This document shows positions 1-64,000 of a stretch of 64,000 nucleotides of DNA, piece by piece; the stretch's first letter is position 1, and every line of letters starts with the position of its first letter. The notes beneath the pieces were generated by a model. The model made no database searches. It worked only from the letters and a program-made list of their open reading frames with translations, and was not told where the DNA came from. The stretch is taken from NCBI GenBank assembly GCA_000961575.1, contig LADP01000018.1, positions 186,001 through 250,000 on the forward strand. The letters are read 5' to 3'. The DNA comes from Peptococcaceae bacterium BRH_c8a (GTDB lineage: Bacteria; Bacillota; Desulfotomaculia; Desulfotomaculales; Desulfallaceae). The position numbers and the translations under genes were made by a program.

Positions 1-2
1 TA

Positions 3-143
3 GTGGTTGTGGAAATGAACTACAGCGGCCAGGTGACCGGTGAGGTTCGACGCATCCTGGGGCCGGAAAAAGATATTACTCTGGTGAACAAGTACAACGG
101 CCAAATCATCACTCCGAAGGACATCCTGGAGGTACTTAAATAG
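3..143 (+). CDS. korA: 2-oxoacid:ferredoxin oxidoreductase alpha subunit, C-terminal end (partial)
   Basis: Only the last 46 codons are inside the window; the gene begins upstream. The peptide starts VVVEMNYSGQ and ends with an ILEVLK tail after a YNG motif, as in the C-terminus of the alpha chain of KorA-type 2-oxoglutarate:ferredoxin oxidoreductases, which oxidatively decarboxylate a 2-oxoacid to acyl-CoA with ferredoxin as acceptor. The beta and gamma subunits follow on the same strand, which supports the call. A repeat-rich spacer of about 276 bp separates it from korB, unusual inside such an operon. The 2-oxoacid specificity cannot be read from this fragment. Confidence 0.8.
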   Translation: MVVEMNYSGQVTGEVRRILGPEKDITLVNKYNGQIITPKDILEVLK

Positions 144-190
144 GAGTCAGGAGTCAAATGACAAGTGACAAGTGACAATTGACAATTGAC

Positions 191-274
191 AAGAGGCAAG
201 AGGCAAGAGGAAAGAGGCAAGAGGCAAGAGGAAAGAGGCAAGAGGCAAGAGGCAAGAGGCAAGAGGCAAGAGGC
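191..274. repeat. Tandem heptamer AAGAGGC x12 in the kor operon
   Basis: Twelve consecutive 7-bp units occur, ten AAGAGGC and two AAGAGGA (units 3 and 6). They are flanked on the left by copies of TGACAAGT/TGACAATT (about 158-190) and on the right by three copies of AGACAGT (about 296-318). The whole 144-390 spacer is built of short 7-8 bp iterations plus the GACTCCTGA motif that recurs elsewhere in the window. It lies between korA and korB, upstream of the korB ribosome site. Confidence 0.9.
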
Positions 275-419
275 AGTCTAAAGATAGAAGCCAGAAGACA
301 GTAGACAGTAGACAGTAGAAAGTAGGCAGAATGAGAGATGGTTTACGTCTTGTATTATTCTGAATTCTGACTCCTGATTACTGAATACCAATAAAAAGTT
401 TTGTAAGAGAGGTGTTATC

Positions 420-1250
420 GTGTCGCACGCAACAGGCGTCGGGTATTTAAAAGACGGATGCTTGCCCCATATGTGGTGCCCGGGGTGTGGTAACGGCATA
501 GCGTTGGCGAGTATGCTCAGAGCCTTTGAGGAACTGGGCTATAAAAAGAACGAAACGGTAGTCGTTACCGGAATCGGGTGCTGGGGAAAAACAGACGATT
601 ATCTATTAACCAACGCACTGCACACCACACACGGGCGCGCCCTGGCCTTTGCCAGCGGTGTTAAGGCCTATAACCCCAAATTGAATGTTGTTGTACTGAT
701 GGGTGACGGCGATAGCGTTACCATCGGAGGCAATCACTTTATCCATGCCGCCAGGCGGAACATAGACGTTACCGCCATCGTTTTAAACAATTACAACTAC
801 GGTATGACCGGCGGACAATGTTCGGGCACTACTCCGTCGGAAAGATACACCAGCACCACTGTTTATGGTAACCCGGAAAGAGGCTTTGACATTTGCGCTC
901 TGGCCGAGGTTGCCGGTGCCAACTACGTGGCCCGCGGAACGGTATACCATGGCTGGGATTTAAAGGAGCATATGAAAGAAGCCCTGGGTAACAAAGGCTT
1001 TTCAATGGTGGAAGTGGTTAGCCCATGCCCCACTCACTATGGCAGGAATAACAGCATGAAACAGGGCGTGGAAATGCTTAAGTGGCTCAAAGAAAAAGCT
1101 GTGAGTAAAGAAAAATACGCCCAGTTGACCGACCCTGAAAAAGAAGCTTATTTTGTAATTGGCAAAATGGTTGATAAAAATGAACCCGACTTTTCTACCC
1201 GGTACGAGCAAATTAGGGCCAGGGCGCTGGAGGGTGGTGCAAAAAGGTGA
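420..1250 (+). CDS. korB: 2-oxoacid:ferredoxin oxidoreductase beta subunit (TPP-binding)
   Basis: This 276-residue protein matches the usual length of KorB/PorB-type beta chains, which carry thiamine diphosphate and one [4Fe-4S] cluster. The CPGCG motif at residues 20-24, the TPP/Mg site GDGD at 95-98 and the following NNYNYGMTGGQ segment (about 123-133) are diagnostic. The start is GTG at 420, preceded by AGAGGTG. The stop overlaps the gamma-subunit start by four bases, so translation is probably coupled. The enzyme acts in the cytoplasm with the gamma chain and the upstream alpha chain. The sequence resembles the 2-oxoglutarate branch, but 2-oxoisovalerate-type activity is not excluded. Confidence 0.9.
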   Translation: MSHATGVGYLKDGCLPHMWCPGCGNGIALASMLRAFEELGYKKNETVVVTGIGCWGKTDDYLLTNALHTTHGRALAFASGVKAYNPKLNVVVLMGDGDSVTIGGNHFIHAARRNIDVTAIVLNNYNYGMTGGQCSGTTPSERYTSTTVYGNPERGFDICALAEVAGANYVARGTVYHGWDLKEHMKEALGNKGFSMVEVVSPCPTHYGRNNSMKQGVEMLKWLKEKAVSKEKYAQLTDPEKEAYFVIGKMVDKNEPDFSTRYEQIRARALEGGAKR

Positions 1251-1774
1251 AAGAACAATATGAAGTAATCATGGCTGGTTCCGGCGGCCAGGGTTTGGTG
1301 GTTTGTGGTATTATATTGGCCCAGGCAGCCATACTGGAAGGCCAGAATGCGGTGCAGACCCAATCTTACGGCATCGCCAGCCGGGGCGGTTTTTCCAAGT
1401 CCGAAGTGATTATCAGCAGGAACGAAATTATGTTCCAGCAGGTTCAGGAGCCCGACGTGATTCTGGCACTAACCGAACAGGCCATGAAAATGTACGCTTC
1501 CGGTGAGCCTGATAGGCCGGTTTTCTATGACACTACCCTGCTGGAGAAACGCAGCGGTCGCAATTTGTACGGTTTTCCCTTCACCGAAATGGCCAGCTTG
1601 CTAGGACATGTTGGTACCGCCAATATAATTGCCCTTGGCGCTATGGCAACGCTCACGGGCATGATTAAAACCGATAGCCTGGCTACTGTTCTGACCAGGC
1701 GGTTTGCTGGGAAAGTGGCCGATATGAATATCAAAGCCCTGCAAGCAGGTATTGAATTAGTTACACAAGACTGA
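1247..1774 (+). CDS. korC: 2-oxoacid:ferredoxin oxidoreductase gamma subunit
   Basis: A 175-residue protein of the pyruvate/ketoisovalerate oxidoreductase gamma family. The N-terminal glycine-rich segment GSGGQGLVVCG (about residues 11-21) and the QSYGIASRGG motif (about 39-48) are typical of this subunit, which contributes to the CoA-dependent step of 2-oxoacid oxidation. It starts with GTG inside the last codons of korB (4-bp overlap). The GltD-like gene begins 13 bp after its stop with a good ribosome site, so korA-korB-korC-gltD is read as one operon. Confidence 0.9.
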   Translation: MKEQYEVIMAGSGGQGLVVCGIILAQAAILEGQNAVQTQSYGIASRGGFSKSEVIISRNEIMFQQVQEPDVILALTEQAMKMYASGEPDRPVFYDTTLLEKRSGRNLYGFPFTEMASLLGHVGTANIIALGAMATLTGMIKTDSLATVLTRRFAGKVADMNIKALQAGIELVTQD

Positions 1775-1787
1775 AAGGAGACCACCT

Positions 1788-3377
1788 ATGAATAACGCAA
1801 AGTGCGCAACACCCTCGTGCACTGAGGCCTGCCCGGCGGGGGTGGACGTTCCGCGCTATGTAAGTTATATCAGGGACGGAGATTTTAGTAGTGCCCTGGC
1901 TGTAATCCGAGAAAAAATACCTTTCCCTGCGGTGTGCGGGTATGCTTGTATTCATCCCTGTGAATCCAGGTGCGCGCGTGTACAGTACGACGAACCGGTG
2001 GCTATCAGGCTGCTTAAAAGGGCGGCGCTGGAATACGGGGACGAAGGTAAAGCTGAAGAAAAACCGATGCCCACCGCGAAAAAAGTGGCTGTAGTTGGCT
2101 CGGGCCCCTGCGGCCTTACAGCGGCCTATTTCCTGGCCGGAAAAGGACATAATGTACGAGTTTATGAAGCCCTCCCCCAACCGGGCGGCATGTTGCGTTA
2201 CGGCATACCCGAATATCGCCTTCCCAACCGGGTACTGGATCGGGACATTGATTTAATCACCCGGCACGGGGTGGAAATCGTAACCGATACCAGGATAACC
2301 TCGGCGGACAACCTGCTGACGGACGGATTTGATGCCGTGCTGGTCACTGTGGGCGCCTGGCAGAGCCAAAAAATTGGCGTTGCAGGTGAACAGGAAGCAA
2401 ATGTGCTGGACGGCATTGCCTTCTTAAGGCAAGTCAATGCCGGCGAGTCACCGTCTGTGGGCCATAAAGTAGTAGTTATAGGCGGTGGCAATACCGCTAT
2501 TGACGCCGCCAGAAGTGCAGTGCGCCTGGGCTCACAGGTAACCCTGCTGTACCGTCGCACCCTGGCACAAATGCCCGCCAGCCCCGAAGAGGTAAAAGCC
2601 GCGCTGGAAGAAGGGGTGGAGATTAAGTTTTTAACCGCCCCAACTAAAGTCAATAAGCGTGGCATTACCAGTGTCAGGATGGCCCTGGGCCCCGCTGACG
2701 CCGCCGGAAGGCCTGTTCCTGTACCGGTAGAAGGAAGCGAGTTTGACGTGGCCTGCGATACCGTTATAATGGCGGTGGGGCAGACGGTGGATGCCGGCTC
2801 GCTTAACCTTGAAGCCAACAGCAACGGCACCGTAAAAGTGAATACGAGCCTGGAAACCGGAACCAAAGGTGTCTATGCCGCCGGTGACGCTGTCACCGGT
2901 CCCTCGTCAATAATTGAATCTATCAACCAGGGCAGGCAGGCCAGTCAGGCCATTGACAACTTCCTGGGCGGCACGGGTGTAATTGACAGCATCTGCGCCG
3001 GTACACAGTCAGAAACGCCCGAGGAAGCACCCAGGGGAACATACCGCCCGGCGGTTTTAGATATTCCGGTAAGCCAACGGATCAACAGTTTTGATCTGGT
3101 GGAATTAGGTTTTGAGCGTGAATCCGCCATGCAAGAAGCCCGACGTTGCCTGGCCTGTGATACCAGAGATTACCGGGTAGCGGTTAACGATAAAATATGC
3201 AAGGGATGCGGGTATTGCAGGGAAGTATGCTCCCTGGGCATTTTTGAAATTACCCAGGCTTTTAATTCCCAGGGCTATAATCCTGCCGGGGCACAAAATA
3301 GCGAAAGCTGTATCGGTTGCTTGAAGTGCCTGTATGTCTGCCCCGACTTTGCCATAAGCGTTGAAAAAACTAGCTAA
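1788..3377 (+). CDS. GltD-like NAD(P)/FAD oxidoreductase fused to a 2[4Fe-4S] ferredoxin domain
   Basis: This 529-residue protein has the architecture of the glutamate synthase small-chain family. It has an N-terminal cysteine-rich Fe-S region (C6, C11, C15 and further Cys to about 62), a first dinucleotide fold (GSGPCGLTAAY, about 104), a second one (GGGNTAIDAA, about 230) and a C-terminal CLACD segment. A bacterial 2[4Fe-4S] module with two CxxCxxC...C clusters lies near residues 470 and 508. No glutamate synthase large subunit is adjacent. Its place in the kor operon suggests electron transfer between the ferredoxin reduced by Kor and NAD(P)H; this role is inferred. A rho-independent terminator follows, so it is probably the last gene of the operon. 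Confidence 0.85.
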   Translation: MNNAKCATPSCTEACPAGVDVPRYVSYIRDGDFSSALAVIREKIPFPAVCGYACIHPCESRCARVQYDEPVAIRLLKRAALEYGDEGKAEEKPMPTAKKVAVVGSGPCGLTAAYFLAGKGHNVRVYEALPQPGGMLRYGIPEYRLPNRVLDRDIDLITRHGVEIVTDTRITSADNLLTDGFDAVLVTVGAWQSQKIGVAGEQEANVLDGIAFLRQVNAGESPSVGHKVVVIGGGNTAIDAARSAVRLGSQVTLLYRRTLAQMPASPEEVKAALEEGVEIKFLTAPTKVNKRGITSVRMALGPADAAGRPVPVPVEGSEFDVACDTVIMAVGQTVDAGSLNLEANSNGTVKVNTSLETGTKGVYAAGDAVTGPSSIIESINQGRQASQAIDNFLGGTGVIDSICAGTQSETPEEAPRGTYRPAVLDIPVSQRINSFDLVELGFERESAMQEARRCLACDTRDYRVAVNDKICKGCGYCREVCSLGIFEITQAFNSQGYNPAGAQNSESCIGCLKCLYVCPDFAISVEKTS

Positions 3378-3396
3378 ATAATATAACGGATTAAGC

Positions 3397-3430
3397 GTGC
3401 CGGTGGGTATATACTTGCCGGCACTTTTTT
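3397..3430 (+). terminator. Rho-independent terminator of the kor operon
   Basis: Stem GTGCCGG (3397-3403) pairs with CCGGCAC (3418-3424), followed by six T and then a T-rich tract. It lies 20 bp after the stop of the GltD-like gene and just before the end of the convergent NUDIX gene. Confidence 0.85.
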
Positions 3431-3434
3431 CTTT

Positions 3435-3848
3435 TTATATGGTTAGAGCCGTTCCAATTACTCTGGCCATGTTTTGGGTCAGGTAAATTTCTTTCTCTTT
3501 AAGAGCAATATACCGGTAACCATCTACCTCCGGCAGCCTGCGTCCTGCCTTGTTAATAAAGAAAGAACTGCAGCCCATGTTTCCCGTGTCGGGGAGGTCT
3601 CGCCGATACAGCAAAAATAGATGCAGATCTTTATCTCTGGTATATTCATAAACGCCAAGGTCGGCAATTATTTCCCGCTTGATCAGCAGGTTGGTTTCTT
3701 CCCTGACTTCCCGTATACAAGCTGCTGTCGGTTCTTCACCGTCATCCACCAGACCCTTGGGGATGTCGTAAAAATTACGGCCCGTCACGTGGCAAACCAG
3801 TAATTTTGCGCCGTCGGTAAGTAGCAGTCCGGCGGATATCTTTTTCAT
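3435..3848 (-). CDS. NUDIX hydrolase
   Basis: A 137-residue protein with a Nudix box running from G32 through E38 to R46-E47 and E50-E51, the metal-binding helix that cleaves nucleoside-diphosphate-X compounds. The consensus glycine after the EE pair is replaced by Asn (EETNL). The substrate cannot be predicted; short stand-alone Nudix proteins include Ap4A, ADP-ribose and (d)NTP hydrolases. It is convergent with the kor operon and divergent from exoA, with 62 bp between the two starts. Confidence 0.85.
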   Translation of the reverse strand: MKKISAGLLLTDGAKLLVCHVTGRNFYDIPKGLVDDGEEPTAACIREVREETNLLIKREIIADLGVYEYTRDKDLHLFLLYRRDLPDTGNMGCSSFFINKAGRRLPEVDGYRYIALKEKEIYLTQNMARVIGTALTI

Positions 3849-3910
3849 CTATAGACCCCTTCTTTATGGTATCTTTAAAGTAAATCTTTAAAACTTTACG
3901 GGAGGCTGTT

Positions 3911-4687
3911 ATGTTCAAGATAGCCAGTTTCAATGCTAATTCCGTCCGGGCCAGGCTGCCGATTATACTGGATTGGCTGGAAAATGAAAAACCGGACGTA
4001 CTGTGTTTGCAGGAAACCAAGGTGGAGGATCATAATTTCCCCGCCGGTGATTTCAACGCGGCCGGTTACAATGTCATTTACAAAGGGCAAAAATCTTATA
4101 ACGGGGTAGCCATTGCCAGCATTCATGAGCTTAAAGAGTTCCCGCTTGATATTTCAAGCTTTTCCCGGTCCGGAGAAGCGCGACTGATAGCGGCGATGGT
4201 TAACAATATCAATATTATAAACACTTATATGCCCCAGGGGAGAGTACCGGACACCGATGAATTTACCTACAAGATTAATTGGATTAAAAACATGAGAGAA
4301 ATTTTTAATCATTATTACAATCCGGACATGCATTTACTGTGGACAGGCGATTTTAACGTAGCCCCCGAGCCCATTGATGTGCACAGTCCCGATAAACTCC
4401 TGGGCCACGTGGGTTACCACCCCGTGGAACATGAGGCCTTGCAATTTGTTAAGGACTGGGGTTTCGAGGATGTTTTTCGCCGCCATGTGCCCGAAGGAGG
4501 ACATTATACATTTTATGACTACCGGGTACCCAACGGTGTAAAAAGAAAAATGGGCTGGCGAATCGACCACATCTGGGCCACCAGGCCACTGGCCGATTTA
4601 TCGCGACATTCTCGTATCGACATGGAGCCAAGGATGAAAGATAAGCCCTCGGATCATACCTTCATAATTGCTGAATTTGATGTTTAA
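3911..4687 (+). CDS. exoA: Exodeoxyribonuclease III (AP endonuclease family)
   Basis: A 258-residue member of the exonuclease III/Ape1 family, which cuts DNA 5' of abasic sites and removes 3' blocking groups in base excision repair. Visible signatures are N8, the metal-binding Glu in LCLQETK (E35), the GDFNVAP motif (146-152) and the C-terminal SDH triad (247-249). ATG at 3911 follows a GGGAGG ribosome site. Length and motifs are standard, with no truncation. It appears to be a single-gene unit facing hemZ. Confidence 0.92.
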   Translation: MFKIASFNANSVRARLPIILDWLENEKPDVLCLQETKVEDHNFPAGDFNAAGYNVIYKGQKSYNGVAIASIHELKEFPLDISSFSRSGEARLIAAMVNNINIINTYMPQGRVPDTDEFTYKINWIKNMREIFNHYYNPDMHLLWTGDFNVAPEPIDVHSPDKLLGHVGYHPVEHEALQFVKDWGFEDVFRRHVPEGGHYTFYDYRVPNGVKRKMGWRIDHIWATRPLADLSRHSRIDMEPRMKDKPSDHTFIIAEFDV

Positions 4688-4781
4688 AACCATTTAGTAG
4701 CCAGGACATAGCGAATAATTTGTGTATTTAAGCCACTTAAGAGATTCTTTTGCACTTCGTTGCATCGAGCATGTCACGGAT

Positions 4782-6281
4782 CTAAACCTTTTTAGTGGCC
4801 TCGTCCAGCCCTGTTTCTTTTTTCTTGATTACCTCATCCAGCCGTTTAATATAAAGCCAGGGTTCCTTGGGGTTAAATTGATTAATATACACCCCGTCCG
4901 GTCGCAGATATTTTGAACCGGCCCCCGCGCCAAGACCGAGCACGGTATGACTTTCCTCGATGGTCATAATGTTATACAGGCATTCGTGCCCAGGTAAGGT
5001 ATACCCGATGTTTTCTTGGTTTCCCAGGGTATTCTTTTGACGGTACATATAGTAGGGTAGCATGCCCTGCATTTGTGCCCGGTGCCGTGCTATTTCCATC
5101 ATAGCGGCGGTTTCTGTGGCACTGGGCATGGGCTGCTTACTTACCTCCCACCTTAACCGGGAGGCTTTTTTAACTGCCAAGGTATGTAAACTAAGATTTT
5201 CCGGGCGCAGCACCGTTATTTGTTCCATTGTATCACGCATGTCTTTTACAGTTTCGCCAGGCAGCCCGGCGATAACATCCATATTGATAGTTGCAAAGCC
5301 CGCAGTCCTGGCCCGTTCCATCGCTAAAACCACATCACTTACTGTGTGCTGACGCCCGACGGCTTGCAGGGTGCGGTTTTGCATGGTTTGTGGGTTGATG
5401 CTTAGTCTGTCTACGCCTGCAGCTTGGCAAATGCCGATAATCTCTGCAGTCAAGGTTTCCGGCCTGCCTCCCTCAACGGTAAACTCTGTTGTGTCAGCAG
5501 TTCGCAGGTGGCGGTTGGCGGATGCCAGTACCGCGTCAAGTTGCGCGGGTTCCAGGCAGGTAGGGGTGCCGCCACCGATATAGATACAGCTTAGGCTTAC
5601 TGAAAGCGGGTTGCTCCGTAAGGCTCGGCCAGTAGCTTCAATTTCCCGCAGCAGCGCGTCCACAAAAGGGGCCAACCATTGTCGGTGCTTGTCTCTGGGG
5701 TAGGCGGGAAACGAGCAGTATAAACAGCGCGAGGGGCAAAAGGGGATGCCGATATAAACACCGACCTTGTGACTACAGCTTGGTTCGTCGGCCAGATAAT
5801 GGCGCTGGAACAGCGCAATGCCGGTAACCAGTTCGGCCTTGTCCGGGGTCACCGCGAATTCGTCCGCTAGCTTTGCTTTTACTTCACTGGCGGTGAATCC
5901 TTCATCTAACAGGCGGTGCACCACCTTGGCAGGTCTTATGCCGGTCATAATGCCCCAAGGACTGGGCTGCCCGTGGGTAAATTTCTCCAGCAGGCGAAAA
6001 ACGACCAGTCGAGCCAGTCGTCTGGCTTCATGCCTTTCGTTGATACCGTGCTTAAGCTGGCTCTGCTCCAAATGACCGGATTCACCGGCTTCGGATTTGA
6101 GCTGTCCCCGCGCTAACAAGTACGGCTGTTGTACATCCACCATTATATTCAGTTTAATATCTGCACCGATATCAGGGTTCCCGGTTTTTATTGTGCATCC
6201 AGGATAAAAAACCCTGACTACATCGTCTATACCTGGTCGGTAGATATCAGGTGCGTCCACTGTTATGATCATGTATTTCAC
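4782..6281 (-). CDS. hemZ: HemZ-type coproporphyrinogen III oxidase-like radical SAM protein
   Basis: A 499-residue radical SAM protein whose length matches the Bacillus HemZ family (about 500 residues) rather than the shorter HemN/HemW. The cluster motif CPSRCLYC (C182, C186, C189) is followed by SFPAYP, and YIGGGTPT lies downstream. The roughly 170-residue N-terminal extension is typical of HemZ. The family is annotated as anaerobic coproporphyrinogen III dehydrogenase in haem synthesis, but the biochemistry of HemZ is less settled than that of HemN. It is convergent with exoA and has no haem genes next to it here. Confidence 0.88.
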   Translation of the reverse strand: MKYMIITVDAPDIYRPGIDDVVRVFYPGCTIKTGNPDIGADIKLNIMVDVQQPYLLARGQLKSEAGESGHLEQSQLKHGINERHEARRLARLVVFRLLEKFTHGQPSPWGIMTGIRPAKVVHRLLDEGFTASEVKAKLADEFAVTPDKAELVTGIALFQRHYLADEPSCSHKVGVYIGIPFCPSRCLYCSFPAYPRDKHRQWLAPFVDALLREIEATGRALRSNPLSVSLSCIYIGGGTPTCLEPAQLDAVLASANRHLRTADTTEFTVEGGRPETLTAEIIGICQAAGVDRLSINPQTMQNRTLQAVGRQHTVSDVVLAMERARTAGFATINMDVIAGLPGETVKDMRDTMEQITVLRPENLSLHTLAVKKASRLRWEVSKQPMPSATETAAMMEIARHRAQMQGMLPYYMYRQKNTLGNQENIGYTLPGHECLYNIMTIEESHTVLGLGAGAGSKYLRPDGVYINQFNPKEPWLYIKRLDEVIKKKETGLDEATKKV

Positions 6282-6545
6282 CCTGGTTGAATTGTTTACT
6301 CCCCCAATATAAAATAAACCCCGTTATCGCACAACATGTTTTTTGCCGGGTACCGGGAATTGCCCGTTACACATCTTTATTTTAGATGACATTTCAGATT
6401 AATTTAAGCGGGATAAATGTGCATTTGATAATAGTGCTATAATTTACGTGACCAAAATAGTTAAAACGCTTGAAAAGAGCAGTAACGGAGAATAGCAGAG
6501 GGTTCCCCCCCAAGGGGAAACCGCCTGCCATTTAAAAGGATTAGA

Positions 6546-6668
6546 CTAGCATACGCCGCCGCCAAAGATACCCATGCCGAAAACAAGCAGAATCAGAATC
6601 AGGAACAGAATAAAGCTGCCGTCAAAAAATGGAGCTTTACCTACACCGCCAGTAGCACCATAACCCAT
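6546..6668 (-). CDS. YjcZ-type sporulation micropeptide (40 aa)
   Basis: This 40-residue peptide begins MGYGATGGVG and continues with one hydrophobic helix containing FLILILLVFGMGIFGG, the hallmark of YjcZ/YjfB-like sporulation micropeptides. A GAGGAGG ribosome site lies upstream. Two ATGs compete: the first, two codons upstream in another frame, gives an unrelated peptide, so the ATG at 6668 is preferred. A paralogue lies at 11825-11932 with an almost identical membrane segment. The exact role of the family is unknown; a small membrane or coat-associated function in the forespore is the usual inference. Confidence 0.85.
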   Translation of the reverse strand: MGYGATGGVGKAPFFDGSFILFLILILLVFGMGIFGGGVC

Positions 6669-6844
6669 TAAGCATACCTCCTCGTATGTTTTACGGTTCT
6701 ATAATATTCAATGGTGTAGGAAATTGCTAATATTTAGGTGCAAATATTTTAACTGATGTTTTGGTTGAATATAAGCATTTCGATAGGGAATTTTGGTAAT
6801 ATCCGCGGTTTATGTGTTTAGACAGGTGTAAGGACGTGATACAA

Positions 6845-7081
6845 GTGGCTCAAACAGCTGTATTACTAATTATTGCGGCGGTAGTACTTTTTTTTCTTGT
6901 CCGCTGGCACGCTGAGATATCTGCTTATATTTGCCCCCGCTGTAAAAACTGGTTTATCATCTCGCCTCTCACAGATTTAGTCACCCCCCAGACCTTCACA
7001 AACAAATATTTGAAATGCCCCAAGTGTGGCAAAAGAAGCTGGGCCAGGGTCATAAGACGACATCGGAAACGCCTCGGATAG
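6845..7081 (+). CDS. Small membrane-anchored zinc-ribbon protein
   Basis: About 78 residues from a GTG at 6845, which has AAGGA ten bases upstream; an in-frame ATG at 6812 has no ribosome site. An N-terminal hydrophobic segment (AVLLIIAAVVLFFLV) is followed by two CxxC pairs, CPRC and CPKC, spaced for a zinc ribbon, and a very basic tail (RVIRRHRKRLG). It is probably a membrane-tethered zinc-ribbon protein facing the cytoplasm. No specific family was recognised. Confidence 0.65.
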   Translation: MAQTAVLLIIAAVVLFFLVRWHAEISAYICPRCKNWFIISPLTDLVTPQTFTNKYLKCPKCGKRSWARVIRRHRKRLG

Positions 7082-7136
7082 ACGATAAACCGCAAGCACG
7101 AACAATTAGGCATCCTGCCATGCCAGTAAGTATTTA

Positions 7137-7191
7137 AATGTTTTCGCGGTTTTCTCATTCTGACTCCTGACTTCTGGCTCCTGAGTAGTTA
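7137..7191. repeat. Dispersed intergenic repeat, copy 1
   Basis: It shares a 25-base block (AATGTTTTCGCGG plus TTTTCTCATTCT) and then GACTTC-GGCTCCTGA and CTGAGTAGTTA with 24555-24616. The core GACTCCTGA also appears at about 367 and 51265 and inverted at 146 and 30427. It is noncoding and lies between the zinc-ribbon gene and the protease gene. Confidence 0.75.
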
Positions 7192-7284
7192 CAATATCCT
7201 TACAAAAAATTATGCCGGGATAAAGGTGAAAAACGTGATATTAGCCAACTATACAGATATTATGGACTTATAGGGAGTATGACC

Positions 7285-8412
7285 ATGCGCGACAATAAAC
7301 ACGGGAAACAGCCAAATGAAAACGCAGTCAGCGAAAAAAACAGCCGGCCACCCGGGCAATTGCACCAACAAAAGGTGAGAGGTGAAACCGAATTACCGGG
7401 GTCTGTTGATGACGCAGATGACTTAGCAGGCGGGCAACCTCAAACCCAGGTTGAACTGGTTGAGAAAACAGACGAAAATGAGGATTGGGATTACGACAGA
7501 CAAGATGATGACGATGACTTTGAAGAAGAGGATGTAGAATCACCGGACGAATATGATGACGACGACTACTTGGAAGATGGATACGAGGACGACCGAAATA
7601 AAGATTATCCGGAAGATTATGACTTGGAATATCTGAAGCAATTTGAAGAAGCCGACGACCACCCGGATGATGATTACGGTGCTGAAAAGCCTTATAAATC
7701 GCCATTGGTGCGCATAGTGGCTTTGGTAACAGTGCTGGCATTTTTAGGACTTGCCCTGGCCGCATCCTGGCCCGTACTCCAGTTTCCATTGGCCGAACTG
7801 GTGGGCAGGTCAATACAATTGCAAAAAGATATTGACGTCCAGCGGTTGCAAGCGGCAGTGGTGCAAATAGACGTGGTGTCGCGCCAGGGTGCCTCAATTG
7901 CTGCGGAACGCAAGTCCGGTACCGGGTTTAACATTAGGCCGGAAGGGTTTATTGTAACTAATCACCACGTTATAGACGGTGCACTTAACATGACCATCAC
8001 CTTTCCCGGGGGTAAAATCTATAAGGCCCAAAGCTGGGCCTCCAAACCGGAATATGACCTGGCTGTGATTAGACTGCAGGGAGAAAATCTGCCGGTGGTT
8101 CCTATTAACGAAAGCAACTATCCGGCAGTCGGGGATAAAATCAGGGTGGTGGGCAATCCGCTGGGCCTGAATAACGTAGTGGTGGATGGAGAGATAGATG
8201 GTTACCTGCGTGTTAAAGACAACCCCGATTTGGTAATTAGCATAAACGCTCCGGTTTACCCGGGCAACAGCGGTAGTCCCGTATTTAACAAAAACAGTGA
8301 AGTGGTGGGGGTTGTTTTCGCCCGCTACCTCAAAGAAATCGAAGGCCAAGAAACGATATTCGGCCTGGCCGTGCCAATAGACGCCGTACTCGACATCCAA
8401 ACCAGGGGTTAG
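7285..8412 (+). CDS. Membrane-anchored trypsin-like serine protease (HtrA/DegP family) with acidic N-terminus
   Basis: About 375 residues. The first roughly 135 are hydrophilic and very acidic, with D/E runs such as DDDDDFEEED, and are predicted cytoplasmic. One membrane helix follows at about 144-165, then an extracytoplasmic S1C protease domain. The catalytic triad is visible: H228 (TNHHVIDG), D258 (YDLAVI) and S329 (GNSGSPVF). The protein stops right after the protease fold, so the usual PDZ domain is absent. An ATG at 7279 exists, but AGGGAG (7272-7277) is correctly spaced only for ATG 7285. A role in envelope protein quality control or in cleaving a sporulation substrate is inferred. Confidence 0.88.
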   Translation: MRDNKHGKQPNENAVSEKNSRPPGQLHQQKVRGETELPGSVDDADDLAGGQPQTQVELVEKTDENEDWDYDRQDDDDDFEEEDVESPDEYDDDDYLEDGYEDDRNKDYPEDYDLEYLKQFEEADDHPDDDYGAEKPYKSPLVRIVALVTVLAFLGLALAASWPVLQFPLAELVGRSIQLQKDIDVQRLQAAVVQIDVVSRQGASIAAERKSGTGFNIRPEGFIVTNHHVIDGALNMTITFPGGKIYKAQSWASKPEYDLAVIRLQGENLPVVPINESNYPAVGDKIRVVGNPLGLNNVVVDGEIDGYLRVKDNPDLVISINAPVYPGNSGSPVFNKNSEVVGVVFARYLKEIEGQETIFGLAVPIDAVLDIQTRG

Positions 8413-8488
8413 ACTTAAACAAAACTATAATAACTGAATATCTGCGAATTTAGCATAGTGGTTATTGTAGTGCTTAAGCCTAACCCCT
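8404..8488. terminator. Bidirectional inverted repeat between convergent genes
   Basis: Arms AGGGGTTAGACTTAA (8404-8418) and TTAAGCCTAACCCCT (8474-8488) are complementary at 14 of 15 positions, and the remaining pair can wobble. The left arm contains the protease stop codon and the right arm abuts the stop of the convergent 79-aa gene. The 55-base loop is AT-rich. It probably acts on transcription from both sides. Confidence 0.55.
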
Positions 8489-8726
8489 AGGAAGGTTTGC
8501 GGCGTGCATTAATGTGGTAACTGCGTCCATCGTGGCCGCCTTTGGATTGGTAATCGAAACCGTTTGTGTCAAGGATGCTGATGATCGGGTCGGCCTGGTG
8601 CGCATCGGCGGCCTCAACGGTAATAGTTATTTCGTCACCGGGGTATAGCTGCTCCAGTGTATTACGAACATGATCCACAGCGCGGGAATCAATCTCCGGT
8701 TGTAAAACCAAAGTGGTTTTAGCCAT
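8487..8726 (-). CDS. Conserved-looking small protein of unknown function (79 aa)
   Basis: A 79-residue soluble protein with no Cys and an even alpha/beta pattern (TTLVLQPEID, EITITVEAAD, DPIISILDTNGF). The composition resembles small ferredoxin-fold proteins, but I recognise no family. The ATG at 8726 is preceded on the minus strand by an AGGAGC-like site. It stands alone between the convergent protease gene and the divergent ORF at 8792. Function unknown. Confidence 0.6.
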   Translation of the reverse strand: MAKTTLVLQPEIDSRAVDHVRNTLEQLYPGDEITITVEAADAHQADPIISILDTNGFDYQSKGGHDGRSYHINARRKPS

Positions 8727-8791
8727 TTGATGTTATGCTCCTCTTTTTTTGGAGTTAGAGTATTCAGGTGCACTTTTATTTTGTCCCGTGA

Positions 8792-9052
8792 ATGTGCCTG
8801 GTAAACAGCGTTTTATTTATAAATTATTTGGCAGTATTGCTCCAAACGATGGGGAAGAATATTATTTACCGAGATAAGATTAAACTGAGTTACGGACGGA
8901 GGGATGGGTACAGGTTGGCGTTATTCGGGGTGTTTAGAAAATGGAAAAGGCGGGCCAAGGGTTTTAAAAAGGACGCCTATGTTTTGTACTACGCATACCA
9001 AGATCCCCGCATGCCCGAGACTTTCTTATATCGCGTTATGTATACGGTTTAA
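8792..9052 (+). CDS. Possible truncated DUF1232 (YkvA-like) protein
   Basis: An 86-codon ORF; an internal ATG at 8849 is the alternative start. Neither has a clear ribosome site. The C-terminal part, KKDAYVLYYAYQDPRMPETF, resembles the opening of DUF1232 domains, which then normally continue into a membrane hairpin with a conserved SPIDLIPD-like motif. Here the frame ends at TAA before that motif, so this is either a short variant or a 3'-truncated remnant. The many basic residues before it (RKWKRRAKGFKK) fit a membrane-associated N-terminus. The family assignment is from memory of its pattern and is tentative. Confidence 0.4.
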   Translation: MCLVNSVLFINYLAVLLQTMGKNIIYRDKIKLSYGRRDGYRLALFGVFRKWKRRAKGFKKDAYVLYYAYQDPRMPETFLYRVMYTV

Positions 9053-9083
9053 AAATTTTTGTTAAATTATCCTGCCCCTCCTG

Positions 9084-9112
9084 TTGACAGCAATGCTTGA
9101 CACTGTTAAAAT
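9084..9112 (+). promoter_or_regulatory. Sigma-A promoter of the leuA T-box leader
   Basis: TTGACA (9084-9089) and TAAAAT (9107-9112) are separated by exactly 17 bp. Transcription would start near 9119, just upstream of T-box stem I. Confidence 0.8.
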
Positions 9113-9118
9113 TTCTAG

Positions 9119-9420
9119 GAATGTAAATATCTATAAAACAACGATGATGGGGAATAGTAGGCATTCATTTAGCTGGTGCAGAGAGCCGCCGGGTGGTGCG
9201 AGGCGGTCGAGGCGATACGTTGAACTGCCCCCTGAGTTGCCGACCGAAATCATTGGGAAAGTAGGCTCGGACGGGAACTTCCGCCGTTAAAAGGAAGGGG
9301 ATATCGGATTATTAATACAATGATCTCGTATCTTACCAAGCGAGCGGCAAAATGCCGTTAATTTGAGTGGTACCGCGGAGTATTAACCTTCGTCTCATTT
9401 ATGGGACGGGGGTTTTATTT
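9119..9420 (+). promoter_or_regulatory. T-box riboswitch, leucine-specific (CUG specifier)
   Basis: The leader has all T-box landmarks: CAAC-GATGAT-GGGG-AATAGTA on the 5' side of stem I, the AGAGAGCCGCCGGGTGGTG distal region, and the 3' side GAA-CTG-CC-CCCT-GAG-TTG. GGGG pairs with CCCC, CAAC with GTTG, and GATGA/GAG forms the K-turn. The codon after GAA in the specifier loop is CTG, so uncharged tRNA-Leu is the predicted ligand, in agreement with the leuA gene downstream. The antiterminator carries the T-box sequence TGGTACCGCGG (9368-9378). The terminator hairpin CGTCTC/GGGACG with a T-rich tail is at about 9391-9420. Confidence 0.92.
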
Positions 9421-9524
9421 TGTTTAAAAGGGGGTGGTGTTGATGGAATTAGACCTTAGTGACCTGCCACTGTTTAAATTTTTATCAGCAAATGTATTAA
9501 TCCAATACCTAAGGAGGATAAAAA

Positions 9525-11036
9525 ATGCGCAAACTCTATATTTTCGATACCACCCTCAGAGACGGAGAACAGTCCCTGGGTATAACCCTCAACGTCAGGG
9601 AAAAATTAGATATTGCCAGACAACTGGTTAGGTTTGGCGTTGATGTCATCGAAGCCGGCTTCCCTGCTTCATCGCCCGGTGACATGGAGGCGGTGCGCAC
9701 CATTGCCGCGGAAATAAAGGGAGCGGTAATCTGCGGCCTTACCCGTGCTGTTGAACGGGACATTGACTACTGTGCCGAGGCGCTCAGAGCAGCCGAGGCG
9801 CCCAGGATACACACCGGGATTGCCGTATCACCCGTACACATGGAAAAGAAATTGCGTCTTGCCCCGGATCAGGTGGTTGAGGCAGCAGTGGCTGCTGTTA
9901 AACACGCTAAAAGATATGTGCATGACGTAGAATTTTACGCTGAAGACGCGTTTCGCAGCGACCCTGCTTTCTTGGTGCGGGTGTTGGAAAAGGTAATTGA
10001 TGCCGGGGCCACGGTGGTAAACATCCCCGACACGGTGGGCTATGCCACCCCTTGGGAATACGGGGAACTCATTTCCCACGTGATGCATAATGTCAGTAAT
10101 ATTCACAGGGCGGTGGTGAGCATCCACTGTCATAATGACCTGGGTATGGCTACCGCCAATTCTTTGGCCGGAATTAAGGCTGGTGCCGGGCAGGTGGAAG
10201 GCACCATTAACGGTATCGGGGAACGGGCAGGCAACACCTCGTTGGAAGAGGTTGTCATGGCCATCTATACCCAGCGCGAACGGTACGGTGTTGACCCGGG
10301 AGTGAATACCAGGGAAATAGCGGCCACCAGCCGCTTGGTGGCGCGCATTACCGGGGTTCCCGTACCCAGCCATAAAGCAATTGTGGGGGCCAACGCTTTC
10401 ATGCACGCTTCGGGTATTCACCAGGACGGAGTGCTTAAGGAAAGAGATACTTATGAAATTATTGACCCAGAGGTGGTCGGTATTCCCAAAAACAGAATTG
10501 TATTAAGCGCCCGTTCGGGACGGCATGCCTTGAGGCACAGGCTGGTTGAACTGGGGTACCCTTTGGAAACGGATATAGATATGCTTTACCAAAGGTTCCT
10601 GCAACTTGCGGATCAGAAAGGCGAGGTATATGACGATGACCTGCACGCCTTGATGGGGCAAAACGGAGCTAATGGCAGCGGTATTTGTTTTAAAAATCTA
10701 TCGGTAACAACCACCGGAGCCACAACGGCCACTGCCACCGTAACGCTGGAGCTTGACGGCAATACGGTTACCGATGCTGCCTGTGGGAATGGGCCGGTAG
10801 ACGCGGTTTTTAAGGCCATAGACCGGCTTATGGGATGGTCAGTAAAACTGGAGGATTATACATTAAAATCAGTCAGCCGGGGCAGTGAGGCTTTAGGCAA
10901 CGCCACTGTCAAGGTGCGCAGCGGGGATAACATTGCCGTTGTGGGCAGGGGGGTTAGCATCGACGTAATTGAAGCCAGTGCCAGGGCATATGTTAACGCA
11001 CTAGCCAAGGTCAAGGGTATCACAACCGGCCGTTAA
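9525..11036 (+). CDS. leuA: 2-isopropylmalate synthase
   Basis: A 503-residue protein with the DRE-TIM catalytic barrel (FDTTLRDGEQS at 6-16, the metal-binding HCHNDLG at about 201-207, NGIGERAGN after it) and a C-terminal LeuA allosteric domain from about residue 375, typical of leucine-feedback-inhibited isopropylmalate synthase. It condenses acetyl-CoA with 2-oxoisovalerate as the first committed step of leucine synthesis. AAGGAGG precedes the ATG. Control by the Leu T-box upstream supports LeuA over the related citramalate synthase. No other leu genes are adjacent, so it is apparently monocistronic with a terminator at 11042. Confidence 0.92.
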   Translation: MRKLYIFDTTLRDGEQSLGITLNVREKLDIARQLVRFGVDVIEAGFPASSPGDMEAVRTIAAEIKGAVICGLTRAVERDIDYCAEALRAAEAPRIHTGIAVSPVHMEKKLRLAPDQVVEAAVAAVKHAKRYVHDVEFYAEDAFRSDPAFLVRVLEKVIDAGATVVNIPDTVGYATPWEYGELISHVMHNVSNIHRAVVSIHCHNDLGMATANSLAGIKAGAGQVEGTINGIGERAGNTSLEEVVMAIYTQRERYGVDPGVNTREIAATSRLVARITGVPVPSHKAIVGANAFMHASGIHQDGVLKERDTYEIIDPEVVGIPKNRIVLSARSGRHALRHRLVELGYPLETDIDMLYQRFLQLADQKGEVYDDDLHALMGQNGANGSGICFKNLSVTTTGATTATATVTLELDGNTVTDAACGNGPVDAVFKAIDRLMGWSVKLEDYTLKSVSRGSEALGNATVKVRSGDNIAVVGRGVSIDVIEASARAYVNALAKVKGITTGR

Positions 11037-11041
11037 CTTAA

Positions 11042-11067
11042 CAGGGCAGCCGTTTAAGGCTGCCCTG
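11042..11067 (+). terminator. Stem-loop after leuA
   Basis: Perfect 10-bp stem CAGGGCAGCC (11042-11051) / GGCTGCCCTG (11058-11067) with loop GTTTAA, six bases after the leuA stop. The T-run is weak on both strands, so it may act as a processing or pausing hairpin for the convergent pair. Confidence 0.6.
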
Positions 11068-11084
11068 CGCTTAGAAGGGTTATC

Positions 11085-11594
11085 TTACTTTTTACCAGTT
11101 CTTTTCTTACCATATGTGCTATTTGGCCAGGGCCACCACCATGGACCGTAGTACCCTGGGCCTGGACCCGCACCCGGTTCCGGACCCGGATTTGGACCGT
11201 AACCTGGACCGTAACCCGGGCCGGGGTTATATCCCGGTCCGGGTCCGTAACCAGGATCTGGTCCATATCCTGGACCGGGCCCGTATCCAGGTCCGGAGCC
11301 AAATCCTGGACCCGGCCCATAACCAGGACCTGGACCGTAATCAGACCCGGGGCCATAACCGGGAATCTGAGCATTATTTTTTCCCTGACTTGTGCCGTCC
11401 ATTTTTAGATCTCTAAAAAAACCACCGAAAAAGGGCCACCCGGGCTGCCTGCCGGATGGGCCTTTATTCTTTTTAGGGGGGCCTCCACTCTTTGGTTTTT
11501 TATTAGGGCTGCCACCTTTGGGAAATTTAGGAGACGCGCCACCTTTCGGACCTTTTGCAGGCCCTCCGGGAGGATTCCCAATACCATATCCCAT
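11085..11594 (-). CDS. Gly/Pro/Tyr-rich repetitive protein, probable spore-surface protein
   Basis: A 169-residue low-complexity protein. It begins MGYGIGN, has a Lys/Gly/Pro-rich part (about 10-50), a short W/F-rich segment (PGWPFFGGFF), then about twelve GPGPGY-type repeats (about 75-140), and ends WWWPWPNSTYGKKRTGKK. A GGAGGG ribosome site lies 7 bases before the ATG. The MGYG start is shared with the YjcZ micropeptide at 6668, and another such peptide is encoded 230 bp away. Such sequences occur in spore-coat and exosporium proteins; that role is inferred. The repeat DNA also leaves open frames on the other strand, which are not considered real. Confidence 0.65.
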   Translation of the reverse strand: MGYGIGNPPGGPAKGPKGGASPKFPKGGSPNKKPKSGGPPKKNKGPSGRQPGWPFFGGFFRDLKMDGTSQGKNNAQIPGYGPGSDYGPGPGYGPGPGFGSGPGYGPGPGYGPDPGYGPGPGYNPGPGYGPGYGPNPGPEPGAGPGPGYYGPWWWPWPNSTYGKKRTGKK

Positions 11595-11824
11595 GCCAAA
11601 TCCCTCCTATTTTTTAATACAATATATAGTTACTCGATGTAAATTGTTACAAATTACCATTGGGGAATTGCTTTTAGCTGGGCTATAACGCTAACATTTT
11701 GTAGCAAAACCGAATAACTTGTAAGTAAAAAGCCTAAAAAATTGCAGTCTCCAATACAAAAGGGCTTTTGGACTTGCGGGGAATGGTTTTTGCCCCGTGC
11801 AAACTAAAAAGGGGAGGTAGTCAT

Positions 11825-11932
11825 ATGGCTTATGGAGCCGGCGGCAGTTCTGCCTACATTCTCTTCCTGATCCTAATCCTGCTAGTTTTTGGGATGGGCA
11901 TCTGGGGCTTCGGAACTTACGAAGCATCTTAA
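11825..11932 (+). CDS. YjcZ-type sporulation micropeptide (35 aa)
   Basis: This 35-residue peptide starts MAYGAGGSSA and contains FLILILLVFGMGIWGFG, nearly the same hydrophobic helix as the peptide at 6546-6668. AGGGGAGG lies 8 bases upstream of the ATG. A GC-rich hairpin (TTGCGGGG...CCCCGTGCAA, about 11774-11805) precedes the gene. A duplication within this genome is likely. Expression in the sporulating cell is inferred from the family. Confidence 0.85.
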   Translation: MAYGAGGSSAYILFLILILLVFGMGIWGFGTYEAS

Positions 11933-11986
11933 TAGTGATTAAAAGTGATTAAAAAAAGCGTGGTGTAGAATCATAATTCTTAATCC

Positions 11987-12020
11987 GCGGTGGTGCATAT
12001 GTTAACTGTTGTACCACCGC
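11987..12020 (+). terminator. Stem-loop after the YjcZ-type gene
   Basis: GCGGTGGT (11987-11994) pairs with ACCACCGC (12013-12020) across an 18-base loop and is followed by a T-rich tract (CTGTTCCTTTATTTAATT). It is the first hairpin downstream of the micropeptide gene. Confidence 0.5.
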
Positions 12021-12068
12021 TGTTCCTTTATTTAATTAGCTGGTTTGGGGTTTAAGACAGGCCCAAAT

Positions 12069-12107
12069 AATACAGAGAATCCGCTGTAAATGCGGATTCT
12101 CTGTATT
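12069..12107. terminator. Perfect 16-bp inverted repeat between convergent units
   Basis: AATACAGAGAATCCGC (12069-12084) and GCGGATTCTCTGTATT (12092-12107) are fully complementary around a 7-base loop. A/T-rich flanks on both sides make it a good bidirectional terminator, mainly for the PEP-synthase-like gene ending at 12141. Confidence 0.75.
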
Positions 12108-12140
12108 AACAGCCGTTCCTTATATTGATGACAAAACTTT

Positions 12141-14813
12141 TTAAAGGTATACCTTTCCCTCGTTGCCGTCAACGGTAACTGTTTGTCCGTCCTTTATTAA
12201 AACCATAGCGCCGGGAACATTGACCACGGCTGGAAGGCCAAACTCCCTGGCAACTATTGCTCCGTGGGACAAGGAGCCACCGGTTTCCATCACCAGAGCG
12301 GATGCTTTAAGAAATAGCGGTGTCCATCCGGGATCTGTGGAAGGGGCTACCAGCACTTCCCCAAGGTTCAGTCTGTTGCCTTCATCAGGGTGGTTAATTA
12401 GACGTGCCGGGCCAGCCGATTTTCCGGCAGCGACTCCGACGCCGGTCATGACGTTGTTGGCCGGGGAAGCCTGGCTGGTGTGGGTTGTTTCATGAGGGCT
12501 TGGGGACTCGTTTACAATCAAGTCGGGTGCCGGAATTTTTCTGAGGATATTTTCCCTGTCCCGGCGTTCATTAACCAGCGTGGCCAGACCCCGCCCATCC
12601 CAGTGTCCTGAAAGTATTGCGGCCAAGTCCGGCCATGAACAGTGGAACACGTCTTCCCGGTTAACAAGGACACCCCGTTCGACCAATCTGCGTCCAATTT
12701 CCATAGCCACAGCGCGAAACGGTTCGGCTAGCCGCACCAGCTCCGACTTGGATGTTTCCCTCATTTCCGCACTCCGGATGGCCTGTTTTGCCCACCAATT
12801 AACCATGAGACGGGCTAAATAAGGTGTTGCGCGGTTGATCCGCTGCTGGGAGGCCTTGTTTTTTTCAAGTTGATTACGCTTAAAATTGCCATAATCTGCA
12901 CCATCCATCAGGGTTCTAACCAGATCCAGTAGGTAGGAAGGATCCTCACGCCAGCGCGGATTGTTCAAGTCCCCCTCGTAAACCGCCCGGTGTCCGAATT
13001 CGTCCAGAAAAATACGAAAAGAACTCTTGAAAGGTGAATTTTCCGGCAGCACAGTTTCCCATTCCAGGGGGTTGTAATCTACAGCAGTCAGGTAGTTTTT
13101 GGCATCTAAATCCAGGTGCGCTTTTTCGGCCATTTTTAACAACCGGTAACCCTGCTCAGCGCTGGTAATGTTGCCTTTACCTAGCATAATGGCGTTTGCC
13201 ATAGCATTACCCTCACCAGGAAAACTTTTTTCTAGGGTTGCAGTGAGCATTTGGAAAGATAACCCCAGCGAACTGTTCATCATCCCCAGGGTTGGAGCGT
13301 AGGTTTTAGTTCTGGCAGTAATATCAATTACTGCCGTTAACAGTTCCTGATCGGTTAGCCTGGTCAGATCCGTCTGTCGCCAGGACCGGGCATAGACCCG
13401 GACGGACTCAAAATCACGCAGCGCTTTTTTGTGGGCCCTTAAAATAGCCAATCCCAACTTAAGCTTGCGCCAGTTTCTTGCCCGGTTGGTTTTCTTGTTG
13501 GTTTCCTTTTCTTCGACGTATAGCTCCGGCTGACGGCCGCCTGCTGCCTCGTTGGTTTCTTTGGGGGTGATGCCTAAAGCGTCGTAGAATTCCCACTGCA
13601 TTAAAGATGCGTTAACGTAAATTCGTCCGTTATAGAACTTATTGTAAATTAAGCCCGGCAATACAGGGTAGCCGGCTACTTTAAAAGGGGCAGTTAAGAT
13701 AGATGTGAACAGGTTGGTTACCAATCTGCGGTTCAAAGTGCACTGCACCATGGGCAGGGCGTCTTTGACGTTGGCGTTAGACCAGTAATCCGGCTGTCCC
13801 TGCAGTTCGGCGTAAGTATATCGGGGGAAACATGTCACCGGCCTGGCCTGGAGCAGAAAAAAATCCCGGCCATCAAAAGCCCATTCAACGTCCTGGTTTA
13901 ACTCTCCCGCACCCAGAGCCTCGAAGACTCTTACCAGCAGCAGAGCAAGCTTGGTTATGTTCTCATTAGATAAAGCTTGTTGATCACCTAACCCGGGAGT
14001 TGAATCTCCTTTAATAAAGGCAGTGCCACCCTTGGCCTGTGTTATAGTGCGTCCATCTTTCTTACCTAAGTTTTTATTTAGCAAGCGCGGTATGAAACCC
14101 AGAGCGTCTAGTCGATATTCGTCGGGTTCAACCAGACCGCCCACCACGGACTCTCCCAGGCCAAAATTGGCGTTAATAATAATTACATCCTGGCGTCCGG
14201 TTCGGGGGTCACAGGTGAAACCAATACCGGCTGCCTGGGCTTGCACCATGGTCATAATCACCACCGCAGGTAGGAGCTCGTCATCCGGTATATTCATTTT
14301 GCGGCGGTAGGACACCGCCCGGGTCGTCCACAGAGAAGCGTAGCATTTTTTAACAGCCTCAAAGATGTTTTCACTCCCTGTGACATTTAAATAGGAGTCT
14401 TGAATGCCGGCAAAGGAAGTAGTACCGGAGTCCTCCAATGAAGCCGAAGAACGTACCGCCACCGGTTGTCCGGAGAGCCCCTGATTTACCAGCTCTAATT
14501 CTATTTGTGCTTCGCTATCCGGGGGCAGTGCACCACCTATTATTTTATCCCTGAACCGGGCTAATTGTTGTTCTATTTTTGGGTCTGTAACGTTTGCCAC
14601 TGTTATACCTAACGCAAATTCTTTTATCATTTTCCCTAACCCGTTATGCTCTATAAAAATGAGGTAGGCCTGGGTGCTCAAAACACACCCGGGCGGAACC
14701 GGAAAACCGTACCTGTCCAGGCGCCCCAGGTTCCGCCCTTTGCCACCGGCGACCATGGGGCCAGCTTTTAAAGCCTCATCCCAGTTAAGTATGATTTTGT
14801 TACTAGCGCTCAT
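12141..14813 (-). CDS. PEP synthase-like / rifampin phosphotransferase-like phosphohistidine enzyme
   Basis: An 890-residue three-part protein. The N-terminal ATP-binding domain has VAGGKGRNLGRL (about 21-32) and VAVRSSASLEDS (about 119-130). The divergent middle region opens with YWSNANVKDAL. The C-terminal swivelling domain has the phosphohistidine motif GGSLSHGAIVARE with His850. The LSH form, rather than the TCH of classical PEP synthase, and the W-x-x-ANV segment resemble Rph-type drug phosphotransferases. A TetR regulator overlaps its start by four bases, so the pair is co-transcribed. Drug inactivation is therefore plausible but unproven; a PEP/pyruvate or other substrate-dikinase role is the alternative. 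Confidence 0.75.
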   Translation of the reverse strand: MSASNKIILNWDEALKAGPMVAGGKGRNLGRLDRYGFPVPPGCVLSTQAYLIFIEHNGLGKMIKEFALGITVANVTDPKIEQQLARFRDKIIGGALPPDSEAQIELELVNQGLSGQPVAVRSSASLEDSGTTSFAGIQDSYLNVTGSENIFEAVKKCYASLWTTRAVSYRRKMNIPDDELLPAVVIMTMVQAQAAGIGFTCDPRTGRQDVIIINANFGLGESVVGGLVEPDEYRLDALGFIPRLLNKNLGKKDGRTITQAKGGTAFIKGDSTPGLGDQQALSNENITKLALLLVRVFEALGAGELNQDVEWAFDGRDFFLLQARPVTCFPRYTYAELQGQPDYWSNANVKDALPMVQCTLNRRLVTNLFTSILTAPFKVAGYPVLPGLIYNKFYNGRIYVNASLMQWEFYDALGITPKETNEAAGGRQPELYVEEKETNKKTNRARNWRKLKLGLAILRAHKKALRDFESVRVYARSWRQTDLTRLTDQELLTAVIDITARTKTYAPTLGMMNSSLGLSFQMLTATLEKSFPGEGNAMANAIMLGKGNITSAEQGYRLLKMAEKAHLDLDAKNYLTAVDYNPLEWETVLPENSPFKSSFRIFLDEFGHRAVYEGDLNNPRWREDPSYLLDLVRTLMDGADYGNFKRNQLEKNKASQQRINRATPYLARLMVNWWAKQAIRSAEMRETSKSELVRLAEPFRAVAMEIGRRLVERGVLVNREDVFHCSWPDLAAILSGHWDGRGLATLVNERRDRENILRKIPAPDLIVNESPSPHETTHTSQASPANNVMTGVGVAAGKSAGPARLINHPDEGNRLNLGEVLVAPSTDPGWTPLFLKASALVMETGGSLSHGAIVAREFGLPAVVNVPGAMVLIKDGQTVTVDGNEGKVYL

Positions 14814-15442
14814 TTTATTCCCTCCCCGCTTGCTTGCGCCCCGCTCAGGAAAAGTTCCACCATTTCAACAAACTGTTTATCCTGTTCAGACGGGTTAGTT
14901 CCGCTAAGCCAGTTAATAAACGGCACCAGATACATTACCTTAAGGTAAAGGGCCAAAATTTCCACCGGCATGTCATTGCGGATTTCTCCGGCTTCGCGCC
15001 CTAACTGAAGTATGCGTGCTAAAACCTGTTCCAAATTACCGGAGCGTTTACCATTCTCGGCAGGGGAAGTAACCAGCTCGTTTAACTTAATGGATGAGTA
15101 CATACGTACGAGTTCCCGGTTAGCCTCATTCCAGCTGTGCATCTGTGTCAAAAACGCTGTTAGGCGTGAACGTGTATCTGGTTTTTCGCAGATAATCCGG
15201 TTAATCTCTGTTTCGTTTTCCCGTACTGTTTCCCGCATGTATCCGCTGATGATGGCTTCTTTGTTGGGGAAGTAATTGTACAGCGTGGCTTTGGCAATAT
15301 CTGCTTCCTGGGCTATTTGTTCCATGGATGTTGAGTCGAACCCCTGCCTGGCAAACAGTGTTAGCGCTGTACCAATAATCGCTTTTCGGGTACGTTCTTT
15401 TTTTCTTTCGCGACGGTTCAGGGAGCTTGATTCATTATTCAT
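14810..15442 (-). CDS. TetR/AcrR family transcriptional repressor
   Basis: A 210-residue protein with an N-terminal HTH: KAIIGTALTLFARQGFDSTS, then EQIAQEADIAKATLYNYFPN (about residues 19-61), the signature of TetR. The C-terminal ligand domain is all-helical with no recognisable ligand. The stop codon overlaps the start of the PEP-synthase-like gene (AAATGAGC), so both are translated from one message. A 26-bp palindrome lies directly upstream of its ribosome site, which suggests autorepression. The inducer is unknown; an antibiotic or other xenobiotic is a reasonable guess. Confidence 0.9.
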   Translation of the reverse strand: MNNESSSLNRRERKKERTRKAIIGTALTLFARQGFDSTSMEQIAQEADIAKATLYNYFPNKEAIISGYMRETVRENETEINRIICEKPDTRSRLTAFLTQMHSWNEANRELVRMYSSIKLNELVTSPAENGKRSGNLEQVLARILQLGREAGEIRNDMPVEILALYLKVMYLVPFINWLSGTNPSEQDKQFVEMVELFLSGAQASGEGIK

Positions 15443-15454
15443 AAACTACCTCCG

Positions 15455-15480
15455 TACACAGTATAAAGTTATACGTTGTA
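15455..15480. promoter_or_regulatory. Palindromic operator upstream of the tetR operon
   Basis: The sequence TACA-CA-GTATAA-AG-TTATAC-GT-TGTA is symmetric except for the CA/GT pairs and the central AG. It sits between the tetR ribosome site (15446-15451) and its AT-rich upstream region, the usual place of a TetR-family operator. Confidence 0.7.
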
Positions 15481-15613
15481 TAGTTATTATATTGGGGGTT
15501 GAACCAATTTGACAATATATTTTTTACTCCCAAATAGGTAATGAATTACAAAGGGTTGGGGAACAATAACTAACAGTATTGCCATATCATGAGCAAGGAG
15601 TTGAGTATAAGGG

Positions 15614-15793
15614 ATGGATTTTGAGCGGGCCCAGGAAATTTTTAGTTCTGATGAACGTATCAAAGTGCTTCATAATGGCACGCCGATATGGATTGAGAAC
15701 CTTGACGATGATAACAATTCAGCCACCATTAAACCGCTTGACGGTAAATTCGGTACCTCTCAAGTGCCGGTTAATGACCTGGAAGAAGGTTAA
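15614..15793 (+). CDS. sspH: Small acid-soluble spore protein, H type
   Basis: A 59-residue protein opening MDFERAQEIFSSDERIKV with an NGTPIWIENLD block (about 21-31) and ending PVNDLEEG. This matches the SspH family pattern (RAKEI...V.Y.G.PIWI...V.ELEE), minor spore proteins made in the forespore. AAGGAG lies about 15 bases before the ATG, and a closer AAGGG abuts it. It stands alone, divergent from the tetR operon and followed by a strong hairpin at 15865. Forespore sigma-G expression is expected for the family; I could not assign the promoter. Confidence 0.88.
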   Translation: MDFERAQEIFSSDERIKVLHNGTPIWIENLDDDNNSATIKPLDGKFGTSQVPVNDLEEG

Positions 15794-15864
15794 ACTGCAA
15801 GTGAATGTTCAAAAAGCCCGCATGAGGTCACGTAGAATTTTATTTTAAATGCTTTTTAGTATGC

Positions 15865-15907
15865 TGCAAGGGCGCGCTAAGAGAACTGATTATAGCGCGC
15901 CCTTGCA
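15865..15907. terminator. Bidirectional terminator after sspH
   Basis: TGCAAGGGCGCGCTA (15865-15879) pairs with TAGCGCGCCCTTGCA (15893-15907) around a 13-base loop. It lies between sspH and the convergent acyltransferase gene. Confidence 0.75.
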
Positions 15908-15923
15908 ATTCGGGGCTAAAACT

Positions 15924-17078
15924 TTAAAGTATTCTACCGGCGCCGGGGATCCGCCTGACCATGCAGTGGCTTATAATGAAACACAGCGGCACTCCTACCG
16001 TCGCGACCAAGACTAATTTTAGTAACGGGTAGATGGGGATGTCCTTTAACAGGTAACTGAGCAAGACAATAACTGGCGCATGAATAATATATACCGTGTA
16101 AGCGTTGGATGACATATGTTCCAAAAGGTTGTTTTGCCGGTTATAATTACCGCGGAATAACGTCAGCAGGCCAAGGATAATTCCTGTCCCCATGGTGGAT
16201 TCCCAAATACAGATGGCCATAGACTGCCAGTGTAACCCGCCGGCAAAAAAAGAAGTTTCACTATTTAAGGCGCCGCCCACAATAACGATTACAGGCCAGG
16301 CGAAAATGGCGTAAACGGCTGTTTTCATCCATAATTCACCGGTGGTATCTGGCAGTTTGGCAAACCAGTTGCGCTGGTAGGCCATGATGCCGATGGCAAA
16401 AAGGCTAATATAACCTGGGAAGTAGCCTAACTGTAAATTGACGAACTCTGTGCCGATGGGGTACCAGATGCGCACGATAAAGCTGACCACAGCCAGAGCA
16501 ACGATATAAATAACAATGGCCGCGCTTGAAGGCAGTTTGTTTTTTAAACCTGTGTCTGGTATGTGCGGGCCGGATTTTCTGGCTAGACGCCATAGAGCAT
16601 AAACGGTAGTAAATATTAATAACGTTTGCACGAACCACATGGGACCCGTGTTTATGTATTTAAATCGAACAAAACTCTCGTATAGGAATTCCCCGAATGA
16701 GAACTCCAACGAAGTAAAATTCACATAGTACTGGTATGATAAAAGAGGACCAATAAAAACGGAAAAGAACAGTAGGGGTATACCCAGTCGTACCAGACGA
16801 TCCTTCATGTATCTTCCGGCGCCCTTGCGGTTAAAGGATGCCGGTGTGAAGTAACCGGCAATGAGGAAAAAGAAGCCCATAAAAAAGGACTGGTTAATAG
16901 CTGCAAACAGCGTTAGCAGCACTTTAACAAACATGTCTTCCGTCGGTTCGTAATAAAACCATGAGCCCAGCGCGCCGTAGGTTATAGCAGTATGATGTGT
17001 AACCACCAGCACGGTAAGGAATACTTTAATGTTATTTAAAAAAAGCATTTTGGTGGTGGTGCTTTCCCCGGTGCACAC
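15924..17078 (-). CDS. Acyltransferase 3 (OafA/OatA-like) integral membrane protein
   Basis: A 384-residue polytopic protein with about ten hydrophobic helices. The N-terminus has LFLNNIKVFLTVLVVTHHTA, where the HH pair corresponds to the conserved catalytic His region of acyltransferase-3 enzymes. A YIIHAPVIVLLSYLL segment occurs near the C-terminus. These enzymes transfer acetyl or other acyl groups to surface sugars, peptidoglycan or small molecules. GTG 17078 has AGGGGG 8 bases upstream; an internal ATG 10 codons later lacks a site. No SGNH domain is attached. The substrate is unknown and there is no operon partner. Confidence 0.82.
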   Translation of the reverse strand: MCTGESTTTKMLFLNNIKVFLTVLVVTHHTAITYGALGSWFYYEPTEDMFVKVLLTLFAAINQSFFMGFFFLIAGYFTPASFNRKGAGRYMKDRLVRLGIPLLFFSVFIGPLLSYQYYVNFTSLEFSFGEFLYESFVRFKYINTGPMWFVQTLLIFTTVYALWRLARKSGPHIPDTGLKNKLPSSAAIVIYIVALAVVSFIVRIWYPIGTEFVNLQLGYFPGYISLFAIGIMAYQRNWFAKLPDTTGELWMKTAVYAIFAWPVIVIVGGALNSETSFFAGGLHWQSMAICIWESTMGTGIILGLLTLFRGNYNRQNNLLEHMSSNAYTVYIIHAPVIVLLSYLLKDIPIYPLLKLVLVATVGVPLCFIISHCMVRRIPGAGRIL

Positions 17079-17265
17079 GCTGGATTCCCCCTAACAGGTT
17101 AAGAGATAAACTAATTATTAAGCCTGCAAGATAAAACGTCAATATTTTGCCAACAAGTAAAATTAAATTGGAAGCTTAAGGGAGACCAAATGAATAAGGG
17201 AGAACCATATGAATAATGAAGCAGAAAAAGTGCTGTGGCACTGTACATTTTAACCGGTTATTATT

Positions 17266-18393
17266 ATGATGGGCCAATGGTGGAATAATAAAGACAAGAT
17301 ATATTCTGCTGCTGGAGAGGGTGTTTTGGTGCAAAATACGGTATTGCTTTACCGGTTGTACGACGTAGCAGACGAAATAAACCTCGTGTTGGTGGAAGAG
17401 CTGTTATCGGTGGCTAAAGCCACCACCCGCCTCAGGTTGTCCCGCATTCCCACCAAGTCTATCGACATAGAAAACCCGCCTGTAAGCGTTGAGTTGGGGG
17501 AGGGGACTATTGAACTGGCTGGGGTTGACTACAAAGTCGGCTATTTGGCCCGGGTTTACGACCTGGGGGTAGTCAGTGTGCTGATGCGCATTTTGCTGCC
17601 CCAGGAAGTGAATTACGAACTGGTGAAGCGCATAGCACTGGATCTGGAAAAAGAAAGCGGTTACGAACGGCACTTCAGCGACCGGCTGGGTGAATTGAAA
17701 AAGACTCTGGCGCCAGCACTGGTGGGTAAAGAGTCTAATAAACTGGAAGAAGATTTCACGGTTTTCTTTTTCACCCGCTGGCATGACGACTGGGATCCTC
17801 TACCACTGCTACTGGGCGAAGAGGGCCCCTTTAGCGATTGGGTACGTCGGGATACGTTGCAAAACACGTTTTCTTACTCACCGGAGGACATGATTATCAT
17901 TACCTGGGACTCGGCCTTAGTGTTCGACTCCAGCGGTAGCACTGATTTGCCCGATTTACTGGAATTTGCGCTCTCCCAGTTACTGGAACTGCGCTATTAC
18001 GATGGCTTGCTTACTGCGGAAATGGAGAAAATGTACCAGGAATTGGATTTAGCTGCCCGGGGTCGTGGATTCTCTCGACTGCGGCGTTACCGCCGCATTA
18101 TGAGCAGACTGATGGGACTGGTTGCCGAGGTCACCGATATCACCGAGCGGATTCACAATTCGATTAAAGTTACTGAGGATATATACTATGCCCGGATTTA
18201 TTCTGTTGCCCTAACACTGTTCCGTACCCGGGCGTGGATGGACAGCATTCAACGCAAAGTGGCGGTTATCCAACAGAATTATTCCATGTTAAGCGATGAA
18301 ATTGTCACTGCTCGTGCTACCTGGCTGGAAGTGGCCATTGTACTGCTCATTGCCTTGGAAATTGTACTGGGTTTACTGCAACTTTTAGGATAA
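17266..18393 (+). CDS. RMD1/YagE family (DUF155) protein
   Basis: A 375-residue protein with the DUF155 pattern: an N-terminal soluble half, an ALSQLLELRYYDGLL helix region (about 224-238), a long helical segment and a single C-terminal membrane helix (WLEVAIVLLIALEIVLGLLQLL, about 351-372). Yeast relatives (Rmd1, Rmd8) are membrane-associated; the bacterial function is unknown. The start codon is uncertain because of tandem ATG ATG and no strong ribosome site. Two very short ORFs with their own ribosome sites lie just upstream (17190-17253). Confidence 0.8.
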   Translation: MMGQWWNNKDKIYSAAGEGVLVQNTVLLYRLYDVADEINLVLVEELLSVAKATTRLRLSRIPTKSIDIENPPVSVELGEGTIELAGVDYKVGYLARVYDLGVVSVLMRILLPQEVNYELVKRIALDLEKESGYERHFSDRLGELKKTLAPALVGKESNKLEEDFTVFFFTRWHDDWDPLPLLLGEEGPFSDWVRRDTLQNTFSYSPEDMIIITWDSALVFDSSGSTDLPDLLEFALSQLLELRYYDGLLTAEMEKMYQELDLAARGRGFSRLRRYRRIMSRLMGLVAEVTDITERIHNSIKVTEDIYYARIYSVALTLFRTRAWMDSIQRKVAVIQQNYSMLSDEIVTARATWLEVAIVLLIALEIVLGLLQLLG

Positions 18394-18479
18394 GCGCCGA
18401 CCGCACCGACTGATTTTTCAGGAAGTTGCCGGGTGTGGGGAATAATGCAATCCGAACTTAATGGTAGTGAGGAATAATT

Positions 18480-19166
18480 ATGTCAAACGCAGGAAAAGTT
18501 TTGGTTTTACCTAAACAATTTGGCAAGGGCATGGGTTATGACCTGGTGGTCACTAACCAACGGGCGTCGGTGCAGGATTACCTGGATGCCCTGAATAAGG
18601 CCGTGGATGATTTGCCGCTGAGCCGCAGCCGGAAAAAAGCTGCCCAGTGTGCCGGATGCGATTTATGCTGCGCCGAACGGGCGCCGCTAACCTGGCCGGA
18701 TGTCCTGCGCCTGGAAGAATACCTGGGTTCCGGGGAAAATCTGCAGCGGTTGCTGGACAGGGTAGGTCACATTGCGGTGGACGGCCCCGTGGTAGACATT
18801 ACTCTGCGCCGTGAAGGGGACGGGCGCTGTTCTTTCCTTGATCGTAACAAGCGGCTGTGTACTATTTATCCTGCCCGGCCCCTGGTCTGCCAAACCTTCA
18901 TCTGCTGTTCCGGAACTAGCCGGGCCGCCGGGGTGCGTAAATGGGTGGTCAATTTGGGCGAAGACGAACTGGTACGTCGCTGGCTGACCCAGGCAGTTAA
19001 CCAGGGGCTGAAACCACGTTATCACGAGGGACACCAGCCCAATCCACGTCTGGATGACTGGTGGCCCAACGCATTTACAGGTAAAAAACAGTACCGCCAG
19101 GTGATGCTAAGAGACATATTACCACCAGGTTTATGGAAAGAAGTTTTTAACGCACCTTTTTCCTGA
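18480..19166 (+). CDS. YkgJ-family cysteine-cluster protein
   Basis: A 228-residue protein with CAGCDLCC near residues 58-65, then CSFLDRNKRLCTIYPARPLVCQTF further on (broken here: CSFLD, CTIYPARP, CQTF). This is the cysteine pattern of the YkgJ/UPF0153 family, thought to bind zinc or an Fe-S cluster. The function is unknown. A second member lies at 40618-41448 downstream of the putative selenoprotein. The 3' end overlaps the convergent spoIIP gene by 20 bp (19147-19166). Confidence 0.85.
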   Translation: MSNAGKVLVLPKQFGKGMGYDLVVTNQRASVQDYLDALNKAVDDLPLSRSRKKAAQCAGCDLCCAERAPLTWPDVLRLEEYLGSGENLQRLLDRVGHIAVDGPVVDITLRREGDGRCSFLDRNKRLCTIYPARPLVCQTFICCSGTSRAAGVRKWVVNLGEDELVRRWLTQAVNQGLKPRYHEGHQPNPRLDDWWPNAFTGKKQYRQVMLRDILPPGLWKEVFNAPFS

Positions 19167-20265
19167 TCTCGGCGATGTATTGTTCTACCACCGGGAGGTA
19201 TTTTTCGTACTGCTTTTGCAGGTACTCTTTTGCGTTTAAGCCGGGGATGTTTAGCACAATAAAACCGATTAGTGCCAGCACTAAAAGCATAATTAAAAAC
19301 AGTGCTGTTTTCCAACCCTGCCTTCCGGCTTCTTTACCGGTTATGCCTTCGGCTGGCGGATCCAGGCCCAGCAATGCAGGCACGGAGTTCGCTAAAAGCG
19401 TTATACCGTTTTCGGCCTGCCACTTTTCATTAGTGTAAGTGCCGGCCTCAATAAGCAGCGCAGTGGACAGCAAGTCCTGGTTGTAGTTCCCCCGGGCAAT
19501 ATAAATTTCTTTCAGCAGTTCGGGGTGTTGTTTGTTGCCGAAAGCCAGCAGCCGCTTGGCAAAATCAAGGTTGGTCTCCATTTTGGGGTTCTGCCTGCCC
19601 ACCACTAGCCGCATTTGAGTTACGTTCTTGTCTGACACTATACGCCGGTAGAATTCAGGGTCATCCACACCGTCCCGATGCACATCAAAGATGGCTACCG
19701 GATTTTCCTTAAGCAACTGGACAGCGGTGCGGCGGGACCGGTAGTAGGCGTTAGCGTCGTGGGGATCATGGGACGTACGGTTATAAAGAACCTTAACCCG
19801 CTCATCTGTCAGGGCATCCCCGAAAGTAGCTCCTACCTGGAATATCCCTCCTTTAAAAGGGATAGATGAAGCCCCGTCTGTAGGCAGGTAGGATTCATCG
19901 GTGTGGGTATGGTACACCGCTACCGGGCGCTTAGCCCATTCGCCGGCTGCTGCCGGTACAGTTTCCAGGCTGTCATAGTATTTAACCAGGGCCAGGTATT
20001 CCTTTTCCTTACCAACCAGTTTCACCCTGGCTGTATTTTCCTGCACGGAAGCGACCCGGTAATGCAGCCCGCCGGCAGTGATAATCTCGTCACCGGTAAA
20101 AGGCTGACGCGATGTCATGGTCACCAGTTTACCTTTTTGGTCGAAGAACTTGTAGTTCTTGCCTGCTATATGGTCGCCGTCTCCGCCCGATGTTTCAGCA
20201 ATAGGGATCATAAAACCCAGTAATAATAACAGGCCCAGGATAATGGCCAACTTAATTTTGCTCAT
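19147..20265 (-). CDS. spoIIP: Stage II sporulation protein P (amidase)
   Basis: About 372 residues: an N-terminal membrane anchor (LAIILGLLLLLGFMIP), then a SpoIIP amidase domain with AVYHTHTDESY, DVHRDG and LLIEAGTYTN, the His and Glu residues expected for zinc-dependent cleavage of peptidoglycan stem peptides. A further hydrophobic segment lies near 325-350, before a basic tail. SpoIIP acts with SpoIID and SpoIIM in the engulfing mother-cell membrane. ATG 20265 is preferred because GGGAG lies 9 bases upstream; a TTG three codons earlier is possible. The second hydrophobic stretch near the C-terminus is less usual. Confidence 0.9.
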   Translation of the reverse strand: MSKIKLAIILGLLLLLGFMIPIAETSGGDGDHIAGKNYKFFDQKGKLVTMTSRQPFTGDEIITAGGLHYRVASVQENTARVKLVGKEKEYLALVKYYDSLETVPAAAGEWAKRPVAVYHTHTDESYLPTDGASSIPFKGGIFQVGATFGDALTDERVKVLYNRTSHDPHDANAYYRSRRTAVQLLKENPVAIFDVHRDGVDDPEFYRRIVSDKNVTQMRLVVGRQNPKMETNLDFAKRLLAFGNKQHPELLKEIYIARGNYNQDLLSTALLIEAGTYTNEKWQAENGITLLANSVPALLGLDPPAEGITGKEAGRQGWKTALFLIMLLVLALIGFIVLNIPGLNAKEYLQKQYEKYLPVVEQYIAEIRKKVR

Positions 20266-20414
20266 GACTAACAACTCCCGAATGATACCCTTTTAAGAAT
20301 TTTGCCCTGAATTACCCGTCCTTTATTATTCTTTTTATTAACCTCAAAAATATAATGTTTATATCACGGGCGGTTTATTAATGGCAAAAATTTTTTTTGG
20401 GAGTTGGTTTGTTG

Positions 20415-20753
20415 ATGAATAAGGAAGGATTGCCGCCATGCCCCAGCGGTCGTTACCTTAGGGTTGCGGCAGGTGACACACTGTACCTGATTGCAGTGCG
20501 CCTCGGTACCACGATGTCTGAATTGATCAGGTTAAACCCTGACGTAAACCCGTTTAACTTACAAATTGGGCAACTACTTTGCCTGCCGGAACGGTTTTGT
20601 CCCTCCAGAGTTTTTTGGGAAGTGGCACCGGGCGACACACTTTTTACAATTGCCCGGGCTACCGGTAATACGGTGGAAAGGCTGTTGGAACTAAACCCCG
20701 GTGTTAATCCCTTAAACCTGCAGGTCGGCCAGCCCATCTGCCTGCCCGGTTAA
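20415..20753 (+). CDS. Two-LysM-domain protein
   Basis: About 112 residues made almost entirely of two LysM repeats: YLRVAAGDTLYLIAVRLGTT (first, about 14-57) and WEVAPGDTLFTIARATGNT (second, about 67-110). Each ends NLQIGQ or NLQVGQ and then LCLP or ICLP. LysM modules bind N-acetylglucosamine polymers in peptidoglycan or the spore cortex. No signal peptide is visible, as is common for spore-coat or cortex LysM proteins such as SafA. ATG 20415 is preferred over upstream TTGs; GGGAG lies 11 bases before it. Its position next to spoIIP fits a sporulation role. Confidence 0.85.
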   Translation: MNKEGLPPCPSGRYLRVAAGDTLYLIAVRLGTTMSELIRLNPDVNPFNLQIGQLLCLPERFCPSRVFWEVAPGDTLFTIARATGNTVERLLELNPGVNPLNLQVGQPICLPG

Positions 20754-20760
20754 CCAAAAT

Positions 20761-20791
20761 AGGGGGTCAGGCCTGTCGTAATTAAATAACT
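20761..20791. repeat. Half copy of the GGGGTCAGGC palindromic element
   Basis: GGGGTCAGGCCT followed by GTCGTAATTAAATAACTT resembles the left arm of the full element at 50129-50199 (GGGGTCAGGCCT then TAACTAATTAACTAATT). The right arm is missing. It lies between the convergent LysM and AIM24 genes. Confidence 0.55.
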
Positions 20792-21565
20792 TCAGAACTT
20801 TTTGTCACCGCCCAGGATACCGCCCAGGATGTCACCGCCAAGACCGGCTACGCCTTTCTGCTCGCCCCGCTGTTCGAATCGTGACGCGGCAATAATCCGA
20901 TCGGCCAGACGGGAGAAAGGCAAGCTTTGCAGGTATACTCTGCCGGGGCCCGTTAACCGGGCGATAAACATGCCTTCACCGCCGAAAAGGGCGTTTTTAA
21001 AGCCACCAACGAACTGAATATCATAATCAACCGAGGGCTCAAAAGCCACCAGGCACCCTGTATCCACCCGCAGGCTTTCCCGGGGCGCCAGTTCTTTGGC
21101 GATAATTGTGCCGCCGGCATGGACAAAGGACATGCCCTGTCCGGTCAGGCGTTGGAGGATGAAACCCTCACCACCAAACAGACCTGCTCCAAGTTTTTTG
21201 GTAAAAGCAATTTCAATTTCTATTCCCCTGGCGGCACAGAGGAAAGAGTCTTTCTGGCACAGAAACTCGCCGCCCAGCGAAGCTAAATCCAGCGGGATAA
21301 TTTTGCCCGGATAAGGAGCGCCAAAAGTAACCCTGGACTTTCCTCGACCGCTGTTCATAAAGGTGGTGATAAAAAAGCTTTCACCGGTAATCATTCTTTT
21401 AAAACCTCTAAACAACCCGCCACCGGTGGATGTTTGCATCTCGATCCCGTCTTCCATGAACATCATGGCGCCGGCCTCGGCCCGCACACCTTCGCCTGGG
21501 TCAAGCTCAATTTCCACCGCCTGCATGTCGTCGCCAAAAATCCGGTAATCTATAACATCAGCCAT
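20792..21565 (-). CDS. AIM24 / TIGR00266 family protein
   Basis: About 257 residues with the repeated beta-rich pattern of the AIM24 family: EIELDPGEGVRAEAGAMMFM near the N-terminus, then TGGGLFRGFKRMITGE, and a glycine-rich C-terminus (GLGGDILGGILGG). Members occur in bacteria and mitochondria; the bacterial role is unknown. The ATG at 21565 is chosen because GGGAGGG lies 6 bases upstream; the ATG at 21580 would place this site inside the gene. Probably monocistronic. Confidence 0.85.
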   Translation of the reverse strand: MADVIDYRIFGDDMQAVEIELDPGEGVRAEAGAMMFMEDGIEMQTSTGGGLFRGFKRMITGESFFITTFMNSGRGKSRVTFGAPYPGKIIPLDLASLGGEFLCQKDSFLCAARGIEIEIAFTKKLGAGLFGGEGFILQRLTGQGMSFVHAGGTIIAKELAPRESLRVDTGCLVAFEPSVDYDIQFVGGFKNALFGGEGMFIARLTGPGRVYLQSLPFSRLADRIIAASRFEQRGEQKGVAGLGGDILGGILGGDKKF

Positions 21566-21824
21566 AACTATCCCTCCCATGCAGCCTAATTGTAATTAAT
21601 TATTATCCTAATTCCTGGGTTAATATTTAGCAATAAGAGATTTAAACTAAACAAGTTATTTAAAATCCATGAGATTACTTGTTGTGACAGGTAAAATGGT
21701 ATTATTGCAAGGAGAACCGGTTTAGGATGGCGAAAAGGAAATAGCATACAGTATCACAATAAAACCGGGTAATGCACAGCCCGAATAACCATAAAAGACA
21801 TGGTCGAGATTATAAGCCGGGGGG

Positions 21825-23252
21825 ATGACAATGGATCAGAGTGCTGCTTTAAAACGCTACACATTGATGGTGGCCGCCACCGCTGCTTTTTTAACCCCTT
21901 TTATGGGCAGCTCTATAAACCTGGCCATACCATCCATCGGCCGGGAATTCAGTGCTAACGCCTATATGTTAAGCTGGGTGGCCACCAGCTATATCCTGGC
22001 CTCAGCAGCGTTCCTGCTGCCATTTGGAAGATTGGCCGATATCGTGGGCCGGAAAAAAATATTTCTCATCGGCATGGCCTCATTCGGCCTGTCTTCGTTA
22101 TTGTGTGGGCTGGCTTGGTCTATTGAGACGTTAATTGCTTTTCGGGTGCTGCAGGGTATTGGCAGTGCCATGATTTTCGGTACCGGTATGGCCATCCTGA
22201 CTTCGGTATTCCCGCCCCAGGAAAGGGGTAAGGTGCTGGGGATTAATGTGGCCACCGTCTATGTGGGTCTTTCCATGGGGCCGGTGCTGGGCGGGGCGAT
22301 GAACCACAACCTGGGCTGGCAGTCCATTTTTTTACTTACCGCTATAATTTCAGTCTTTGTGATATTACTTACCGTGGCCCGGTTGAAGGGCGAATGGGCT
22401 GGAGCCCGGGGTGAAAAATTTGACCTGGGCGGGGCGGTGCTATACGTGGTCGGCCTGGTGGCACTGATGTACGGGTTTTCATCGGTGGCTGCCTCGGAAT
22501 GGGCCAAATACCTGTTGGCGCTCGGCCTGGCTTTGATGCTGGTATTTATCCGGCACGAGATTAACCTGCAGCAGCCCCTAATGAACCTGCGCCTGTTCCG
22601 CAACGCCACCTTTGCTTTTTCCAACCTGGCGGCCTTAATTAACTATAGTGCCACTTTTGCGGTGGGTTTCCTGCTCTCGCTGCACCTGCAGGTGGTGCTG
22701 GGATATGATTCCCAGGCCGCCGGGCTGATCCTGCTCTCGCAGCCGGTACTAATGGCGGTGATATCGCCCTTTGCAGGAAAGTTTTCTGACCGGGTGGAAC
22801 CACGGGTATTAGCCTCCTGGGGGATGACCCTGACCACCCTGGGTCTTTTATTCCTATGTTTTATCAGCGCGGCCACACCGCTATGGCTTTTGGTGATTAA
22901 CCTGGCCATTTTGGGTACCGGTTTCGCTCTATTCTCGTCGCCCAACAGCAATGCGGTCATGGGGGCGGTGGAAAAGCGTTTTTACGGGGTTGCCTCATCC
23001 ACCCTGGGCACCATGCGCCTGGTGGGCCAGGCCTCCAGCATGGCTATTGTGACGCTGGTCTTGGCCATGTTCGTGGGTCGGGCGGAACTCACCGCTGCTA
23101 ATGCCGGGCAGTTTTTGGCCGGTGCCAGGTTGGCTTTCATTATTATGACTGGGTTATGCTTTGGCGGCATCTTCGCTTCTCTGGCCCGGGGCAATGTTAG
23201 ATCCGGACCGGCAAACGGCGTACCTGCACCAGACCCCGGAACTAAGACGTAG
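21825..23252 (+). CDS. MFS transporter, DHA2 (14-TM drug:H+ antiporter-2) family
   Basis: A 475-residue membrane protein with about 14 hydrophobic helices. The motif GRLADIVGRKKIFLIG lies between TM2 and TM3 (about 67-82), and GPVLGG in the TM5 region (motif C, about 150-155) marks it as a proton-driven exporter. DHA2 pumps expel drugs or toxic organic compounds. GGGGGG precedes two possible starts, ATG 21825 and ATG 21831. No regulator is adjacent. The stop codon is part of a long inverted repeat shared with the convergent rlmL-like gene. Confidence 0.9.
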   Translation: MTMDQSAALKRYTLMVAATAAFLTPFMGSSINLAIPSIGREFSANAYMLSWVATSYILASAAFLLPFGRLADIVGRKKIFLIGMASFGLSSLLCGLAWSIETLIAFRVLQGIGSAMIFGTGMAILTSVFPPQERGKVLGINVATVYVGLSMGPVLGGAMNHNLGWQSIFLLTAIISVFVILLTVARLKGEWAGARGEKFDLGGAVLYVVGLVALMYGFSSVAASEWAKYLLALGLALMLVFIRHEINLQQPLMNLRLFRNATFAFSNLAALINYSATFAVGFLLSLHLQVVLGYDSQAAGLILLSQPVLMAVISPFAGKFSDRVEPRVLASWGMTLTTLGLLFLCFISAATPLWLLVINLAILGTGFALFSSPNSNAVMGAVEKRFYGVASSTLGTMRLVGQASSMAIVTLVLAMFVGRAELTAANAGQFLAGARLAFIIMTGLCFGGIFASLARGNVRSGPANGVPAPDPGTKT

Positions 23253-23330
23253 GGCACCCCTTGCGGATGCCCGGTTTATTATCATTCTAATACTGCATTA
23301 TCATTTCGGGCACTCGCAAGGGGTGCCCTA
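23250..23330. terminator. Long inverted repeat containing both stop codons of a convergent gene pair
   Basis: TAGGGCACCCCTTGCG (23250-23265) plus TGCCCG pairs with CGGGCA plus CGCAAGGGGTGCCCTA (23315-23330), interrupted only by a 2-base internal loop. The first three bases are the MFS stop codon; the last three are the stop of the methyltransferase gene on the other strand. The loop is AT-rich. Bidirectional termination is likely. Confidence 0.75.
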
Positions 23331-24470
23331 CTGTTTTGGTCTGGGTGGGCGGGGTCCGTAATACTGATAATAGTTGACCTGAATATTACCATTGTAAAGC
23401 TTTCTTTTTTTACTGGCCGGCCGTCCGAACAATTTCTCGAAAAACGGATGGGCGGTGAGGACATAAAATGACCAGGTATCAAACTGGTTAAAGGTTTTAC
23501 CCATCTCCCGGTACAAACTTTCCACTTCCCGCTGTGTGCCGATCCTTTCGCCGTAGGGGGGGTTGCATATTATCTTGCCATACTTTTTCCTGGTCTGAAT
23601 TTCTGCCACTGGTATGTGCTGCAGGTGGATACAGTCATCCACCCCGGCCTCGATAGCATTCTGTCGGGCTGTTTTCAACAACCGGTCGTCTATATCGGTA
23701 CCTATTAGGTCAAGAGACTTATCAAATTTCGCCAGGTCATGGGTCTCCCGCCGGGCCTGCCTCCATAGCTCCTTGGAGATGGTGGGCCAACTTTCCGAAG
23801 CAAATGTCCGGTTCATACCAGGGGCCATGTTTCGGCCGATAAACGCCGCTTCGATGGGTATGGTGCCCGAGCCGCAAAGCGGATCCCATAAAACAGTGTC
23901 CGGGTTCCATCGCGACAGCAATACCAATGCTGCCGCCAGCGTTTCCCTTAACGGGGCTTCTCCGGCCGCGCCCCGGTAACCGCGCTTGTGCAGTCCCGCC
24001 CCGCTGGTGTCTATGGTCAAGGTGGCCATGTCCTTCAGCAGGGACACCTCCAACCGGTACAGAGGGCCTTTTTCCTCGAACCATTCTTTTGGATACTTTT
24101 TTTTCATACTCTCCACTACGGCTTTTTTCACTATGGCCTGGCAGTCCGAAATGCTAAACAGTGTCGACTTTACCGACTTCCCGTCTACCGGAAAAACGGC
24201 GTCGCCCGGTATTAGTTCGGGCCAGGGGAGCGCCTTGGTTTGCTCGAACAATTCATCAAAGGTGGTGGCTTTAAATTCTCCTACTTTTAGGCGGATCCGG
24301 TCTGCCGTGCGCAACCACAAGTTGGCCCGGCAGATGGCACTCAAATCTGCCGCAAATGTTACTTTGCCGTTTTCCACTACTGCATCTGCATAGCCCAGCT
24401 TCTTAACTTCCTCGGCCAGCACAGCTTCCAGGCCAAAGGTTGCTGTAGCTATCAGCTCAACTTTGTTCAT
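23328..24470 (-). CDS. THUMP-domain class I SAM RNA methyltransferase (RlmL/YpsC-like)
   Basis: About 380 residues. A THUMP RNA-binding domain lies in the first half. The Rossmann methyltransferase domain has DPLCGSGTIPIEA (SAM motif I), IGTDID (motif II) and the catalytic ICNPPYGER (motif IV, NPPY) for N2-guanine methylation. This fits the large-subunit 23S rRNA m2G methyltransferase group. GGGAG lies 9 bases before ATG 24470, which is preferred over the GTG at 24485. It is convergent with the MFS gene. Confidence 0.88.
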   Translation of the reverse strand: MNKVELIATATFGLEAVLAEEVKKLGYADAVVENGKVTFAADLSAICRANLWLRTADRIRLKVGEFKATTFDELFEQTKALPWPELIPGDAVFPVDGKSVKSTLFSISDCQAIVKKAVVESMKKKYPKEWFEEKGPLYRLEVSLLKDMATLTIDTSGAGLHKRGYRGAAGEAPLRETLAAALVLLSRWNPDTVLWDPLCGSGTIPIEAAFIGRNMAPGMNRTFASESWPTISKELWRQARRETHDLAKFDKSLDLIGTDIDDRLLKTARQNAIEAGVDDCIHLQHIPVAEIQTRKKYGKIICNPPYGERIGTQREVESLYREMGKTFNQFDTWSFYVLTAHPFFEKLFGRPASKKRKLYNGNIQVNYYQYYGPRPPRPKQ

Positions 24471-24848
24471 TAACCCATCTCCCACGAACGAATTTTATGT
24501 CCTATTGTTACTATTCAGGTATTTATAATATAAAGTTTAAAATGTACTTAATGTAATGTTTTCGCGGTTTTCTCATTCTAAATCTTGACTTCCGGCTCCT
24601 GAATCCTGAGTAGTTATGTCATATTTATGAACAATTTGACGCATATAAATGCCTTATAGGAAAACTTTCTAGTATAATGGTTTATAGATTCTGTATCGAT
24701 TTCCTCTACATTATTTACCGCTGGCAAATAAATAATTGCATAATAGAAAATCCGGCGAACTTTTTGTCGTCCGGGTTCGTCAATATTGATATAAACAGGC
24801 TAATTATTAGTTGTTAATTTTTTAACAATATTAGAGTGGGGTGGGCAA
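24471..24848. other. 378-bp intergenic region without a gene
   Basis: No convincing ORF. It holds the dispersed repeat at 24555-24616, an AT-rich stretch and a small hairpin (CCGGCGAAC...GTCGTCCGG, about 24752-24774) upstream of the DUF4349 gene. Promoters for the two divergent genes are expected here, but no clear consensus was seen. Confidence 0.5.
24555..24616. repeat. Dispersed intergenic repeat, copy 2
   Basis: It is homologous to 7137-7191, with an identical 25-base left block and the GGCTCCTGA / CTGAGTAGTTA right part. This copy has extra bases in the middle. Confidence 0.75.
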
Positions 24849-25748
24849 ATGAGAAAAACATTATTATTAATTCTAGTGCTGCTTGTAGCGCTGACTCTGG
24901 GCGGTTGCGGCGGAGCGAAAAATGAAAGTGCGTCTGATCAAAGTGCGTCTATGGAAGTAGGCGGAAGCACCTCGTACGAATCGCAGGCATCTAGTGATGC
25001 TGTGGAAAAGGAAAAGTCTGAAGAAAGCGGTGTCGGTGAAGGAACGGCGCAAAAAATAATTAGAACTGTTGCACTTTCCATTGTTGTTCCCGATGTGGAA
25101 AAAACCGTCAATGAAATAGAAGCCATGTTAAAAAACGTAAACGGATATGTACAGGATGCTAATCTCTGGCAGTCTAACAATAATCTGCAGGGGCACCTTA
25201 CCCTGCGGGTGCCTTCCTCAAAGGTGGACGGGTTCATCCCCCAACTGGAATCTTTGGGAAGGGTGGAACGGAAAAATGTTTCCGGCCAGGATGTTACAGA
25301 GGAGTACTATGACGTCGAAGCCCGTAAAAATAATCTTAAAAAACAGGAAGAGAGATACCTGGAACTACTGGGTAAAGCCAATACGGTAAAGGAAATGTTG
25401 GAGATAGAAAGCCAATTGGCCAGAGTGCGGGGTGAAATTGAATCTATGGAAGCCCGGTTAAAGGTTCTGAACAACCGGGTGGATTTGGCTACTATTACCA
25501 TAGAACTACAAGCACCGAAAACTCTGTCTACCGGAGAAATCCTGCGCGAGCCATTTGGGGAACGTATCCAAACCGGGTGGCAGCGGGGCGTTAACGGTAT
25601 GATGAACTTTGTTCAGGATCTGGTATTAATTTTTGTGATACTGCTTCCCTACACTCCAATAATCGCCCTGCTTGGTTACGCGGTATACCGGATTAGAAAG
25701 AGCAAGCGGTTTTTTAAAGGCAGAAACGGAGACCAGGACGGTAACTGA
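24849..25748 (+). CDS. DUF4349 lipoprotein
   Basis: A 299-residue protein with a lipoprotein signal (hydrophobic 5-17, lipobox LGGC, lipidated C20) and a Ser/Glu-rich linker to about residue 65. The DUF4349 domain (about 75-230) has a periplasmic helical hairpin (EEYYDVEARKNNLKKQEERY). A membrane helix follows near 255-280 (LVLIFVILLPYTPIIALLGY), then a basic tail. The family is of unknown function, possibly envelope-associated. GGGTGGG precedes the ATG. It stands alone. Confidence 0.88.
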   Translation: MRKTLLLILVLLVALTLGGCGGAKNESASDQSASMEVGGSTSYESQASSDAVEKEKSEESGVGEGTAQKIIRTVALSIVVPDVEKTVNEIEAMLKNVNGYVQDANLWQSNNNLQGHLTLRVPSSKVDGFIPQLESLGRVERKNVSGQDVTEEYYDVEARKNNLKKQEERYLELLGKANTVKEMLEIESQLARVRGEIESMEARLKVLNNRVDLATITIELQAPKTLSTGEILREPFGERIQTGWQRGVNGMMNFVQDLVLIFVILLPYTPIIALLGYAVYRIRKSKRFFKGRNGDQDGN

Positions 25749-25784
25749 TTAGTTAATACCCCTTGAATATCTTATTTTAATCGT

Positions 25785-25838
25785 GATAGGGCTATCCAGC
25801 GGAGTGTTTGAAACCCGAAGGGTAGCTTTTACCTTATC
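25785..25838 (+). other. Imperfect long stem-loop downstream of the DUF4349 gene
   Basis: GATAGG-GCTA-TCC pairs with GGG-TAGC-TTTTA-CC-TTATC, giving about 13 pairs around a GC-containing loop, followed by CCGGCGGTCTTTTTA. It may be the gene's terminator or a small structured RNA. The fold was drawn by eye. Confidence 0.35.
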
Positions 25839-25938
25839 CCGGCGGTCTTTTTAATGTTATCCGGCATTTTACAGTGTCTATGATATAATTGTTTAATTAA
25901 ACATTATATGGATTTATAAGAATCCGGGGGTACAGCTA

Positions 25939-26688
25939 ATGGGTAAATCCAAAAAAGTGGGGCTGGCTCTAGGGGGCGGGGCGGCCCTGGGGGCCTCGCA
26001 CATTGGGGTGTTACGTTACTTGGAAGAAAATAATTACGAAGTTACTCATATAGCCGGTACCAGCGTAGGGGCATTGGTTGGAGGCGCTTACGCCTGCGGT
26101 GTGTCTATCGGCGAGATGATTAGGTTTGCGCGCCGGGCCAGGTGGACAAGTCTAACCCGGCCATCCATACCACGATTAGGCCTTTTCACCAATGAACGAC
26201 TGCGGGATCAGGTGCGCCGTTTGGTTGACGATAAACGGTTTGACGAAACCAATGTGCCATTTGCCGCTATTGCCTGCAGTCTGATCTCCGGACAGGAAAT
26301 AGTAATTCATGAGGGTTCACTGGTAGATGCCATCCTGGCCAGTTGCGCTATTCCCGGTTTATTTGAGCCATTTGATACCGGTGAAGACTTGCTATGTGAC
26401 GGGGGGGTAGTAAACCAGGTTCCCGACGATGTGGTTTGGGGTATGGGTGCCGGTAGAGTGATTGCCGTGGATCTTATCTCCAATGTAACGGGTAACGAGC
26501 GGCCCGACAATCTTTTTGGTGTTTTTTATAAATCACTTAATATATTAATGAAACGTACGATGTGTTACAGGCCCGATACCGAGGTTATATATCCTGATAC
26601 CACCGGTTTTTTAACTACGGATTTAAAAAACTACCGAACTTTAATTTCTATTGGTTACCATGCAGCGCAGGAAACACTTAGTAAATGA
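25939..26688 (+). CDS. Patatin-like phospholipase (RssA type)
   Basis: A 249-residue patatin-fold hydrolase. The oxyanion glycine stretch LGGGAALG lies near 11-18, the nucleophile Ser42 is in GTSVG, and Asp154 is in the DGG motif, together the Ser-Asp dyad. No signal peptide, so it is probably cytoplasmic and acts on membrane lipids as a lysophospholipase or acyl hydrolase. The substrate is unknown. The ATG follows TCCGGGGG. Single gene. Confidence 0.9.
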   Translation: MGKSKKVGLALGGGAALGASHIGVLRYLEENNYEVTHIAGTSVGALVGGAYACGVSIGEMIRFARRARWTSLTRPSIPRLGLFTNERLRDQVRRLVDDKRFDETNVPFAAIACSLISGQEIVIHEGSLVDAILASCAIPGLFEPFDTGEDLLCDGGVVNQVPDDVVWGMGAGRVIAVDLISNVTGNERPDNLFGVFYKSLNILMKRTMCYRPDTEVIYPDTTGFLTTDLKNYRTLISIGYHAAQETLSK

Positions 26689-26828
26689 TAAAACAATTTA
26701 TTTTAATTTTACTATAACACTATTTTTTTAAACTACGGCTAAAATGTGTCACACATAGTCAACAGATTTGAGGGTACCATAACTATTGAAAGCTGAAACA
26801 ATTAATTAACAAAAGGAGGTTATTGTAA

Positions 26829-27083
26829 ATGGCTGAAGGACAAAAAACGAACCGTAAATTAATACCCCAGGCTGCCAGTGCGATGAAACAGTTTAAATAT
26901 GAAACCGCTGCTGAACTGGGTATCCCAAATTACCAGGGTTACCTTGGCGACGTACCTTCGAGGGTCAACGGAGCGGTTGGCGGCAACATGGTTAAGAAAA
27001 TGGTTGCAGCCTATGAGCAGAGCTTGGCCCAAGGTCAACAACCTCCCACTCCGCAAGTAACAAACCAGCAACCGACACCTTAA
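26829..27083 (+). CDS. Alpha/beta-type small acid-soluble spore protein
   Basis: 84 residues. The core KYETAAELGIPNYQGY (about 24-39), with the germination-protease recognition region TAAELGI, and the DVPSRVNGAVGGNMVKKMV block (about 42-60) identify a DNA-binding alpha/beta SASP that coats spore DNA. A Gln/Pro-rich C-terminal tail (about 66-84) extends beyond the usual end. AAAGGAGG is well placed. It has its own terminator at 27083. A second, divergent SASP gene lies at 56376-56543. Confidence 0.92.
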   Translation: MAEGQKTNRKLIPQAASAMKQFKYETAAELGIPNYQGYLGDVPSRVNGAVGGNMVKKMVAAYEQSLAQGQQPPTPQVTNQQPTP

Positions 27084-27124
27084 AAATATTACCGGCCTTA
27101 AAGAGGGCCGGTAATATTTTTTAT
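27083..27124 (+). terminator. Terminator after the SASP gene
   Basis: AAAATATTACCGGCC (27083-27097) pairs with GGCCGGTAATATTTT (27106-27120), followed by TTTT. Because both arms are A/T-rich at the base, it may also act on the convergent udk gene. Confidence 0.85.
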
Positions 27125-27161
27125 TTAAATCAATTTTTATACTATTATTTTATGCTATTTG

Positions 27162-27782
27162 TTATTCTCCGTCGTAACGGAGCAAACGGGCCACCTGGGC
27201 GATAATTGTTTCTACGCCAAGCAGATTAAAACCGCCCTCAGGCAGGATTATATCTGCATGATACCTGGATGGTTCAACATATTTTTCGTGCATTGGCTTA
27301 ACGGTGTTAAAATACTGCTTTAATACAGAATGCAAAATCCGGCCCCGTTCGTCGATATCACGTTTAATTCGCCTAGCCAGGCGTACGTCGGCGTCAGTTT
27401 GGACAAATACCTTCAGATCCATTAGATTGCGCAATTGGGGGTAGTGAAAAATTAAAATTCCTTCCACAATAATAATTTTGGCCGGCCCCAATGCTCTTTT
27501 TTGTTTTGTTCGGGTGTGGCTGGTAAAGTCATATACTGGTAGCTGAGCTTTTTTATTGTTTTTTAACTGCATCACGCATTGCTGCAGTAATGTTAAATCA
27601 ATGGCTTCGGGATGATCAAAATTAACGACTTTTCTCTTATCCGGTTCTATATGGCTGCGATCCAGGTAAAAACAGTCTTGCTCCACCATAACCGAGTTAT
27701 CCATAAAAGCCCCGGCAACGGCCTGGGCGACAGTGGTTTTGCCAGAACCGGTTCCGCCGGCGATACCCAAAACGATAGCCAA
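27162..27782 (-). CDS. udk: Uridine/cytidine kinase
   Basis: About 206 residues from a TTG start at 27782, which has AGGGAGG 8 bases upstream; the longer frame to 27827 would bury that site. The Walker A motif GGTGSGKTT lies at residues 9-17. The nucleoside-binding region (YDFTSHTRT, EGILIFHYPQL) and RIKRDIDERGR are typical of Udk, which phosphorylates uridine and cytidine in pyrimidine salvage. A much longer uridine-kinase-like enzyme is encoded at 31255-32943. Confidence 0.88.
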   Translation of the reverse strand: MAIVLGIAGGTGSGKTTVAQAVAGAFMDNSVMVEQDCFYLDRSHIEPDKRKVVNFDHPEAIDLTLLQQCVMQLKNNKKAQLPVYDFTSHTRTKQKRALGPAKIIIVEGILIFHYPQLRNLMDLKVFVQTDADVRLARRIKRDIDERGRILHSVLKQYFNTVKPMHEKYVEPSRYHADIILPEGGFNLLGVETIIAQVARLLRYDGE

Positions 27783-28056
27783 CTTAATATCCTCCCTGAT
27801 GCCCACTAAAAACCTAGTCCGTGTCATTATTATTGAAATGAAGTGAAAAGCATGAATCTTAATACTCAGTTTCCCGAGCTACGTCAAAATGATTATCCTG
27901 ACTATAGAAGATACTAACCTAGTATTTCTGTTCCAGGGCGGGATATCCTTCCGATAATGTTTTTTCACGTTTAAAGTGACTTTTAAAGCTTATTAATCTA
28001 TATATATTTGCATATATATTTTTTTTCGGGTTACCATAATGCACGGAGGTGAAAAA

Positions 28057-28206
28057 ATGCCCAATATTAAATGTAATGTTACAGAGTGCGACTTCAACGA
28101 GTCCGTGGAATGTGCGGCACCCATGATCCAAGTTAACCGGAATCATGCCAATAACGCCGGCACTTCGGATCAAACAAAGTGCGAAACCTTTAAGCCAAAG
28201 GAATAG
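28057..28206 (+). CDS. DUF1540 cysteine-rich small protein (49 aa)
   Basis: A 49-residue protein with four Cys arranged as IKCNVTECDFN, VECAAPMIQV and TKCETF, the DUF1540 pattern, presumed to bind a metal. CGGAGG lies 7 bases before the ATG. The family is common in spore-forming Clostridia and of unknown function. A strong terminator follows at 28223, so it is monocistronic. Confidence 0.88.
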   Translation: MPNIKCNVTECDFNESVECAAPMIQVNRNHANNAGTSDQTKCETFKPKE

Positions 28207-28222
28207 TTTTGCATTGTACTTG

Positions 28223-28260
28223 GGAAACCGGCACAACGGGGTGCCGGTTTCCTTTTTATT
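28223..28260 (+). terminator. Terminator of the DUF1540 gene
   Basis: GGAAACCGGCAC (28223-28234) and GTGCCGGTTTCC (28241-28252) form a perfect 12-bp stem followed by TTTTTATTTTTTT. Confidence 0.9.
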
Positions 28261-28401
28261 TTTTTGTAAACCGTATATTTGGCTGGTGCTGATGAATACT
28301 GTTTTGAAGGCAAATATTTTAGAAATTAAGAAAAATATTCCAGGCAGGTCACTTTTACGCCCGGGTTATAATATAAATAATTACATGAGGAGGTGATGAC
28401 G

Positions 28402-28482
28402 GTGCTGAGAAAAAATTATATGATTCGCCCAGTGGCGCACTGCAAGGGCGGCTGTAGTATTATGTCCCGGGCACGACTTTAA
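28402..28482 (+). CDS. Cys-containing 26-residue peptide
   Basis: A GTG-initiated ORF directly downstream of a near-perfect AGGAGGTGATGACG ribosome site. The peptide is MLRKNYMIRP followed by VAHCKGGCSIMSRARL: a basic N-terminus, a CKGGC core and a basic tail. It lies alone between the DUF1540 terminator and the hairpin at 28569. I recognise no family. The quality of the ribosome site is the main evidence that it is translated. No radical SAM or other modifying enzyme is next to it. Confidence 0.5.
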   Translation: MLRKNYMIRPVAHCKGGCSIMSRARL

Positions 28483-28568
28483 ACTGCCTGTTACATTGTT
28501 ACCTCAAGATTGTCCTTTTGGGGCAGTTTATATCGTTAAGCTTAATTTTTTTTGTATATTAATGTTAG

Positions 28569-28610
28569 AATAAAGAGATTCTGTCTAATACAGAACCTCT
28601 TTATTTTTTT
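28569..28610 (+). terminator. Strong rho-independent terminator
   Basis: AATAAAGAG-A-TTCTGT (28569-28584) pairs with ACAGAA-C-CTCTTTATT (28590-28605), with loop CTAAT and seven T. It ends the transcript that carries the 26-residue peptide ORF. Confidence 0.85.
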
Positions 28611-28770
28611 AACTATTAATTATAAGTGTAAAGCAATGGCCAAGTATGTTGTTATTATAACTTGCCAAGATGAGGATTGTTTTTTAGCGTTTCTTTCTGC
28701 TAAGCTTGATTTAATGTGCTGTTATAAATAAAATATATTTAACTATAATTACAGGGTTGTTATTTTATAA

Positions 28771-28811
28771 TATATGTACGGTATATAAATGGTATATATA
28801 TCGTACATATA
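28771..28811. repeat. AT-rich inverted repeat TATATGTACG / CGTACATATA
   Basis: Perfect 10-bp arms (28771-28780 and 28802-28811) are separated by 21 bp of mostly A/T that itself contains TATATAAA and TATATATAT. It is placed about 100 bp before the gene at 28907, so an operator is possible. Confidence 0.5.
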
Positions 28812-28906
28812 AAATAAAACAAAATAAGTTACATTAAGGGAAGGGATACCCAACGTGTAAATTTCCCCAACGTATGAATTTCCCAATTAAAAAAGGAGGG
28901 CTTAAT

Positions 28907-29218
28907 ATGGGTTTTGAGGTTTACAGGCCGAGATCTGCCAGGGACAACATGGTGGCACTAACCAAGCATCACATAAGGCTGGGCGGCAAGTTGGCGGAAA
29001 AACTGGGTAGCAGGCGGGTGGAAGTGGCTTTTGACAAGGAAAGCGGCAAACTCCGGATCAGGGGTGTTAAAGAAGGCGGCATGCTACTAAACAAGAACAA
29101 AATCGGCGCCCGGGGTATCTTTACGTTTTTTAACATCGAGGACAAAAAAGGTAGTTACCACGCCGATTACGATGAAAAAGAAAAGGTAGTTTACGTTTAC
29201 CTGCAACCGGAAGAGTAA
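28907..29218 (+). CDS. Uncharacterised 103-aa protein
   Basis: Starts at ATG 28907 after AAAGGAGGG; the ATG at 28874 would include the ribosome site. The 103 residues are basic and beta-rich at the end (GSYHADYDEKEKVVYVYLQP). The N-terminus MGFEVYRPRSARDNMVALTK resembles small DNA-binding or phage-like proteins, but no family is recognised. It is preceded by the inverted repeat at 28771 and followed by the DUF763 gene about 90 bp on. Function unknown. Confidence 0.65.
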   Translation: MGFEVYRPRSARDNMVALTKHHIRLGGKLAEKLGSRRVEVAFDKESGKLRIRGVKEGGMLLNKNKIGARGIFTFFNIEDKKGSYHADYDEKEKVVYVYLQPEE

Positions 29219-29309
29219 ACTGCCCTTTAACTGAATTTTATGAGGGTATTGACAGGTAACTCGGAGGCCGGTTAGAATAAGGCAAACATTTGTTTGGAGA
29301 TGCAAAACA

Positions 29310-30410
29310 ATGCGAACCGGCATGGCCAATTTACCTCTGCACGGACACCACTGCCCCCGCTGGTTATTTGAACGTATGACTCGTCTTAGTACAGCTATTG
29401 TGGAAGCAATTGTTGAAGAGTTCGGACAGCGGGCATTGCTCGTCCGTATGTCCGATCCTTTCTGGTTTCAGGCCTTGGGGTGTGTAGTAGGTTTTGATTG
29501 GCACTCGTCAGGGCTTACAACTGTCTTATGCGGGGCACTGAAACAGGGTCTGGTGCCAAGGCAGCGCGACCTGGGTGTTTATTTCGCGGGCGGCAAAGCC
29601 ATGACATCACGTAAAACGCCCGGTGAGATTGAGGCCTACACCGAAAAATACGGTCTTCCTAATCACGTGGACCAGCTGCAGTACGCCAGCCGAATGTCCG
29701 CCAAGGTGGATTCTGCAGCAGTGCAGGACGGGTATCAGATTTATCATCATTTTTTTATGTTCAGTGGGGACGGCAACTGGGCGGTGGTGCAGCAAGGGAT
29801 GAACCCTGGGGATGGATGGGCCAGACGCTACCACTGGCTGAGTGACAGTCTGGAAAGTTACATAGAAGAGCCACACGCTGCGGTTTGTGGCAGGCAGGGG
29901 GCCCAGGTTTTAAACATGGTCTCCAAGGAGAGCGTTGCTGCCCGGGATGTTTCAGTGTTTGTGGCCGGAGAACGTCCGGAAAAAACGGTTGCCGAATTAA
30001 AAAGAATTGCTGAATTAGTGGAGCAAAAACCGGCGTTGCTTAATCTGCCCGCCTCCCACCCCGTACCACAGGCCGGCAGGATCGAAAAAACTTTGCGGCG
30101 CTTATATGACTTGACGCCCCGGGACTACGAACAACTGTTGGCTACCGAAGGAGTGGGGCCGGCCACCGTAAGGGCTTTCGCACTGGTGGGAGAGGTAGTT
30201 TATGGGGTAAAGGCCAGCTACCGGGATCCGGTGCGCTATTCCTTTGCCCACGGGGGTAAAGACGGCCATCCCTACCCGGTGGATCGTAAGAACTACGACC
30301 GCTCCATTGTCATGTTGGAAACGGCACTACGTCGGGCCCGAACCGGGGACAGGGATAAGATGGAAGCGCTACGCCGTCTGGCCCGGTTGGAAAAAGGTGT
30401 TGCACAATAA
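29310..30410 (+). CDS. DUF763 domain protein
   Basis: A 366-residue protein with the characteristic DUF763 opening MANLPLHGHHCPRWLFERM, then LVRMSDPFWFQALGCVVGFD and WHSSGLTTVLCGALKQGL. A helix-hairpin-helix-like segment (EGVGPATVRAFALVGEVVYG, about 278-297) near the C-terminus suggests nucleic-acid binding. The family is found mainly in archaea and thermophilic bacteria; no function is established. GGAG lies 9 bases before the ATG. Confidence 0.88.
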   Translation: MRTGMANLPLHGHHCPRWLFERMTRLSTAIVEAIVEEFGQRALLVRMSDPFWFQALGCVVGFDWHSSGLTTVLCGALKQGLVPRQRDLGVYFAGGKAMTSRKTPGEIEAYTEKYGLPNHVDQLQYASRMSAKVDSAAVQDGYQIYHHFFMFSGDGNWAVVQQGMNPGDGWARRYHWLSDSLESYIEEPHAAVCGRQGAQVLNMVSKESVAARDVSVFVAGERPEKTVAELKRIAELVEQKPALLNLPASHPVPQAGRIEKTLRRLYDLTPRDYEQLLATEGVGPATVRAFALVGEVVYGVKASYRDPVRYSFAHGGKDGHPYPVDRKNYDRSIVMLETALRRARTGDRDKMEALRRLARLEKGVAQ

Positions 30411-30516
30411 ATAATAATGTTTAAAACAGGAGTCAGAAGTTAGAAAATCTTACTATAAAATTCTGTATACCTGAATAGTAAAACTAATTTTTATCATCTG
30501 GTTGGAGGTGTGTTAA

Positions 30517-31059
30517 ATAAATAAACGGGAAACTTTAAAAGAATTGTTAGACACCTTGGCCTTTGAGCGGCGACAAGTGGTACTATCATCCGGCCGCACA
30601 AGCAACTACTATTTTGATGGTCGGAAAGTATCACTTACCCCCAAAGGTGCTTATCTGATTGGCGAGGTCATTTGCGATATGATTGAAAATGACGATATAG
30701 ATGCCGTCGGTGGTCTTACCATGGGGGCAGATCCCATCGTAGCCGCCGTGGGCGTCGCGGCCTACCACCGAAACATGGACTTGACTCTCTTTCTTGTTCG
30801 CAAGGAAGCCAAAAAACACGGCACCATGCGCCTGATCGAAGGCCCGGCTTTAAGTGCTGGTCAGCGGGTGGTTGTGGTGGACGACGTAATTACCACGGGA
30901 GGCTCATTTGTTCAAGCAGTGGAAGCCGTACGTGAAATAGGCTGTCAAGTAGTTAAGGCCGTGACGCTGGTGGACAGGCAGGAAGGTGGCGCTGAAACTT
31001 TAGAAAAAATGGGCGTTACCGTTGAACCAGTGTTTAAGGCGACGGATTTTGGACTATAG
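30517..31059 (+). CDS. pyrE: Orotate phosphoribosyltransferase, apparent ATA start
   Basis: About 180 residues. The PRPP-binding motif VVVVDDVITTGGS (about 126-138) and SSGRTSNYYFDGRKVSL near the N-terminus identify PyrE, which makes OMP from orotate and PRPP in pyrimidine synthesis. The only well-placed ribosome site, GGAGG at 30504-30508, points to ATA at 30517. Reading from there gives (M)NKRETLKELLDTLAF, the N-terminal helix expected in PyrE. The next usable start, TTG 30544, has no ribosome site and removes that helix. An in-frame TAA at 30514 excludes earlier starts. The other pyr genes are not here. Confidence 0.85.
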   Translation: MNKRETLKELLDTLAFERRQVVLSSGRTSNYYFDGRKVSLTPKGAYLIGEVICDMIENDDIDAVGGLTMGADPIVAAVGVAAYHRNMDLTLFLVRKEAKKHGTMRLIEGPALSAGQRVVVVDDVITTGGSFVQAVEAVREIGCQVVKAVTLVDRQEGGAETLEKMGVTVEPVFKATDFGL

Positions 31060-31160
31060 AAATCTATGACGTGTGGAAATAGATAGAATGTGACGCTAAT
31101 AGGGCAAAATGGTTTGGGACTACCAGCTAAATGTCGCCCTGTGGTATAATATGAGTGTAG

Positions 31161-31192
31161 AATGGGCTTGTGATATTTATTGCAAGCCCATT
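31161..31192 (+). terminator. Stem-loop between pyrE and the nucleoside kinase gene
   Basis: AATGGGCTTG (31161-31170) pairs with CAAGCCCATT (31183-31192), followed by TAAATTATATA. An extended -10 box TGGTATAAT lies just upstream (31141-31149), so the hairpin could be the first part of the kinase mRNA leader rather than only the pyrE terminator. Confidence 0.55.
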
Positions 31193-31254
31193 TAAATTAT
31201 ATACTATAAACAACCAGTTATTTAAACAATTTTTAATACTGTTGAGGTGTAATT

Positions 31255-32943
31255 ATGGCACAAAACACGCAGTTAGCCCCCATGGACACTTTTAAAATCC
31301 ATCTGGCCGGTTACGGTATGCTGGATGTGCCCCGGGGAACAAGATTTCTTGATTTATTGCCCTACGATAGAATGAACAGGAGATCACCAGTGGTAGCGGC
31401 GTACGTCAATAATGTATTAAAGGGCTTGCAAGGTTGCCTGGATGGTGATTGTGACATTGAATTTGTCGATCTGGAAAGCCAGGACGGCATGCGCATATAC
31501 ACACGCAGCCTGGTGATGCTGTTGGTCAGAGCGGCCAGCGAAGTATTGCCGGGTTGTAAAGTCAAAATGGAACATACTTTGGGTAATGGTGTTTACGGTG
31601 AAATAAACTATCAGCATTTTATCCGCCTTTCGGTTATCCAAGCTATTGAAAAGCGGATGTGGGAAATTGTGCAAGCTGACGAGCCGATTGACGTGCGCCA
31701 GGTAAATAAAGAACAAGTTAAAGAGCTTTTGCAAGAGTCCAAACAGACTGATAAACAAGATTTGCTGCGGTATCGTAAGCATGACAACGTGTGGGTGCAT
31801 ACCTGCGGTTGGTTCCATGATATTACGTACGGGAACATGGTGCCCAGCACCGGATACCTTAAGGTGTTTCGTTTACGTTATTACATGCCGGGTTTTATTC
31901 TTGAATTCCCGCGCAAGGAAGAACCTTTGGTTTTGCCCGAATACGTGGAACAGGGCAAACTGGCTAATATCTATTACGAATCGGTAAAATTGGGTAATGT
32001 GTTAAAAGTACGCAACCTGATTGAGCTTAACCAAATGTTAGAAGAGGATAACGGCGGGAATATAATTCGGGTGGCCGAGGCATTTCACGAAAAAAAAATC
32101 GGACAGATTGCCGACACCATCGCTCAAAATGCTGACCTTATCCACATAGTTCTTATAGCCGGGCCCTCCTCTTCGGGCAAAACAACTTTTGCCCAGCGTT
32201 TGGGCGTGCAGTTGCGCATCCATGATATTAACCCGATTCCCATTTCACTAGATGATTACTTTGTTGACCGGGAACTTACACCGCTGGATGAGAACGGGGA
32301 ATACGATTTTGAATGCCTTGAGACTGTGGACAGGGATTTGTTTAACGATCACCTAATCAGGCTTATCCAGGGTGAAGAAGTTGAACTTCCCACCTACGAC
32401 TTTCTTGAAGGTAAACGTAAAAACAGCGGCAAAACACTTAAGCTGGGCGAGCGGGATTTGCTTATACTGGAGGGTATTCATGGTCTGAACGACAGACTGA
32501 CGTCTTCCATACCCAAGGGCCGTAAATATAAAATATATATCAGCGCATTGACCCAACTTAACCTGGACAGCCATAACTGGATACCCACTACCTACCTACG
32601 TATGTTGAGGCGCATCGTGCGTGATTATAACCACCGGGGTTATTCCGCCACGGAAACTATTCGGCGTTGGCCTTCTATTAAACGCGGCGAGGAACGCCAT
32701 ATCTTCCCCTTCCAGGAGAGTGCTGACGCCATGTTCAACTCAGCCCTGGTATACGAACTGGCAACTTTAAAGAACTATGCTATGCCCTTATTGGGTATGG
32801 TTAGCCCGGATGAACGTGAATATGCCATGGCTTACCGCCTACGACGTTTTTTAAGCTACTTCACCCCTGTTTCCTGTGATGCTGTGCCGCTTAATTCAAT
32901 AGTCAGGGAGTTTATTGGTGGTTCTTGCTTTCTTTCCCACTAG
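31255..32943 (+). CDS. Nucleoside (uridine-type) kinase with N-terminal TGS and ThrRS-like domains
   Basis: A 562-residue protein. Residues about 10-75 resemble a TGS domain and about 80-260 a threonyl-tRNA-synthetase second-additional-domain fold (HTLGNGVYGEI region). The C-terminal half is a PRK/uridine kinase P-loop domain with Walker A GPSSSGKTT at about 303-311 and PISLDDYFVDRELTP after it. This architecture is common in Firmicutes and annotated nucleoside kinase; the real substrate is uncertain. The ATG follows GAGGTG. It comes after pyrE, consistent with pyrimidine metabolism, but has its own promoter-like element. Confidence 0.85.
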   Translation: MAQNTQLAPMDTFKIHLAGYGMLDVPRGTRFLDLLPYDRMNRRSPVVAAYVNNVLKGLQGCLDGDCDIEFVDLESQDGMRIYTRSLVMLLVRAASEVLPGCKVKMEHTLGNGVYGEINYQHFIRLSVIQAIEKRMWEIVQADEPIDVRQVNKEQVKELLQESKQTDKQDLLRYRKHDNVWVHTCGWFHDITYGNMVPSTGYLKVFRLRYYMPGFILEFPRKEEPLVLPEYVEQGKLANIYYESVKLGNVLKVRNLIELNQMLEEDNGGNIIRVAEAFHEKKIGQIADTIAQNADLIHIVLIAGPSSSGKTTFAQRLGVQLRIHDINPIPISLDDYFVDRELTPLDENGEYDFECLETVDRDLFNDHLIRLIQGEEVELPTYDFLEGKRKNSGKTLKLGERDLLILEGIHGLNDRLTSSIPKGRKYKIYISALTQLNLDSHNWIPTTYLRMLRRIVRDYNHRGYSATETIRRWPSIKRGEERHIFPFQESADAMFNSALVYELATLKNYAMPLLGMVSPDEREYAMAYRLRRFLSYFTPVSCDAVPLNSIVREFIGGSCFLSH

Positions 32944-33038
32944 GAGTAATTGTAAAAATATAACAGGGATCCGGAAGGAAAAAACAGTTCCAGTGGTATG
33001 TATAAATAAGATAGATATATTAACGGGGAGGGCTTAGG

Positions 33039-33389
33039 ATGGAAACCTTAGCAGAACTATTAACCGATGATAAAGAAACAACCGGTAAAATAATATTCCA
33101 GCTTACTGATGCCAAAGTATTTGACAAAAACGTCAAAGATGTTACCGTTTTTTATAAGCTGGTAGGCGAATCCCGGTTTAAATTATTTCGCAGCAATGCG
33201 TTTGAACTGGTTTTTGTGCACCTGACCGAGGATTGGATGCGTCAGGCTAGGGTAGATTTGGGTGGTGTCAAATGTCCGGGCGGCATCGATGTAGAGCTGA
33301 CCTGGGACGATGAGAAAGACACCATGTCAGTAAGAGGACTTGGTGAGGTTAAATTTATTACTGTTACGGCTATGCATATAGATAACTGA
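33039..33389 (+). CDS. Uncharacterised 116-aa protein
   Basis: A 116-residue soluble protein with a GGGAGGG ribosome site 9 bases before the ATG. It has a mixed alpha/beta composition with GKIIFQLTDAKVFDKNVKDV and a C-terminal beta-rich part (DTMSVRGLGEVKFITVTAMH). A single Cys sits in KCPGG. No family recognised. It lies on its own between the nucleoside kinase gene and a convergent small gene, with 40 bp to the latter. Confidence 0.65.
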   Translation: METLAELLTDDKETTGKIIFQLTDAKVFDKNVKDVTVFYKLVGESRFKLFRSNAFELVFVHLTEDWMRQARVDLGGVKCPGGIDVELTWDDEKDTMSVRGLGEVKFITVTAMHIDN

Positions 33390-33429
33390 CCGGGTATGCC
33401 GTATGTCGTTGTTAGATATATGAACATAC

Positions 33430-33747
33430 TTATACTTGCCCGGCCTTAGTCAGTGGGATTTTGATTTGCCGAATGGTCCTGGGTTTAGGTTCGGTGACAA
33501 TGACATCCACCACAAAGTAACCGAAGTATTTACGCACCCCCGTGGCCAAGCCATAAGTGCGCAGCCCGTGTTTGTCCAATATCTGTACCAACTCACCGTA
33601 AATCCACGCTTCCATAGTAAGTCTTTGATTCAGGTCCGAATGATCGATGCCAAGCAGGGATTTGCGGACTGATGCTTCAAATTCATCAAGAGCAGGAGCA
33701 AGTGGAGAAACGTTGAAATCCCTGTACTCCTCAATTATATCAATCAT
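33430..33747 (-). CDS. Uncharacterised 105-aa protein
   Basis: Start ATG 33747 is chosen because AAGGAG lies 8 bases upstream; longer frames have no ribosome site. The 105 residues are MIDIIEEYRDF, a helical middle, and a beta-rich end (YFGYFVVDVIVTEP and RTIRQIKIPLTKAG). There is no signal peptide or membrane segment. Family and function not recognised. Confidence 0.65.
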   Translation of the reverse strand: MIDIIEEYRDFNVSPLAPALDEFEASVRKSLLGIDHSDLNQRLTMEAWIYGELVQILDKHGLRTYGLATGVRKYFGYFVVDVIVTEPKPRTIRQIKIPLTKAGQV

Positions 33748-33870
33748 ACGCTCAACTCCTTGACACATTATGGTATATGTTACCATAAATACATTAAACT
33801 ATCTATGGAGTAAAAATGTATTAATTTGTCCTTTTTAAAAGGTGGATTTGCGCGGATGTCACTATGTGTA

Positions 33871-33934
33871 AAAAAAACAAAAACCCCCGTATATGAATAC
33901 GGGGGAATATACGGAAGCACCGCTTCCGTTTTAT
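33871..33934 (-). terminator. Double-hairpin terminator of the FmdB-like gene
   Basis: On the minus strand a first hairpin (ACGGAAG...CTTCCGT, 33911-33929) is followed by a second with arms 33884-33892 (CCCCCGTAT) and 33897-33905 and a 13-base T-rich run. It lies just downstream of the zinc-ribbon gene. Confidence 0.85.
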
Positions 33935-33941
33935 TTTAGCC

Positions 33942-34109
33942 TCAGGTAAATCTAGAACCGCTGCTGCCGCACCCGCATCCCGGTTTTTTATCCTCCTGAA
34001 TTTTAGGGCTGCTGCAATACGGGCAGGTTACATTTACTGGCTTGCTAAAGATGTATTTTACTGTAAAATCTTTTAAACAACTATCACATTTAAATTTTAG
34101 CTGTGGCAT
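33942..34109 (-). CDS. FmdB-type zinc-ribbon small protein (55 aa)
   Basis: A 55-residue protein: MPQLKFKCDSCLKDF, then TCPYCSS, then a Gly/Cys/Ser-rich end GCGCGSSGS. The two CxxC pairs give the FmdB/regulatory zinc-ribbon pattern, and the GCGCG tail is also seen in this family. AAGGAGG lies 8 bases before the ATG. The role is unknown; relatives are described as putative regulatory proteins. Confidence 0.8.
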   Translation of the reverse strand: MPQLKFKCDSCLKDFTVKYIFSKPVNVTCPYCSSPKIQEDKKPGCGCGSSGSRFT

Positions 34110-34219
34110 GACAGCACCTCCTTTGTATCTATATATTAATATATAGGGAACAAGAGGTCAATGGTCTTGACTTATGATTTTTTAAATTGGACATACAGCG
34201 TAAAGGTGGTACCTGGTTT

Positions 34220-34483
34220 ATGGCCCTAGATTGTTGGTATGTGTATATTTTAAGGTGCAACGATGGCACACTTTATGCGGGTTGCGCTATTGATTTGCAA
34301 GAAAGATTGAAAAAACATAACCAGGGAGTTGCCAGCAAATATACCCGTTCTCGGTTGCCAGTGCAAATTGTGTATAGCGAGGTACTGCCGGACAGGGGAA
34401 GCGCCTTGCGCCGGGAAATAGCCATCAAGGCCCTGAACAGGCGAGAGAAGCTGCTTTTAATCAGTGGATCTGAAAAGAAGTAG
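34220..34483 (+). CDS. GIY-YIG nuclease family protein (YhbQ/UPF0213-like)
   Basis: About 87 residues from ATG 34220 (AAGGTGG upstream). The catalytic signature is WYVYILRCNDGTLYAGCAID, with YVYIL and YAGCA replacing GIY and YIG, and Arg in the DLQERLKKH helix (KYTRSRLP follows). This stand-alone nuclease fold is typical of YhbQ proteins, proposed in DNA repair or damage response. The short length is normal for the subfamily. Single gene. Confidence 0.85.
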   Translation: MALDCWYVYILRCNDGTLYAGCAIDLQERLKKHNQGVASKYTRSRLPVQIVYSEVLPDRGSALRREIAIKALNRREKLLLISGSEKK

Positions 34484-34591
34484 TGGTTCAAATAGTCTAC
34501 CCTGAAAAAGGCTTTAGGGTAGCTGCATGGGTGGCTAACTTTTTGAAAGCTGAATTAGATTATAATTTTTTATATGGAGGTTAATTAAAAC

Positions 34592-35065
34592 ATGTTAATA
34601 ATCAGCGCCTGTCTGGCTGGTGAAACTTGCCGTTATACCGGAGACGGGTTTAACGATTATCCGGAATTACGGTGGTTAGTTGAGAGCGGCCAAGCAATGC
34701 CAGTTTGTCCGGAAGTGCTTGGTGGTGCTCCGGTGCCCCGGGATCCCTGTGAAATAAGGGGAGGGGACGGTTTTGATGTATTGGATGGCCGGGCACGGGT
34801 TTATACCAACCATGGCGAAGATAAAACAAATGTTTTTTTAACCGGTGCCAGAGAGGTTTTAGGCGTAGCTCGCCAGTATGGTGCAAGGACAGCTGTTTTA
34901 AAAGAGCGTAGTCCTTCCTGCGGCAGTAGCTTAATATATGACGGCTCATTTTCCGGCAAAAGGGTGCCAGGTTGTGGCTGCACAGCTGCAATTCTTGTTC
35001 GGGCGGGATTGAATGTTTGTTCTGAGGAAAATTACTGGCAGAAAGTTTGTTTTGTTAAGAAATAA
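34592..35065 (+). CDS. DUF523 (YbbK-like) protein
   Basis: A 157-residue protein with the DUF523 signatures ISACLAGETCRYTG (about 4-17), VCPEVLGG (about 38-45) and ERSPSCGSS (about 105-113). Conserved Cys residues suggest metal or substrate binding. It is widespread, sometimes fused to DUF1722, with no known function. TGGAGG precedes the ATG by 11 bases. Single gene. Confidence 0.88.
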   Translation: MLIISACLAGETCRYTGDGFNDYPELRWLVESGQAMPVCPEVLGGAPVPRDPCEIRGGDGFDVLDGRARVYTNHGEDKTNVFLTGAREVLGVARQYGARTAVLKERSPSCGSSLIYDGSFSGKRVPGCGCTAAILVRAGLNVCSEENYWQKVCFVKK

Positions 35066-35150
35066 ATCTTGACGCTTGACCGGCCTAAAGGTATAATTTA
35101 ACCAAACATACGTTCAGTTAAATATTGCAAATTGATTGGAGGCCGGGCAT

Positions 35151-35357
35151 ATGCACACCGATACCGCTGTCTTAGGGCAAACATGTAGGCAAGTTCCTGT
35201 TGCTGAATCGGTTGAACACGAAAGTGTGTTTGTTGAACAGGTACAAAGTTGGCTGGAAGAGGAAGATTCAATCGCCGCATTACTGGTGGGATACGGTTTG
35301 TGCGGCCTAACGGCCTTTTATTTGTTGGGATGTGTAGTGCGCGGCTTGTTAGGCTAA
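35151..35357 (+). CDS. Small single-TM protein (68 aa)
   Basis: ATG 35151 follows TTGGAGG by 9 bases. The 68 residues have an acidic helical middle (SVFVEQVQSWLEEEDSIA) and a C-terminal hydrophobic helix (GLCGLTAFYLLGCVVRGLL). A strong terminator at 35419 closes the unit. No family recognised; it may be a tail-anchored membrane protein. Confidence 0.6.
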   Translation: MHTDTAVLGQTCRQVPVAESVEHESVFVEQVQSWLEEEDSIAALLVGYGLCGLTAFYLLGCVVRGLLG

Positions 35358-35418
35358 GTTATAAATTAAAACAATGTTCATTATCGAATTTTTAAACTAT
35401 CTTTTTTCAATGATGAAT

Positions 35419-35460
35419 AGAAAACCGTAAAACTTTTTAAATATTTTACGGTTTTCTTTA
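35419..35460 (+). terminator. Terminator of the small TM-protein gene
   Basis: AGAAAACCGTAAAA (35419-35432) and TTTTACGGTTTTCT (35444-35457) form a perfect 14-bp stem followed by TT. Confidence 0.85.
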
Positions 35461-35559
35461 ACCATCTTGAATAATAATTTTGCTACTATATGGACAGCAT
35501 AACAAAAGCTTTAGAAATAGCGCCATTTTGGAAAGACTAGGGTAAAGAGGTGAATGGCA

Positions 35560-35703
35560 TTGCTAATAAACATGGCGGCAGAAATGATTGAAAAATTGGA
35601 AAAGGAATTTATGGATGCTAATCCCGAGGAAAAAGAGCACTTTATTAAGAGCGCCCTTTCCCTTTTACAGACGATAATTGCAGATTCCAAGAAGATAATT
35701 TAG
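35560..35703 (+). CDS. Small acidic helical protein (47 aa)
   Basis: A TTG start at 35560 with AAAGAGGTG 7 bases upstream; an in-frame ATG four codons later is also possible. The peptide MLINMAAEMIEKLEKEF... ends SALSLLQTIIADSKKII and looks fully helical and amphipathic. No family recognised. It resembles short regulatory or anti-sigma-like peptides in composition only. Confidence 0.45.
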   Translation: MLINMAAEMIEKLEKEFMDANPEEKEHFIKSALSLLQTIIADSKKII

Positions 35704-35747
35704 TTTAACGGAAGGAAATTAATTAAGGACCCAATTAAACCTATATT

Positions 35748-36165
35748 TTAAAAATATGACATTCTTCTATAACTCATGGCAATATTCGCCAACTCCTGAG
35801 AAGCCAAGGATACCTGCTGAACTGTTGAAGCAATTTCTTCGCTGGCAGCACTAAGTTGTTGCGTACCCTCGCTCACATTTTTATAACCATCCGATACAGC
35901 CTGTATCATAACCTAATTTTTTTCTAACGCTATTATAATTTTACCAAGTGATATACCTGCGTTATTTGCTATTTTAACCCCTTCTTTTACCTCTGTAATA
36001 CTACCTCCCATTGCATTTATAGCATTATTAACACCTATTGAATATCCTTGATTAAACCAGTTATTTCATTAGATGCGCTTGCCGCTTGTTCCGCTAGCGC
36101 ACGTACTTCATCTGCCAGACTGCAAACCCGCGCCCGTGTTCACCGGCTCTGGCCGCCTCGATAGT
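35748..36165 (-). pseudogene. Decayed methyl-accepting chemotaxis protein, C-terminal signalling half
   Basis: On the minus strand the region encodes recognisable chemoreceptor sequence in pieces: [15 protein letters not shown], then LADEVRALAEQAASASNEIT, then NNAINAMGGSITEVKEG, and at the end SAASEEIASTVQQ and ASQELANIAMSYRRM. A 1-base deletion follows GFAV, a second frameshift lies after the KDIQ block, and an in-frame TAG follows ALEKN. The N-terminal half (sensor, membrane) is missing; homology starts abruptly next to ybaK. An intact soluble receptor with the same [11 protein letters not shown] hairpin is at 41487-42347. Confidence 0.88.
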
Positions 36166-36182
36166 CGGACTTATCCATCGTA

Positions 36183-36653
36183 CTATTTTCGCACTTTGAA
36201 CACCTGGGCGTTATTAACCCGTAATATTTCCCTGGTTGGTATCTTAGTCAGAGAATACTCCGAGCCACCGCCTGAATAAACCACATCCCTGTCCAGCACC
36301 GCCGGATCGACTATAAAGGTGGCCTCGTAGCCAAAGGAAGGTGTGCCACCGCAGGGATATCCGGTTAACTTCACTATCTCATCCGGTGTGGCCATCCTGG
36401 GCCGGCCCGTTCCCAGTGCAGTGGCCACTTTTTTTGTGCTTACCCTGTCCGTGCCCATCACAATGGCCACCACTAACTGGTTTTCAGGGGTAAGCATGCA
36501 GATGCTTTTAACTATGTTTTCCGGATCGGTACCGGCCGCTTCGGCGGCCTCTTCCACCGAGTGGCAGCAACTGGTAAAAGTTATGTGTTCGGCTTGGATG
36601 GAGCGAAAGGTAATGTAGTCCTGCAGTTTTTTTTCGTAATCTCGATCGTTCAA
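36183..36653 (-). CDS. YbaK/ProX-type aminoacyl-tRNA deacylase
   Basis: A 156-residue protein of the YbaK/EbsC editing family, with SVEEAAEAAGTDPENIVKSI (about 32-51), the conserved Lys in that helix, and GYPCGGTPSFG (about 98-108) forming the active-site rim. These enzymes hydrolyse mischarged Cys- or Ala-tRNA-Pro. It lies upstream of the decayed chemoreceptor and downstream of the VanW gene with a 59-bp gap, so it may be co-transcribed with that group. Confidence 0.88.
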   Translation of the reverse strand: MNDRDYEKKLQDYITFRSIQAEHITFTSCCHSVEEAAEAAGTDPENIVKSICMLTPENQLVVAIVMGTDRVSTKKVATALGTGRPRMATPDEIVKLTGYPCGGTPSFGYEATFIVDPAVLDRDVVYSGGGSEYSLTKIPTREILRVNNAQVFKVRK

Positions 36654-36712
36654 TGAGCGGAACTCCTTTCGGCAGCACAGTGGATGGCAGTATTAACAGG
36701 TACCTCTACGGG

Positions 36713-38065
36713 CTACTTATCGGGGGTAGAACCCCCGGTTCCAGCCAAAATTACTTTGCTTTCGGGTTGATAATAATCCCGGGTAATTAATTGCCTGGTT
36801 TCGCCGTAACTGCCTTTGGCTACTTTATAAACTAAAGCTACGTAGCCGCGCTTGCCTGGATTTTGAACCACCTGACTGCCCCGAGGCAGGCTGGGTTCCT
36901 GGTGAATTAGCGTTTTTGGGTTAACAGTTTGGATATTTGCTTCTATATCAATGCGTGGTTCGTTATCACTCTTGACGCCCCAAAGTCTGACCCTTAGATT
37001 ACCGTCCTCCAGGGTTCCATTGATTAAAATTGGGAAGCTGCGATCGTTTCGAAAACGTAGGTCTATTTGCCCGTCAGCAACCGTGGCGTCCAGCCCGGGG
37101 GAAACATAACCTACTGGTCTGGTGTGCGGTTGGCGTTCCACTATATCCAGGTTTGCTGCCAGCAGCGCGTTATAAAGGGTGGTTGATACTTGGCATACTC
37201 CGCCGCCCAATCCCTGGACTGTTCTGGTGCCGTCGATTACCGGAGCGTTTTTAAAACCATTCTCGGCTGACCTTTCGCCCACTTGATCATTAAACGAAAA
37301 TACAGCACCCGGTTTCACCAGTGTATCGTGCAACGCATTAACGGCCAGGGCTATATTGGCGGTGCGGTTTACCTGGTTTGGATTCAACTCGGTTACGCAT
37401 TCGCCCAATATGTTGCGAAGCGGTTCCAGGTCTCCTGTCTTAACCGGTGCCTCTTTCCGAACAACAACTGCCTGGATGGTATCGGGCAGTGGCGGTCGTA
37501 TGGTGCGCAATTTATCCAGTGTGGCAGGTACATCTATATACTGTCCGGTTTGCTCGGGCACCAGTATACGCCCGTTTTCGTCACCGGTCAGCGTGGCGCC
37601 CCGGGGCGCCTTGTCGACTAAATTCTTAAGCTCTGCTAGCTGGCCTGTCATTTTATCATGGTTAAATTGCAATGTTAGTGGGATATCATATAATCCAGCC
37701 AGCAGTGCTAGTTCCCGTAGTGCCCCGGTCAGTCCTGTGGCTTGCTCTTTAAGGTCAAGCGCTTGTTTAATAGCGTAAGCGTAATCCAGCCTTGCATCTA
37801 CTGCCTCCGGCCTTATGTGTACGCTTTGGCCGGCTGCCTGAATAATCAGCGTATCTTTGAACTCGCCGCCAAAGGTTTCCTCGAACAATTTCTCGGCTTG
37901 CAGCTTGGTAAGACCGCCAGCGGGCACCCCGCTTATTTTTATTCCCCGGGGAATACCCCCGTCACCCCGAAAATTATTTAACATCGTCCAGGCAGTTAAT
38001 GCAGAGGCTGTCTGCACGCAGATTAAGGCCGCAATTATACCAGTTTTTATATATACTGCTCGCAT
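36713..38065 (-). CDS. VanW family protein with peptidoglycan-binding and G5-like domains
   Basis: A 450-residue protein with an N-terminal membrane anchor (IKTGIIAALICVQTASALTA), a PG-binding-4-like region (about 60-190) and a VanW domain (about 210-350) with NRTANIALAVNAL, PGAVFSFNDQVGER and GGGVCQVSTTLYNALL. A C-terminal G5-type beta domain (about 385-440) follows. VanW proteins are named after glycopeptide-resistance clusters, but most are of unknown envelope function. It follows a PRC-barrel gene 11 bp away and is probably in the same operon (TPR, PRC, VanW, perhaps ybaK). No vancomycin-resistance genes are nearby. Confidence 0.88.
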   Translation of the reverse strand: MRAVYIKTGIIAALICVQTASALTAWTMLNNFRGDGGIPRGIKISGVPAGGLTKLQAEKLFEETFGGEFKDTLIIQAAGQSVHIRPEAVDARLDYAYAIKQALDLKEQATGLTGALRELALLAGLYDIPLTLQFNHDKMTGQLAELKNLVDKAPRGATLTGDENGRILVPEQTGQYIDVPATLDKLRTIRPPLPDTIQAVVVRKEAPVKTGDLEPLRNILGECVTELNPNQVNRTANIALAVNALHDTLVKPGAVFSFNDQVGERSAENGFKNAPVIDGTRTVQGLGGGVCQVSTTLYNALLAANLDIVERQPHTRPVGYVSPGLDATVADGQIDLRFRNDRSFPILINGTLEDGNLRVRLWGVKSDNEPRIDIEANIQTVNPKTLIHQEPSLPRGSQVVQNPGKRGYVALVYKVAKGSYGETRQLITRDYYQPESKVILAGTGGSTPDK

Positions 38066-38076
38066 GAAATTACAAC

Positions 38077-38874
38077 TTACTCCACGAACATGGTTAAATC
38101 AACGTATTTATCCACCCGTAAAGCGCGGTCGATAATATCTTCTGTGATTACAGTACCTTCGGAGACCACAATGTTGCCGTTGGCATCAATAATCGTCTTG
38201 CTGACAATTTTACCAATTAGATATTGGCGCTGCTTTTCGCTAAACAATTCCAACGGATCCTTTTCTCCGACCGACCCGGCATCATCCTGCGTCTGAACCG
38301 GTGAGGCGGGGGCGGTCTCATGGTTGGTATCCACAGGGGGGGAGAGAGTAATGCTGTCAGCTTTGGGTTGCCCTGTGCCGGGTTCCTTCTCCAGGAATAA
38401 ATCGGTGTTTTCCGCCACAACCAAGTATTTCTGTCCGATGGTAATTATTTGGGCTGCTGGAATTATGCCGGCCGGTTCGGTGCTATCTTGCGACAGTAAC
38501 TCACAGTCGGTGATTTTACCAGAGCTTTCGTCAAAGAAAAACTCTGATACTGTGCCTAGCAGCCGCCCGTCCCGGGTCATTACGCCCGCGTTTAACACCT
38601 TTGTTTCTTTCTCCAAAAGTTTGACGGCCTGTCCGAACTGGGAGACTGGTTTTACGTTGGCCTCTTTTTCGGTGGTTAACGCGTTTGCGCCGACAGCGGT
38701 AACATCGCTGAAAGCAATACACTTTTTCTCCAGAAACCACTGGTCTCCTTCCAGGAGCAGATATTCAATTCTTGCTTCTGTTGGGTTAATAACAGGCGCA
38801 TAAACCCGTGCTACGAAATCTCCTTCAGCCACGGCGAACACCGGTAAACCGATTAAGTCCCTCGTTTGTTTCAT
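38077..38874 (-). CDS. PRC-barrel domain protein
   Basis: 265 residues with two PRC-barrel-like repeats: RDLIGLPVFAVAEGDFVARV near the N-terminus, and GVMTRDGRLLGTVSEFFFDE with SGKITDCELL (about 97-130). A Pro/Thr-rich linker (about 175-215) precedes a conserved C-terminal piece (QRQYLIGKIVSKTIIDANGN) that also looks barrel-derived. PRC-barrels occur in RimM and photosynthetic reaction-centre H subunits and bind RNA or proteins. The ATG overlaps the stop of the upstream TPR protein (4 bp), so they are translationally coupled. Confidence 0.85.
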   Translation of the reverse strand: MKQTRDLIGLPVFAVAEGDFVARVYAPVINPTEARIEYLLLEGDQWFLEKKCIAFSDVTAVGANALTTEKEANVKPVSQFGQAVKLLEKETKVLNAGVMTRDGRLLGTVSEFFFDESSGKITDCELLSQDSTEPAGIIPAAQIITIGQKYLVVAENTDLFLEKEPGTGQPKADSITLSPPVDTNHETAPASPVQTQDDAGSVGEKDPLELFSEKQRQYLIGKIVSKTIIDANGNIVVSEGTVITEDIIDRALRVDKYVDLTMFVE

Positions 38875-39941
38875 GCTTTTACCCCCTTTTTGTTAAGCAA
38901 TTCATGTAGTTGATTGATTTTAATTTCTAACCTGATTACCTTTTCAGTATCCAGCTCATTGCGCCAGCTGTCTAATAGTATGTTCAGAATTTCCGCTGCC
39001 TGCCAGAACTGGCCCGCTTCCCGGTAAATATCACTGATTTCCACTGCTAGTAATATGGCCAGCCCGGGTTCTGGTTGCATTTGCAGTACGCTAAAAAAGG
39101 TTGTCGCTGCACCAAGGTAATCACCATTTTGTTTACGGTCAAACCCTAAATTTATAAGCGAATTCAGATTTGTTTGCTTGGTTACAACCATGACGGAATT
39201 AGATTCTGTCACTACGGCTGCTGAGTACTCCCGAGGCCAATGGATGGTTTGGGTCAAGTCTGTGTCGTCAGGCTTTCCTTCAGCTGCTACCTCCTTTGTT
39301 TCATCCAAAATTTCTGCATCATTTGCTTCATCGGCTGTTTCATCCTCTACTAGAGCATCTATTTCATCACAAATTTCAGAACTCTCTGCTTTAGGCGCGG
39401 TGTGTACTAACGCAAGCTCGTTTTCCAACCCGGTGCTTTGAGTCATCTTTTCCGGTGTTGTTTTCCCCATTTCCTCCGGGGGTTGTGGTTCTGGTTTTAG
39501 CTGGTTTTCAGATTCGTTTTCCTGCAACGGTTTTAGTGTCTCCGGCAATTGGTGTGCGATTACCTTTGGGTCTTGTGCTGTAACGAGTGCTGTTATTTCT
39601 ACTGCCTTTTTTTCGTCGGTAGTGTTTAGGCCGCTGTTTGGTACTTGTTGGCCACTTGGACAACAATCTGTACCTGCAGCACTTAACGTCTGGGCAGGGT
39701 ACTTTTTATCAGCCAGAGTTAACAGAACCGAGAAACAAAGGATTATAAAGCAGAATATCAATGCCAGGTAACCATAATCAAAAATCGCGGCAAGGTAGGG
39801 AAAAGTAATAGTACAAAAAAAAGCGACCAGGGCTGTCATTACCAGCACCGGCGTAGTAATAGCAATCATATGCCGGATGAAAAAGAGCAGGCACATAAAG
39901 ATTAAGTTGAACAGCAAAACAGTTAGAACAAAAGCCCACAT
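38871..39941 (-). CDS. Membrane protein with acidic linker and TPR-like C-terminus
   Basis: A 356-residue protein with about three N-terminal membrane helices (VLTVLLFNLIFMCLLFFI, IAITTPVLVMTALVAFFCTI, LALIFCFIILCFSVLL), a long Glu/Asp-rich disordered middle (about 95-230) and a C-terminal helical region resembling TPR repeats (SLINLGFDRKQNGDYLGAA, LAVEISDIYREAGQFWQAAE). It may be a membrane scaffold. The first gene of the TPR-PRC-VanW operon. No specific family recognised. Confidence 0.7.
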   Translation of the reverse strand: MWAFVLTVLLFNLIFMCLLFFIRHMIAITTPVLVMTALVAFFCTITFPYLAAIFDYGYLALIFCFIILCFSVLLTLADKKYPAQTLSAAGTDCCPSGQQVPNSGLNTTDEKKAVEITALVTAQDPKVIAHQLPETLKPLQENESENQLKPEPQPPEEMGKTTPEKMTQSTGLENELALVHTAPKAESSEICDEIDALVEDETADEANDAEILDETKEVAAEGKPDDTDLTQTIHWPREYSAAVVTESNSVMVVTKQTNLNSLINLGFDRKQNGDYLGAATTFFSVLQMQPEPGLAILLAVEISDIYREAGQFWQAAEILNILLDSWRNELDTEKVIRLEIKINQLHELLNKKGVKA

Positions 39942-40132
39942 GGTTAATTAGCTCCACTTACTTGTTTTTGATATTTTTCGACTTTATTCGAAATTTTACC
40001 TTTAAAAACATAAAAATCTTAATCCTCCATATGTGAACATATATACTTTAGGCAGGATTACAAACACCGGTCCGGAAATAGTAAGTTTAGCATCTTAATA
40101 TTATTGTCGTACAATAATGGCCGGGGGTTTAT

Positions 40133-40585
40133 ATGGAAAGCACAAAAATATGCCTGGAGGTCGCTATAATAAGAAATAGTTTAGAGTCGGCTCTAAGTAT
40201 TGCAGCTACCCAGGGCCGGGCCGTATTTGGCACTATGGACGGCCGGATTTTGGAAAAAGTTATTTCTGCAGGTGCTAGCATCCCGGTCTATTTTTACGAA
40301 CCGGGCTGAGACTGTCCTCGCAAAGTGATTGCCGTGGGCCATCTGGGGGAAATATGGACGGATTTACCCGCCAAGGGCAAGGTAGAGTTCCAACGTGATT
40401 TTACCGACTTTTTTGGTGCCGCCTGGGAACTTGTAATGGTGGGGGCGGAAAAACCTTTTGCCATGCACTCGTACTGGGATGGTTACTTTGCCGTGCGGGA
40501 GATTAAACCGTTAATCGGCCTTACATTGGATGATTTAGCTTGGCCGGGGCAAAATGTAACCCGCTTCAATATTGTGGTAGGTTAG
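40133..40585 (+). CDS. Putative selenoprotein, in-frame TGA read as selenocysteine (150 aa)
   Basis: One reading frame runs from ATG 40133 (GGGGG upstream) to TAG 40583, broken only by TGA at 40307-40309. Reading it as Sec59 gives YFYEPG-U-DCPRKVIAVG, a U-x-C redox-type pair in the middle of a continuous fold (ESALSIAATQGRAVFGTM before, AAWELVMVGAEKPFAMHSYW after). A hairpin at 40327-40343 (GAT-T-GCC, loop GTG, GGC-C-ATC) has its loop about 25 bases after the TGA, in the window where bacterial SECIS elements lie. The YkgJ-family gene follows 32 bp later with AGGAGG. Alternatives: a nonsense mutation or two separate genes, but a GTG restart at 40325 has no ribosome site. Family not recognised. 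Confidence 0.72.
40327..40343 (+). promoter_or_regulatory. Candidate bacterial SECIS hairpin
   Basis: GAT and ATC, then GCC and GGC, pair across a single mismatch with a GTG tri-loop. The stem begins 17 bases after the in-frame TGA, and a loop G and T are present as in SelB-binding loops. The fold is small and was drawn by eye, so it is only suggestive. Confidence 0.4.
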
Positions 40586-40617
40586 TGGGTAATTTATATT
40601 TGGAGGAGGATCCACGT

Positions 40618-41448
40618 ATGGCTTTTGATTTTCAAAAAGGAGTGTTAGATAAGCTAGAAACAGACACCCTGGAAGCATTGGGTCTGGATCATGGTTTTGA
40701 GTTTTCTTGTAATGATGAGTGTATGGGGCGGTGCTGCCGTAAAATAACCATCCTGCTTGAGCCTTGGGACATTGAAGTGATGTCCAGACACCTGGACATG
40801 CCCGGGCAAAAGTTCTTCACCACTTTCTGCCGTATGGAACTGGATCCACAGGCAGGGTGGCCAGCGGTATGGCTGGCTCATGCCGCCGAAGGGCCCTGCA
40901 CTTTTATGCTGGAAGACGGTAAGTGCTCAATTTACCCGGCCCGTTCGGGTAACTGCCGCACTTTTCCCCTGGGGCGCGCCGTTCGCTATTTAAAAGAAGA
41001 CCATGGTGATAAAGTCCGGGATGAACGGATTTTTATGGTGGATCGGATGCAGTTTTGTCTGGGGGGCCGAAAAGGTAGGACTTGGACGGTCAAAGAATGG
41101 TTGGATGATGCTGATGTTTTTACCTGGTACCAAATGTCCGATCAGTACACCGAACTTGTGGATTACGCCATGCGGGAGCTTGCTGTGCGACAGTGGATGA
41201 ACGATAAAGTTTTGCGAATGATTATCCCCTTTTTATACGCCCCGGACATCCTGCGTAAACGGCTGGGTGCCGCTGCGGATGATATTACCCACGAAGAATT
41301 TCACCGGCGTCGTATGGAAGCAGTTAAACTAATACTCACCGACCTGGCTGCCGGATTCGGCTTTGGGCCCCGGGCAGACAAAGGAGTAGCCGGAAATTCC
41401 GGTAGTTTAATGGAGCGGGTGGGTAAGATACTGGCTCAGGGTAAGTAA
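40618..41448 (+). CDS. YkgJ-family cysteine-cluster protein, paired with the selenoprotein
   Basis: 276 residues from ATG 40618, which has GGAGGAGG upstream. The Cys pattern CNDECMGRCC (about 31-40), then GPCTF, CSIYPARSGNCRTF and a further Cys, is the YkgJ/UPF0153 signature, with probable metal or Fe-S binding. The LE-rich N-terminus and the helical C-terminus (about 185-276) extend beyond the minimal domain. It lies 32 bp after the in-frame-TGA gene and is very probably co-transcribed with it, so the two may act together. It is about 48 residues longer than the YkgJ protein at 18480. Confidence 0.85.
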   Translation: MAFDFQKGVLDKLETDTLEALGLDHGFEFSCNDECMGRCCRKITILLEPWDIEVMSRHLDMPGQKFFTTFCRMELDPQAGWPAVWLAHAAEGPCTFMLEDGKCSIYPARSGNCRTFPLGRAVRYLKEDHGDKVRDERIFMVDRMQFCLGGRKGRTWTVKEWLDDADVFTWYQMSDQYTELVDYAMRELAVRQWMNDKVLRMIIPFLYAPDILRKRLGAAADDITHEEFHRRRMEAVKLILTDLAAGFGFGPRADKGVAGNSGSLMERVGKILAQGK

Positions 41449-41452
41449 AAAT

Positions 41453-41482
41453 ACGGGGTCAGGCTTAAAAACCTGACCCCGT
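41453..41482. terminator. GGGGTCAGGC palindrome as bidirectional terminator
   Basis: ACGGGGTCAGG (41453-41463) and CCTGACCCCGT (41472-41482) are perfectly complementary around CTTAAAAA. It sits four bases after the YkgJ-family stop and four before the stop of the convergent chemoreceptor gene. It shares its arm with the elements at 20761 and 50129. Confidence 0.8.
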
Positions 41483-41486
41483 GTGA

Positions 41487-42347
41487 CTAGACCTTTAATA
41501 AATCCTCGGAAAGGCGGGCCATATCTTCGGCCATTGATTCTATTTTTTGCATGCTGGCGGTTATTTCTTCTGTGGATGCAGCCTGCTGCTGCGAGACCGC
41601 TGATATCTCGTGCGTTTGGGTAGTAAAATTAAGCATCGTTTCCTGGATATGTTTAAGCTTATCGCCGATTTCTTTCACGGAGTTTTGTGTTTTGGCGGCC
41701 AGCTTGCGGATTTCCCCGGCTACCACATTAAATCCACGCCCGTGTTCGCCTGCCCGGGCAGCCTCTATGGCGGCATTAAGACCAAGCAGGTGGGTTTGGT
41801 CGGAGACTTCCTTAATCAAAGCGATTACGTTATCCATTTCCTTAATGTCTTTTTCAATGCCGGAAGTGTTTTCGGCCAGTTCCTGGGCGGTGGCGGCCAG
41901 TTGCTCCGAGGCGCTCATCAGGCCGGAACTTACCGTGGATATGTTTTCCATGGAACTGCTAAGTTCCTCGGCCATAGCGCTGACCTTTTCCTGGATCTCT
42001 ATAGGTTTACCAATGGCGATAGCACCGATAAACCGACCATCTCCATCGCGCACAGGGATACCCAGTCCGATATACGGTGTGCCCAGCACTTCCTTGGGAA
42101 CTCGTTTAACAACTTTTTGGCCGGCTTTCATTGTAGTATCGGCCATACTGCCTTCCGTGAAGGAATCACCGCTTTTGACCGGTAAAGTCAATTTTGTACC
42201 CTGGCCCATGTATAAGTATCTTTCCCGGTCAGTAATCGTCAGCACAGATTCCTCGCCAAGAATTTGGTGTAAATAAGGCGCCAGATGAACTAGCATTTGC
42301 AAATTGTCGCTGGTTAGTTGTTTTACGTTTTCAAAATTATCACTCAT
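41487..42347 (-). CDS. Soluble methyl-accepting chemotaxis-type protein
   Basis: About 286 residues from ATG 42347 (AAGAGGTG upstream). The N-terminal 130 residues form a cytosolic sensory region ([20 protein letters not shown], then [20 protein letters not shown]), without membrane helices. The C-terminus is an MCP signalling domain shortened to the hairpin tip ([20 protein letters not shown]) and one methylation-helix arm. Such short receptors signal to CheA or act as PAS-like cytosolic sensors. No che genes are nearby. Confidence 0.88.
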
Positions 42348-42863
42348 GTAATCACCTCTTAGATTAGTGTTCTCTTTATGTAAGTTGCCTGTTGCTAAAT
42401 TCGACACCATACCACATTTATCCTCTTTGTATGGGCACAGTGTCGTAAAATTCTGAACAAACAAAGCGGCTCCTATATTCGTTTTTATGTGTAAACCATA
42501 GTGACACTTTGTTGTTTACTTCCGTAATCGGGTAAACTTTTTTTATTTACGGGAGTTCTTTATTTTTTTTAAATAAAAACTTTTTTATATTAATTGCTGT
42601 GCCAGGAACAAGGCAACGCCAAGGGGTGCGCACTATAAGATAAGTAATGTCTGACTTATGGCACTGGTTTTGCTTAATATACAATTAGTACTATGTTTAA
42701 TACTGTGGTTACCTAGGAGGTGGTAACCGTCACACCGGTAAAAGCGCCGGATTCATTGTGTCTTAGCCCCAGGGATATAGTTTAAAGAATAATCTAAAAA
42801 CTTGCCCCGGGGATAATAAGTGTAAAATAAATTAACACTTTATGCAGATGGGAGCTGGTAAAA
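42348..42863. other. 516-bp intergenic region upstream of the acyl-CoA carboxylase gene
   Basis: No gene is supported. There is an inverted repeat CGACACCATAC...GTATG...GTGTCG (42402-42445), an AT-rich stretch (42530-42600), an isolated AGGAGGTGG (42716-42724) without a properly spaced start codon, and a GC-rich patch (CCCCAGGG / CCCCGGGG) near 42768-42815. The motif TTTAATACTGT (about 42690) also occurs at 31231 and 56254. Confidence 0.5.
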
Positions 42864-44411
42864 TTGGATGAAAAGTATCTCAGAGACTTGGATTTTGGAC
42901 TGCAGGAGAAGGAATCGGTAGCTAAAAAGGGGGGTGCCCCCAAGTATCACGAAAGCAATGCCAAAAAGGGCAAAATGTTTGCCCGTGAACGTATTGAACT
43001 ATTGCTGGATCCGGGTTCAATCACCGTGGAAGACGGCTTATACGCCAATAACCTGGTAGATGGGTTGCCGGCCGACGGGGTTGTTACCGTTGTGGGTAAA
43101 ATGCATGGCCGCACAGTGTGTGTTATGGCCAACGATTCCACTGTAAAAGCCGGTTCCTGGGGTTGGCGCACTGTGGAGAAGATTATCCGCATCCAGGAAA
43201 TCGCCATTAATATGAAGGTGCCTATGCTGTACCTGGTGGATTCCGCCGGTGCACGGATCACCGATCAGTTGGAGATGTTTCCGGGCCGCCGGGGGGCAGG
43301 GCGTATTTTTACCAATGAAATTAGAATGTCCGGCATGCTGCCGCAAATTTGCCTGCTGTTCGGTCCTTCAGCCGCTGGCGGGGCATATATTCCCGCTTTT
43401 TGCGATGTAGTATTTATGGTGGACGGCAACGCCAGCATGTACCTGGGTTCTCCCCGGATGGCGGAGATGGTTATTTTCGAAAAAACAAGCCTGGAGGCAA
43501 TGGGCGGAGCCCAGATGCACTGCAGTGTCAGCGGCTGTGGTGATCTGCTGGCGACCACTGAAAAAGAGGCTATCGAAGCCTGCCGTCGCTACATCACCTA
43601 TATGCCCCAAAACTGCACTGAAAAGGTACCCCCGGTCGAGCTTATACCGCCCAGGGACGGTCGCCCCATCGAGGATATTGTTCCGGTAGAAGAAAACAAA
43701 CCCTTTGATATGTTCGAAGTTATTGAACAAATCATTGACCAGGACAGCTGGTTTGAAATTAAAAAATTGTTTGCCACCGAGCTGATTACCGGACTGGCCC
43801 GTATCGGCGGGCGCACCGTGGGCATACTGGCCAACCAATCTACCGCAAAGGGCGGAGTGCTATTTGTAGACTCAGCGGACAAGGCAGCCCGTTTTATGAA
43901 CTTGTGCGACGCCTTTAACATCCCTTTGCTGTTCCTGATGGATGTGCCGGGGTTCATGATCGGTTCCGCAGTTGAGAGGCAGGGCATTATCCGGCACGGG
44001 GCCAAAATGCTTACGGCCATGTCCGGAGCCACAGTACCAAAAATATCGGTAGTGGTACGCAAAGCTTACGGCGCGGGCCTTTACGCCATGTGCGGCCCGG
44101 CTTTTGAACCTGACTGCTGCATGGCACTACCCACTGCCATGATTGCGGTTATGGGACCCCAGGCAGCGGTTAATGCGGTGTACGAGAATAAGATTATGGC
44201 CCTGCCCCTTGACGAAAGACCGGCTTTCGTGCAGCAAAAGCGCGAGGAGTATGTCAAAGACGTGGATATTTACCGGCTGGCCTCTGAACTGGTGGTAGAC
44301 CATATTGTCACCGGTAACGAGCTGCGTGATGAATTAGTTAAGCGCTTTGCCCTGTATGAGTCCAAACAAGTGGCGTTGGTTGAACGCAAGCACCCTGTAT
44401 ACCCTGTATAA
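42864..44411 (+). CDS. Acyl-CoA carboxylase beta subunit, probably 3-methylcrotonyl-CoA type
   Basis: A 515-residue carboxyltransferase with the two crotonase-like halves of biotin-dependent carboxylases: KMFARERIELLLDPGS (about 35-50), VYLVDSAGAR-type motif LYLVDSAGARI, PSAAGGAYIPAF, and in the C-half FLMDVPGFMIGS and RKAYGAG. The segment MANDSTVKAGSW resembles the methylcrotonyl-CoA class rather than the propionyl-CoA class. TTG 42864 follows GGGAG. It is followed by enoyl-CoA hydratase and two lyase-type genes that fit leucine/isovalerate breakdown. No biotin carboxylase or biotin carrier gene is in the window, so partner subunits must be elsewhere, or it serves a decarboxylase. Confidence 0.82.
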   Translation: MDEKYLRDLDFGLQEKESVAKKGGAPKYHESNAKKGKMFARERIELLLDPGSITVEDGLYANNLVDGLPADGVVTVVGKMHGRTVCVMANDSTVKAGSWGWRTVEKIIRIQEIAINMKVPMLYLVDSAGARITDQLEMFPGRRGAGRIFTNEIRMSGMLPQICLLFGPSAAGGAYIPAFCDVVFMVDGNASMYLGSPRMAEMVIFEKTSLEAMGGAQMHCSVSGCGDLLATTEKEAIEACRRYITYMPQNCTEKVPPVELIPPRDGRPIEDIVPVEENKPFDMFEVIEQIIDQDSWFEIKKLFATELITGLARIGGRTVGILANQSTAKGGVLFVDSADKAARFMNLCDAFNIPLLFLMDVPGFMIGSAVERQGIIRHGAKMLTAMSGATVPKISVVVRKAYGAGLYAMCGPAFEPDCCMALPTAMIAVMGPQAAVNAVYENKIMALPLDERPAFVQQKREEYVKDVDIYRLASELVVDHIVTGNELRDELVKRFALYESKQVALVERKHPVYPV

Positions 44412-44548
44412 GCTTGTTTAATTTTTCCCGAGGCCGCTGGGGACGGTTCGAAATGGGTTCCCCCCCACCAAAGACCGCCTGCCGGTGACCCGGGATTTCT
44501 TAATATATTTGCAAAGTGTTTTTAATACCGGGAAGGATGTGATTTTAG

Positions 44549-45331
44549 GTGGATTACGAAACCATTAAACTGACCCGGGAAGGTCACATAGCCATTATGG
44601 CTTTTAACCGGCCCCAGGCCATGAACGCCCTCAGCACTCAATTGGCCCTGGATATACTGGCCGTGCTGGACGAAATGGAGCAGGACGATCAAATTTTTGC
44701 CGCGGTGCTTACCGGGGAAGGCGAAAGAGCTTTTTGCGTGGGAGCGGACTTGAAGGAAAGAAAAAACATGACAAAGGACGAAATGAGGAAGCAGCGGGCG
44801 CTTTTTGTGCGTGCCTTCACCGCCGTGGCGGAATTTTCCAAACCAATGGTGGCGGCGGTTAACGGATTTGCCCTTGGCGGGGGCACAGAATTTGCCTTGT
44901 GCTGTGATTTCATTATCGCCGCTGAAAAAGCAACCTTTGGACTGCCCGAGGTGGGGTTGGCTGTAATACCCGGCGGTGGTGGCACCCAGTTAATGCCCCG
45001 GGTCATCGGTCGTAACCTTGCCAAAGAACTAATCTTCACTGGCCGACGCATTACTGCCCGGGAAGCATACGACCTCGGCCTAGTCAACCACGTTGTACCT
45101 GATGAACAGCTAATGAGTAAGACCATGGAAATAATGCAGGAGATTACCAAGAACGGTCCCATTGCTCTGAGGCAGGCCAAACGAGCCATTAACTTGGGTG
45201 TGGAACTGGAACTGCATACCGCCCTGGCCCTGGAGGCAGAATGCCACCTGGTATGCCTGGGTACCGAGGATCGGGACGAGGGGCTATTGGCGTTTAACGA
45301 AAAGCGTAAGCCCGTTTATAAAGGTAAGTAA
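44549..45331 (+). CDS. Enoyl-CoA hydratase/isomerase (possible 3-methylglutaconyl-CoA hydratase)
   Basis: A 260-residue crotonase-fold protein. It has AFNRPQAMNALSTQLA near the N-terminus, the oxyanion-hole GADLKER (about 66-72) and AVNGFALGGGTEFALCCDF (about 105-123), and LPEVGLAVIPGGGGTQLMPR with the catalytic Glu. GTG 44549 lies about 11 bases after GGAAGG. Position between the carboxylase and HMG-CoA lyase genes suggests 3-methylglutaconyl-CoA hydratase, but short-chain enoyl-CoA hydratase is equally consistent with the motifs. Confidence 0.85.
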   Translation: MDYETIKLTREGHIAIMAFNRPQAMNALSTQLALDILAVLDEMEQDDQIFAAVLTGEGERAFCVGADLKERKNMTKDEMRKQRALFVRAFTAVAEFSKPMVAAVNGFALGGGTEFALCCDFIIAAEKATFGLPEVGLAVIPGGGGTQLMPRVIGRNLAKELIFTGRRITAREAYDLGLVNHVVPDEQLMSKTMEIMQEITKNGPIALRQAKRAINLGVELELHTALALEAECHLVCLGTEDRDEGLLAFNEKRKPVYKGK

Positions 45332-45362
45332 TCATAATAATTTTAACAAAGGAGGAATGAGC

Positions 45363-46379
45363 ATGTTCGAGCTAAAGTATCCAAAAAAGGTGAGACTCGG
45401 CGACATCACCGTAAGAGACGGTTTCCAGCACGAAGAAAAAACTATTCCCACCCAGGCTAAACTCTGGATTCTGGAAGAGCTGATCCTGGCCGGTTTCCGT
45501 GAAGTCGAAGTTACCAACCTGGGCAACCCCAAGGGTATGCCCCAATTCGCTGATGCCGATGAATTGTTCAGACTACTCTATAACTCCAAGCGGGTTAAAA
45601 ATATTCTACCAGAGGTTGAACTCACTGCCATCACTATCCGAGAAAAGGCGGTTGACCGGGCCATTGAACTGAAAAAGAAGGGGTACGGCCCTACCCGGAT
45701 ACTGCAGATGGTTTCCACATCGCCCTCACATATGTACAAAAATTCCGGTCTGGATCACAAGGGCTACTGGAAAATGACCGAAGAAAGCATCAAGAAAGCA
45801 CATGACGCTGGAATCAAAGTAAACGGCACCGTTAGTACCATTTGGGGCTGCCCCATTGAGGGCCCTACAGAGCTAAAAAAAGCAGTGGAGTTCACCAAGC
45901 ATTACCTGGAGCTGGGCGCCGACGATATTGAACATGCCGACCACGACGGCTCCGCACCGCCCAACAAGGTTTACGAGTACTTCTCTATGATCCTGGACGC
46001 CATGCCGGATCCCAACCAGCACTTGGCCCACTTCCATGTTACCCGGGGCTGGGGCTTGGCCAACGTTTTGGCCGCGCTGCAGGCCGGCATTATCCGCTTT
46101 GAAAGCACCATCGGCGGCACAGGGGGCCAACCCGCCAATTTTGTTGACGGTACTCCCGTATCCGGCACCGGGGCATACTATTACCAGGATGCCAATATTG
46201 TAGGTCTGGTTTCCACTGAGGACATGGTGGTAATGATGGACGAAATGGGCATTGAAACCGGGGTAGATGTGGAACGGTTGCTGGAAATCGGTAACATGGT
46301 GGAGAAAATTTTAGGCCGCAGGCTGCGTAGTGAGTGCATCAAGACCGGGCGTATACCTAAAGGCCCGACAGGATTTTAG
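45363..46379 (+). CDS. DRE-TIM metallolyase of unassigned substrate (HMG-CoA lyase/pyruvate carboxyltransferase superfamily)
   Basis: A 338-residue protein. Catalytic-loop motif ITVRDGFQHEEK (about 15-26) matches the DRE-TIM barrel (R-D-G-x-Q), and HVTRGWGLANVLAALQAGI with FESTIGGTGG aligns with the HMG-CoA lyase metal and substrate region. It is longer than HMG-CoA lyase and clearly divergent from the canonical lyase next to it at 46503. ATG 45363 is chosen because AAAGGAGG is 7 bases upstream; ATG 45357 is too close. It could handle another branched 3-hydroxyacyl-CoA. A terminator at 46408 separates it from the next gene. Confidence 0.8.
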   Translation: MFELKYPKKVRLGDITVRDGFQHEEKTIPTQAKLWILEELILAGFREVEVTNLGNPKGMPQFADADELFRLLYNSKRVKNILPEVELTAITIREKAVDRAIELKKKGYGPTRILQMVSTSPSHMYKNSGLDHKGYWKMTEESIKKAHDAGIKVNGTVSTIWGCPIEGPTELKKAVEFTKHYLELGADDIEHADHDGSAPPNKVYEYFSMILDAMPDPNQHLAHFHVTRGWGLANVLAALQAGIIRFESTIGGTGGQPANFVDGTPVSGTGAYYYQDANIVGLVSTEDMVVMMDEMGIETGVDVERLLEIGNMVEKILGRRLRSECIKTGRIPKGPTGF

Positions 46380-46407
46380 ATATTTCGTCGAAACTTGTAA
46401 TAAAATT

Positions 46408-46452
46408 AAAAAAAAGCGCGTCAGGAAAATCTGTTTCCGGCGCGCTTTTTTG
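46408..46452 (+). terminator. Terminator after the DRE-TIM lyase
   Basis: AAAAAAGCGCG-TC-AGGAAA pairs with TTTCC-GG-CGCGCTTTTTT (to 46451), giving a long stem with A/T tails on both sides. Confidence 0.85.
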
Positions 46453-46502
46453 ATAAAATGGGTTTAAGCAAGACGGCGGTTTGCTAACGGGGTGATTAGG
46501 AA

Positions 46503-47417
46503 ATGATTACCAGCAACATGCAACAAAACCAACTTGCAACACCTGGCACCAGGGTGATGATTCGCGAGGTGGGGCCTAGGGATGGGTTACAAAACGAAAA
46601 GCTGATATTACCGGCCCAGATTAAAATTGAGCTCATTAAACGGCTGGTGATCGCGGGTATCACTGCCATCGAAGCTACTTCCTTTGTGTCTCCCCGGGCC
46701 GTGCCACAACTCAGCGATGCCGAGGCGGTGCTGGAGGGAATGCATGAACTGGCCTCAGGAGTGATTTTAAGCGCCCTGGTGGGCAATGCAGCCGGCGTGC
46801 AGCGGGCGTTGGGCGTTAGGCAACCTGCGCTGCAGGAGATCGTGGTGGTGGTTTCGGCCAGCGAAGCCCACAACCAGGCCAATCTTAAACGTTCGGTGGC
46901 GGAATCGCTGAGCGGGTTGGATGAAATCTGCCGTCTGGCAGCGGGACGGTTTAAGGTACGGGGGGCGGTGGCTACTGCCTTTGGCTGCCCCAGTCAAGGT
47001 TGGATCAGTTCCGGTGACGTTTTTCGAGTTATAGACAGCATGATGGAGGCGGGCATTGAAGAGATTACCTTGGCGGATACGGCAGGAATGGGAAAACCGG
47101 AACAAGTGAAGCAGTTGGTTGGGGAAGTTCGGGAACGTTACCCCGGCGTAACCCTGGCGCTGCATCTGCACGATACCCGTGGACGGGGACTGGAAAATGC
47201 CCGGGCCGGTGTGATAGCTGGAGTTGCGGTTGTGGAAAGTTCGGTGGGCGGACTGGGCGGCTGCCCATTTTTACCTGGTGCCGTCGGTAATGTGTCTACC
47301 GGTAAACTGGTGGGTATGCTGCACGAGATGGGCGTGGAAACGGGCATCGACCTGCAGCGGCTATCGCAATGCGTATGGTTTCTGGAAGAGATTTTAGTCC
47401 GGCGGCTGGATGGTTAA
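46503..47417 (+). CDS. Hydroxymethylglutaryl-CoA lyase
   Basis: 304 residues. VMIREVGPRDGLQNEK (about 19-34), the catalytic Arg-Asp of the DRE-TIM class, EATSFVSPRAVPQ, TLADTAGMG and LHLHDTRGRGLENA, and C-terminal GGLGGCPFLPGAVGNVST with the active-site Cys, identify HMG-CoA lyase, which yields acetoacetate and acetyl-CoA at the end of leucine oxidation. The N-terminal MITSNMQQNQLATPGTR is an addition encoded by a 47-bp direct repeat that recurs right after the stop codon. No strong ribosome site precedes ATG 46503 (GGGGTGATTAGGAA is the nearest purine-rich stretch). Confidence 0.9.
   Translation: MITSNMQQNQLATPGTRVMIREVGPRDGLQNEKLILPAQIKIELIKRLVIAGITAIEATSFVSPRAVPQLSDAEAVLEGMHELASGVILSALVGNAAGVQRALGVRQPALQEIVVVVSASEAHNQANLKRSVAESLSGLDEICRLAAGRFKVRGAVATAFGCPSQGWISSGDVFRVIDSMMEAGIEEITLADTAGMGKPEQVKQLVGEVRERYPGVTLALHLHDTRGRGLENARAGVIAGVAVVESSVGGLGGCPFLPGAVGNVSTGKLVGMLHEMGVETGIDLQRLSQCVWFLEEILVRRLDG
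46506..46552 (+). repeat. 47-bp direct repeat, left copy (5' end of the HMG-CoA lyase gene)
   Basis: It differs from 47417-47463 at 2 of 47 positions. The block ATTACCAGCAAC, TGCAACAAAACCAACTTGC, AACACCTGGCAC is common to both. In this copy it is read as codons 2-17 of the lyase. Confidence 0.92.
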
Positions 47418-47463
47418 TTACCAGCAACTTGCAACAAAACCAACTTGCAACACCTGGCACTAG
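47417..47463 (+). repeat. 47-bp direct repeat, right copy (after the HMG-CoA lyase gene)
   Basis: It begins in the last base of the lyase stop codon and ends at the stop codon of the convergent response-regulator gene. The repeat unit pair spans exactly the lyase coding sequence (offset 911 bp). Confidence 0.92.
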
Positions 47464-48107
47464 TTGTTTACCAGGTAGTACGTGTTGCGGGGGCGGCCCC
47501 GCTTGCTGGAAGAGCCGTATAAAACTTTGATGGCGGCGTTGCCGTTTTCTACCAAAAACTGCAGATATCTGTGAACCGTGGGGTAAGCCAGATTAACTTC
47601 CTGGCATATTTCGTCTATGGCCAGAGCGTCGGTCTTTTCTTTCAGGCAGTCAACGATTATTTTCAGAGTAGCGCTGTTGATGCCCTTATCCAGGAACAGT
47701 TCCTGCTGTTCTCTGGTCGCTTCTCGTTGCAATGCCCCAATTTTCAAATTTACATTGATGCGGCTGATTAAATCGGGAGCTTTGATAGGTTTAAGGGCGA
47801 AGTCTGTGGCACCCGCCGCAAGGAAAGCGTCGGCTATTTCCTGCCGCTCGTCTACGGTAAGCACTACCACCGGGGTAGTTGTATCTAGGCGGCGGATTTT
47901 TTTCACCGTGGCCAGGCCATCCATGCGGGGCATATGGTAATCTACCAGTACGATGTCCGGGCTATGCTTCATGAATTTCGCCAGCCCTTCCTCGCCGTTG
48001 CCTGCGCCAACTATCTGCCAGCCGGCTATGGCGCATATTTCCCCGATGGTATAGCGGATATCATCGTCATCGTCAATGATTAAAACCAACGTTTTTTCTT
48101 CGTTCAT
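47460..48107 (-). CDS. Response regulator with C-terminal HTH (CitB/DpiA-like)
   Basis: A 215-residue protein: receiver domain 5-120 with the acidic patch IDDDDD, phosphoacceptor D56 in VLVDYHMP, T84-region LTVDER and K106-region LKPI. A C-terminal winged-helix-like domain (LAIDEICQEVNLAYPTVHRY) follows a linker, as in CitB-family regulators of dicarboxylate and citrate systems. It overlaps the kinase gene by four bases. The target genes are unknown; the adjacent lyase module and opp operon are candidates. Confidence 0.88.
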   Translation of the reverse strand: MNEEKTLVLIIDDDDDIRYTIGEICAIAGWQIVGAGNGEEGLAKFMKHSPDIVLVDYHMPRMDGLATVKKIRRLDTTTPVVVLTVDERQEIADAFLAAGATDFALKPIKAPDLISRINVNLKIGALQREATREQQELFLDKGINSATLKIIVDCLKEKTDALAIDEICQEVNLAYPTVHRYLQFLVENGNAAIKVLYGSSSKRGRPRNTYYLVNN

Positions 48108-49468
48108 CCTTTTTCCCCCTGCAAAAAAATTTTGAACTTGGTTCCTTCGCCTGCTTGACTTTCCACAGCTATAATGCCTCCGTGGTCGTCAATGACATTT
48201 TTGACGAATGGCAATCCCAGGCCTGGCGTGTTCCTGGTGCTAAAACCAGTAACCCAAATCCGTGCCAAATTATCCGTGGCGATACCGGTACCGTTGTCAG
48301 CAATGTATATACAGACCGCTTGCGCATCCCGGCTGGCGCCGATATCGATACGCCCGTCCTTTTTCCCCCTAGTTGCTTCCATGGCGTTTTCCAGCAGGTT
48401 TATCATAGCCCGAGCCAGGCGTACCCTGTTTACCCTGACCAAAGGCAAGTCATCCGGGACATGAAACTCGATTTTCTGTTCCAGTTTTTCCGGCACCACC
48501 TGAGCCCGCACATAGTTAACCAGGTCGGGCACCGGGATTAGCCGCCGTGTTTTAGCGTACAGTATTTCCGAAATCATCTCATTCATGTTGCTAACCGACC
48601 GTTCAATACGCCTGAAATATTCGCCGTCCTTTTCTTCACGGGCATACTTCATCTGCATCAGGGAACTTAAACCGCCAATAGTCATCAGCGGGGTTTTTAG
48701 GTCGTGTACCAGGGAATGCATTTCTTGCAAAGACCGGGCCTGCACCGATTGCAGCCGGTATTTCTGCAGTTCTTCCTCCTGGGCCGTAGCAGCCTCCATA
48801 TTTTTTAGCTGCTGATAGTGATTGTTAATCAACACCGAGGTGGTAATAGCCGTCAGCATCAGGGGGATAAAAAACGACATGCTGATGAAATTCATAACCG
48901 GCACCGAGTTTAAATAAACAGCAGCCAGCTTAATGCTTACCGCTATTTCGTCCCGGCCTGGTCCGAAGCGATCCAGGAACGGGCATAGGTCGAGCCAAAA
49001 ACTGCCTAACAGCAGCTGCATGGTTACAGTTATCTTGTGTACCAACCGCAGCTTGCTGTGCTGCGGCTCGGCAGTGGATAACACAAATCCGGCCACCAGT
49101 AGGGGCACAAAAATATCGGGGGGGTGCCCCATCAGTCCGAACACCAGCGTGTATAGGGTTACAGCCGCGATTAGGTTGACCCAGAAACCGGCCAAAGAGC
49201 TGCCGTCTAAGCCGGCTCTGCTGATGATGAATTTCCCCAGGCTGAAGCTCCCCAACAGCAGAGGCAGGGCTCCTGCCGTTTTAACCAGGGAGTACATGAT
49301 GGCGGCCAGGATGAGCCGGCTGCTGTTGGCGTATTCAATACTGGATTCTATGACGTCGGTGGTTAGAAAAAAAGCCGGGTTAATCAGGTACATTACCACC
49401 GCCGCTACAGCCAGCCATACCAGGCCGGTCGTAAGGTTTTCCCGTTGCTCTGCGGGCATCTTATTCAC
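48104..49468 (-). CDS. Membrane sensor histidine kinase
   Basis: A 454-residue protein with about six N-terminal membrane helices (to about 215), a coiled-coil linker (about 218-250), a DHp domain with H255 in LVHDLKTPL, and a HATPase domain with N-box INLLENAME and G1-box DNGTGIAT. There is no large extracellular loop, so it may sense within the membrane or with the help of the secreted DUF6305 protein encoded directly upstream (adjacent stop/start). Partner of the response regulator that follows. Confidence 0.9.
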   Translation of the reverse strand: MNKMPAEQRENLTTGLVWLAVAAVVMYLINPAFFLTTDVIESSIEYANSSRLILAAIMYSLVKTAGALPLLLGSFSLGKFIISRAGLDGSSLAGFWVNLIAAVTLYTLVFGLMGHPPDIFVPLLVAGFVLSTAEPQHSKLRLVHKITVTMQLLLGSFWLDLCPFLDRFGPGRDEIAVSIKLAAVYLNSVPVMNFISMSFFIPLMLTAITTSVLINNHYQQLKNMEAATAQEEELQKYRLQSVQARSLQEMHSLVHDLKTPLMTIGGLSSLMQMKYAREEKDGEYFRRIERSVSNMNEMISEILYAKTRRLIPVPDLVNYVRAQVVPEKLEQKIEFHVPDDLPLVRVNRVRLARAMINLLENAMEATRGKKDGRIDIGASRDAQAVCIYIADNGTGIATDNLARIWVTGFSTRNTPGLGLPFVKNVIDDHGGIIAVESQAGEGTKFKIFLQGEKG

Positions 49469-50056
49469 CTATCGGAATGCAGAATTAAGCGGCGCTTTTA
49501 TGGAGCCTATATCCCTGGTCAGGGTTATAGGAATACCTTTTTTATCAGCGATGCGCCCAAAAATATTGTCATTATTCGCGTCATCCGCCACTAGAATGTA
49601 ATTGGCCTGGGGGGCGAAACGACGGATCAGCGCATCGTCTTTTACGCCCCGGCGGTTTTGGCCGCCCAGATGTATTAAAACTACAGCGCCCGCCTTAAGC
49701 TGCGTGGCGGAGATGAGCCCCTGGATACGTTCCATTTCTTCCTCGCTAGTCAGTTCGGCTTTGCGTAACCCGGTGTCACTGTGACCCAGTACAAGCACCA
49801 CGCTTTCATACCACTGAGTGACATCTTCGCCCCGCGCCGTATTGCGATAGGCGTGGGACACGTTCAGTTCCCTCATCATTCCAGCCACAATCAGCCCGTC
49901 GCTGCTTTGGCCGGCCGGAGTGACCAGTACCTTTTTTTTGGCTACCGGGTAGGGCAGATGGGGGTAGGTCCACGGTCGTAACCCCTGCTTGTCCGGCATT
50001 GCGTAAATAAAAGCTATGATTACAATAACTGTTACGACCGTTAGAATCTTACGCAA
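49469..50056 (-). CDS. DUF6305-like exported protein, upstream of a two-component pair
   Basis: 195 residues with an N-terminal signal anchor (ILTVVTVIVIIAFIYAM), followed by a domain that looks like a small alpha/beta fold: KKVLVTPAGQSSDGLIVAGM, VVLVLGHSDTGLRKAEL, AGAVVLIHLGGQNRRG and ANYILVADDANND. I associate this pattern with DUF6305; the family name is recalled, not checked. Its last base abuts the kinase gene start, so the three genes form one operon. An extracytoplasmic ligand-binding partner for the kinase is inferred. Confidence 0.65.
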   Translation of the reverse strand: MRKILTVVTVIVIIAFIYAMPDKQGLRPWTYPHLPYPVAKKKVLVTPAGQSSDGLIVAGMMRELNVSHAYRNTARGEDVTQWYESVVLVLGHSDTGLRKAELTSEEEMERIQGLISATQLKAGAVVLIHLGGQNRRGVKDDALIRRFAPQANYILVADDANNDNIFGRIADKKGIPITLTRDIGSIKAPLNSAFR

Positions 50057-50128
50057 TGGAGACGCCTCCGTATTTATACTAATGCACTGTTTTTTTTCGC
50101 GGTTCCAGTCCCAAAAACCTTCTTTAAC

Positions 50129-50199
50129 GGGGTCAGGCCTTAACTAATTAACTAATTGGCACTTTTGGCAAATTAGTTAATTAGTTAAGGCCTGACCCC
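50129..50199. repeat. Perfect 29-bp palindromic element GGGGTCAGGC...GCCTGACCCC
   Basis: The left arm runs 50129-50157 (GGGGTCAGGCCT, TAACTAATTAACTAATT) and the right arm 50171-50199 is its exact reverse complement, with a 13-base loop GGCACTTTTGGCA. It lies between the peptide transporter operon and the DUF6305 operon, both on the minus strand, and may terminate the former. Related copies are at 20761 and 41453. Confidence 0.9.
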
Positions 50200-50211
50200 T
50201 AATAACTAAGT

Positions 50212-51117
50212 TTAAGAGTCTTTCAAACGCGGATCCAAGGCGTCGCGCAGACCGTCTCCCAGCAGGTTGAATCCCAATACTACCAGCAGTATGGCGGCAC
50301 CCGGGAACATGATTACCCAGGGGGCAATTGACATTACTTCTTTACCCTGGTTTAGCATAATGCCCCATTCCGGATGAGGAGGCTGAGCTCCCAGACCTAA
50401 AAAACCCAGGCCTGCGGCATCTAGGATGGCGGTTCCTACGCCCAGGGTGGCTTGCACCACCAACGGAGCCATACAGTTTGGCAATACGTGCCGGAAAATG
50501 ATCCGGAAGTTGCTGCAGCCGCTGACTTTGGCGGCGTCTATGTACTCCATTTCCTTTACGGACAGCACTACACCCCGGATTACCCGGGCATAAATTGGTA
50601 TGCCCACCAACCCGATAGCAATCATGGCGTTGGTTAAACCCGGACCGAGCATGGCAGTAATAGCGATAGCCAGCAGGATGTACGGGAAGGCCATGACGAT
50701 GTCGATGGCACGCATTACCACCAGATCAAGTTTGCCGCCATAATAACCCGAGACAGCGCCTAAAAAGGTGCCAAATATCAGCGATATGCCCACCGCAATA
50801 ATGCCTATCTGAATGGAAATTCGGGTACCGTGGATAATGCGGCTCAGGATGTCCCGGCCGTGGGCATCGGTGCCGAATAGATGTTCAGACGACGGCGCCT
50901 GCAGCCGGTTGGGCAGGTCTTGGGTTATCGGGTCGTACGGTGCCAATAGCGGTGCCAGTAGCGCGGTAAACAACAGAATGCCTACAATTATTAGGCCTAC
51001 CAGCGCCGTTTTGTGACGTAGCAGCCGTAAAAAACCCTCTACCCAGGGGCCCCTGCTGACGTATTCATTTAGCTTAACGGCTACTTCACCGGATGCCGTT
51101 GTGCCTTGCGGTGTCAT
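50212..51117 (-). CDS. Peptide ABC transporter permease (OppC/DppC)
   Basis: 301 residues, six membrane helices, with an OppC N-terminal domain (FLRLLRHKTALVGLIIVGIL) and the EAA-type motif EMEYIDAAKVSGCSNFRIIF before the last helices, which contacts the ATPases. LFGTDAHGRDILSRII is a standard OppC motif. GGAGG precedes the ATG. Last gene of the importer operon; its stop is 12 bases from the long palindrome. Confidence 0.92.
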   Translation of the reverse strand: MTPQGTTASGEVAVKLNEYVSRGPWVEGFLRLLRHKTALVGLIIVGILLFTALLAPLLAPYDPITQDLPNRLQAPSSEHLFGTDAHGRDILSRIIHGTRISIQIGIIAVGISLIFGTFLGAVSGYYGGKLDLVVMRAIDIVMAFPYILLAIAITAMLGPGLTNAMIAIGLVGIPIYARVIRGVVLSVKEMEYIDAAKVSGCSNFRIIFRHVLPNCMAPLVVQATLGVGTAILDAAGLGFLGLGAQPPHPEWGIMLNQGKEVMSIAPWVIMFPGAAILLVVLGFNLLGDGLRDALDPRLKDS

Positions 51118-51277
51118 TTCTAACCTCCTAGGTTTAGGTACTCAGAATTCGTAGTCAGAATTCAGAAGAAGGAATTTGTATGTCCCGGGAAATGCTTTCT
51201 ACTCGGTTGCTTAGTTACATAAACCTTCCGCAAAATTCACTGTACCACGATTTTTCCATTCTGACTCCTGAGGTTTC

Positions 51278-52282
51278 TTAATCTAAGCGTATCCTGGGAT
51301 CTACGTAGGTGTACAGGATGTCTACAATCAGGTTGATGGTTACAAACAGTAGTGCCACCATCAGGATGCCTCCCTGAACAATGGGAAAGTCCCTGGCCGA
51401 AATGGCAACGAACAGCCAGCGCCCTACCCCGGGCCAGGAGAATATCTCCTCGGTCATCACCGCGCCGCCCAGCAGGTAACCGAACTGCAGACCGATAACG
51501 GTAAGCACCGGCAGGAAGGCGTTTTTGAATGCGTGGCGGAAAATAACCAGCCGTCCCGGCAGGCCTTTGGCCCAGGCCGTGCGGATATAATCCTGCCCCA
51601 GAACTTCTAACATGCTGGAGCGGGTCACCCTGGCAATCATGGCCATGGGAATGGTGGACAGGGCCACGGCGGGCATAATGATATGGCTTAATGCATCTTT
51701 AAACGCCTTCCAGTTACCGGTAAGGAGGCTGTCCAAAATATAGAGGTTGGTTATTGTTTGCAGTTCAACACCCACGGTTAGCCGCCCCGAAGGCGGCAGC
51801 ATATGCAGGTGCACCCCGAAGATCCAAATTAGCATCAACCCCAACCAGAAGACGGGGATGGATACACCGAATAATGCCAGTCCCATCGACAAGTTATCGA
51901 ATATTGAGTAAGGTTTGACAGCCGAAACCACCCCCGCCAGACCGCCCAGCAAGACGGCTATGGTCAGGGCAAACAGGGTCAGTTCCAGAGTGGCTGGAAG
52001 CTTGTTGCCCATTTCTTCAAAAACCGGCATCTTGCTGCGCACCGAGCTGCCCAGATCCCCCTGTACCGCTTTTTCCACAAACCGGCCGTACTGGACGTAA
52101 AGCGGGTCGTTAAGGCCCAGGGTTTCCCGCAGTTCTACCAACTGCTTGGGCGTCGCCCTTTCGCCCAGCATCATCCGGGCCGGATCGCCGGGCACCAGGT
52201 GGATAAGCAGAAAGGATAATATGGAAACGCCGATAATCACCGGTATAATCATTAAAATACGTTTGATTATGTAACTTAACAA
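51278..52282 (-). CDS. Peptide ABC transporter permease (OppB/DppB)
   Basis: About 334 residues from TTG 52282 (MLSYIIKRILMIIPVIIG), which has GAGGGGG 9 bases upstream; the longer frame from GTG 52324 has no good site. Six membrane helices and PGDPARMMLGERAT near the N-terminus are typical of OppB, as is the EAA loop (LGQDYIRTAWAKGLPGRLVI). Pairs with OppC to form the membrane channel. A repeat-containing spacer of 160 bp separates it from oppC. Confidence 0.92.
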   Translation of the reverse strand: MLSYIIKRILMIIPVIIGVSILSFLLIHLVPGDPARMMLGERATPKQLVELRETLGLNDPLYVQYGRFVEKAVQGDLGSSVRSKMPVFEEMGNKLPATLELTLFALTIAVLLGGLAGVVSAVKPYSIFDNLSMGLALFGVSIPVFWLGLMLIWIFGVHLHMLPPSGRLTVGVELQTITNLYILDSLLTGNWKAFKDALSHIIMPAVALSTIPMAMIARVTRSSMLEVLGQDYIRTAWAKGLPGRLVIFRHAFKNAFLPVLTVIGLQFGYLLGGAVMTEEIFSWPGVGRWLFVAISARDFPIVQGGILMVALLFVTINLIVDILYTYVDPRIRLD

Positions 52283-52309
52283 AATTGCCGTCCCCCTCAA
52301 AAATGGAGG

Positions 52310-52347
52310 TTTGGGCGGCGACACCTATTACGAGGCCGCCGCCCAAA
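52310..52347 (-). terminator. Intergenic stem-loop between the binding-protein and permease genes
   Basis: TTTGGGCGGC and GCCGCCCAAA (52310-52319 / 52338-52347) form a stem downstream of the binding-protein stop. Such hairpins often stabilise or attenuate the message so that the binding protein is made in excess over the permeases. Confidence 0.65.
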
Positions 52348-52375
52348 GCACAACTAATACCGTTTTACTAAAACA

Positions 52376-53995
52376 CTACTGCACGCTTACAGTGTTAACT
52401 TTCTCAATACCCGTGGGATGAGGCATGTAGCCCTTAACGTATTTCATTAGTACCAACGGGTCGGTTGAGTGGTCAAGGGGTACCCACGGGGCGTCCTCGT
52501 GGATAATCACTTGGGCTTGTTTGTACAGGTCGGACCGTTTATCCTGGTCCATTTCCCGCTGAGCTTTAATTAACAGGTCGTGCACCTGGTCGCTCTTGTA
52601 GAAAGCGTAGTTGTTGGAACTACCCTTGACGGCGTTGTCTTTGTCCAGCAGGGCGTAAATAAAGTTATCGGGGTCGCCGTTGTCGCCGGTCCAGCCTAAC
52701 AGGATCATGTCGTGCTCGCCGTTTTCGGCTTTTTCAAGGTAAATGCCCCACTCGTAGCTGACGATTTCGGCTTCAATGCCTACGGCTGCCAGGTCGGCCT
52801 GGATGGCCTCTGCTACCTTCTGGCCCTGCGGCATGTAAGGCCTGGGAACGGGCATGGCCCACACGGTGGTCTTAAACCCGTCGGGATATCCGGCTTCTGC
52901 CAGCAGTGCTTTGGCTTGTTCCGGGTTGTACTCGTAAGGCACTATGTCATCATTGTAGCCCCACAGTGAAGGGGGTAGCGGGTTTTTGGCGGGCTTGGCC
53001 AGCCCGGCAAAGAAGGCGTCGATAATGGCTTGCTTGTTTATAGCCATGTTAATGGCTTGGCGAACCTGCTTGTTGCCCAGGGGCTCTTTCTCGGTGTTTA
53101 GGGCCAGGTAGCCAACGTTCATGCTGGGCCGTAAAATCATTTGGAACTGTTCGTTGGCCTTGGCGGCAGCCACGTCATCCGGGTTGACGCCGTCCATCAT
53201 ATCAATGGTACCGGCTTGTAGTTCCAGGAAGCGGGCCGAGTTGTCCGGGATGGAGCGGAAAACCAGGGTGTCGATTTTGGCTACTTCACCCCAATATTCT
53301 TCGTTCTTCACCAGGGTCACTTTGTCGTCCTGAATCCATTCCACGAACTTGAAGGGGCCGGTGCCCACAGGGTTTTTGAAGAAGTCGCTGCCGTATTCTT
53401 CCAATGCCGCCGGGCTGGCGATAGCAAAGGGGAACATAGCCAGGTTTTGGATGAACGGAGCGAATGGCTCTTTCAGGGAGAATTGCACCTGATAGTCGCC
53501 GGTTGCTTCAACTTTAGTTACAATGCTGTCCGGGGCGTAGCCGTTGAACATGTAGGACCAGTATTTGCATTCACCGTTGTTCAGCGGGTGATCTTTGTTC
53601 ATCCAACGCTCGACGTTAATCACGACAGCTTCGGCGTTAAAGTCGGTACCGTCGTGGAACTTAACTCCTTCGCGCAGGTTGAATGTCCACACGGTGCCGT
53701 CCTCGGAAACTTCCCAGTCGGTGGCCAGGGCCGCCTGTACTGCGGTGTTGTCCGGCTCGTATTCTACCAGGGTATCAAAAACGTTGATGGTTACCTTACC
53801 GGATTCGCCGTCGGTGATCATCGATGGGTCAAGGCCCACAGAATCACCACCGCGGCCCCAGACTAAAATATTTTCCGCTTTGCCTGCTCCGGGCGTGCCT
53901 TCATTAGCGTTGTCACTGGAGCCGCCGCAGCCCGTTACCAGCATGGCTATTGCCATCAGGGCTACGGTGCAAAACAATATAAATCTCTTTTTCAC
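52376..53995 (-). CDS. Peptide ABC transporter substrate-binding lipoprotein (family 5)
   Basis: About 539 residues. GTG 53995 follows TAGGAGGAGG; the longer frame to 54031 would bury the site. Lipobox LVTGC is preceded by a hydrophobic h-region (FCTVALMAIAM), then a Gly/Ser linker. The SBP_bac_5 fold is marked by VKFHDGTDFNAEAV and NPVGTGPFKF. It binds peptides or nickel-type ligands; the other four Opp components around it support peptides. Third gene of the operon. Confidence 0.92.
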   Translation of the reverse strand: MKKRFILFCTVALMAIAMLVTGCGGSSDNANEGTPGAGKAENILVWGRGGDSVGLDPSMITDGESGKVTINVFDTLVEYEPDNTAVQAALATDWEVSEDGTVWTFNLREGVKFHDGTDFNAEAVVINVERWMNKDHPLNNGECKYWSYMFNGYAPDSIVTKVEATGDYQVQFSLKEPFAPFIQNLAMFPFAIASPAALEEYGSDFFKNPVGTGPFKFVEWIQDDKVTLVKNEEYWGEVAKIDTLVFRSIPDNSARFLELQAGTIDMMDGVNPDDVAAAKANEQFQMILRPSMNVGYLALNTEKEPLGNKQVRQAINMAINKQAIIDAFFAGLAKPAKNPLPPSLWGYNDDIVPYEYNPEQAKALLAEAGYPDGFKTTVWAMPVPRPYMPQGQKVAEAIQADLAAVGIEAEIVSYEWGIYLEKAENGEHDMILLGWTGDNGDPDNFIYALLDKDNAVKGSSNNYAFYKSDQVHDLLIKAQREMDQDKRSDLYKQAQVIIHEDAPWVPLDHSTDPLVLMKYVKGYMPHPTGIEKVNTVSVQ

Positions 53996-54092
53996 CTTGA
54001 TAAACCTCCTCCTAATTAATAAACCACACAAATAATATACCGCCTCATCGTTCTACCCCCCGGGTACCACCTCCTTTTTGCATTTTTTGTAT

Positions 54093-55055
54093 TTACCTAA
54101 AATGACAGGCTACATGATGTCCCGAACCTGTATCTTTAAGCGGTGGTTCCTGTTCCCGGCATACCGGTGCATATTCGGGACAACGGGTGTGGAACCGACA
54201 GCCCGTCGGCGGGTTGATGGGGCTAGGCACGTCCCCGGTCAGGATGGTCCTTTCTTTACGCATATTGGGCCTAGGCACGGGTATGGCCGACAGCAGCGCC
54301 TGGGTATACGGATGCTGTGGGTTTGAGTACAGGCGGCGGTAATCCGTCAGCTCTACAATTTTGCCCAAATACATAACTGCTACCCGGTCACTGATATGCT
54401 TTACCACGCTGAGGTCGTGAGAGATAAAAATCAGGGTTAATTTGAAGTTTGACTGTAATTCTTCCAGCAGGTTAATTACCTGGGCCTGAATGGAAACATC
54501 CAGCGCCGACACCGGCTCATCGCAAATGATTAAAGAAGGGTTTACCGACAGCGCCCGGGCGATGCCGATACGCTGACGCTGCCCACCGCTAAACTCATGC
54601 GGGTACCTGGTGGCGTGTGAACTGCTCATGCCCACAGTTTCCAAAAGCGTGTGTACCTTGTCGCGCAGCTCCTTACCTGAGGCCAACCCATTAACCAAAG
54701 GCGGTTCGGCGATAATATCGCCCACCGTCATGCGCGGGTTCAGGGAAGCGTAAGGATCCTGAAACACCATCTGCATCTGCTTGCGCAAGGGGCGCAGGCC
54801 CGACTCACCCAGATGCGTAATATCCTGGCCCTTGAAGATCACCCGCCCGAGCGTAGGTTCCAAAAGGCGCACAATCAGCCGGCCGGTGGTGGACTTGCCG
54901 CAGCCGCTTTCGCCCACCAGACCAAGGATTTCGCCCTCCTGAACATCCAGAGAGATCCCATCTACCGCCTTCACCTGGGCCGATACCCGGGGGAAGATGC
55001 CTTTCTGGATGGGAAAGTATTTGGTCAGATTATCTACTTTCAGTAGTGGTTCCAC
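54093..55055 (-). CDS. Peptide ABC transporter ATP-binding protein (OppF/DppF)
   Basis: About 320 residues from GTG 55055 (GGAGGTG six bases upstream). Walker [10 protein letters not shown], the signature [15 protein letters not shown], Walker [13 protein letters not shown] and the C-terminal oligopeptide domain with four Cys-like positions ([14 protein letters not shown]) identify OppF, one of the two ATPases of the importer. It begins 31 bases after the stop of oppD. Confidence 0.92.
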
Positions 55056-55086
55056 CGTGGGCACCTCCGGGAAATTTATTGGCTGA

Positions 55087-56064
55087 TTACGCATTGGCAA
55101 AAAGGTGGCAGGCCACAGTATGGCCTGGCTTAACCTGCAAAGCGGGTGGTTTAAAGGTGCGGCATTGGTCATTGGCCTGCTGGCAGCGAGCGGCAAAATT
55201 GCAGCCTAGGGGCAGGTTTTTGAGGTCGGGCGGCACACCGTCAATAGGGGTTAGCTTGACCTTTTCATCGGTGTCCAGGTTCGGCATTGAAGTTAGCAAT
55301 CCGCGTGTATACGGGTGACAGGGATTGTTAAAGATGTCCTCCACGCTACCCTGTTCCGCAGGTTCCCCGGCGTACATTACCAGTACTTTACGGCAAAGCT
55401 CAGCCACCACACCTAAGTCGTGGGTAATCATGATGATAGCGGTACCGGTTTTTTCCTGCAGCTTTTGCATTAGGTCCAATATCTGCGCCTGGATGGTTAC
55501 GTCCAAGGCAGTGGTTGGTTCGTCGGCGATTAAAAGGCTGGGGTTACAGGCTAGGGCCATAGCAATCATCGCCCGTTGGCGCATGCCGCCGCTGAGTTGA
55601 TGGGGGTAATTCCGGGCCCGTTTCTCCGGTTCGGGGATGCCCACCTGCTGCAGCATCTCCACGGCCCGCTGCATAGCCTCTTTCTTAGTTTTGCGGCGAT
55701 GGATAAACAGCACTTCGGCGATCTGAAAACCTACGGTAAGCACCGGGTTAAGCGAGGTCATAGGATCTTGGAAGATCATTGAAATCTGGTTGCCCCTGAT
55801 ATTGCGCATATCTGTTTCAGGCATGGTTACCAGATCGATGCCCTTGTATAAAATGGAACCGCCTACGATTCTTCCCGGCGGATTAGGAATAAGGCGCATC
55901 ACCGACATGGCCGTAATGGTTTTGCCGGAGCCGGATTCACCCACTATACCCATAGTCTCACGTTCACCCAGAGTAAAACTGACCCCGTTGACGGCCTTGG
56001 CCACTCCGGAGCGGGTAAAAAAGTGTGTTTGCAGGTCTTTAATTTCCAAAAGCTGAGGGTTCAT
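55087..56064 (-). CDS. Peptide ABC transporter ATP-binding protein (OppD/DppD)
   Basis: About 325 residues from ATG 56064 (GGAGG seven bases upstream). Walker [10 protein letters not shown], signature [15 protein letters not shown], Walker [13 protein letters not shown], and the oligopeptide C-terminal domain with [14 protein letters not shown]. First gene of the five-gene operon oppD-oppF-binding protein-oppB-oppC. A Ca2+-free Fe-S site in this tail is known in some OppD/DppD homologues; the Cys pattern is compatible. Confidence 0.92.
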
Positions 56065-56375
56065 CGGACGTCCTCCTGCTGGCTTGTTAGGCAATTAAGA
56101 AAAAATTTTGAAAATAACACTATTTAATTAGCCAAACAAGGGTGCCAATCCTATTTTTTATTTTTTTTATCTCCGGGAAACACAAAAAAATCCTGGAACA
56201 TTAAAAACTTGTCTTTATCCAGTAGAACCATAGGATGAATTAAATTAAACATGTTTAATACTGTTGGATAACGAAAAATTTAAGTCGTATTTTTGCCCTG
56301 CCCGAAGCCGATAATAAATATAATTGAGAGTTAGGAAAAGAAACAAAGAGAAATAATAAAACGGAGGGATGCGTC
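56065..56375. other. 311-bp divergent promoter region between opp and a SASP gene
   Basis: No gene was found. It contains a perfect 16-bp palindrome ATTAAACATGTTTAAT (56244-56259), placed centrally between the divergent opp operon and the SASP gene; a regulator site is possible. The run TTTAATACTGTTGG overlaps it and recurs in part at 31231 and 42690. Confidence 0.5.
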
Positions 56376-56543
56376 GTGGCCAAGTTCCTTTCCGATCAAA
56401 CCAAATTCGAATTTGCCCAGGAACTGGGGGTGGCCGACCAGGTAACCCAGGGAGGCAGTCTCTACTTCGGGCATGTTAGTTCAAAAAACTGCGGCAATTT
56501 TGTAAAACTGGCCATCAGTAAAGCTGAACAATCAATGGTCTAG
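56376..56543 (+). CDS. Divergent alpha/beta-type SASP (55 aa)
   Basis: A 55-residue protein from GTG 56376 (GGAGGG seven bases upstream). MAKFLSDQTKFEFAQELGVA carries the SASP protease-site block (FAQELGV), then GHVSSKNCGNFVKLAISKAEQSMV, which resembles the second conserved block but with a Cys and a shortened NMVKKMI segment. It is probably a minor spore DNA-binding protein of the type common in Desulfotomaculum-like bacteria. Its own terminator follows at 56579. Confidence 0.75.
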   Translation: MAKFLSDQTKFEFAQELGVADQVTQGGSLYFGHVSSKNCGNFVKLAISKAEQSMV

Positions 56544-56578
56544 ATTGAAGCATTTTGAAACGGAGTGACTATATCAGT

Positions 56579-56606
56579 GGCCTCCCGAAGGGCGGCCTTT
56601 TTTTTG
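56579..56606 (+). terminator. Terminator of the short SASP gene
   Basis: GGCCTCCC (56579-56586) pairs with GGGCGGCC (56590-56597), with one mismatch, and is followed by nine T. Confidence 0.85.
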
Positions 56607-56762
56607 GTTAAGCTCACATCAGGCGTATGATTTTTTTTTAGTTTGTAAAATTTACTATAGACGTGGCATGCCGGGTTTTGTACAATGAAGACAAGCGGTC
56701 TACCAAAGACCGGAGGGTATACCCTTTAATAATAATATTGTGGGAGAGGGAGGCAAAAAGTT

Positions 56763-56951
56763 ATGTTCGTGGTACAAATCGATGCGGACAAATGTGAAGG
56801 TTGCGGCGAATGCACAGAATCCTGCCCGGCTGATATCCTTGGCATGGAAGGCGATAAGGCTGTTATTACCGGTGACCCCACCGAGTGCCTGGGTTGCGAA
56901 ACCTGTGTTAGCGTGTGCCCCAATGAAGCCATTACATTAACCGAACAGTAA
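56763..56951 (+). CDS. 2[4Fe-4S] ferredoxin
   Basis: A 62-residue ferredoxin. Cluster motifs are CEGCGECTESCP (about 11-22) and CLGCETCVSVCP (about 42-53), each CxxCxxCxxxCP. The acidic protein carries two low-potential [4Fe-4S] clusters. GGGAGG precedes the ATG by 9 bases. It is monocistronic with a terminator at 56986. It could serve the kor enzyme of this window, but many other partners are possible. Confidence 0.92.
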   Translation: MFVVQIDADKCEGCGECTESCPADILGMEGDKAVITGDPTECLGCETCVSVCPNEAITLTEQ

Positions 56952-56985
56952 GACAATCAACTAGCAAAAATTCACAAAAACCCAC

Positions 56986-57030
56986 AAAAACCCATGTCCG
57001 TCGGGATATGGGTTTTTGTTTTTTTGTGTT
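56986..57030 (+). terminator. Terminator of the ferredoxin gene
   Basis: AAAAACCCAT-GTCC pairs with GGGAT-ATGGGTTTTT (ending 57017), followed by GTTTTTTTG. Confidence 0.85.
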
Positions 57031-57126
57031 CCGCAACCCTCACTAAATGATGTCAAGAAGCGACATTATAAATCGTTGTTGCCGAAGCAGAATATGCTTT
57101 ATCATAATTCTGTGGAGGTGGACTTA

Positions 57127-57807
57127 TTGTACTACATCGCAGGGATAACCGAAGATGGTTCGGAAAAAGCTTGTGACTTCGGTTTTGACATGATTGAGCG
57201 TATTTTACTGGACGACGTTTTAACCAGGCTGCCCGGGCAGATGACCGGCAAAATTGTGAAAGCCAAAAGGTTTTCATATTTTGGTGTTAAACCAGAACCA
57301 CCGGTGGAACAGCTATTAGGGATGACTTCCAGGCGTCTCAGTGCCGAGTGCAATATCAATGTAAGCAGAGAAAACTGCCTGGCAACTGTTCTAAACATGG
57401 AAGACCTTATGGCGGTGTTAAAACGTGGATTGATTAAGGTGCTAAACACCAGCCGCTGGCAATGCGAACCGAGTTTTGCACAGCCCAATTTGTTCAGTGA
57501 CATTGTTGTTTTCAGCCCCATGTTTTTGTACGAGATGTTGGGCCGGGAAAAGTACGGAGTTTGGAATCACGATGATGATCGAACCCGCGCATTACGGGTA
57601 TTATATAAATTTATAAATTTCCTTTATGAAAGCGATGATCTGCGATACATTATACTTTACAATGAGCTGATGTGCCCCCACTGGGAAGCATCTGGGGAAA
57701 TACACTTTGACAACCGGGGTGAACTGGTACATTTCAACTATTTTGGTCCGGGTAACGGGCAACTTTATAAGTATCATCCCCAAGTGGAAGCCTGGGAACG
57801 CAGGTAA
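57127..57807 (+). CDS. Uncharacterised 226-aa protein
   Basis: TTG 57127 is chosen for GGAGGTG six bases upstream; earlier in-frame codons have no ribosome site. The protein is soluble, with MLYYIAGITEDGSEKACDF at the start, an all-alpha middle (NMEDLMAVLKRGLIKVL) and an aromatic C-terminal part (LVHFNYFGPGNGQLYKYHP). No motif or family recognised. It precedes the HIT gene with 82 bp between them, and may or may not be co-transcribed. Function unknown. Confidence 0.6.
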   Translation: MYYIAGITEDGSEKACDFGFDMIERILLDDVLTRLPGQMTGKIVKAKRFSYFGVKPEPPVEQLLGMTSRRLSAECNINVSRENCLATVLNMEDLMAVLKRGLIKVLNTSRWQCEPSFAQPNLFSDIVVFSPMFLYEMLGREKYGVWNHDDDRTRALRVLYKFINFLYESDDLRYIILYNELMCPHWEASGEIHFDNRGELVHFNYFGPGNGQLYKYHPQVEAWERR

Positions 57808-57889
57808 CCGGCAGGATTTGCCTCATACGCTGTAGAAAAGTTTATTCTGAAACAACCCAACAGAATTGGAAACAGGGGGCAAATGGAAC

Positions 57890-58378
57890 ATGGACAGACT
57901 ATGGGCGCCGTGGCGCAGCGTATATATAGGCAAGGATCACGGTTCCGGCTGTATTTTTTGCAACAAGCTGGAAGCCGGCGAGGAAAAAGACAGCGAAAAC
58001 CACGTGCTTTACCGGGGAGACAAAGTATTCGTCATCCTCAATATTTACCCCTACAACAACGGACACCTGCTGGTAGCTCCCAAACGGCACGTGGGTGACA
58101 TTGAAGAATTGGACGAAGGTGAAATGCAGGAGCTATTCGCTGTCACCAGCAAAATGGTAGGCCTGCACCGCAAGGCGTTTAACCCCCACGGATTCAACGT
58201 GGGTATCAATCTGGGTAAAGTGGCCGGCGCCGGGATACCCGGCCACTTGCACATTCATATCGTCCCTCGCTGGGAGGGCGATAACAATTTCATGTCTGTA
58301 CTAGGCGACGTGCGGGTAATTTCCGAAGCATTGGATCACACCTTTGACAAACTGAAAGAAGCAATGATGGGCGACTGA
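57890..58378 (+). CDS. HIT family hydrolase/phosphorylase (Ap4A-type)
   Basis: About 162 residues from ATG 57890 (AGGGGG nine bases upstream). The N-terminal MDRLWAPWRSVYI, the CIFC zinc pair, NIYPYNNGHLLVAPKRH, and the catalytic histidine triad HLHIHIVPRW are characteristic of Ap4A phosphorylase/HIT proteins. Substrates are dinucleoside polyphosphates or nucleotidyl-amides. Own terminator downstream. Confidence 0.92.
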   Translation: MDRLWAPWRSVYIGKDHGSGCIFCNKLEAGEEKDSENHVLYRGDKVFVILNIYPYNNGHLLVAPKRHVGDIEELDEGEMQELFAVTSKMVGLHRKAFNPHGFNVGINLGKVAGAGIPGHLHIHIVPRWEGDNNFMSVLGDVRVISEALDHTFDKLKEAMMGD

Positions 58379-58429
58379 CCTGATGCCTGAAGATTGCCAT
58401 AACCATGGCATCAATTTGGTTAAATATAG

Positions 58430-58465
58430 CCCTTGCTATTAATACGGCAAGGGTTTATTATTTTA
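58430..58465 (+). terminator. Terminator downstream of the HIT gene
   Basis: CCCTTGC (58430-58436) pairs with GCAAGGG (58447-58453), with a T-rich tail. A small GATGCC...GGCATC stem lies just upstream (58382-58412). Confidence 0.8.
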
Positions 58466-58610
58466 TGGTATAATTCTTAGCTGGTACCTTTTTGCTTTCT
58501 TAAATTTTAAATAGTCCGGCCTGAATAAAACTGTTATCTGCGGGTAACATTAGACAGGTAATTTTAATTGCTAACCTTCTACCCGGATTTCATTTCCAGC
58601 TTATACTTCC

Positions 58611-58639
58611 TTGACTTAGCCCGGTGCATATGGTAATAT
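58611..58639 (+). promoter_or_regulatory. Consensus sigma-A promoter of the tRNA cluster
   Basis: TTGACT (58611-58616) and TAATAT (58634-58639) with a 17-bp spacer, ending about 35 bases before tRNA-His. Confidence 0.85.
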
Positions 58640-58674
58640 ACTTGTTGTGCCGGTTAGACCGGCTGACTAATATG

Positions 58675-58751
58675 GTGGGTGTAGCTCAGGCGGTTAGAGT
58701 ACCAGATTGTGGCTCTGGGGGCCGTGGGTTCGAGTCCCATCACCCACCCCA
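58675..58751 (+). tRNA. tRNA-His (GTG)
   Basis: Acceptor GTGGGTG / CACCCAC, D-arm GCTC, anticodon stem CCAGA-TTGTGGC-TCTGG (anticodon GTG), T-loop GTTCGAGTC. CCA is encoded. An extra G at 58674 pairs with the discriminator C, the usual tRNA-His G-1. Confidence 0.95.
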
Positions 58752-58763
58752 TCAAATTAATAC

Positions 58764-58838
58764 TGGGGCGTAGCCAAGTGGTAAGGCAGCGGGCTTTGGT
58801 CCCGCCACTCGGTGGTTCGAATCCATCCGCCCCAGCCA
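58764..58838 (+). tRNA. tRNA-Gln (TTG)
   Basis: Acceptor TGGGGCG / CGCCCCA, anticodon stem GCGGG-CTTTGGT-CCCGC (anticodon TTG), T-loop GTTCGAATC, encoded CCA. Follows tRNA-His by 12 bp, in the same transcript. Confidence 0.95.
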
Positions 58839-58878
58839 GATTCAAATTTTGCGGCCGCCTGATAGTGGCCGCATTCAA

Positions 58879-58954
58879 GACCCATTAGCTCAGTTGGTAG
58901 AGCATCTGACTTTTAATCAGGGTGTCCCGCGTTCGAGTCGCGGATGGGTCACCA
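58879..58954 (+). tRNA. tRNA-Lys (TTT)
   Basis: Acceptor GACCCAT / ATGGGTC, anticodon stem CTGA-CTTTTAA-TCAG (anticodon TTT), T-loop GTTCGAGTC, encoded CCA. A GCGGCCGCCTGATAGTGGCCGC hairpin region lies in the 40-bp spacer before it. Last tRNA before the terminator. Confidence 0.95.
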
Positions 58955-58955
58955 G

Positions 58956-58988
58956 AAAACCCCGTGGTTTTATACCACGGGGTTTTTG
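58956..58988 (+). terminator. Terminator of the tRNA operon
   Basis: AAAACCCCGTGG pairs with CCACGGGGTTTT around TTTTATA, two bases after the CCA end of tRNA-Lys. Confidence 0.9.
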
Positions 58989-59133
58989 TGTGTATTAGTT
59001 GTTTAAAAAATAATTTATTAAGGCAAAGACGTGCATTTCGGGAGAACCCGATAAGCACGCCTTTCTTTTTTGGTATAATAGTAACTAATACTAAATGTTA
59101 CTAAATAAATTTAATTAAGGAGAGATACATTCT

Positions 59134-61275
59134 TTGGAACCACATACCAGCATAATCGACATTGTGGCCCGGGAAGCGGAAATACCCCTGGAAAAGGTTG
59201 CCAACACAGTGCATTTGCTAGATGAAAAAAACACCGTTCCCTTTATTGCCCGTTACCGTAAAGAGGTCACCGGTGAACTGGATGAGGTGCAGATACGTCA
59301 GATTGAAGAGTTAATCAAGTATCACCGGAACCTGGAACAGCGAAAAACAGAGGTCATCCGGTTGATTGAAGAGCAGGGCAAAATGACCGAGGAGTTACGT
59401 GCGCGCATCATGAGCGCTGTTAAACCAACCGAGGTGGATGATCTGTACCGGCCTTACCGGCAAAAACGTAAAACCAGGGCGGGAGTGGCCCGGGAAAAGG
59501 GTCTGGCGCCATTGGCGGACTATCTGCTTTCTTTTCCGCGTACCGGCAGTCTAGAGGCCGAAGCCCAGGCTTATTTGTCCGAAACTGTGACTTCGGTGGA
59601 TGCGGCTTTACAGGGGTCCATGGACATTGTGGCCGAAGTGGCGGCCGATGACCCTGATGTACGCAGTTGGATCCGTAATTACACCAGACGTCAAGGCAAT
59701 TTGGTAGCCCGGGCAAAGGATGAGCAGGCAGAATCGGTCTACCGGATGTATTATGACTACAAGGAACCGTTACGCACAGTGGTTCCGCACCGGGTGTTGG
59801 CCATCAACCGGGGTGAACGGGAGGAATACTTAAGGGTAGCGGTTGATGTTGACCAGACAGCAATCCTGGCCTGGTTATTCCGGCGTTTTGTCAAAGATGG
59901 TGCGGTAACTACGGAACTGGTGCAGATAGCGGTAACCGATGCCTATAAAAGGCTTGTGGCCCCGGCAGTGGAACGTGATCTCCGTAATGAACTGACCGAG
60001 AAGGCGGAAGAGCAGGCTGTTAATGTATTTGCACGCAACCTGCGCAGCCTGCTGCTGCAGCCCCCGGTGTCCGGTAAAGTAGTATTAGGTGTTGATCCGG
60101 CCTACCGTACGGGGTGTAAGTGGGCGGTGGTCAACGAGACGGGTAAGCTTATGGAAACCGGGGTGGTTTATCCCACGCCGCCGCAGAAAAAGGTCAAGGC
60201 GGCGGAAACTGAATTTAGGCGTTTGGTGAGCCAATACGGGGTGCAGGTAATCGCCATCGGCAACGGCACGGCGTCCCGGGAAACCGAGCAGTTTGTGGCC
60301 GGTTTTATTAAGGAACAGAATGTTCCCGAACTGGCTTATACCATTGTCAGTGAGGCCGGAGCCAGTGTTTATTCGGCTTCCCAGTTGGCGGCCAAAGAAT
60401 TTCCCAACCTGGACGTATCTGAACGCAGCGCGGTATCCATAGCCCGCCGCTTGGAAGATCCCCTGGCCGAACTGGTTAAGATTGAACCCCGGGCTGTGGG
60501 TGTGGGCCAGTACCAGCATGATGTGGCACCCAAAAGACTTGATGAAAGCCTGGCCAAAGTGGTAGAGTCGGCGGTTAATTACGTGGGCGTGGATGTGAAT
60601 ACCGCTTCGTCACCCTTACTCAGGTATGTGGCCGGCATTAATGCCACAGTGGCCGAGAATGTGGTTAACCACAGAGAGCAAATAGGGCGGTTTAAAAATC
60701 GCCGCCAGTTGGCCAAAGTGCCGCGCATGGGCCCGAAAACCTTGGAACAGTGTGTTGGCTTTTTGCGCATCAGCGGGGGAGAAAACCAATTGGATGCTAC
60801 GCCGATTCACCCGGAATCATACGACTTAACCGATAAACTGCTGAAGTTAATTGGGGCCGGGCCGGACATGATTGGCCGACCCGCCTTACGAAGCAAACTG
60901 GCGCGTTTAAGTATCGAAGAAATTGCGACCACCCTTGGCGCAGGGGTGCCGACCCTTCGGGATATTGTCGACAACCTAGCCCGGCCCGGGCGTGACCCCC
61001 GGGAAGAATTGCCGCCACCCCTCTTTCGCACTGATGTACTCAGCATTAAAGACCTCGAGCCCGGGATGGTTTTAAAGGGCACGGTCAGCAACGTAGTTGA
61101 TTTTGGCGCTTTTGTGGATATTGGCGTTAAAAATGACGGCCTGGTGCATATTTCGGAGCTAGCCGGTAATTATGTGCGCCACCCGCTGGATGTGCTATCC
61201 GTTGGTGATGTGGTAACTGTGCGGGTTTTGGCGGTAGATATAGAGCGCAGCCGGGTTTCCTTGTCCATGAAATGA
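59134..61275 (+). CDS. tex: Tex-type RNA-binding transcription accessory protein
   Basis: A 713-residue protein close to the family's usual length (about 720-780). Order: N-terminal helical Tex region with VPFIARYRKEVTGELDE, YqgF-homologous RNase H fold (VVLGVDPAYRTGCKWAVV, about 312-329), helix-hairpin-helix repeats (NHREQIGRFKNRRQLAKVPR) and a C-terminal S1 RNA-binding domain (LEPGMVLKGTVSNVVDFGAF). Tex affects transcription and toxin expression in several bacteria. TTG 59134 follows AAGGAGAG. Own terminator at 61304. Confidence 0.92.
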   Translation: MEPHTSIIDIVAREAEIPLEKVANTVHLLDEKNTVPFIARYRKEVTGELDEVQIRQIEELIKYHRNLEQRKTEVIRLIEEQGKMTEELRARIMSAVKPTEVDDLYRPYRQKRKTRAGVAREKGLAPLADYLLSFPRTGSLEAEAQAYLSETVTSVDAALQGSMDIVAEVAADDPDVRSWIRNYTRRQGNLVARAKDEQAESVYRMYYDYKEPLRTVVPHRVLAINRGEREEYLRVAVDVDQTAILAWLFRRFVKDGAVTTELVQIAVTDAYKRLVAPAVERDLRNELTEKAEEQAVNVFARNLRSLLLQPPVSGKVVLGVDPAYRTGCKWAVVNETGKLMETGVVYPTPPQKKVKAAETEFRRLVSQYGVQVIAIGNGTASRETEQFVAGFIKEQNVPELAYTIVSEAGASVYSASQLAAKEFPNLDVSERSAVSIARRLEDPLAELVKIEPRAVGVGQYQHDVAPKRLDESLAKVVESAVNYVGVDVNTASSPLLRYVAGINATVAENVVNHREQIGRFKNRRQLAKVPRMGPKTLEQCVGFLRISGGENQLDATPIHPESYDLTDKLLKLIGAGPDMIGRPALRSKLARLSIEEIATTLGAGVPTLRDIVDNLARPGRDPREELPPPLFRTDVLSIKDLEPGMVLKGTVSNVVDFGAFVDIGVKNDGLVHISELAGNYVRHPLDVLSVGDVVTVRVLAVDIERSRVSLSMK

Positions 61276-61303
61276 TTCAACAAATACCCGGAATAATAAT
61301 ATT

Positions 61304-61346
61304 AACCCCGGGGACCTTATGTTATTGGTGGCCCCGGGGGTTTATT
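61304..61346 (+). terminator. Terminator after tex
   Basis: AACCCCGGGG-ACC pairs with GGT-GG-CCCCGGGGGTT, followed by TATTAGTT. Also suitable for the convergent gene. Confidence 0.75.
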
Positions 61347-61408
61347 AGTTAATAAATGAGCCCGTTTTACAAAGTTAGTAACACAAGCTAAATATTAACT
61401 GTTATAAT

Positions 61409-61996
61409 TTATCTATTGACGCAGTTTAAAGTGAACAGGTAATTCCACTTGGAGGCGTGTTTTAGCTCATCGGTATAAATCTCCGTAATTATATTTCGAT
61501 AGGGTAAAAATTCAAAACCAAACAATATCCTGCGGTATCTTTCTACAGCGGCAAGTTCGCCAAAGAGTGCCCTGGAAATACCATCACAATAGTTTAATGG
61601 CCTTTCAAATGGTGTATCAGGTGCATCAGGTATATCTTTGCCTGTAACCTCCCAGTATAATTGCCTAAATAGCCGGCCATGCTTTCTTTCATCGTCTCTA
61701 ATTGAAACGATTATTTCTCTTTGATTGGGAGGTGCCACAGATAACAAATAGTCGTAGAATAACTCGTCCTCTCTTTCATCTCTAACGGATTCTACGATTA
61801 AGCTTAAAGCTTCCGGTAAGGCATAAACGGATACATATTGGTGGGTTGGATAATACTTGTATACGGTGTACGGGTAACCCGGGTACGGTGTCTGATAAAC
61901 GGGAGCCGAGCCGCTTGGCGGATAATAGCCGTCTGCTGCGTTGGCTTTAACAGTTACCTTTTCTTTTGGCATCGTGTCTTTATTATTCTCAGCCAT
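61409..61996 (-). CDS. Ferritin-like di-iron protein with Pro/Tyr-rich N-terminus
   Basis: 195 residues. The first 60 are Pro/Tyr-rich (SAPVYQTPYPGYPYTVYKYY). A four-helix ferritin-like domain follows, with likely iron ligands in SVRDEREDELFYDYLL, SIRDDERKHGRLFRQLYWEV, ELAAVERYRRILF and YTDELKHASKWNYL (E...ExxH pattern). It resembles ferritin-like proteins found in Peptococcaceae spores. A coat or oxidative-stress function is inferred. AGGAG precedes the ATG. It faces tex and diverges from an MFS gene. Confidence 0.82.
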   Translation of the reverse strand: MAENNKDTMPKEKVTVKANAADGYYPPSGSAPVYQTPYPGYPYTVYKYYPTHQYVSVYALPEALSLIVESVRDEREDELFYDYLLSVAPPNQREIIVSIRDDERKHGRLFRQLYWEVTGKDIPDAPDTPFERPLNYCDGISRALFGELAAVERYRRILFGFEFLPYRNIITEIYTDELKHASKWNYLFTLNCVNR

Positions 61997-62108
61997 CGGA
62001 TAACACTCCTTTAGTATTGATGTCTATAATATGGAAATACAGGTAGGAGTGTTCCAAATATGGCTATTACATAAAAATATAATAACTAACGAACAGGGGA
62101 ATTAGTTC

Positions 62109-63389
62109 ATGGAAACAGCTGGGGAGCAAATTCAGCCTACCCGAGGTAGTGGTTTACATTACGGTTGGGTTATATTAATGATGGGTATCATGGTGGTGGG
62201 CGGGGCGCTGGGCCTGGCCCGGTTCGGGTTTGGGATGATCTTGCCCACCATGCAGCAGGATTTGGGTCTTAGCCACGAGCAGACGGGATTCATTGCCTCG
62301 GCCAACATGTTTGGCTATTTTATCAGCGCGCTGGGAGCAGGACTGTTAGCCAGCCGGTTCGGCCCCCGGGTAATCATAGTTATAGGTCTGCTGTGGGTGG
62401 GTCTGACCATGGCCGCAACCGGCTTGGCAAATGGTATGTATTCCGCCGCACTGGTTCGCTTCCTCACCGGGGTGGGCAGCGCGGGTGCCAACGTGGCCAT
62501 AATGGGACTGGCGGCGGCCTGGTTTACTACCCGGCGCCGGGGGATGGCCATGGGCTTTTTAGTAGGCGGCTCAGGCCTGGGCATCGCCATTACCGGCTGG
62601 ACGGTACCTCTGATAAACGGCATATACCTGGATGCCGGCTGGCGATACAACTGGTTTTTGCTGGGTGCCATCGCGGTGGTGATAGCAGTTTTGGCAGCGT
62701 TTGTGCTGCGTAATAACCCGGCGGAAAAGAAACTGGCTCCCATTGGTGAAACTTCGGACACCTTTACGGCAGGCGGACGGGTGAAAGAGTCCTCCGCTAC
62801 GGGCATAAAGGATATTATAAGCATTAAAGGTGTATTCCCGCTGGCCGCCATGTATTTTTGTTTTGGTTTTTCGTATATTATTACCGCCACTTATATGGTT
62901 ACTTTTTTGGTGGCAGAACTAGGCTGCTCTCAAGAACTGGCCGGGCAAATTTGGGGCATTTCCGGCATGCTGGGCATCGGCAGCGGATTAGTGTGGGGCA
63001 TGCTTTCAGACCGGCTGGGGCGCCGCTCCATGCTGGTGACGATTTTTTTAATCCAGGCCGGTTGTTACCTGCTGCTGCAAGCCCGTTTTACAGACGGATT
63101 TTTGCTTTGGCTGCCGGCCATTCTATTCGGGCTGACAGCCTGGAGTATTCCCGGGTTGGCTGCTTCCTGCTGTGGGGATCTCAGCGACGCCAAACGTGCT
63201 CCGGCGGTGCTGGGGTTTATCACCTTTGTGTTCGGACTGGGTCAGGTGCTGGGGCCGGCTTCGGCCGGGTACATTAAAGAATTTACCGGTTCGTTTGCCT
63301 GGGCCTTTGTGCTGGCGGCGGTGGTGGCGGTATCGGGAGCGCTGTTTAGCAGCCGATTGGTAATTCCCAGTTGGCGGGATGGACGTTAG
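62109..63389 (+). CDS. MFS transporter (12 TM)
   Basis: A 426-residue polytopic protein with the MFS features: GLARFGFGMILPTMQQDLGL in the TM1-2 region, RFGPRVIIVIGL as a loop motif, a second set of helices after residue 220, and the related motif DRLGRRSMLVTIF in the second half. The length is typical for a 12-TM carrier of the YbfB/oxalate-formate type. The substrate is unknown. ATG 62109 is preceded by GGGG and ATTAGTTC, so the ribosome site is modest. Single gene with its own terminator. Confidence 0.85.
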   Translation: METAGEQIQPTRGSGLHYGWVILMMGIMVVGGALGLARFGFGMILPTMQQDLGLSHEQTGFIASANMFGYFISALGAGLLASRFGPRVIIVIGLLWVGLTMAATGLANGMYSAALVRFLTGVGSAGANVAIMGLAAAWFTTRRRGMAMGFLVGGSGLGIAITGWTVPLINGIYLDAGWRYNWFLLGAIAVVIAVLAAFVLRNNPAEKKLAPIGETSDTFTAGGRVKESSATGIKDIISIKGVFPLAAMYFCFGFSYIITATYMVTFLVAELGCSQELAGQIWGISGMLGIGSGLVWGMLSDRLGRRSMLVTIFLIQAGCYLLLQARFTDGFLLWLPAILFGLTAWSIPGLAASCCGDLSDAKRAPAVLGFITFVFGLGQVLGPASAGYIKEFTGSFAWAFVLAAVVAVSGALFSSRLVIPSWRDGR

Positions 63390-63408
63390 CACTATAAACC
63401 GCTCATAA

Positions 63409-63446
63409 AAAAGGCCTCAGGTTTGTATATACCCTGAGGCCTTTTA
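63409..63446 (+). terminator. Terminator after the MFS gene
   Basis: AAAAGGCCTCAGG pairs with CCTGAGGCCTTTT around a 12-base loop, with A/T tails on both sides, acting also for the convergent small gene. Confidence 0.9.
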
Positions 63447-63486
63447 ATTAGTAGTTTACGTTCTTTATTTAAAAAATTTTGGCTTT

Positions 63487-63645
63487 TTATTTTTTTTCAT
63501 CGGCCAGACGCTGCACCATTTTCTTTAAATCCTGTAATAAGTCCTCAAGCTCATCTAGCCTCTGGACGGTCTTACTTGGGCTGCAATTTCCAAATTGGGC
63601 GCATTCTGCACAGGGGTCAATATAGGCCAGTGGGCATTGACTCAT
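63487..63645 (-). CDS. Small Cys-rich protein with a helical tail (52 aa)
   Basis: A 52-residue protein from ATG 63645 (AAAGGAG eight bases upstream). MSQCPLAYIDPCAECAQFGNC contains four Cys (CPLA...C..C....C; total shown 20 or fewer per run: SQCPLAYIDPC, AECAQFGNC), followed by a coiled-coil-like tail TVQRLDELEDLLQDLKKMVQ. A metal-binding N-terminus and dimer helix are plausible. No family recognised. Confidence 0.75.
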   Translation of the reverse strand: MSQCPLAYIDPCAECAQFGNCSPSKTVQRLDELEDLLQDLKKMVQRLADEKK

Positions 63646-63726
63646 AAATTTTTCTCCTTTCATCACCTAAAATCAATTGAGTTTGTTTAATTAACTAAAT
63701 TATAGCTTGTGACAAGGTTTTTTATT

Positions 63727-64000
63727 TTATACTACACCCTGGGCCATCATGGCATTGGCCACTTTTAAGAACCCGGCAATGTTGGCCCCTTTCGCCAGGT
63801 TACCTTCACAGCCGTATTCCCAGGCTGCCCGGCTGGTTTGTTGATATATACTGGTCATGATGTCTTTTAATTTGGCGTCCACTTCATCGAATGTCCAATT
63901 GCACCGCATACTGTTTTGAGACATTTCCAGGAGTGAAGTAGCCACTCCACCGGCGTTGGAGGCCTTGGCGGGGGCATAAAGAATATTGTTGTCCTGGAAT
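63727..64000 (-). CDS. gdhA: NADP-type glutamate dehydrogenase, C-terminal part (partial)
   Basis: The last 90 residues are in the window and the gene continues past its right edge. LYAPAKASNAGGVATSLLEM, NSMRCNWTFDEVDAKL and GANIAGFLKVANAMMAQGVV match the C-terminus of NADP-specific, hexameric glutamate dehydrogenase, which joins 2-oxoglutarate and ammonia. It would link the amino-acid metabolism of this window to 2-oxoglutarate, also the likely kor substrate. Confidence 0.9.
   Translation of the reverse strand, partial: FQDNNILYAPAKASNAGGVATSLLEMSQNSMRCNWTFDEVDAKLKDIMTSIYQQTSRAAWEYGCEGNLAKGANIAGFLKVANAMMAQGVV

Follow-up and report, generated by a model that had tools for sequence, protein, structure and literature searches.

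Within the 64,000-nt stretch of DNA analysed here (the window), one continuous frame on the forward strand runs from the ATG at 40133 to the TAG at 40583–40585, and the single in-frame stop inside it is the TGA at 40307–40309. Read through this codon, the gene (40133–40585) would encode a putative selenoprotein of 150 aa with selenocysteine (Sec) as residue 59 and a predicted PUA-like fold, an assignment that draws on the frame, the homologues and a structure model. A run of G residues at 40123–40127 on the same strand, picked out by eye, may be its ribosome-binding site; no G run is seen by eye before GTG 40325, the first restart after the TGA in the list of open reading frames. The sequence-only reading had described exactly this arrangement, one frame broken by one TGA with a ribosome site upstream and none at the restart, and the start, the TGA, the final TAG and the G run all bear it out. 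A SECIS-like hairpin follows the TGA at 40327–40343 (forward strand), with six of seven pairs formed and one T-C mismatch; it was recognised through family-level tests. The next gene, 32 bp downstream of the selenoprotein gene, lies at 40618–41448 on the forward strand, encodes a CxxCxxCC protein by its Pfam match (PF03692) and is preceded in the sequence by ggaggagg at 40602–40609, also on the forward strand. Other neighbours, between 36183 and 45331, include by Pfam a tRNA-editing domain, VanW, a PRC-barrel, a chemotaxis-type protein, a carboxyl transferase and an enoyl-CoA hydratase, along with an unmatched protein of 356 aa.

A protein search of 100 related genomes recovered 48 matches to the predicted protein in 46 genomes, representing 30 of 53 genera; 46 of these matches contain exactly one internal TGA and two contain none. 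A profile search of 113 genomes of the class returned the same 46 positive genomes, plus two further short partial matches in G073 and G024. In wider samples, eight of 398 genomes from the phylum were positive, all of them in the window's order; for the phylum to which a bin with the title Desulfobacteraceae belongs, the figure was four of 395, each full match there having one TGA; one of those four genomes additionally holds a stop-free partial match. Two partial copies were located relative to full ones: a family fragment with TGA (L122, G024:C252:4799-4942) lies about 3.2 kb from a full copy on the same contig, and a second partial match without a stop (L181, G499:C171:36483-36644, covering profile positions 97–150) lies about 21 kb from a full copy.

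When genome contigs were scanned with a DNA pattern permitting any TGN codon, 33 stretches were found, among them the fragment L122 and 31 family members, and every one of these 31 has TGA; the gene is cut by the locus edge in four of them (L099, L101, L108 and L119). Since the pattern matches the main motif only, diverged Cys forms could escape it. One stretch with TGC (L118) was a chance pattern match with a short frame and was rejected as a family member. The names attached to 14 of the 31 members include Desulfotomaculum, Desulforamulus, Desulfotruncus, Desulfoscipio, Desulfallas, Desulfovirgula, Desulfofundulus and Desulforudis. Four of the 31 are titled Nitrospirota, Nitrospira, Deltaproteobacteria or Desulfobacteraceae and may be transfers or misplaced contigs; the family is rare in bins titled Desulfobacteraceae, Deltaproteobacteria and Nitrospirota. 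An early contig scan confirmed no relative, probably because it used exact window peptides as patterns, one of which expected Cys at the TGA.

The comparison of the TGA position covers 55 copies, 48 from the class and seven from outside it (L097, L115, L121, L129, L177, L178 and L180). TGA stands at the matching place in 53 of them, the exceptions being Ile in L039 and Ala in L041, and neither Cys, Trp nor another stop occurs there in any of the 55. Most of the 53 TGA copies have the context FYExG-U-xxx-R-[KR]-VVAVG. The column is constant in all 30 rows of alignment A1 and in 41 of the 43 rows of alignment A2, and TGA is conserved there over many genera and, by the search tool's own grouping, in two phyla. 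The earlier expectation that homologues would carry TGA or Cys at this position is borne out through TGA only, no Cys form having been found. In 10 of 11 pairs of copies, dN is below dS in both halves of the frame, and in the eleventh (L009–L010) dS is saturated before the TGA; these comparisons indicate that purifying selection acts both before and after the codon.

A hairpin of the form GGTTGCC-GTG-GGCAACC, or a variant of it, spans +20 to +36 nt from the T of the TGA in 41 of the 46 class copies with TGA, forming seven pairs in 32 of them, six in eight and five in one; in the window, its GTG loop starts 24 nt past the TGA. In the alignment of these 41 sequences, pairing holds in 96.5% of the 287 cells, both sides have changed in 26 cells, and the covariation score is 0.356. 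None of 500 shuffles matches the hairpin in pairing, double-changed cells, pair types or covariation score; the number of pairs with both sides changed, four, was equalled by 65 of the 500. Slid to other positions, the hairpin reaches at most 57.8% pairing and a covariation score of at most 0.164. Codon choice points the same way: 277 of 287 cells pair against 184.7 ± 6.5 (maximum 203) in 500 synonymous-codon redraws, and the Ala codon inside the hairpin is GCC in 41 of 41 sequences, whereas in the rest of the genes GCC makes up 268 of 691 Ala codons. The other five class copies have a 6-bp stem with all six pairs, seen when a 22-nt piece was folded alone, 17 nt past the UGA and with the loop GGTC, GGTA, GGTT or CGTG. 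Among the seven copies outside the class, six have the 7-bp hairpin and L180 has a 6-bp form.

We also compared the copies with a published bSECIS model, as given in the 2026 review PMC13188914. The model fits 39 of 46 copies; in 20 sets with redrawn codons it fits 13–20 (mean 16.2). With the spacing fixed at 24 nt, the numbers are 34 for the real copies and 2–9 (mean 4.1) for the redrawn sets. The window's own hairpin, at −4.8 kcal/mol, misses the energy bound of the model because of its T-C mismatch and is one of the seven copies that fail. Folded alone, the window's TGA region is no better than shuffles (z +0.60 to +1.05). The two selD genes of the genome served as a yardstick, and their hairpins show no obvious likeness. 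At the level of the family, the covariation and the codon choice indicate that the hairpin is maintained, as expected of a bacterial SECIS.

The machinery for Sec insertion, proposed earlier as a check, is present in the window's genome: selA (612 bits), selB, two selD genes that each contain a TGA in frame, and a pair of tRNA-Sec genes confirmed by ARAGORN. The two tRNA-Sec genes (L001 and L002, on G000:C16 and G000:C36) score equally, and the two selD genes are L131 and L132 (G000:C46 and G000:C6); with an estimated contamination of 3.67 for this genome, one tRNA-Sec/selD set could be foreign. Matches to selB occur in all 100 relatives, above the cut-off in 96, so its presence does not discriminate here. 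Among the genomes of the four members titled Nitrospirota, Nitrospira, Deltaproteobacteria or Desulfobacteraceae, tRNA-Sec is clear in two (72.7 and 70.7 bits), barely at the cut-off in a third (47 bits) and below it in the fourth. One apparent tRNA-Sec in the window's genome, scored at 49 bits, turned out to be tRNA-Ser, which makes the 47-bit match unconvincing.

The conservation of the TGA at one column, the covarying hairpin behind it and the Sec machinery in the genome uphold the proposal of a selenoprotein, and on these sequence data UGA 40307–40309 is very probably decoded as selenocysteine. It is most improbable that the TGA is instead a true stop, dividing two short genes or ending a 58-residue truncated protein with some read-through: TGA is a normal bacterial stop and the window's own hairpin is weak, yet frame and length continue in 53 copies, in which TAA or TAG never stands at this place, the second half is under purifying selection, a covarying hairpin follows the codon and the restart has no visible ribosome site. 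A pseudogene or a sequencing error, from which a lone nonsense codon would look alike in one genome, can be considered practically negligible when the same TGA recurs in 46 genomes of 30 genera and in another phylum as well. Read-through of the UGA is needed in any case, and it could in principle insert Trp, Gly or Cys through a suppressor or an altered code; we regard this too as very unlikely, given that all 31 members recovered with a pattern open to any TGN codon have TGA, that the genome holds a complete Sec system and that the hairpins fit the bSECIS model far above the codon-redrawn controls.

The earlier suggestion that this is a new family rather than a known one is supported by the absence of any family match by sequence for the window's protein in Pfam and NCBIfam (both at E≤1) or the PDB sequences. 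When the 43 members were compared with Pfam and NCBIfam, weak matches were scattered over one or two members each; the best single-member match, MinC_C (E 0.0049, one of 43 members), was taken as chance. Searched against PDB sequences, the family profile hit MON1 twice, both times weakly (E 0.7 and 1). No motif or name fits among the 119 prokaryotic selenoprotein families and subfamilies in Table 1 of PMC13188914, where families with only cd or PTHR identifiers were compared by the motif or name listed. Titles and abstracts on selenoproteins in connection with a PUA-like fold or with Desulfotomaculum, with most subscription journals outside the coverage, mention no family of this kind. The selenoprotein family is therefore undescribed in the sources searched. 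It resembles known bacterial selenoproteins in its in-frame UGA, in a hairpin within 16–37 nt and in the presence of SelA, SelB, SelD and tRNA-Sec in the genome, and differs from them in having no Pfam or NCBIfam match and no Cys homologue found. As described in PMC12013277, deep-Sep discards candidates that have neither known Sec homologues nor homologues with Cys, and would therefore miss a family lacking Cys forms. As Pfam and NCBIfam have no model for the family, existing annotations probably show its genes in pieces or omit them.

An AlphaFold2 model built from alignment A2 (pLDDT 94.5, pTM 0.89) places Sec59 in a loop between predicted beta-strands 51–55 and 64–75. The leading Foldseek matches in the PDB are AF2351, ZmASCH and YTH domains, with a best E-value of 0.013 and none at 0.001, and a second structural comparison gives Z 7.6 for AF2351, 7.3 for ZmASCH and 5.8–7.1 for YTH domains; the structures 2dp9 and 2z0t, for which no family name is given, are also among the matches. 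The tool advises a level of Z 8, below which a score may reflect a common arrangement only, and as all values lie under 8, we consider a PUA-like beta-barrel likely for this model rather than proven. In the viral structure library, nothing matched at E≤0.001 (best 0.0035). A weak or absent fold match excludes no PUA-like family.

AF2351 of Archaeoglobus (2kku), which we take to belong to the PUA-like class, is the best fold match (rmsd 3.8 over 117 aligned residues), although identity is only 7% and there is no match by sequence. ZmASCH (5gus; ASCH, PF04266) aligns over 115 residues with rmsd 4.1, and hhalign places the Sec segment on the ASCH strand with probability 7.0; identity is nevertheless 11% and the Foldseek E-value 0.022. 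PF04266 is absent among the 15 Pfam families listed for the 43 members at E≤1, and for a second ASCH group the profile comparison yielded a probability of 0.3. For the EVE domain (PF01878), hhalign sets VYFYE-G-U..RKVVAVG on the EVE segment VLVYHTG..EKQAVGVA with probability 2.8, whereas the best E-value is 0.17, in one of 43 members and far under the Pfam cut-off. YTH domains, the m6A readers, make up most of the other fold matches listed, with identities of 6–13%. According to PMC5615036, the pocket of ZmASCH in a simulated complex is lined by Leu14, Trp15 and Tyr90, and Tyr47, Lys53 and Ser128 contribute to RNA binding and cleavage. A predicted PUA-like fold would set this protein apart from the majority of selenoproteins, for which PMC13188914 gives a thioredoxin-like fold.

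The sequence-only reading also took the U-x-C pair in the window for a typical redox or metal site, and this did not hold up: the residue two positions after Sec (U+2) is Cys in only eight of 43 A2 rows, and we accordingly rejected U-x-C, of the thiol-disulfide oxidoreductase type, as the active site. At position 14, where helix 1 begins, 18 of the 43 rows have Cys, and no row has Cys at both this place and U+2. Four of the 43 members have no Cys besides Sec, and none of the other Cys positions is invariant, which means that a single internal redox pair cannot serve the whole family. The two copies without Sec, L039 (G058, Ile) and L041 (G074, Ala), are paralogues; each of the two genomes has a TGA copy as well. 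In a tree of the 43 A2 rows, they form one group with the Sec copies L040 and L049–L052 (support 100/100), L039 standing beside L040 (97/95) and L041 beside L049 and L050 (96/76); these separate places suggest that Sec was probably lost twice, independently. Each retains four of six hairpin pairs that are present in all five Sec copies. Cys55 is present in all seven copies, and Cys14 is present in the five Sec copies and absent in both paralogues. Because both Sec-less paralogues have lost it, Cys14 appears to be the better candidate for a partner of Sec where it is present, without being obligatory, and we infer that Cys14 and Sec59 may face each other.

In the window's family, f1, the PF03692 gene adjoins the selenoprotein gene downstream in 11 of 12 loci, and it adjoins upstream in the two f13 loci; among the locus stretches examined, it was not found beside the selenoprotein gene outside f1 and f13. 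A PF03692 gene (E≤1e-20) occurs in all 12 f1 genomes with the selenoprotein and in none of the four without it. Over the class, 35 genomes have both genes, 11 the selenoprotein only, 12 the partner only and 55 neither (Fisher p 6e-10, kinship ignored). The CxxCxxCC gene is a linked partner in f1. A model of its product (pLDDT 76) gave no useful fold match. In L098, L109 and L110 (Desulforamulus/Desulfotomaculum), a gene about 0.7 kb downstream of the TGA is, we presume, similar to that for the sporulation factor SpoIIR.

We propose that Sec decoding at UGA 40307–40309, through SelB, Sec-tRNA and the hairpin starting 20 nt past the codon's U, would yield a single 150-residue selenoprotein. This protein would probably fold as a PUA-like beta-barrel related to ASCH, EVE and YTH, with Sec59 probably at the rim of the pocket in which PUA-like domains hold a base or a nucleotide. 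Its selenolate could then attack or reduce a ligand in this pocket, for which a nucleotide or a modified base is the likeliest identity, and might be restored by Cys14 in many members and by an external thiol where Sec is not accompanied by any Cys; for f1, the family of the window, the CxxCxxCC protein encoded by the neighbouring gene is a candidate partner. That the selenolate acts on a bound nucleotide or base is offered as a tentative and rather unlikely possibility. The main rival within the selenoprotein reading, itself doubtful though better placed, makes Sec59 a ligand for a metal or metalloid, exchanged for example with the CxxCxxCC protein, and not catalytic on a nucleotide. A metal site would suit the annotation of the linked partner as a putative chelator of zinc or iron, the absence of any further Cys in four members, and the statement in PMC13188914 that metals take part in about 70% of the ligand interactions predicted for selenoprotein families; against it, the folds most like this one belong to proteins described as binding nucleic acids, and the partner gene was not found beside the selenoprotein gene in the stretches examined outside f1 and f13.

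These findings extend the list of selenoproteins by a family with many members in one bacterial class. If the PUA-like fold is correct, the question arises of why a base-binding pocket would need selenium. As a still more speculative step beyond a selenolate acting on a bound base, the family might comprise selenium-dependent enzymes or sensors built on a nucleotide- or RNA-binding PUA-like pocket, assisted in part of the family by Cys14, that alter or read a base; candidates would be, for example, sulfur-, selenium- or oxidation-modified bases. Should this be true, Sec chemistry would operate in a fold for which none is listed, and would have been kept there without a Cys counterpart.
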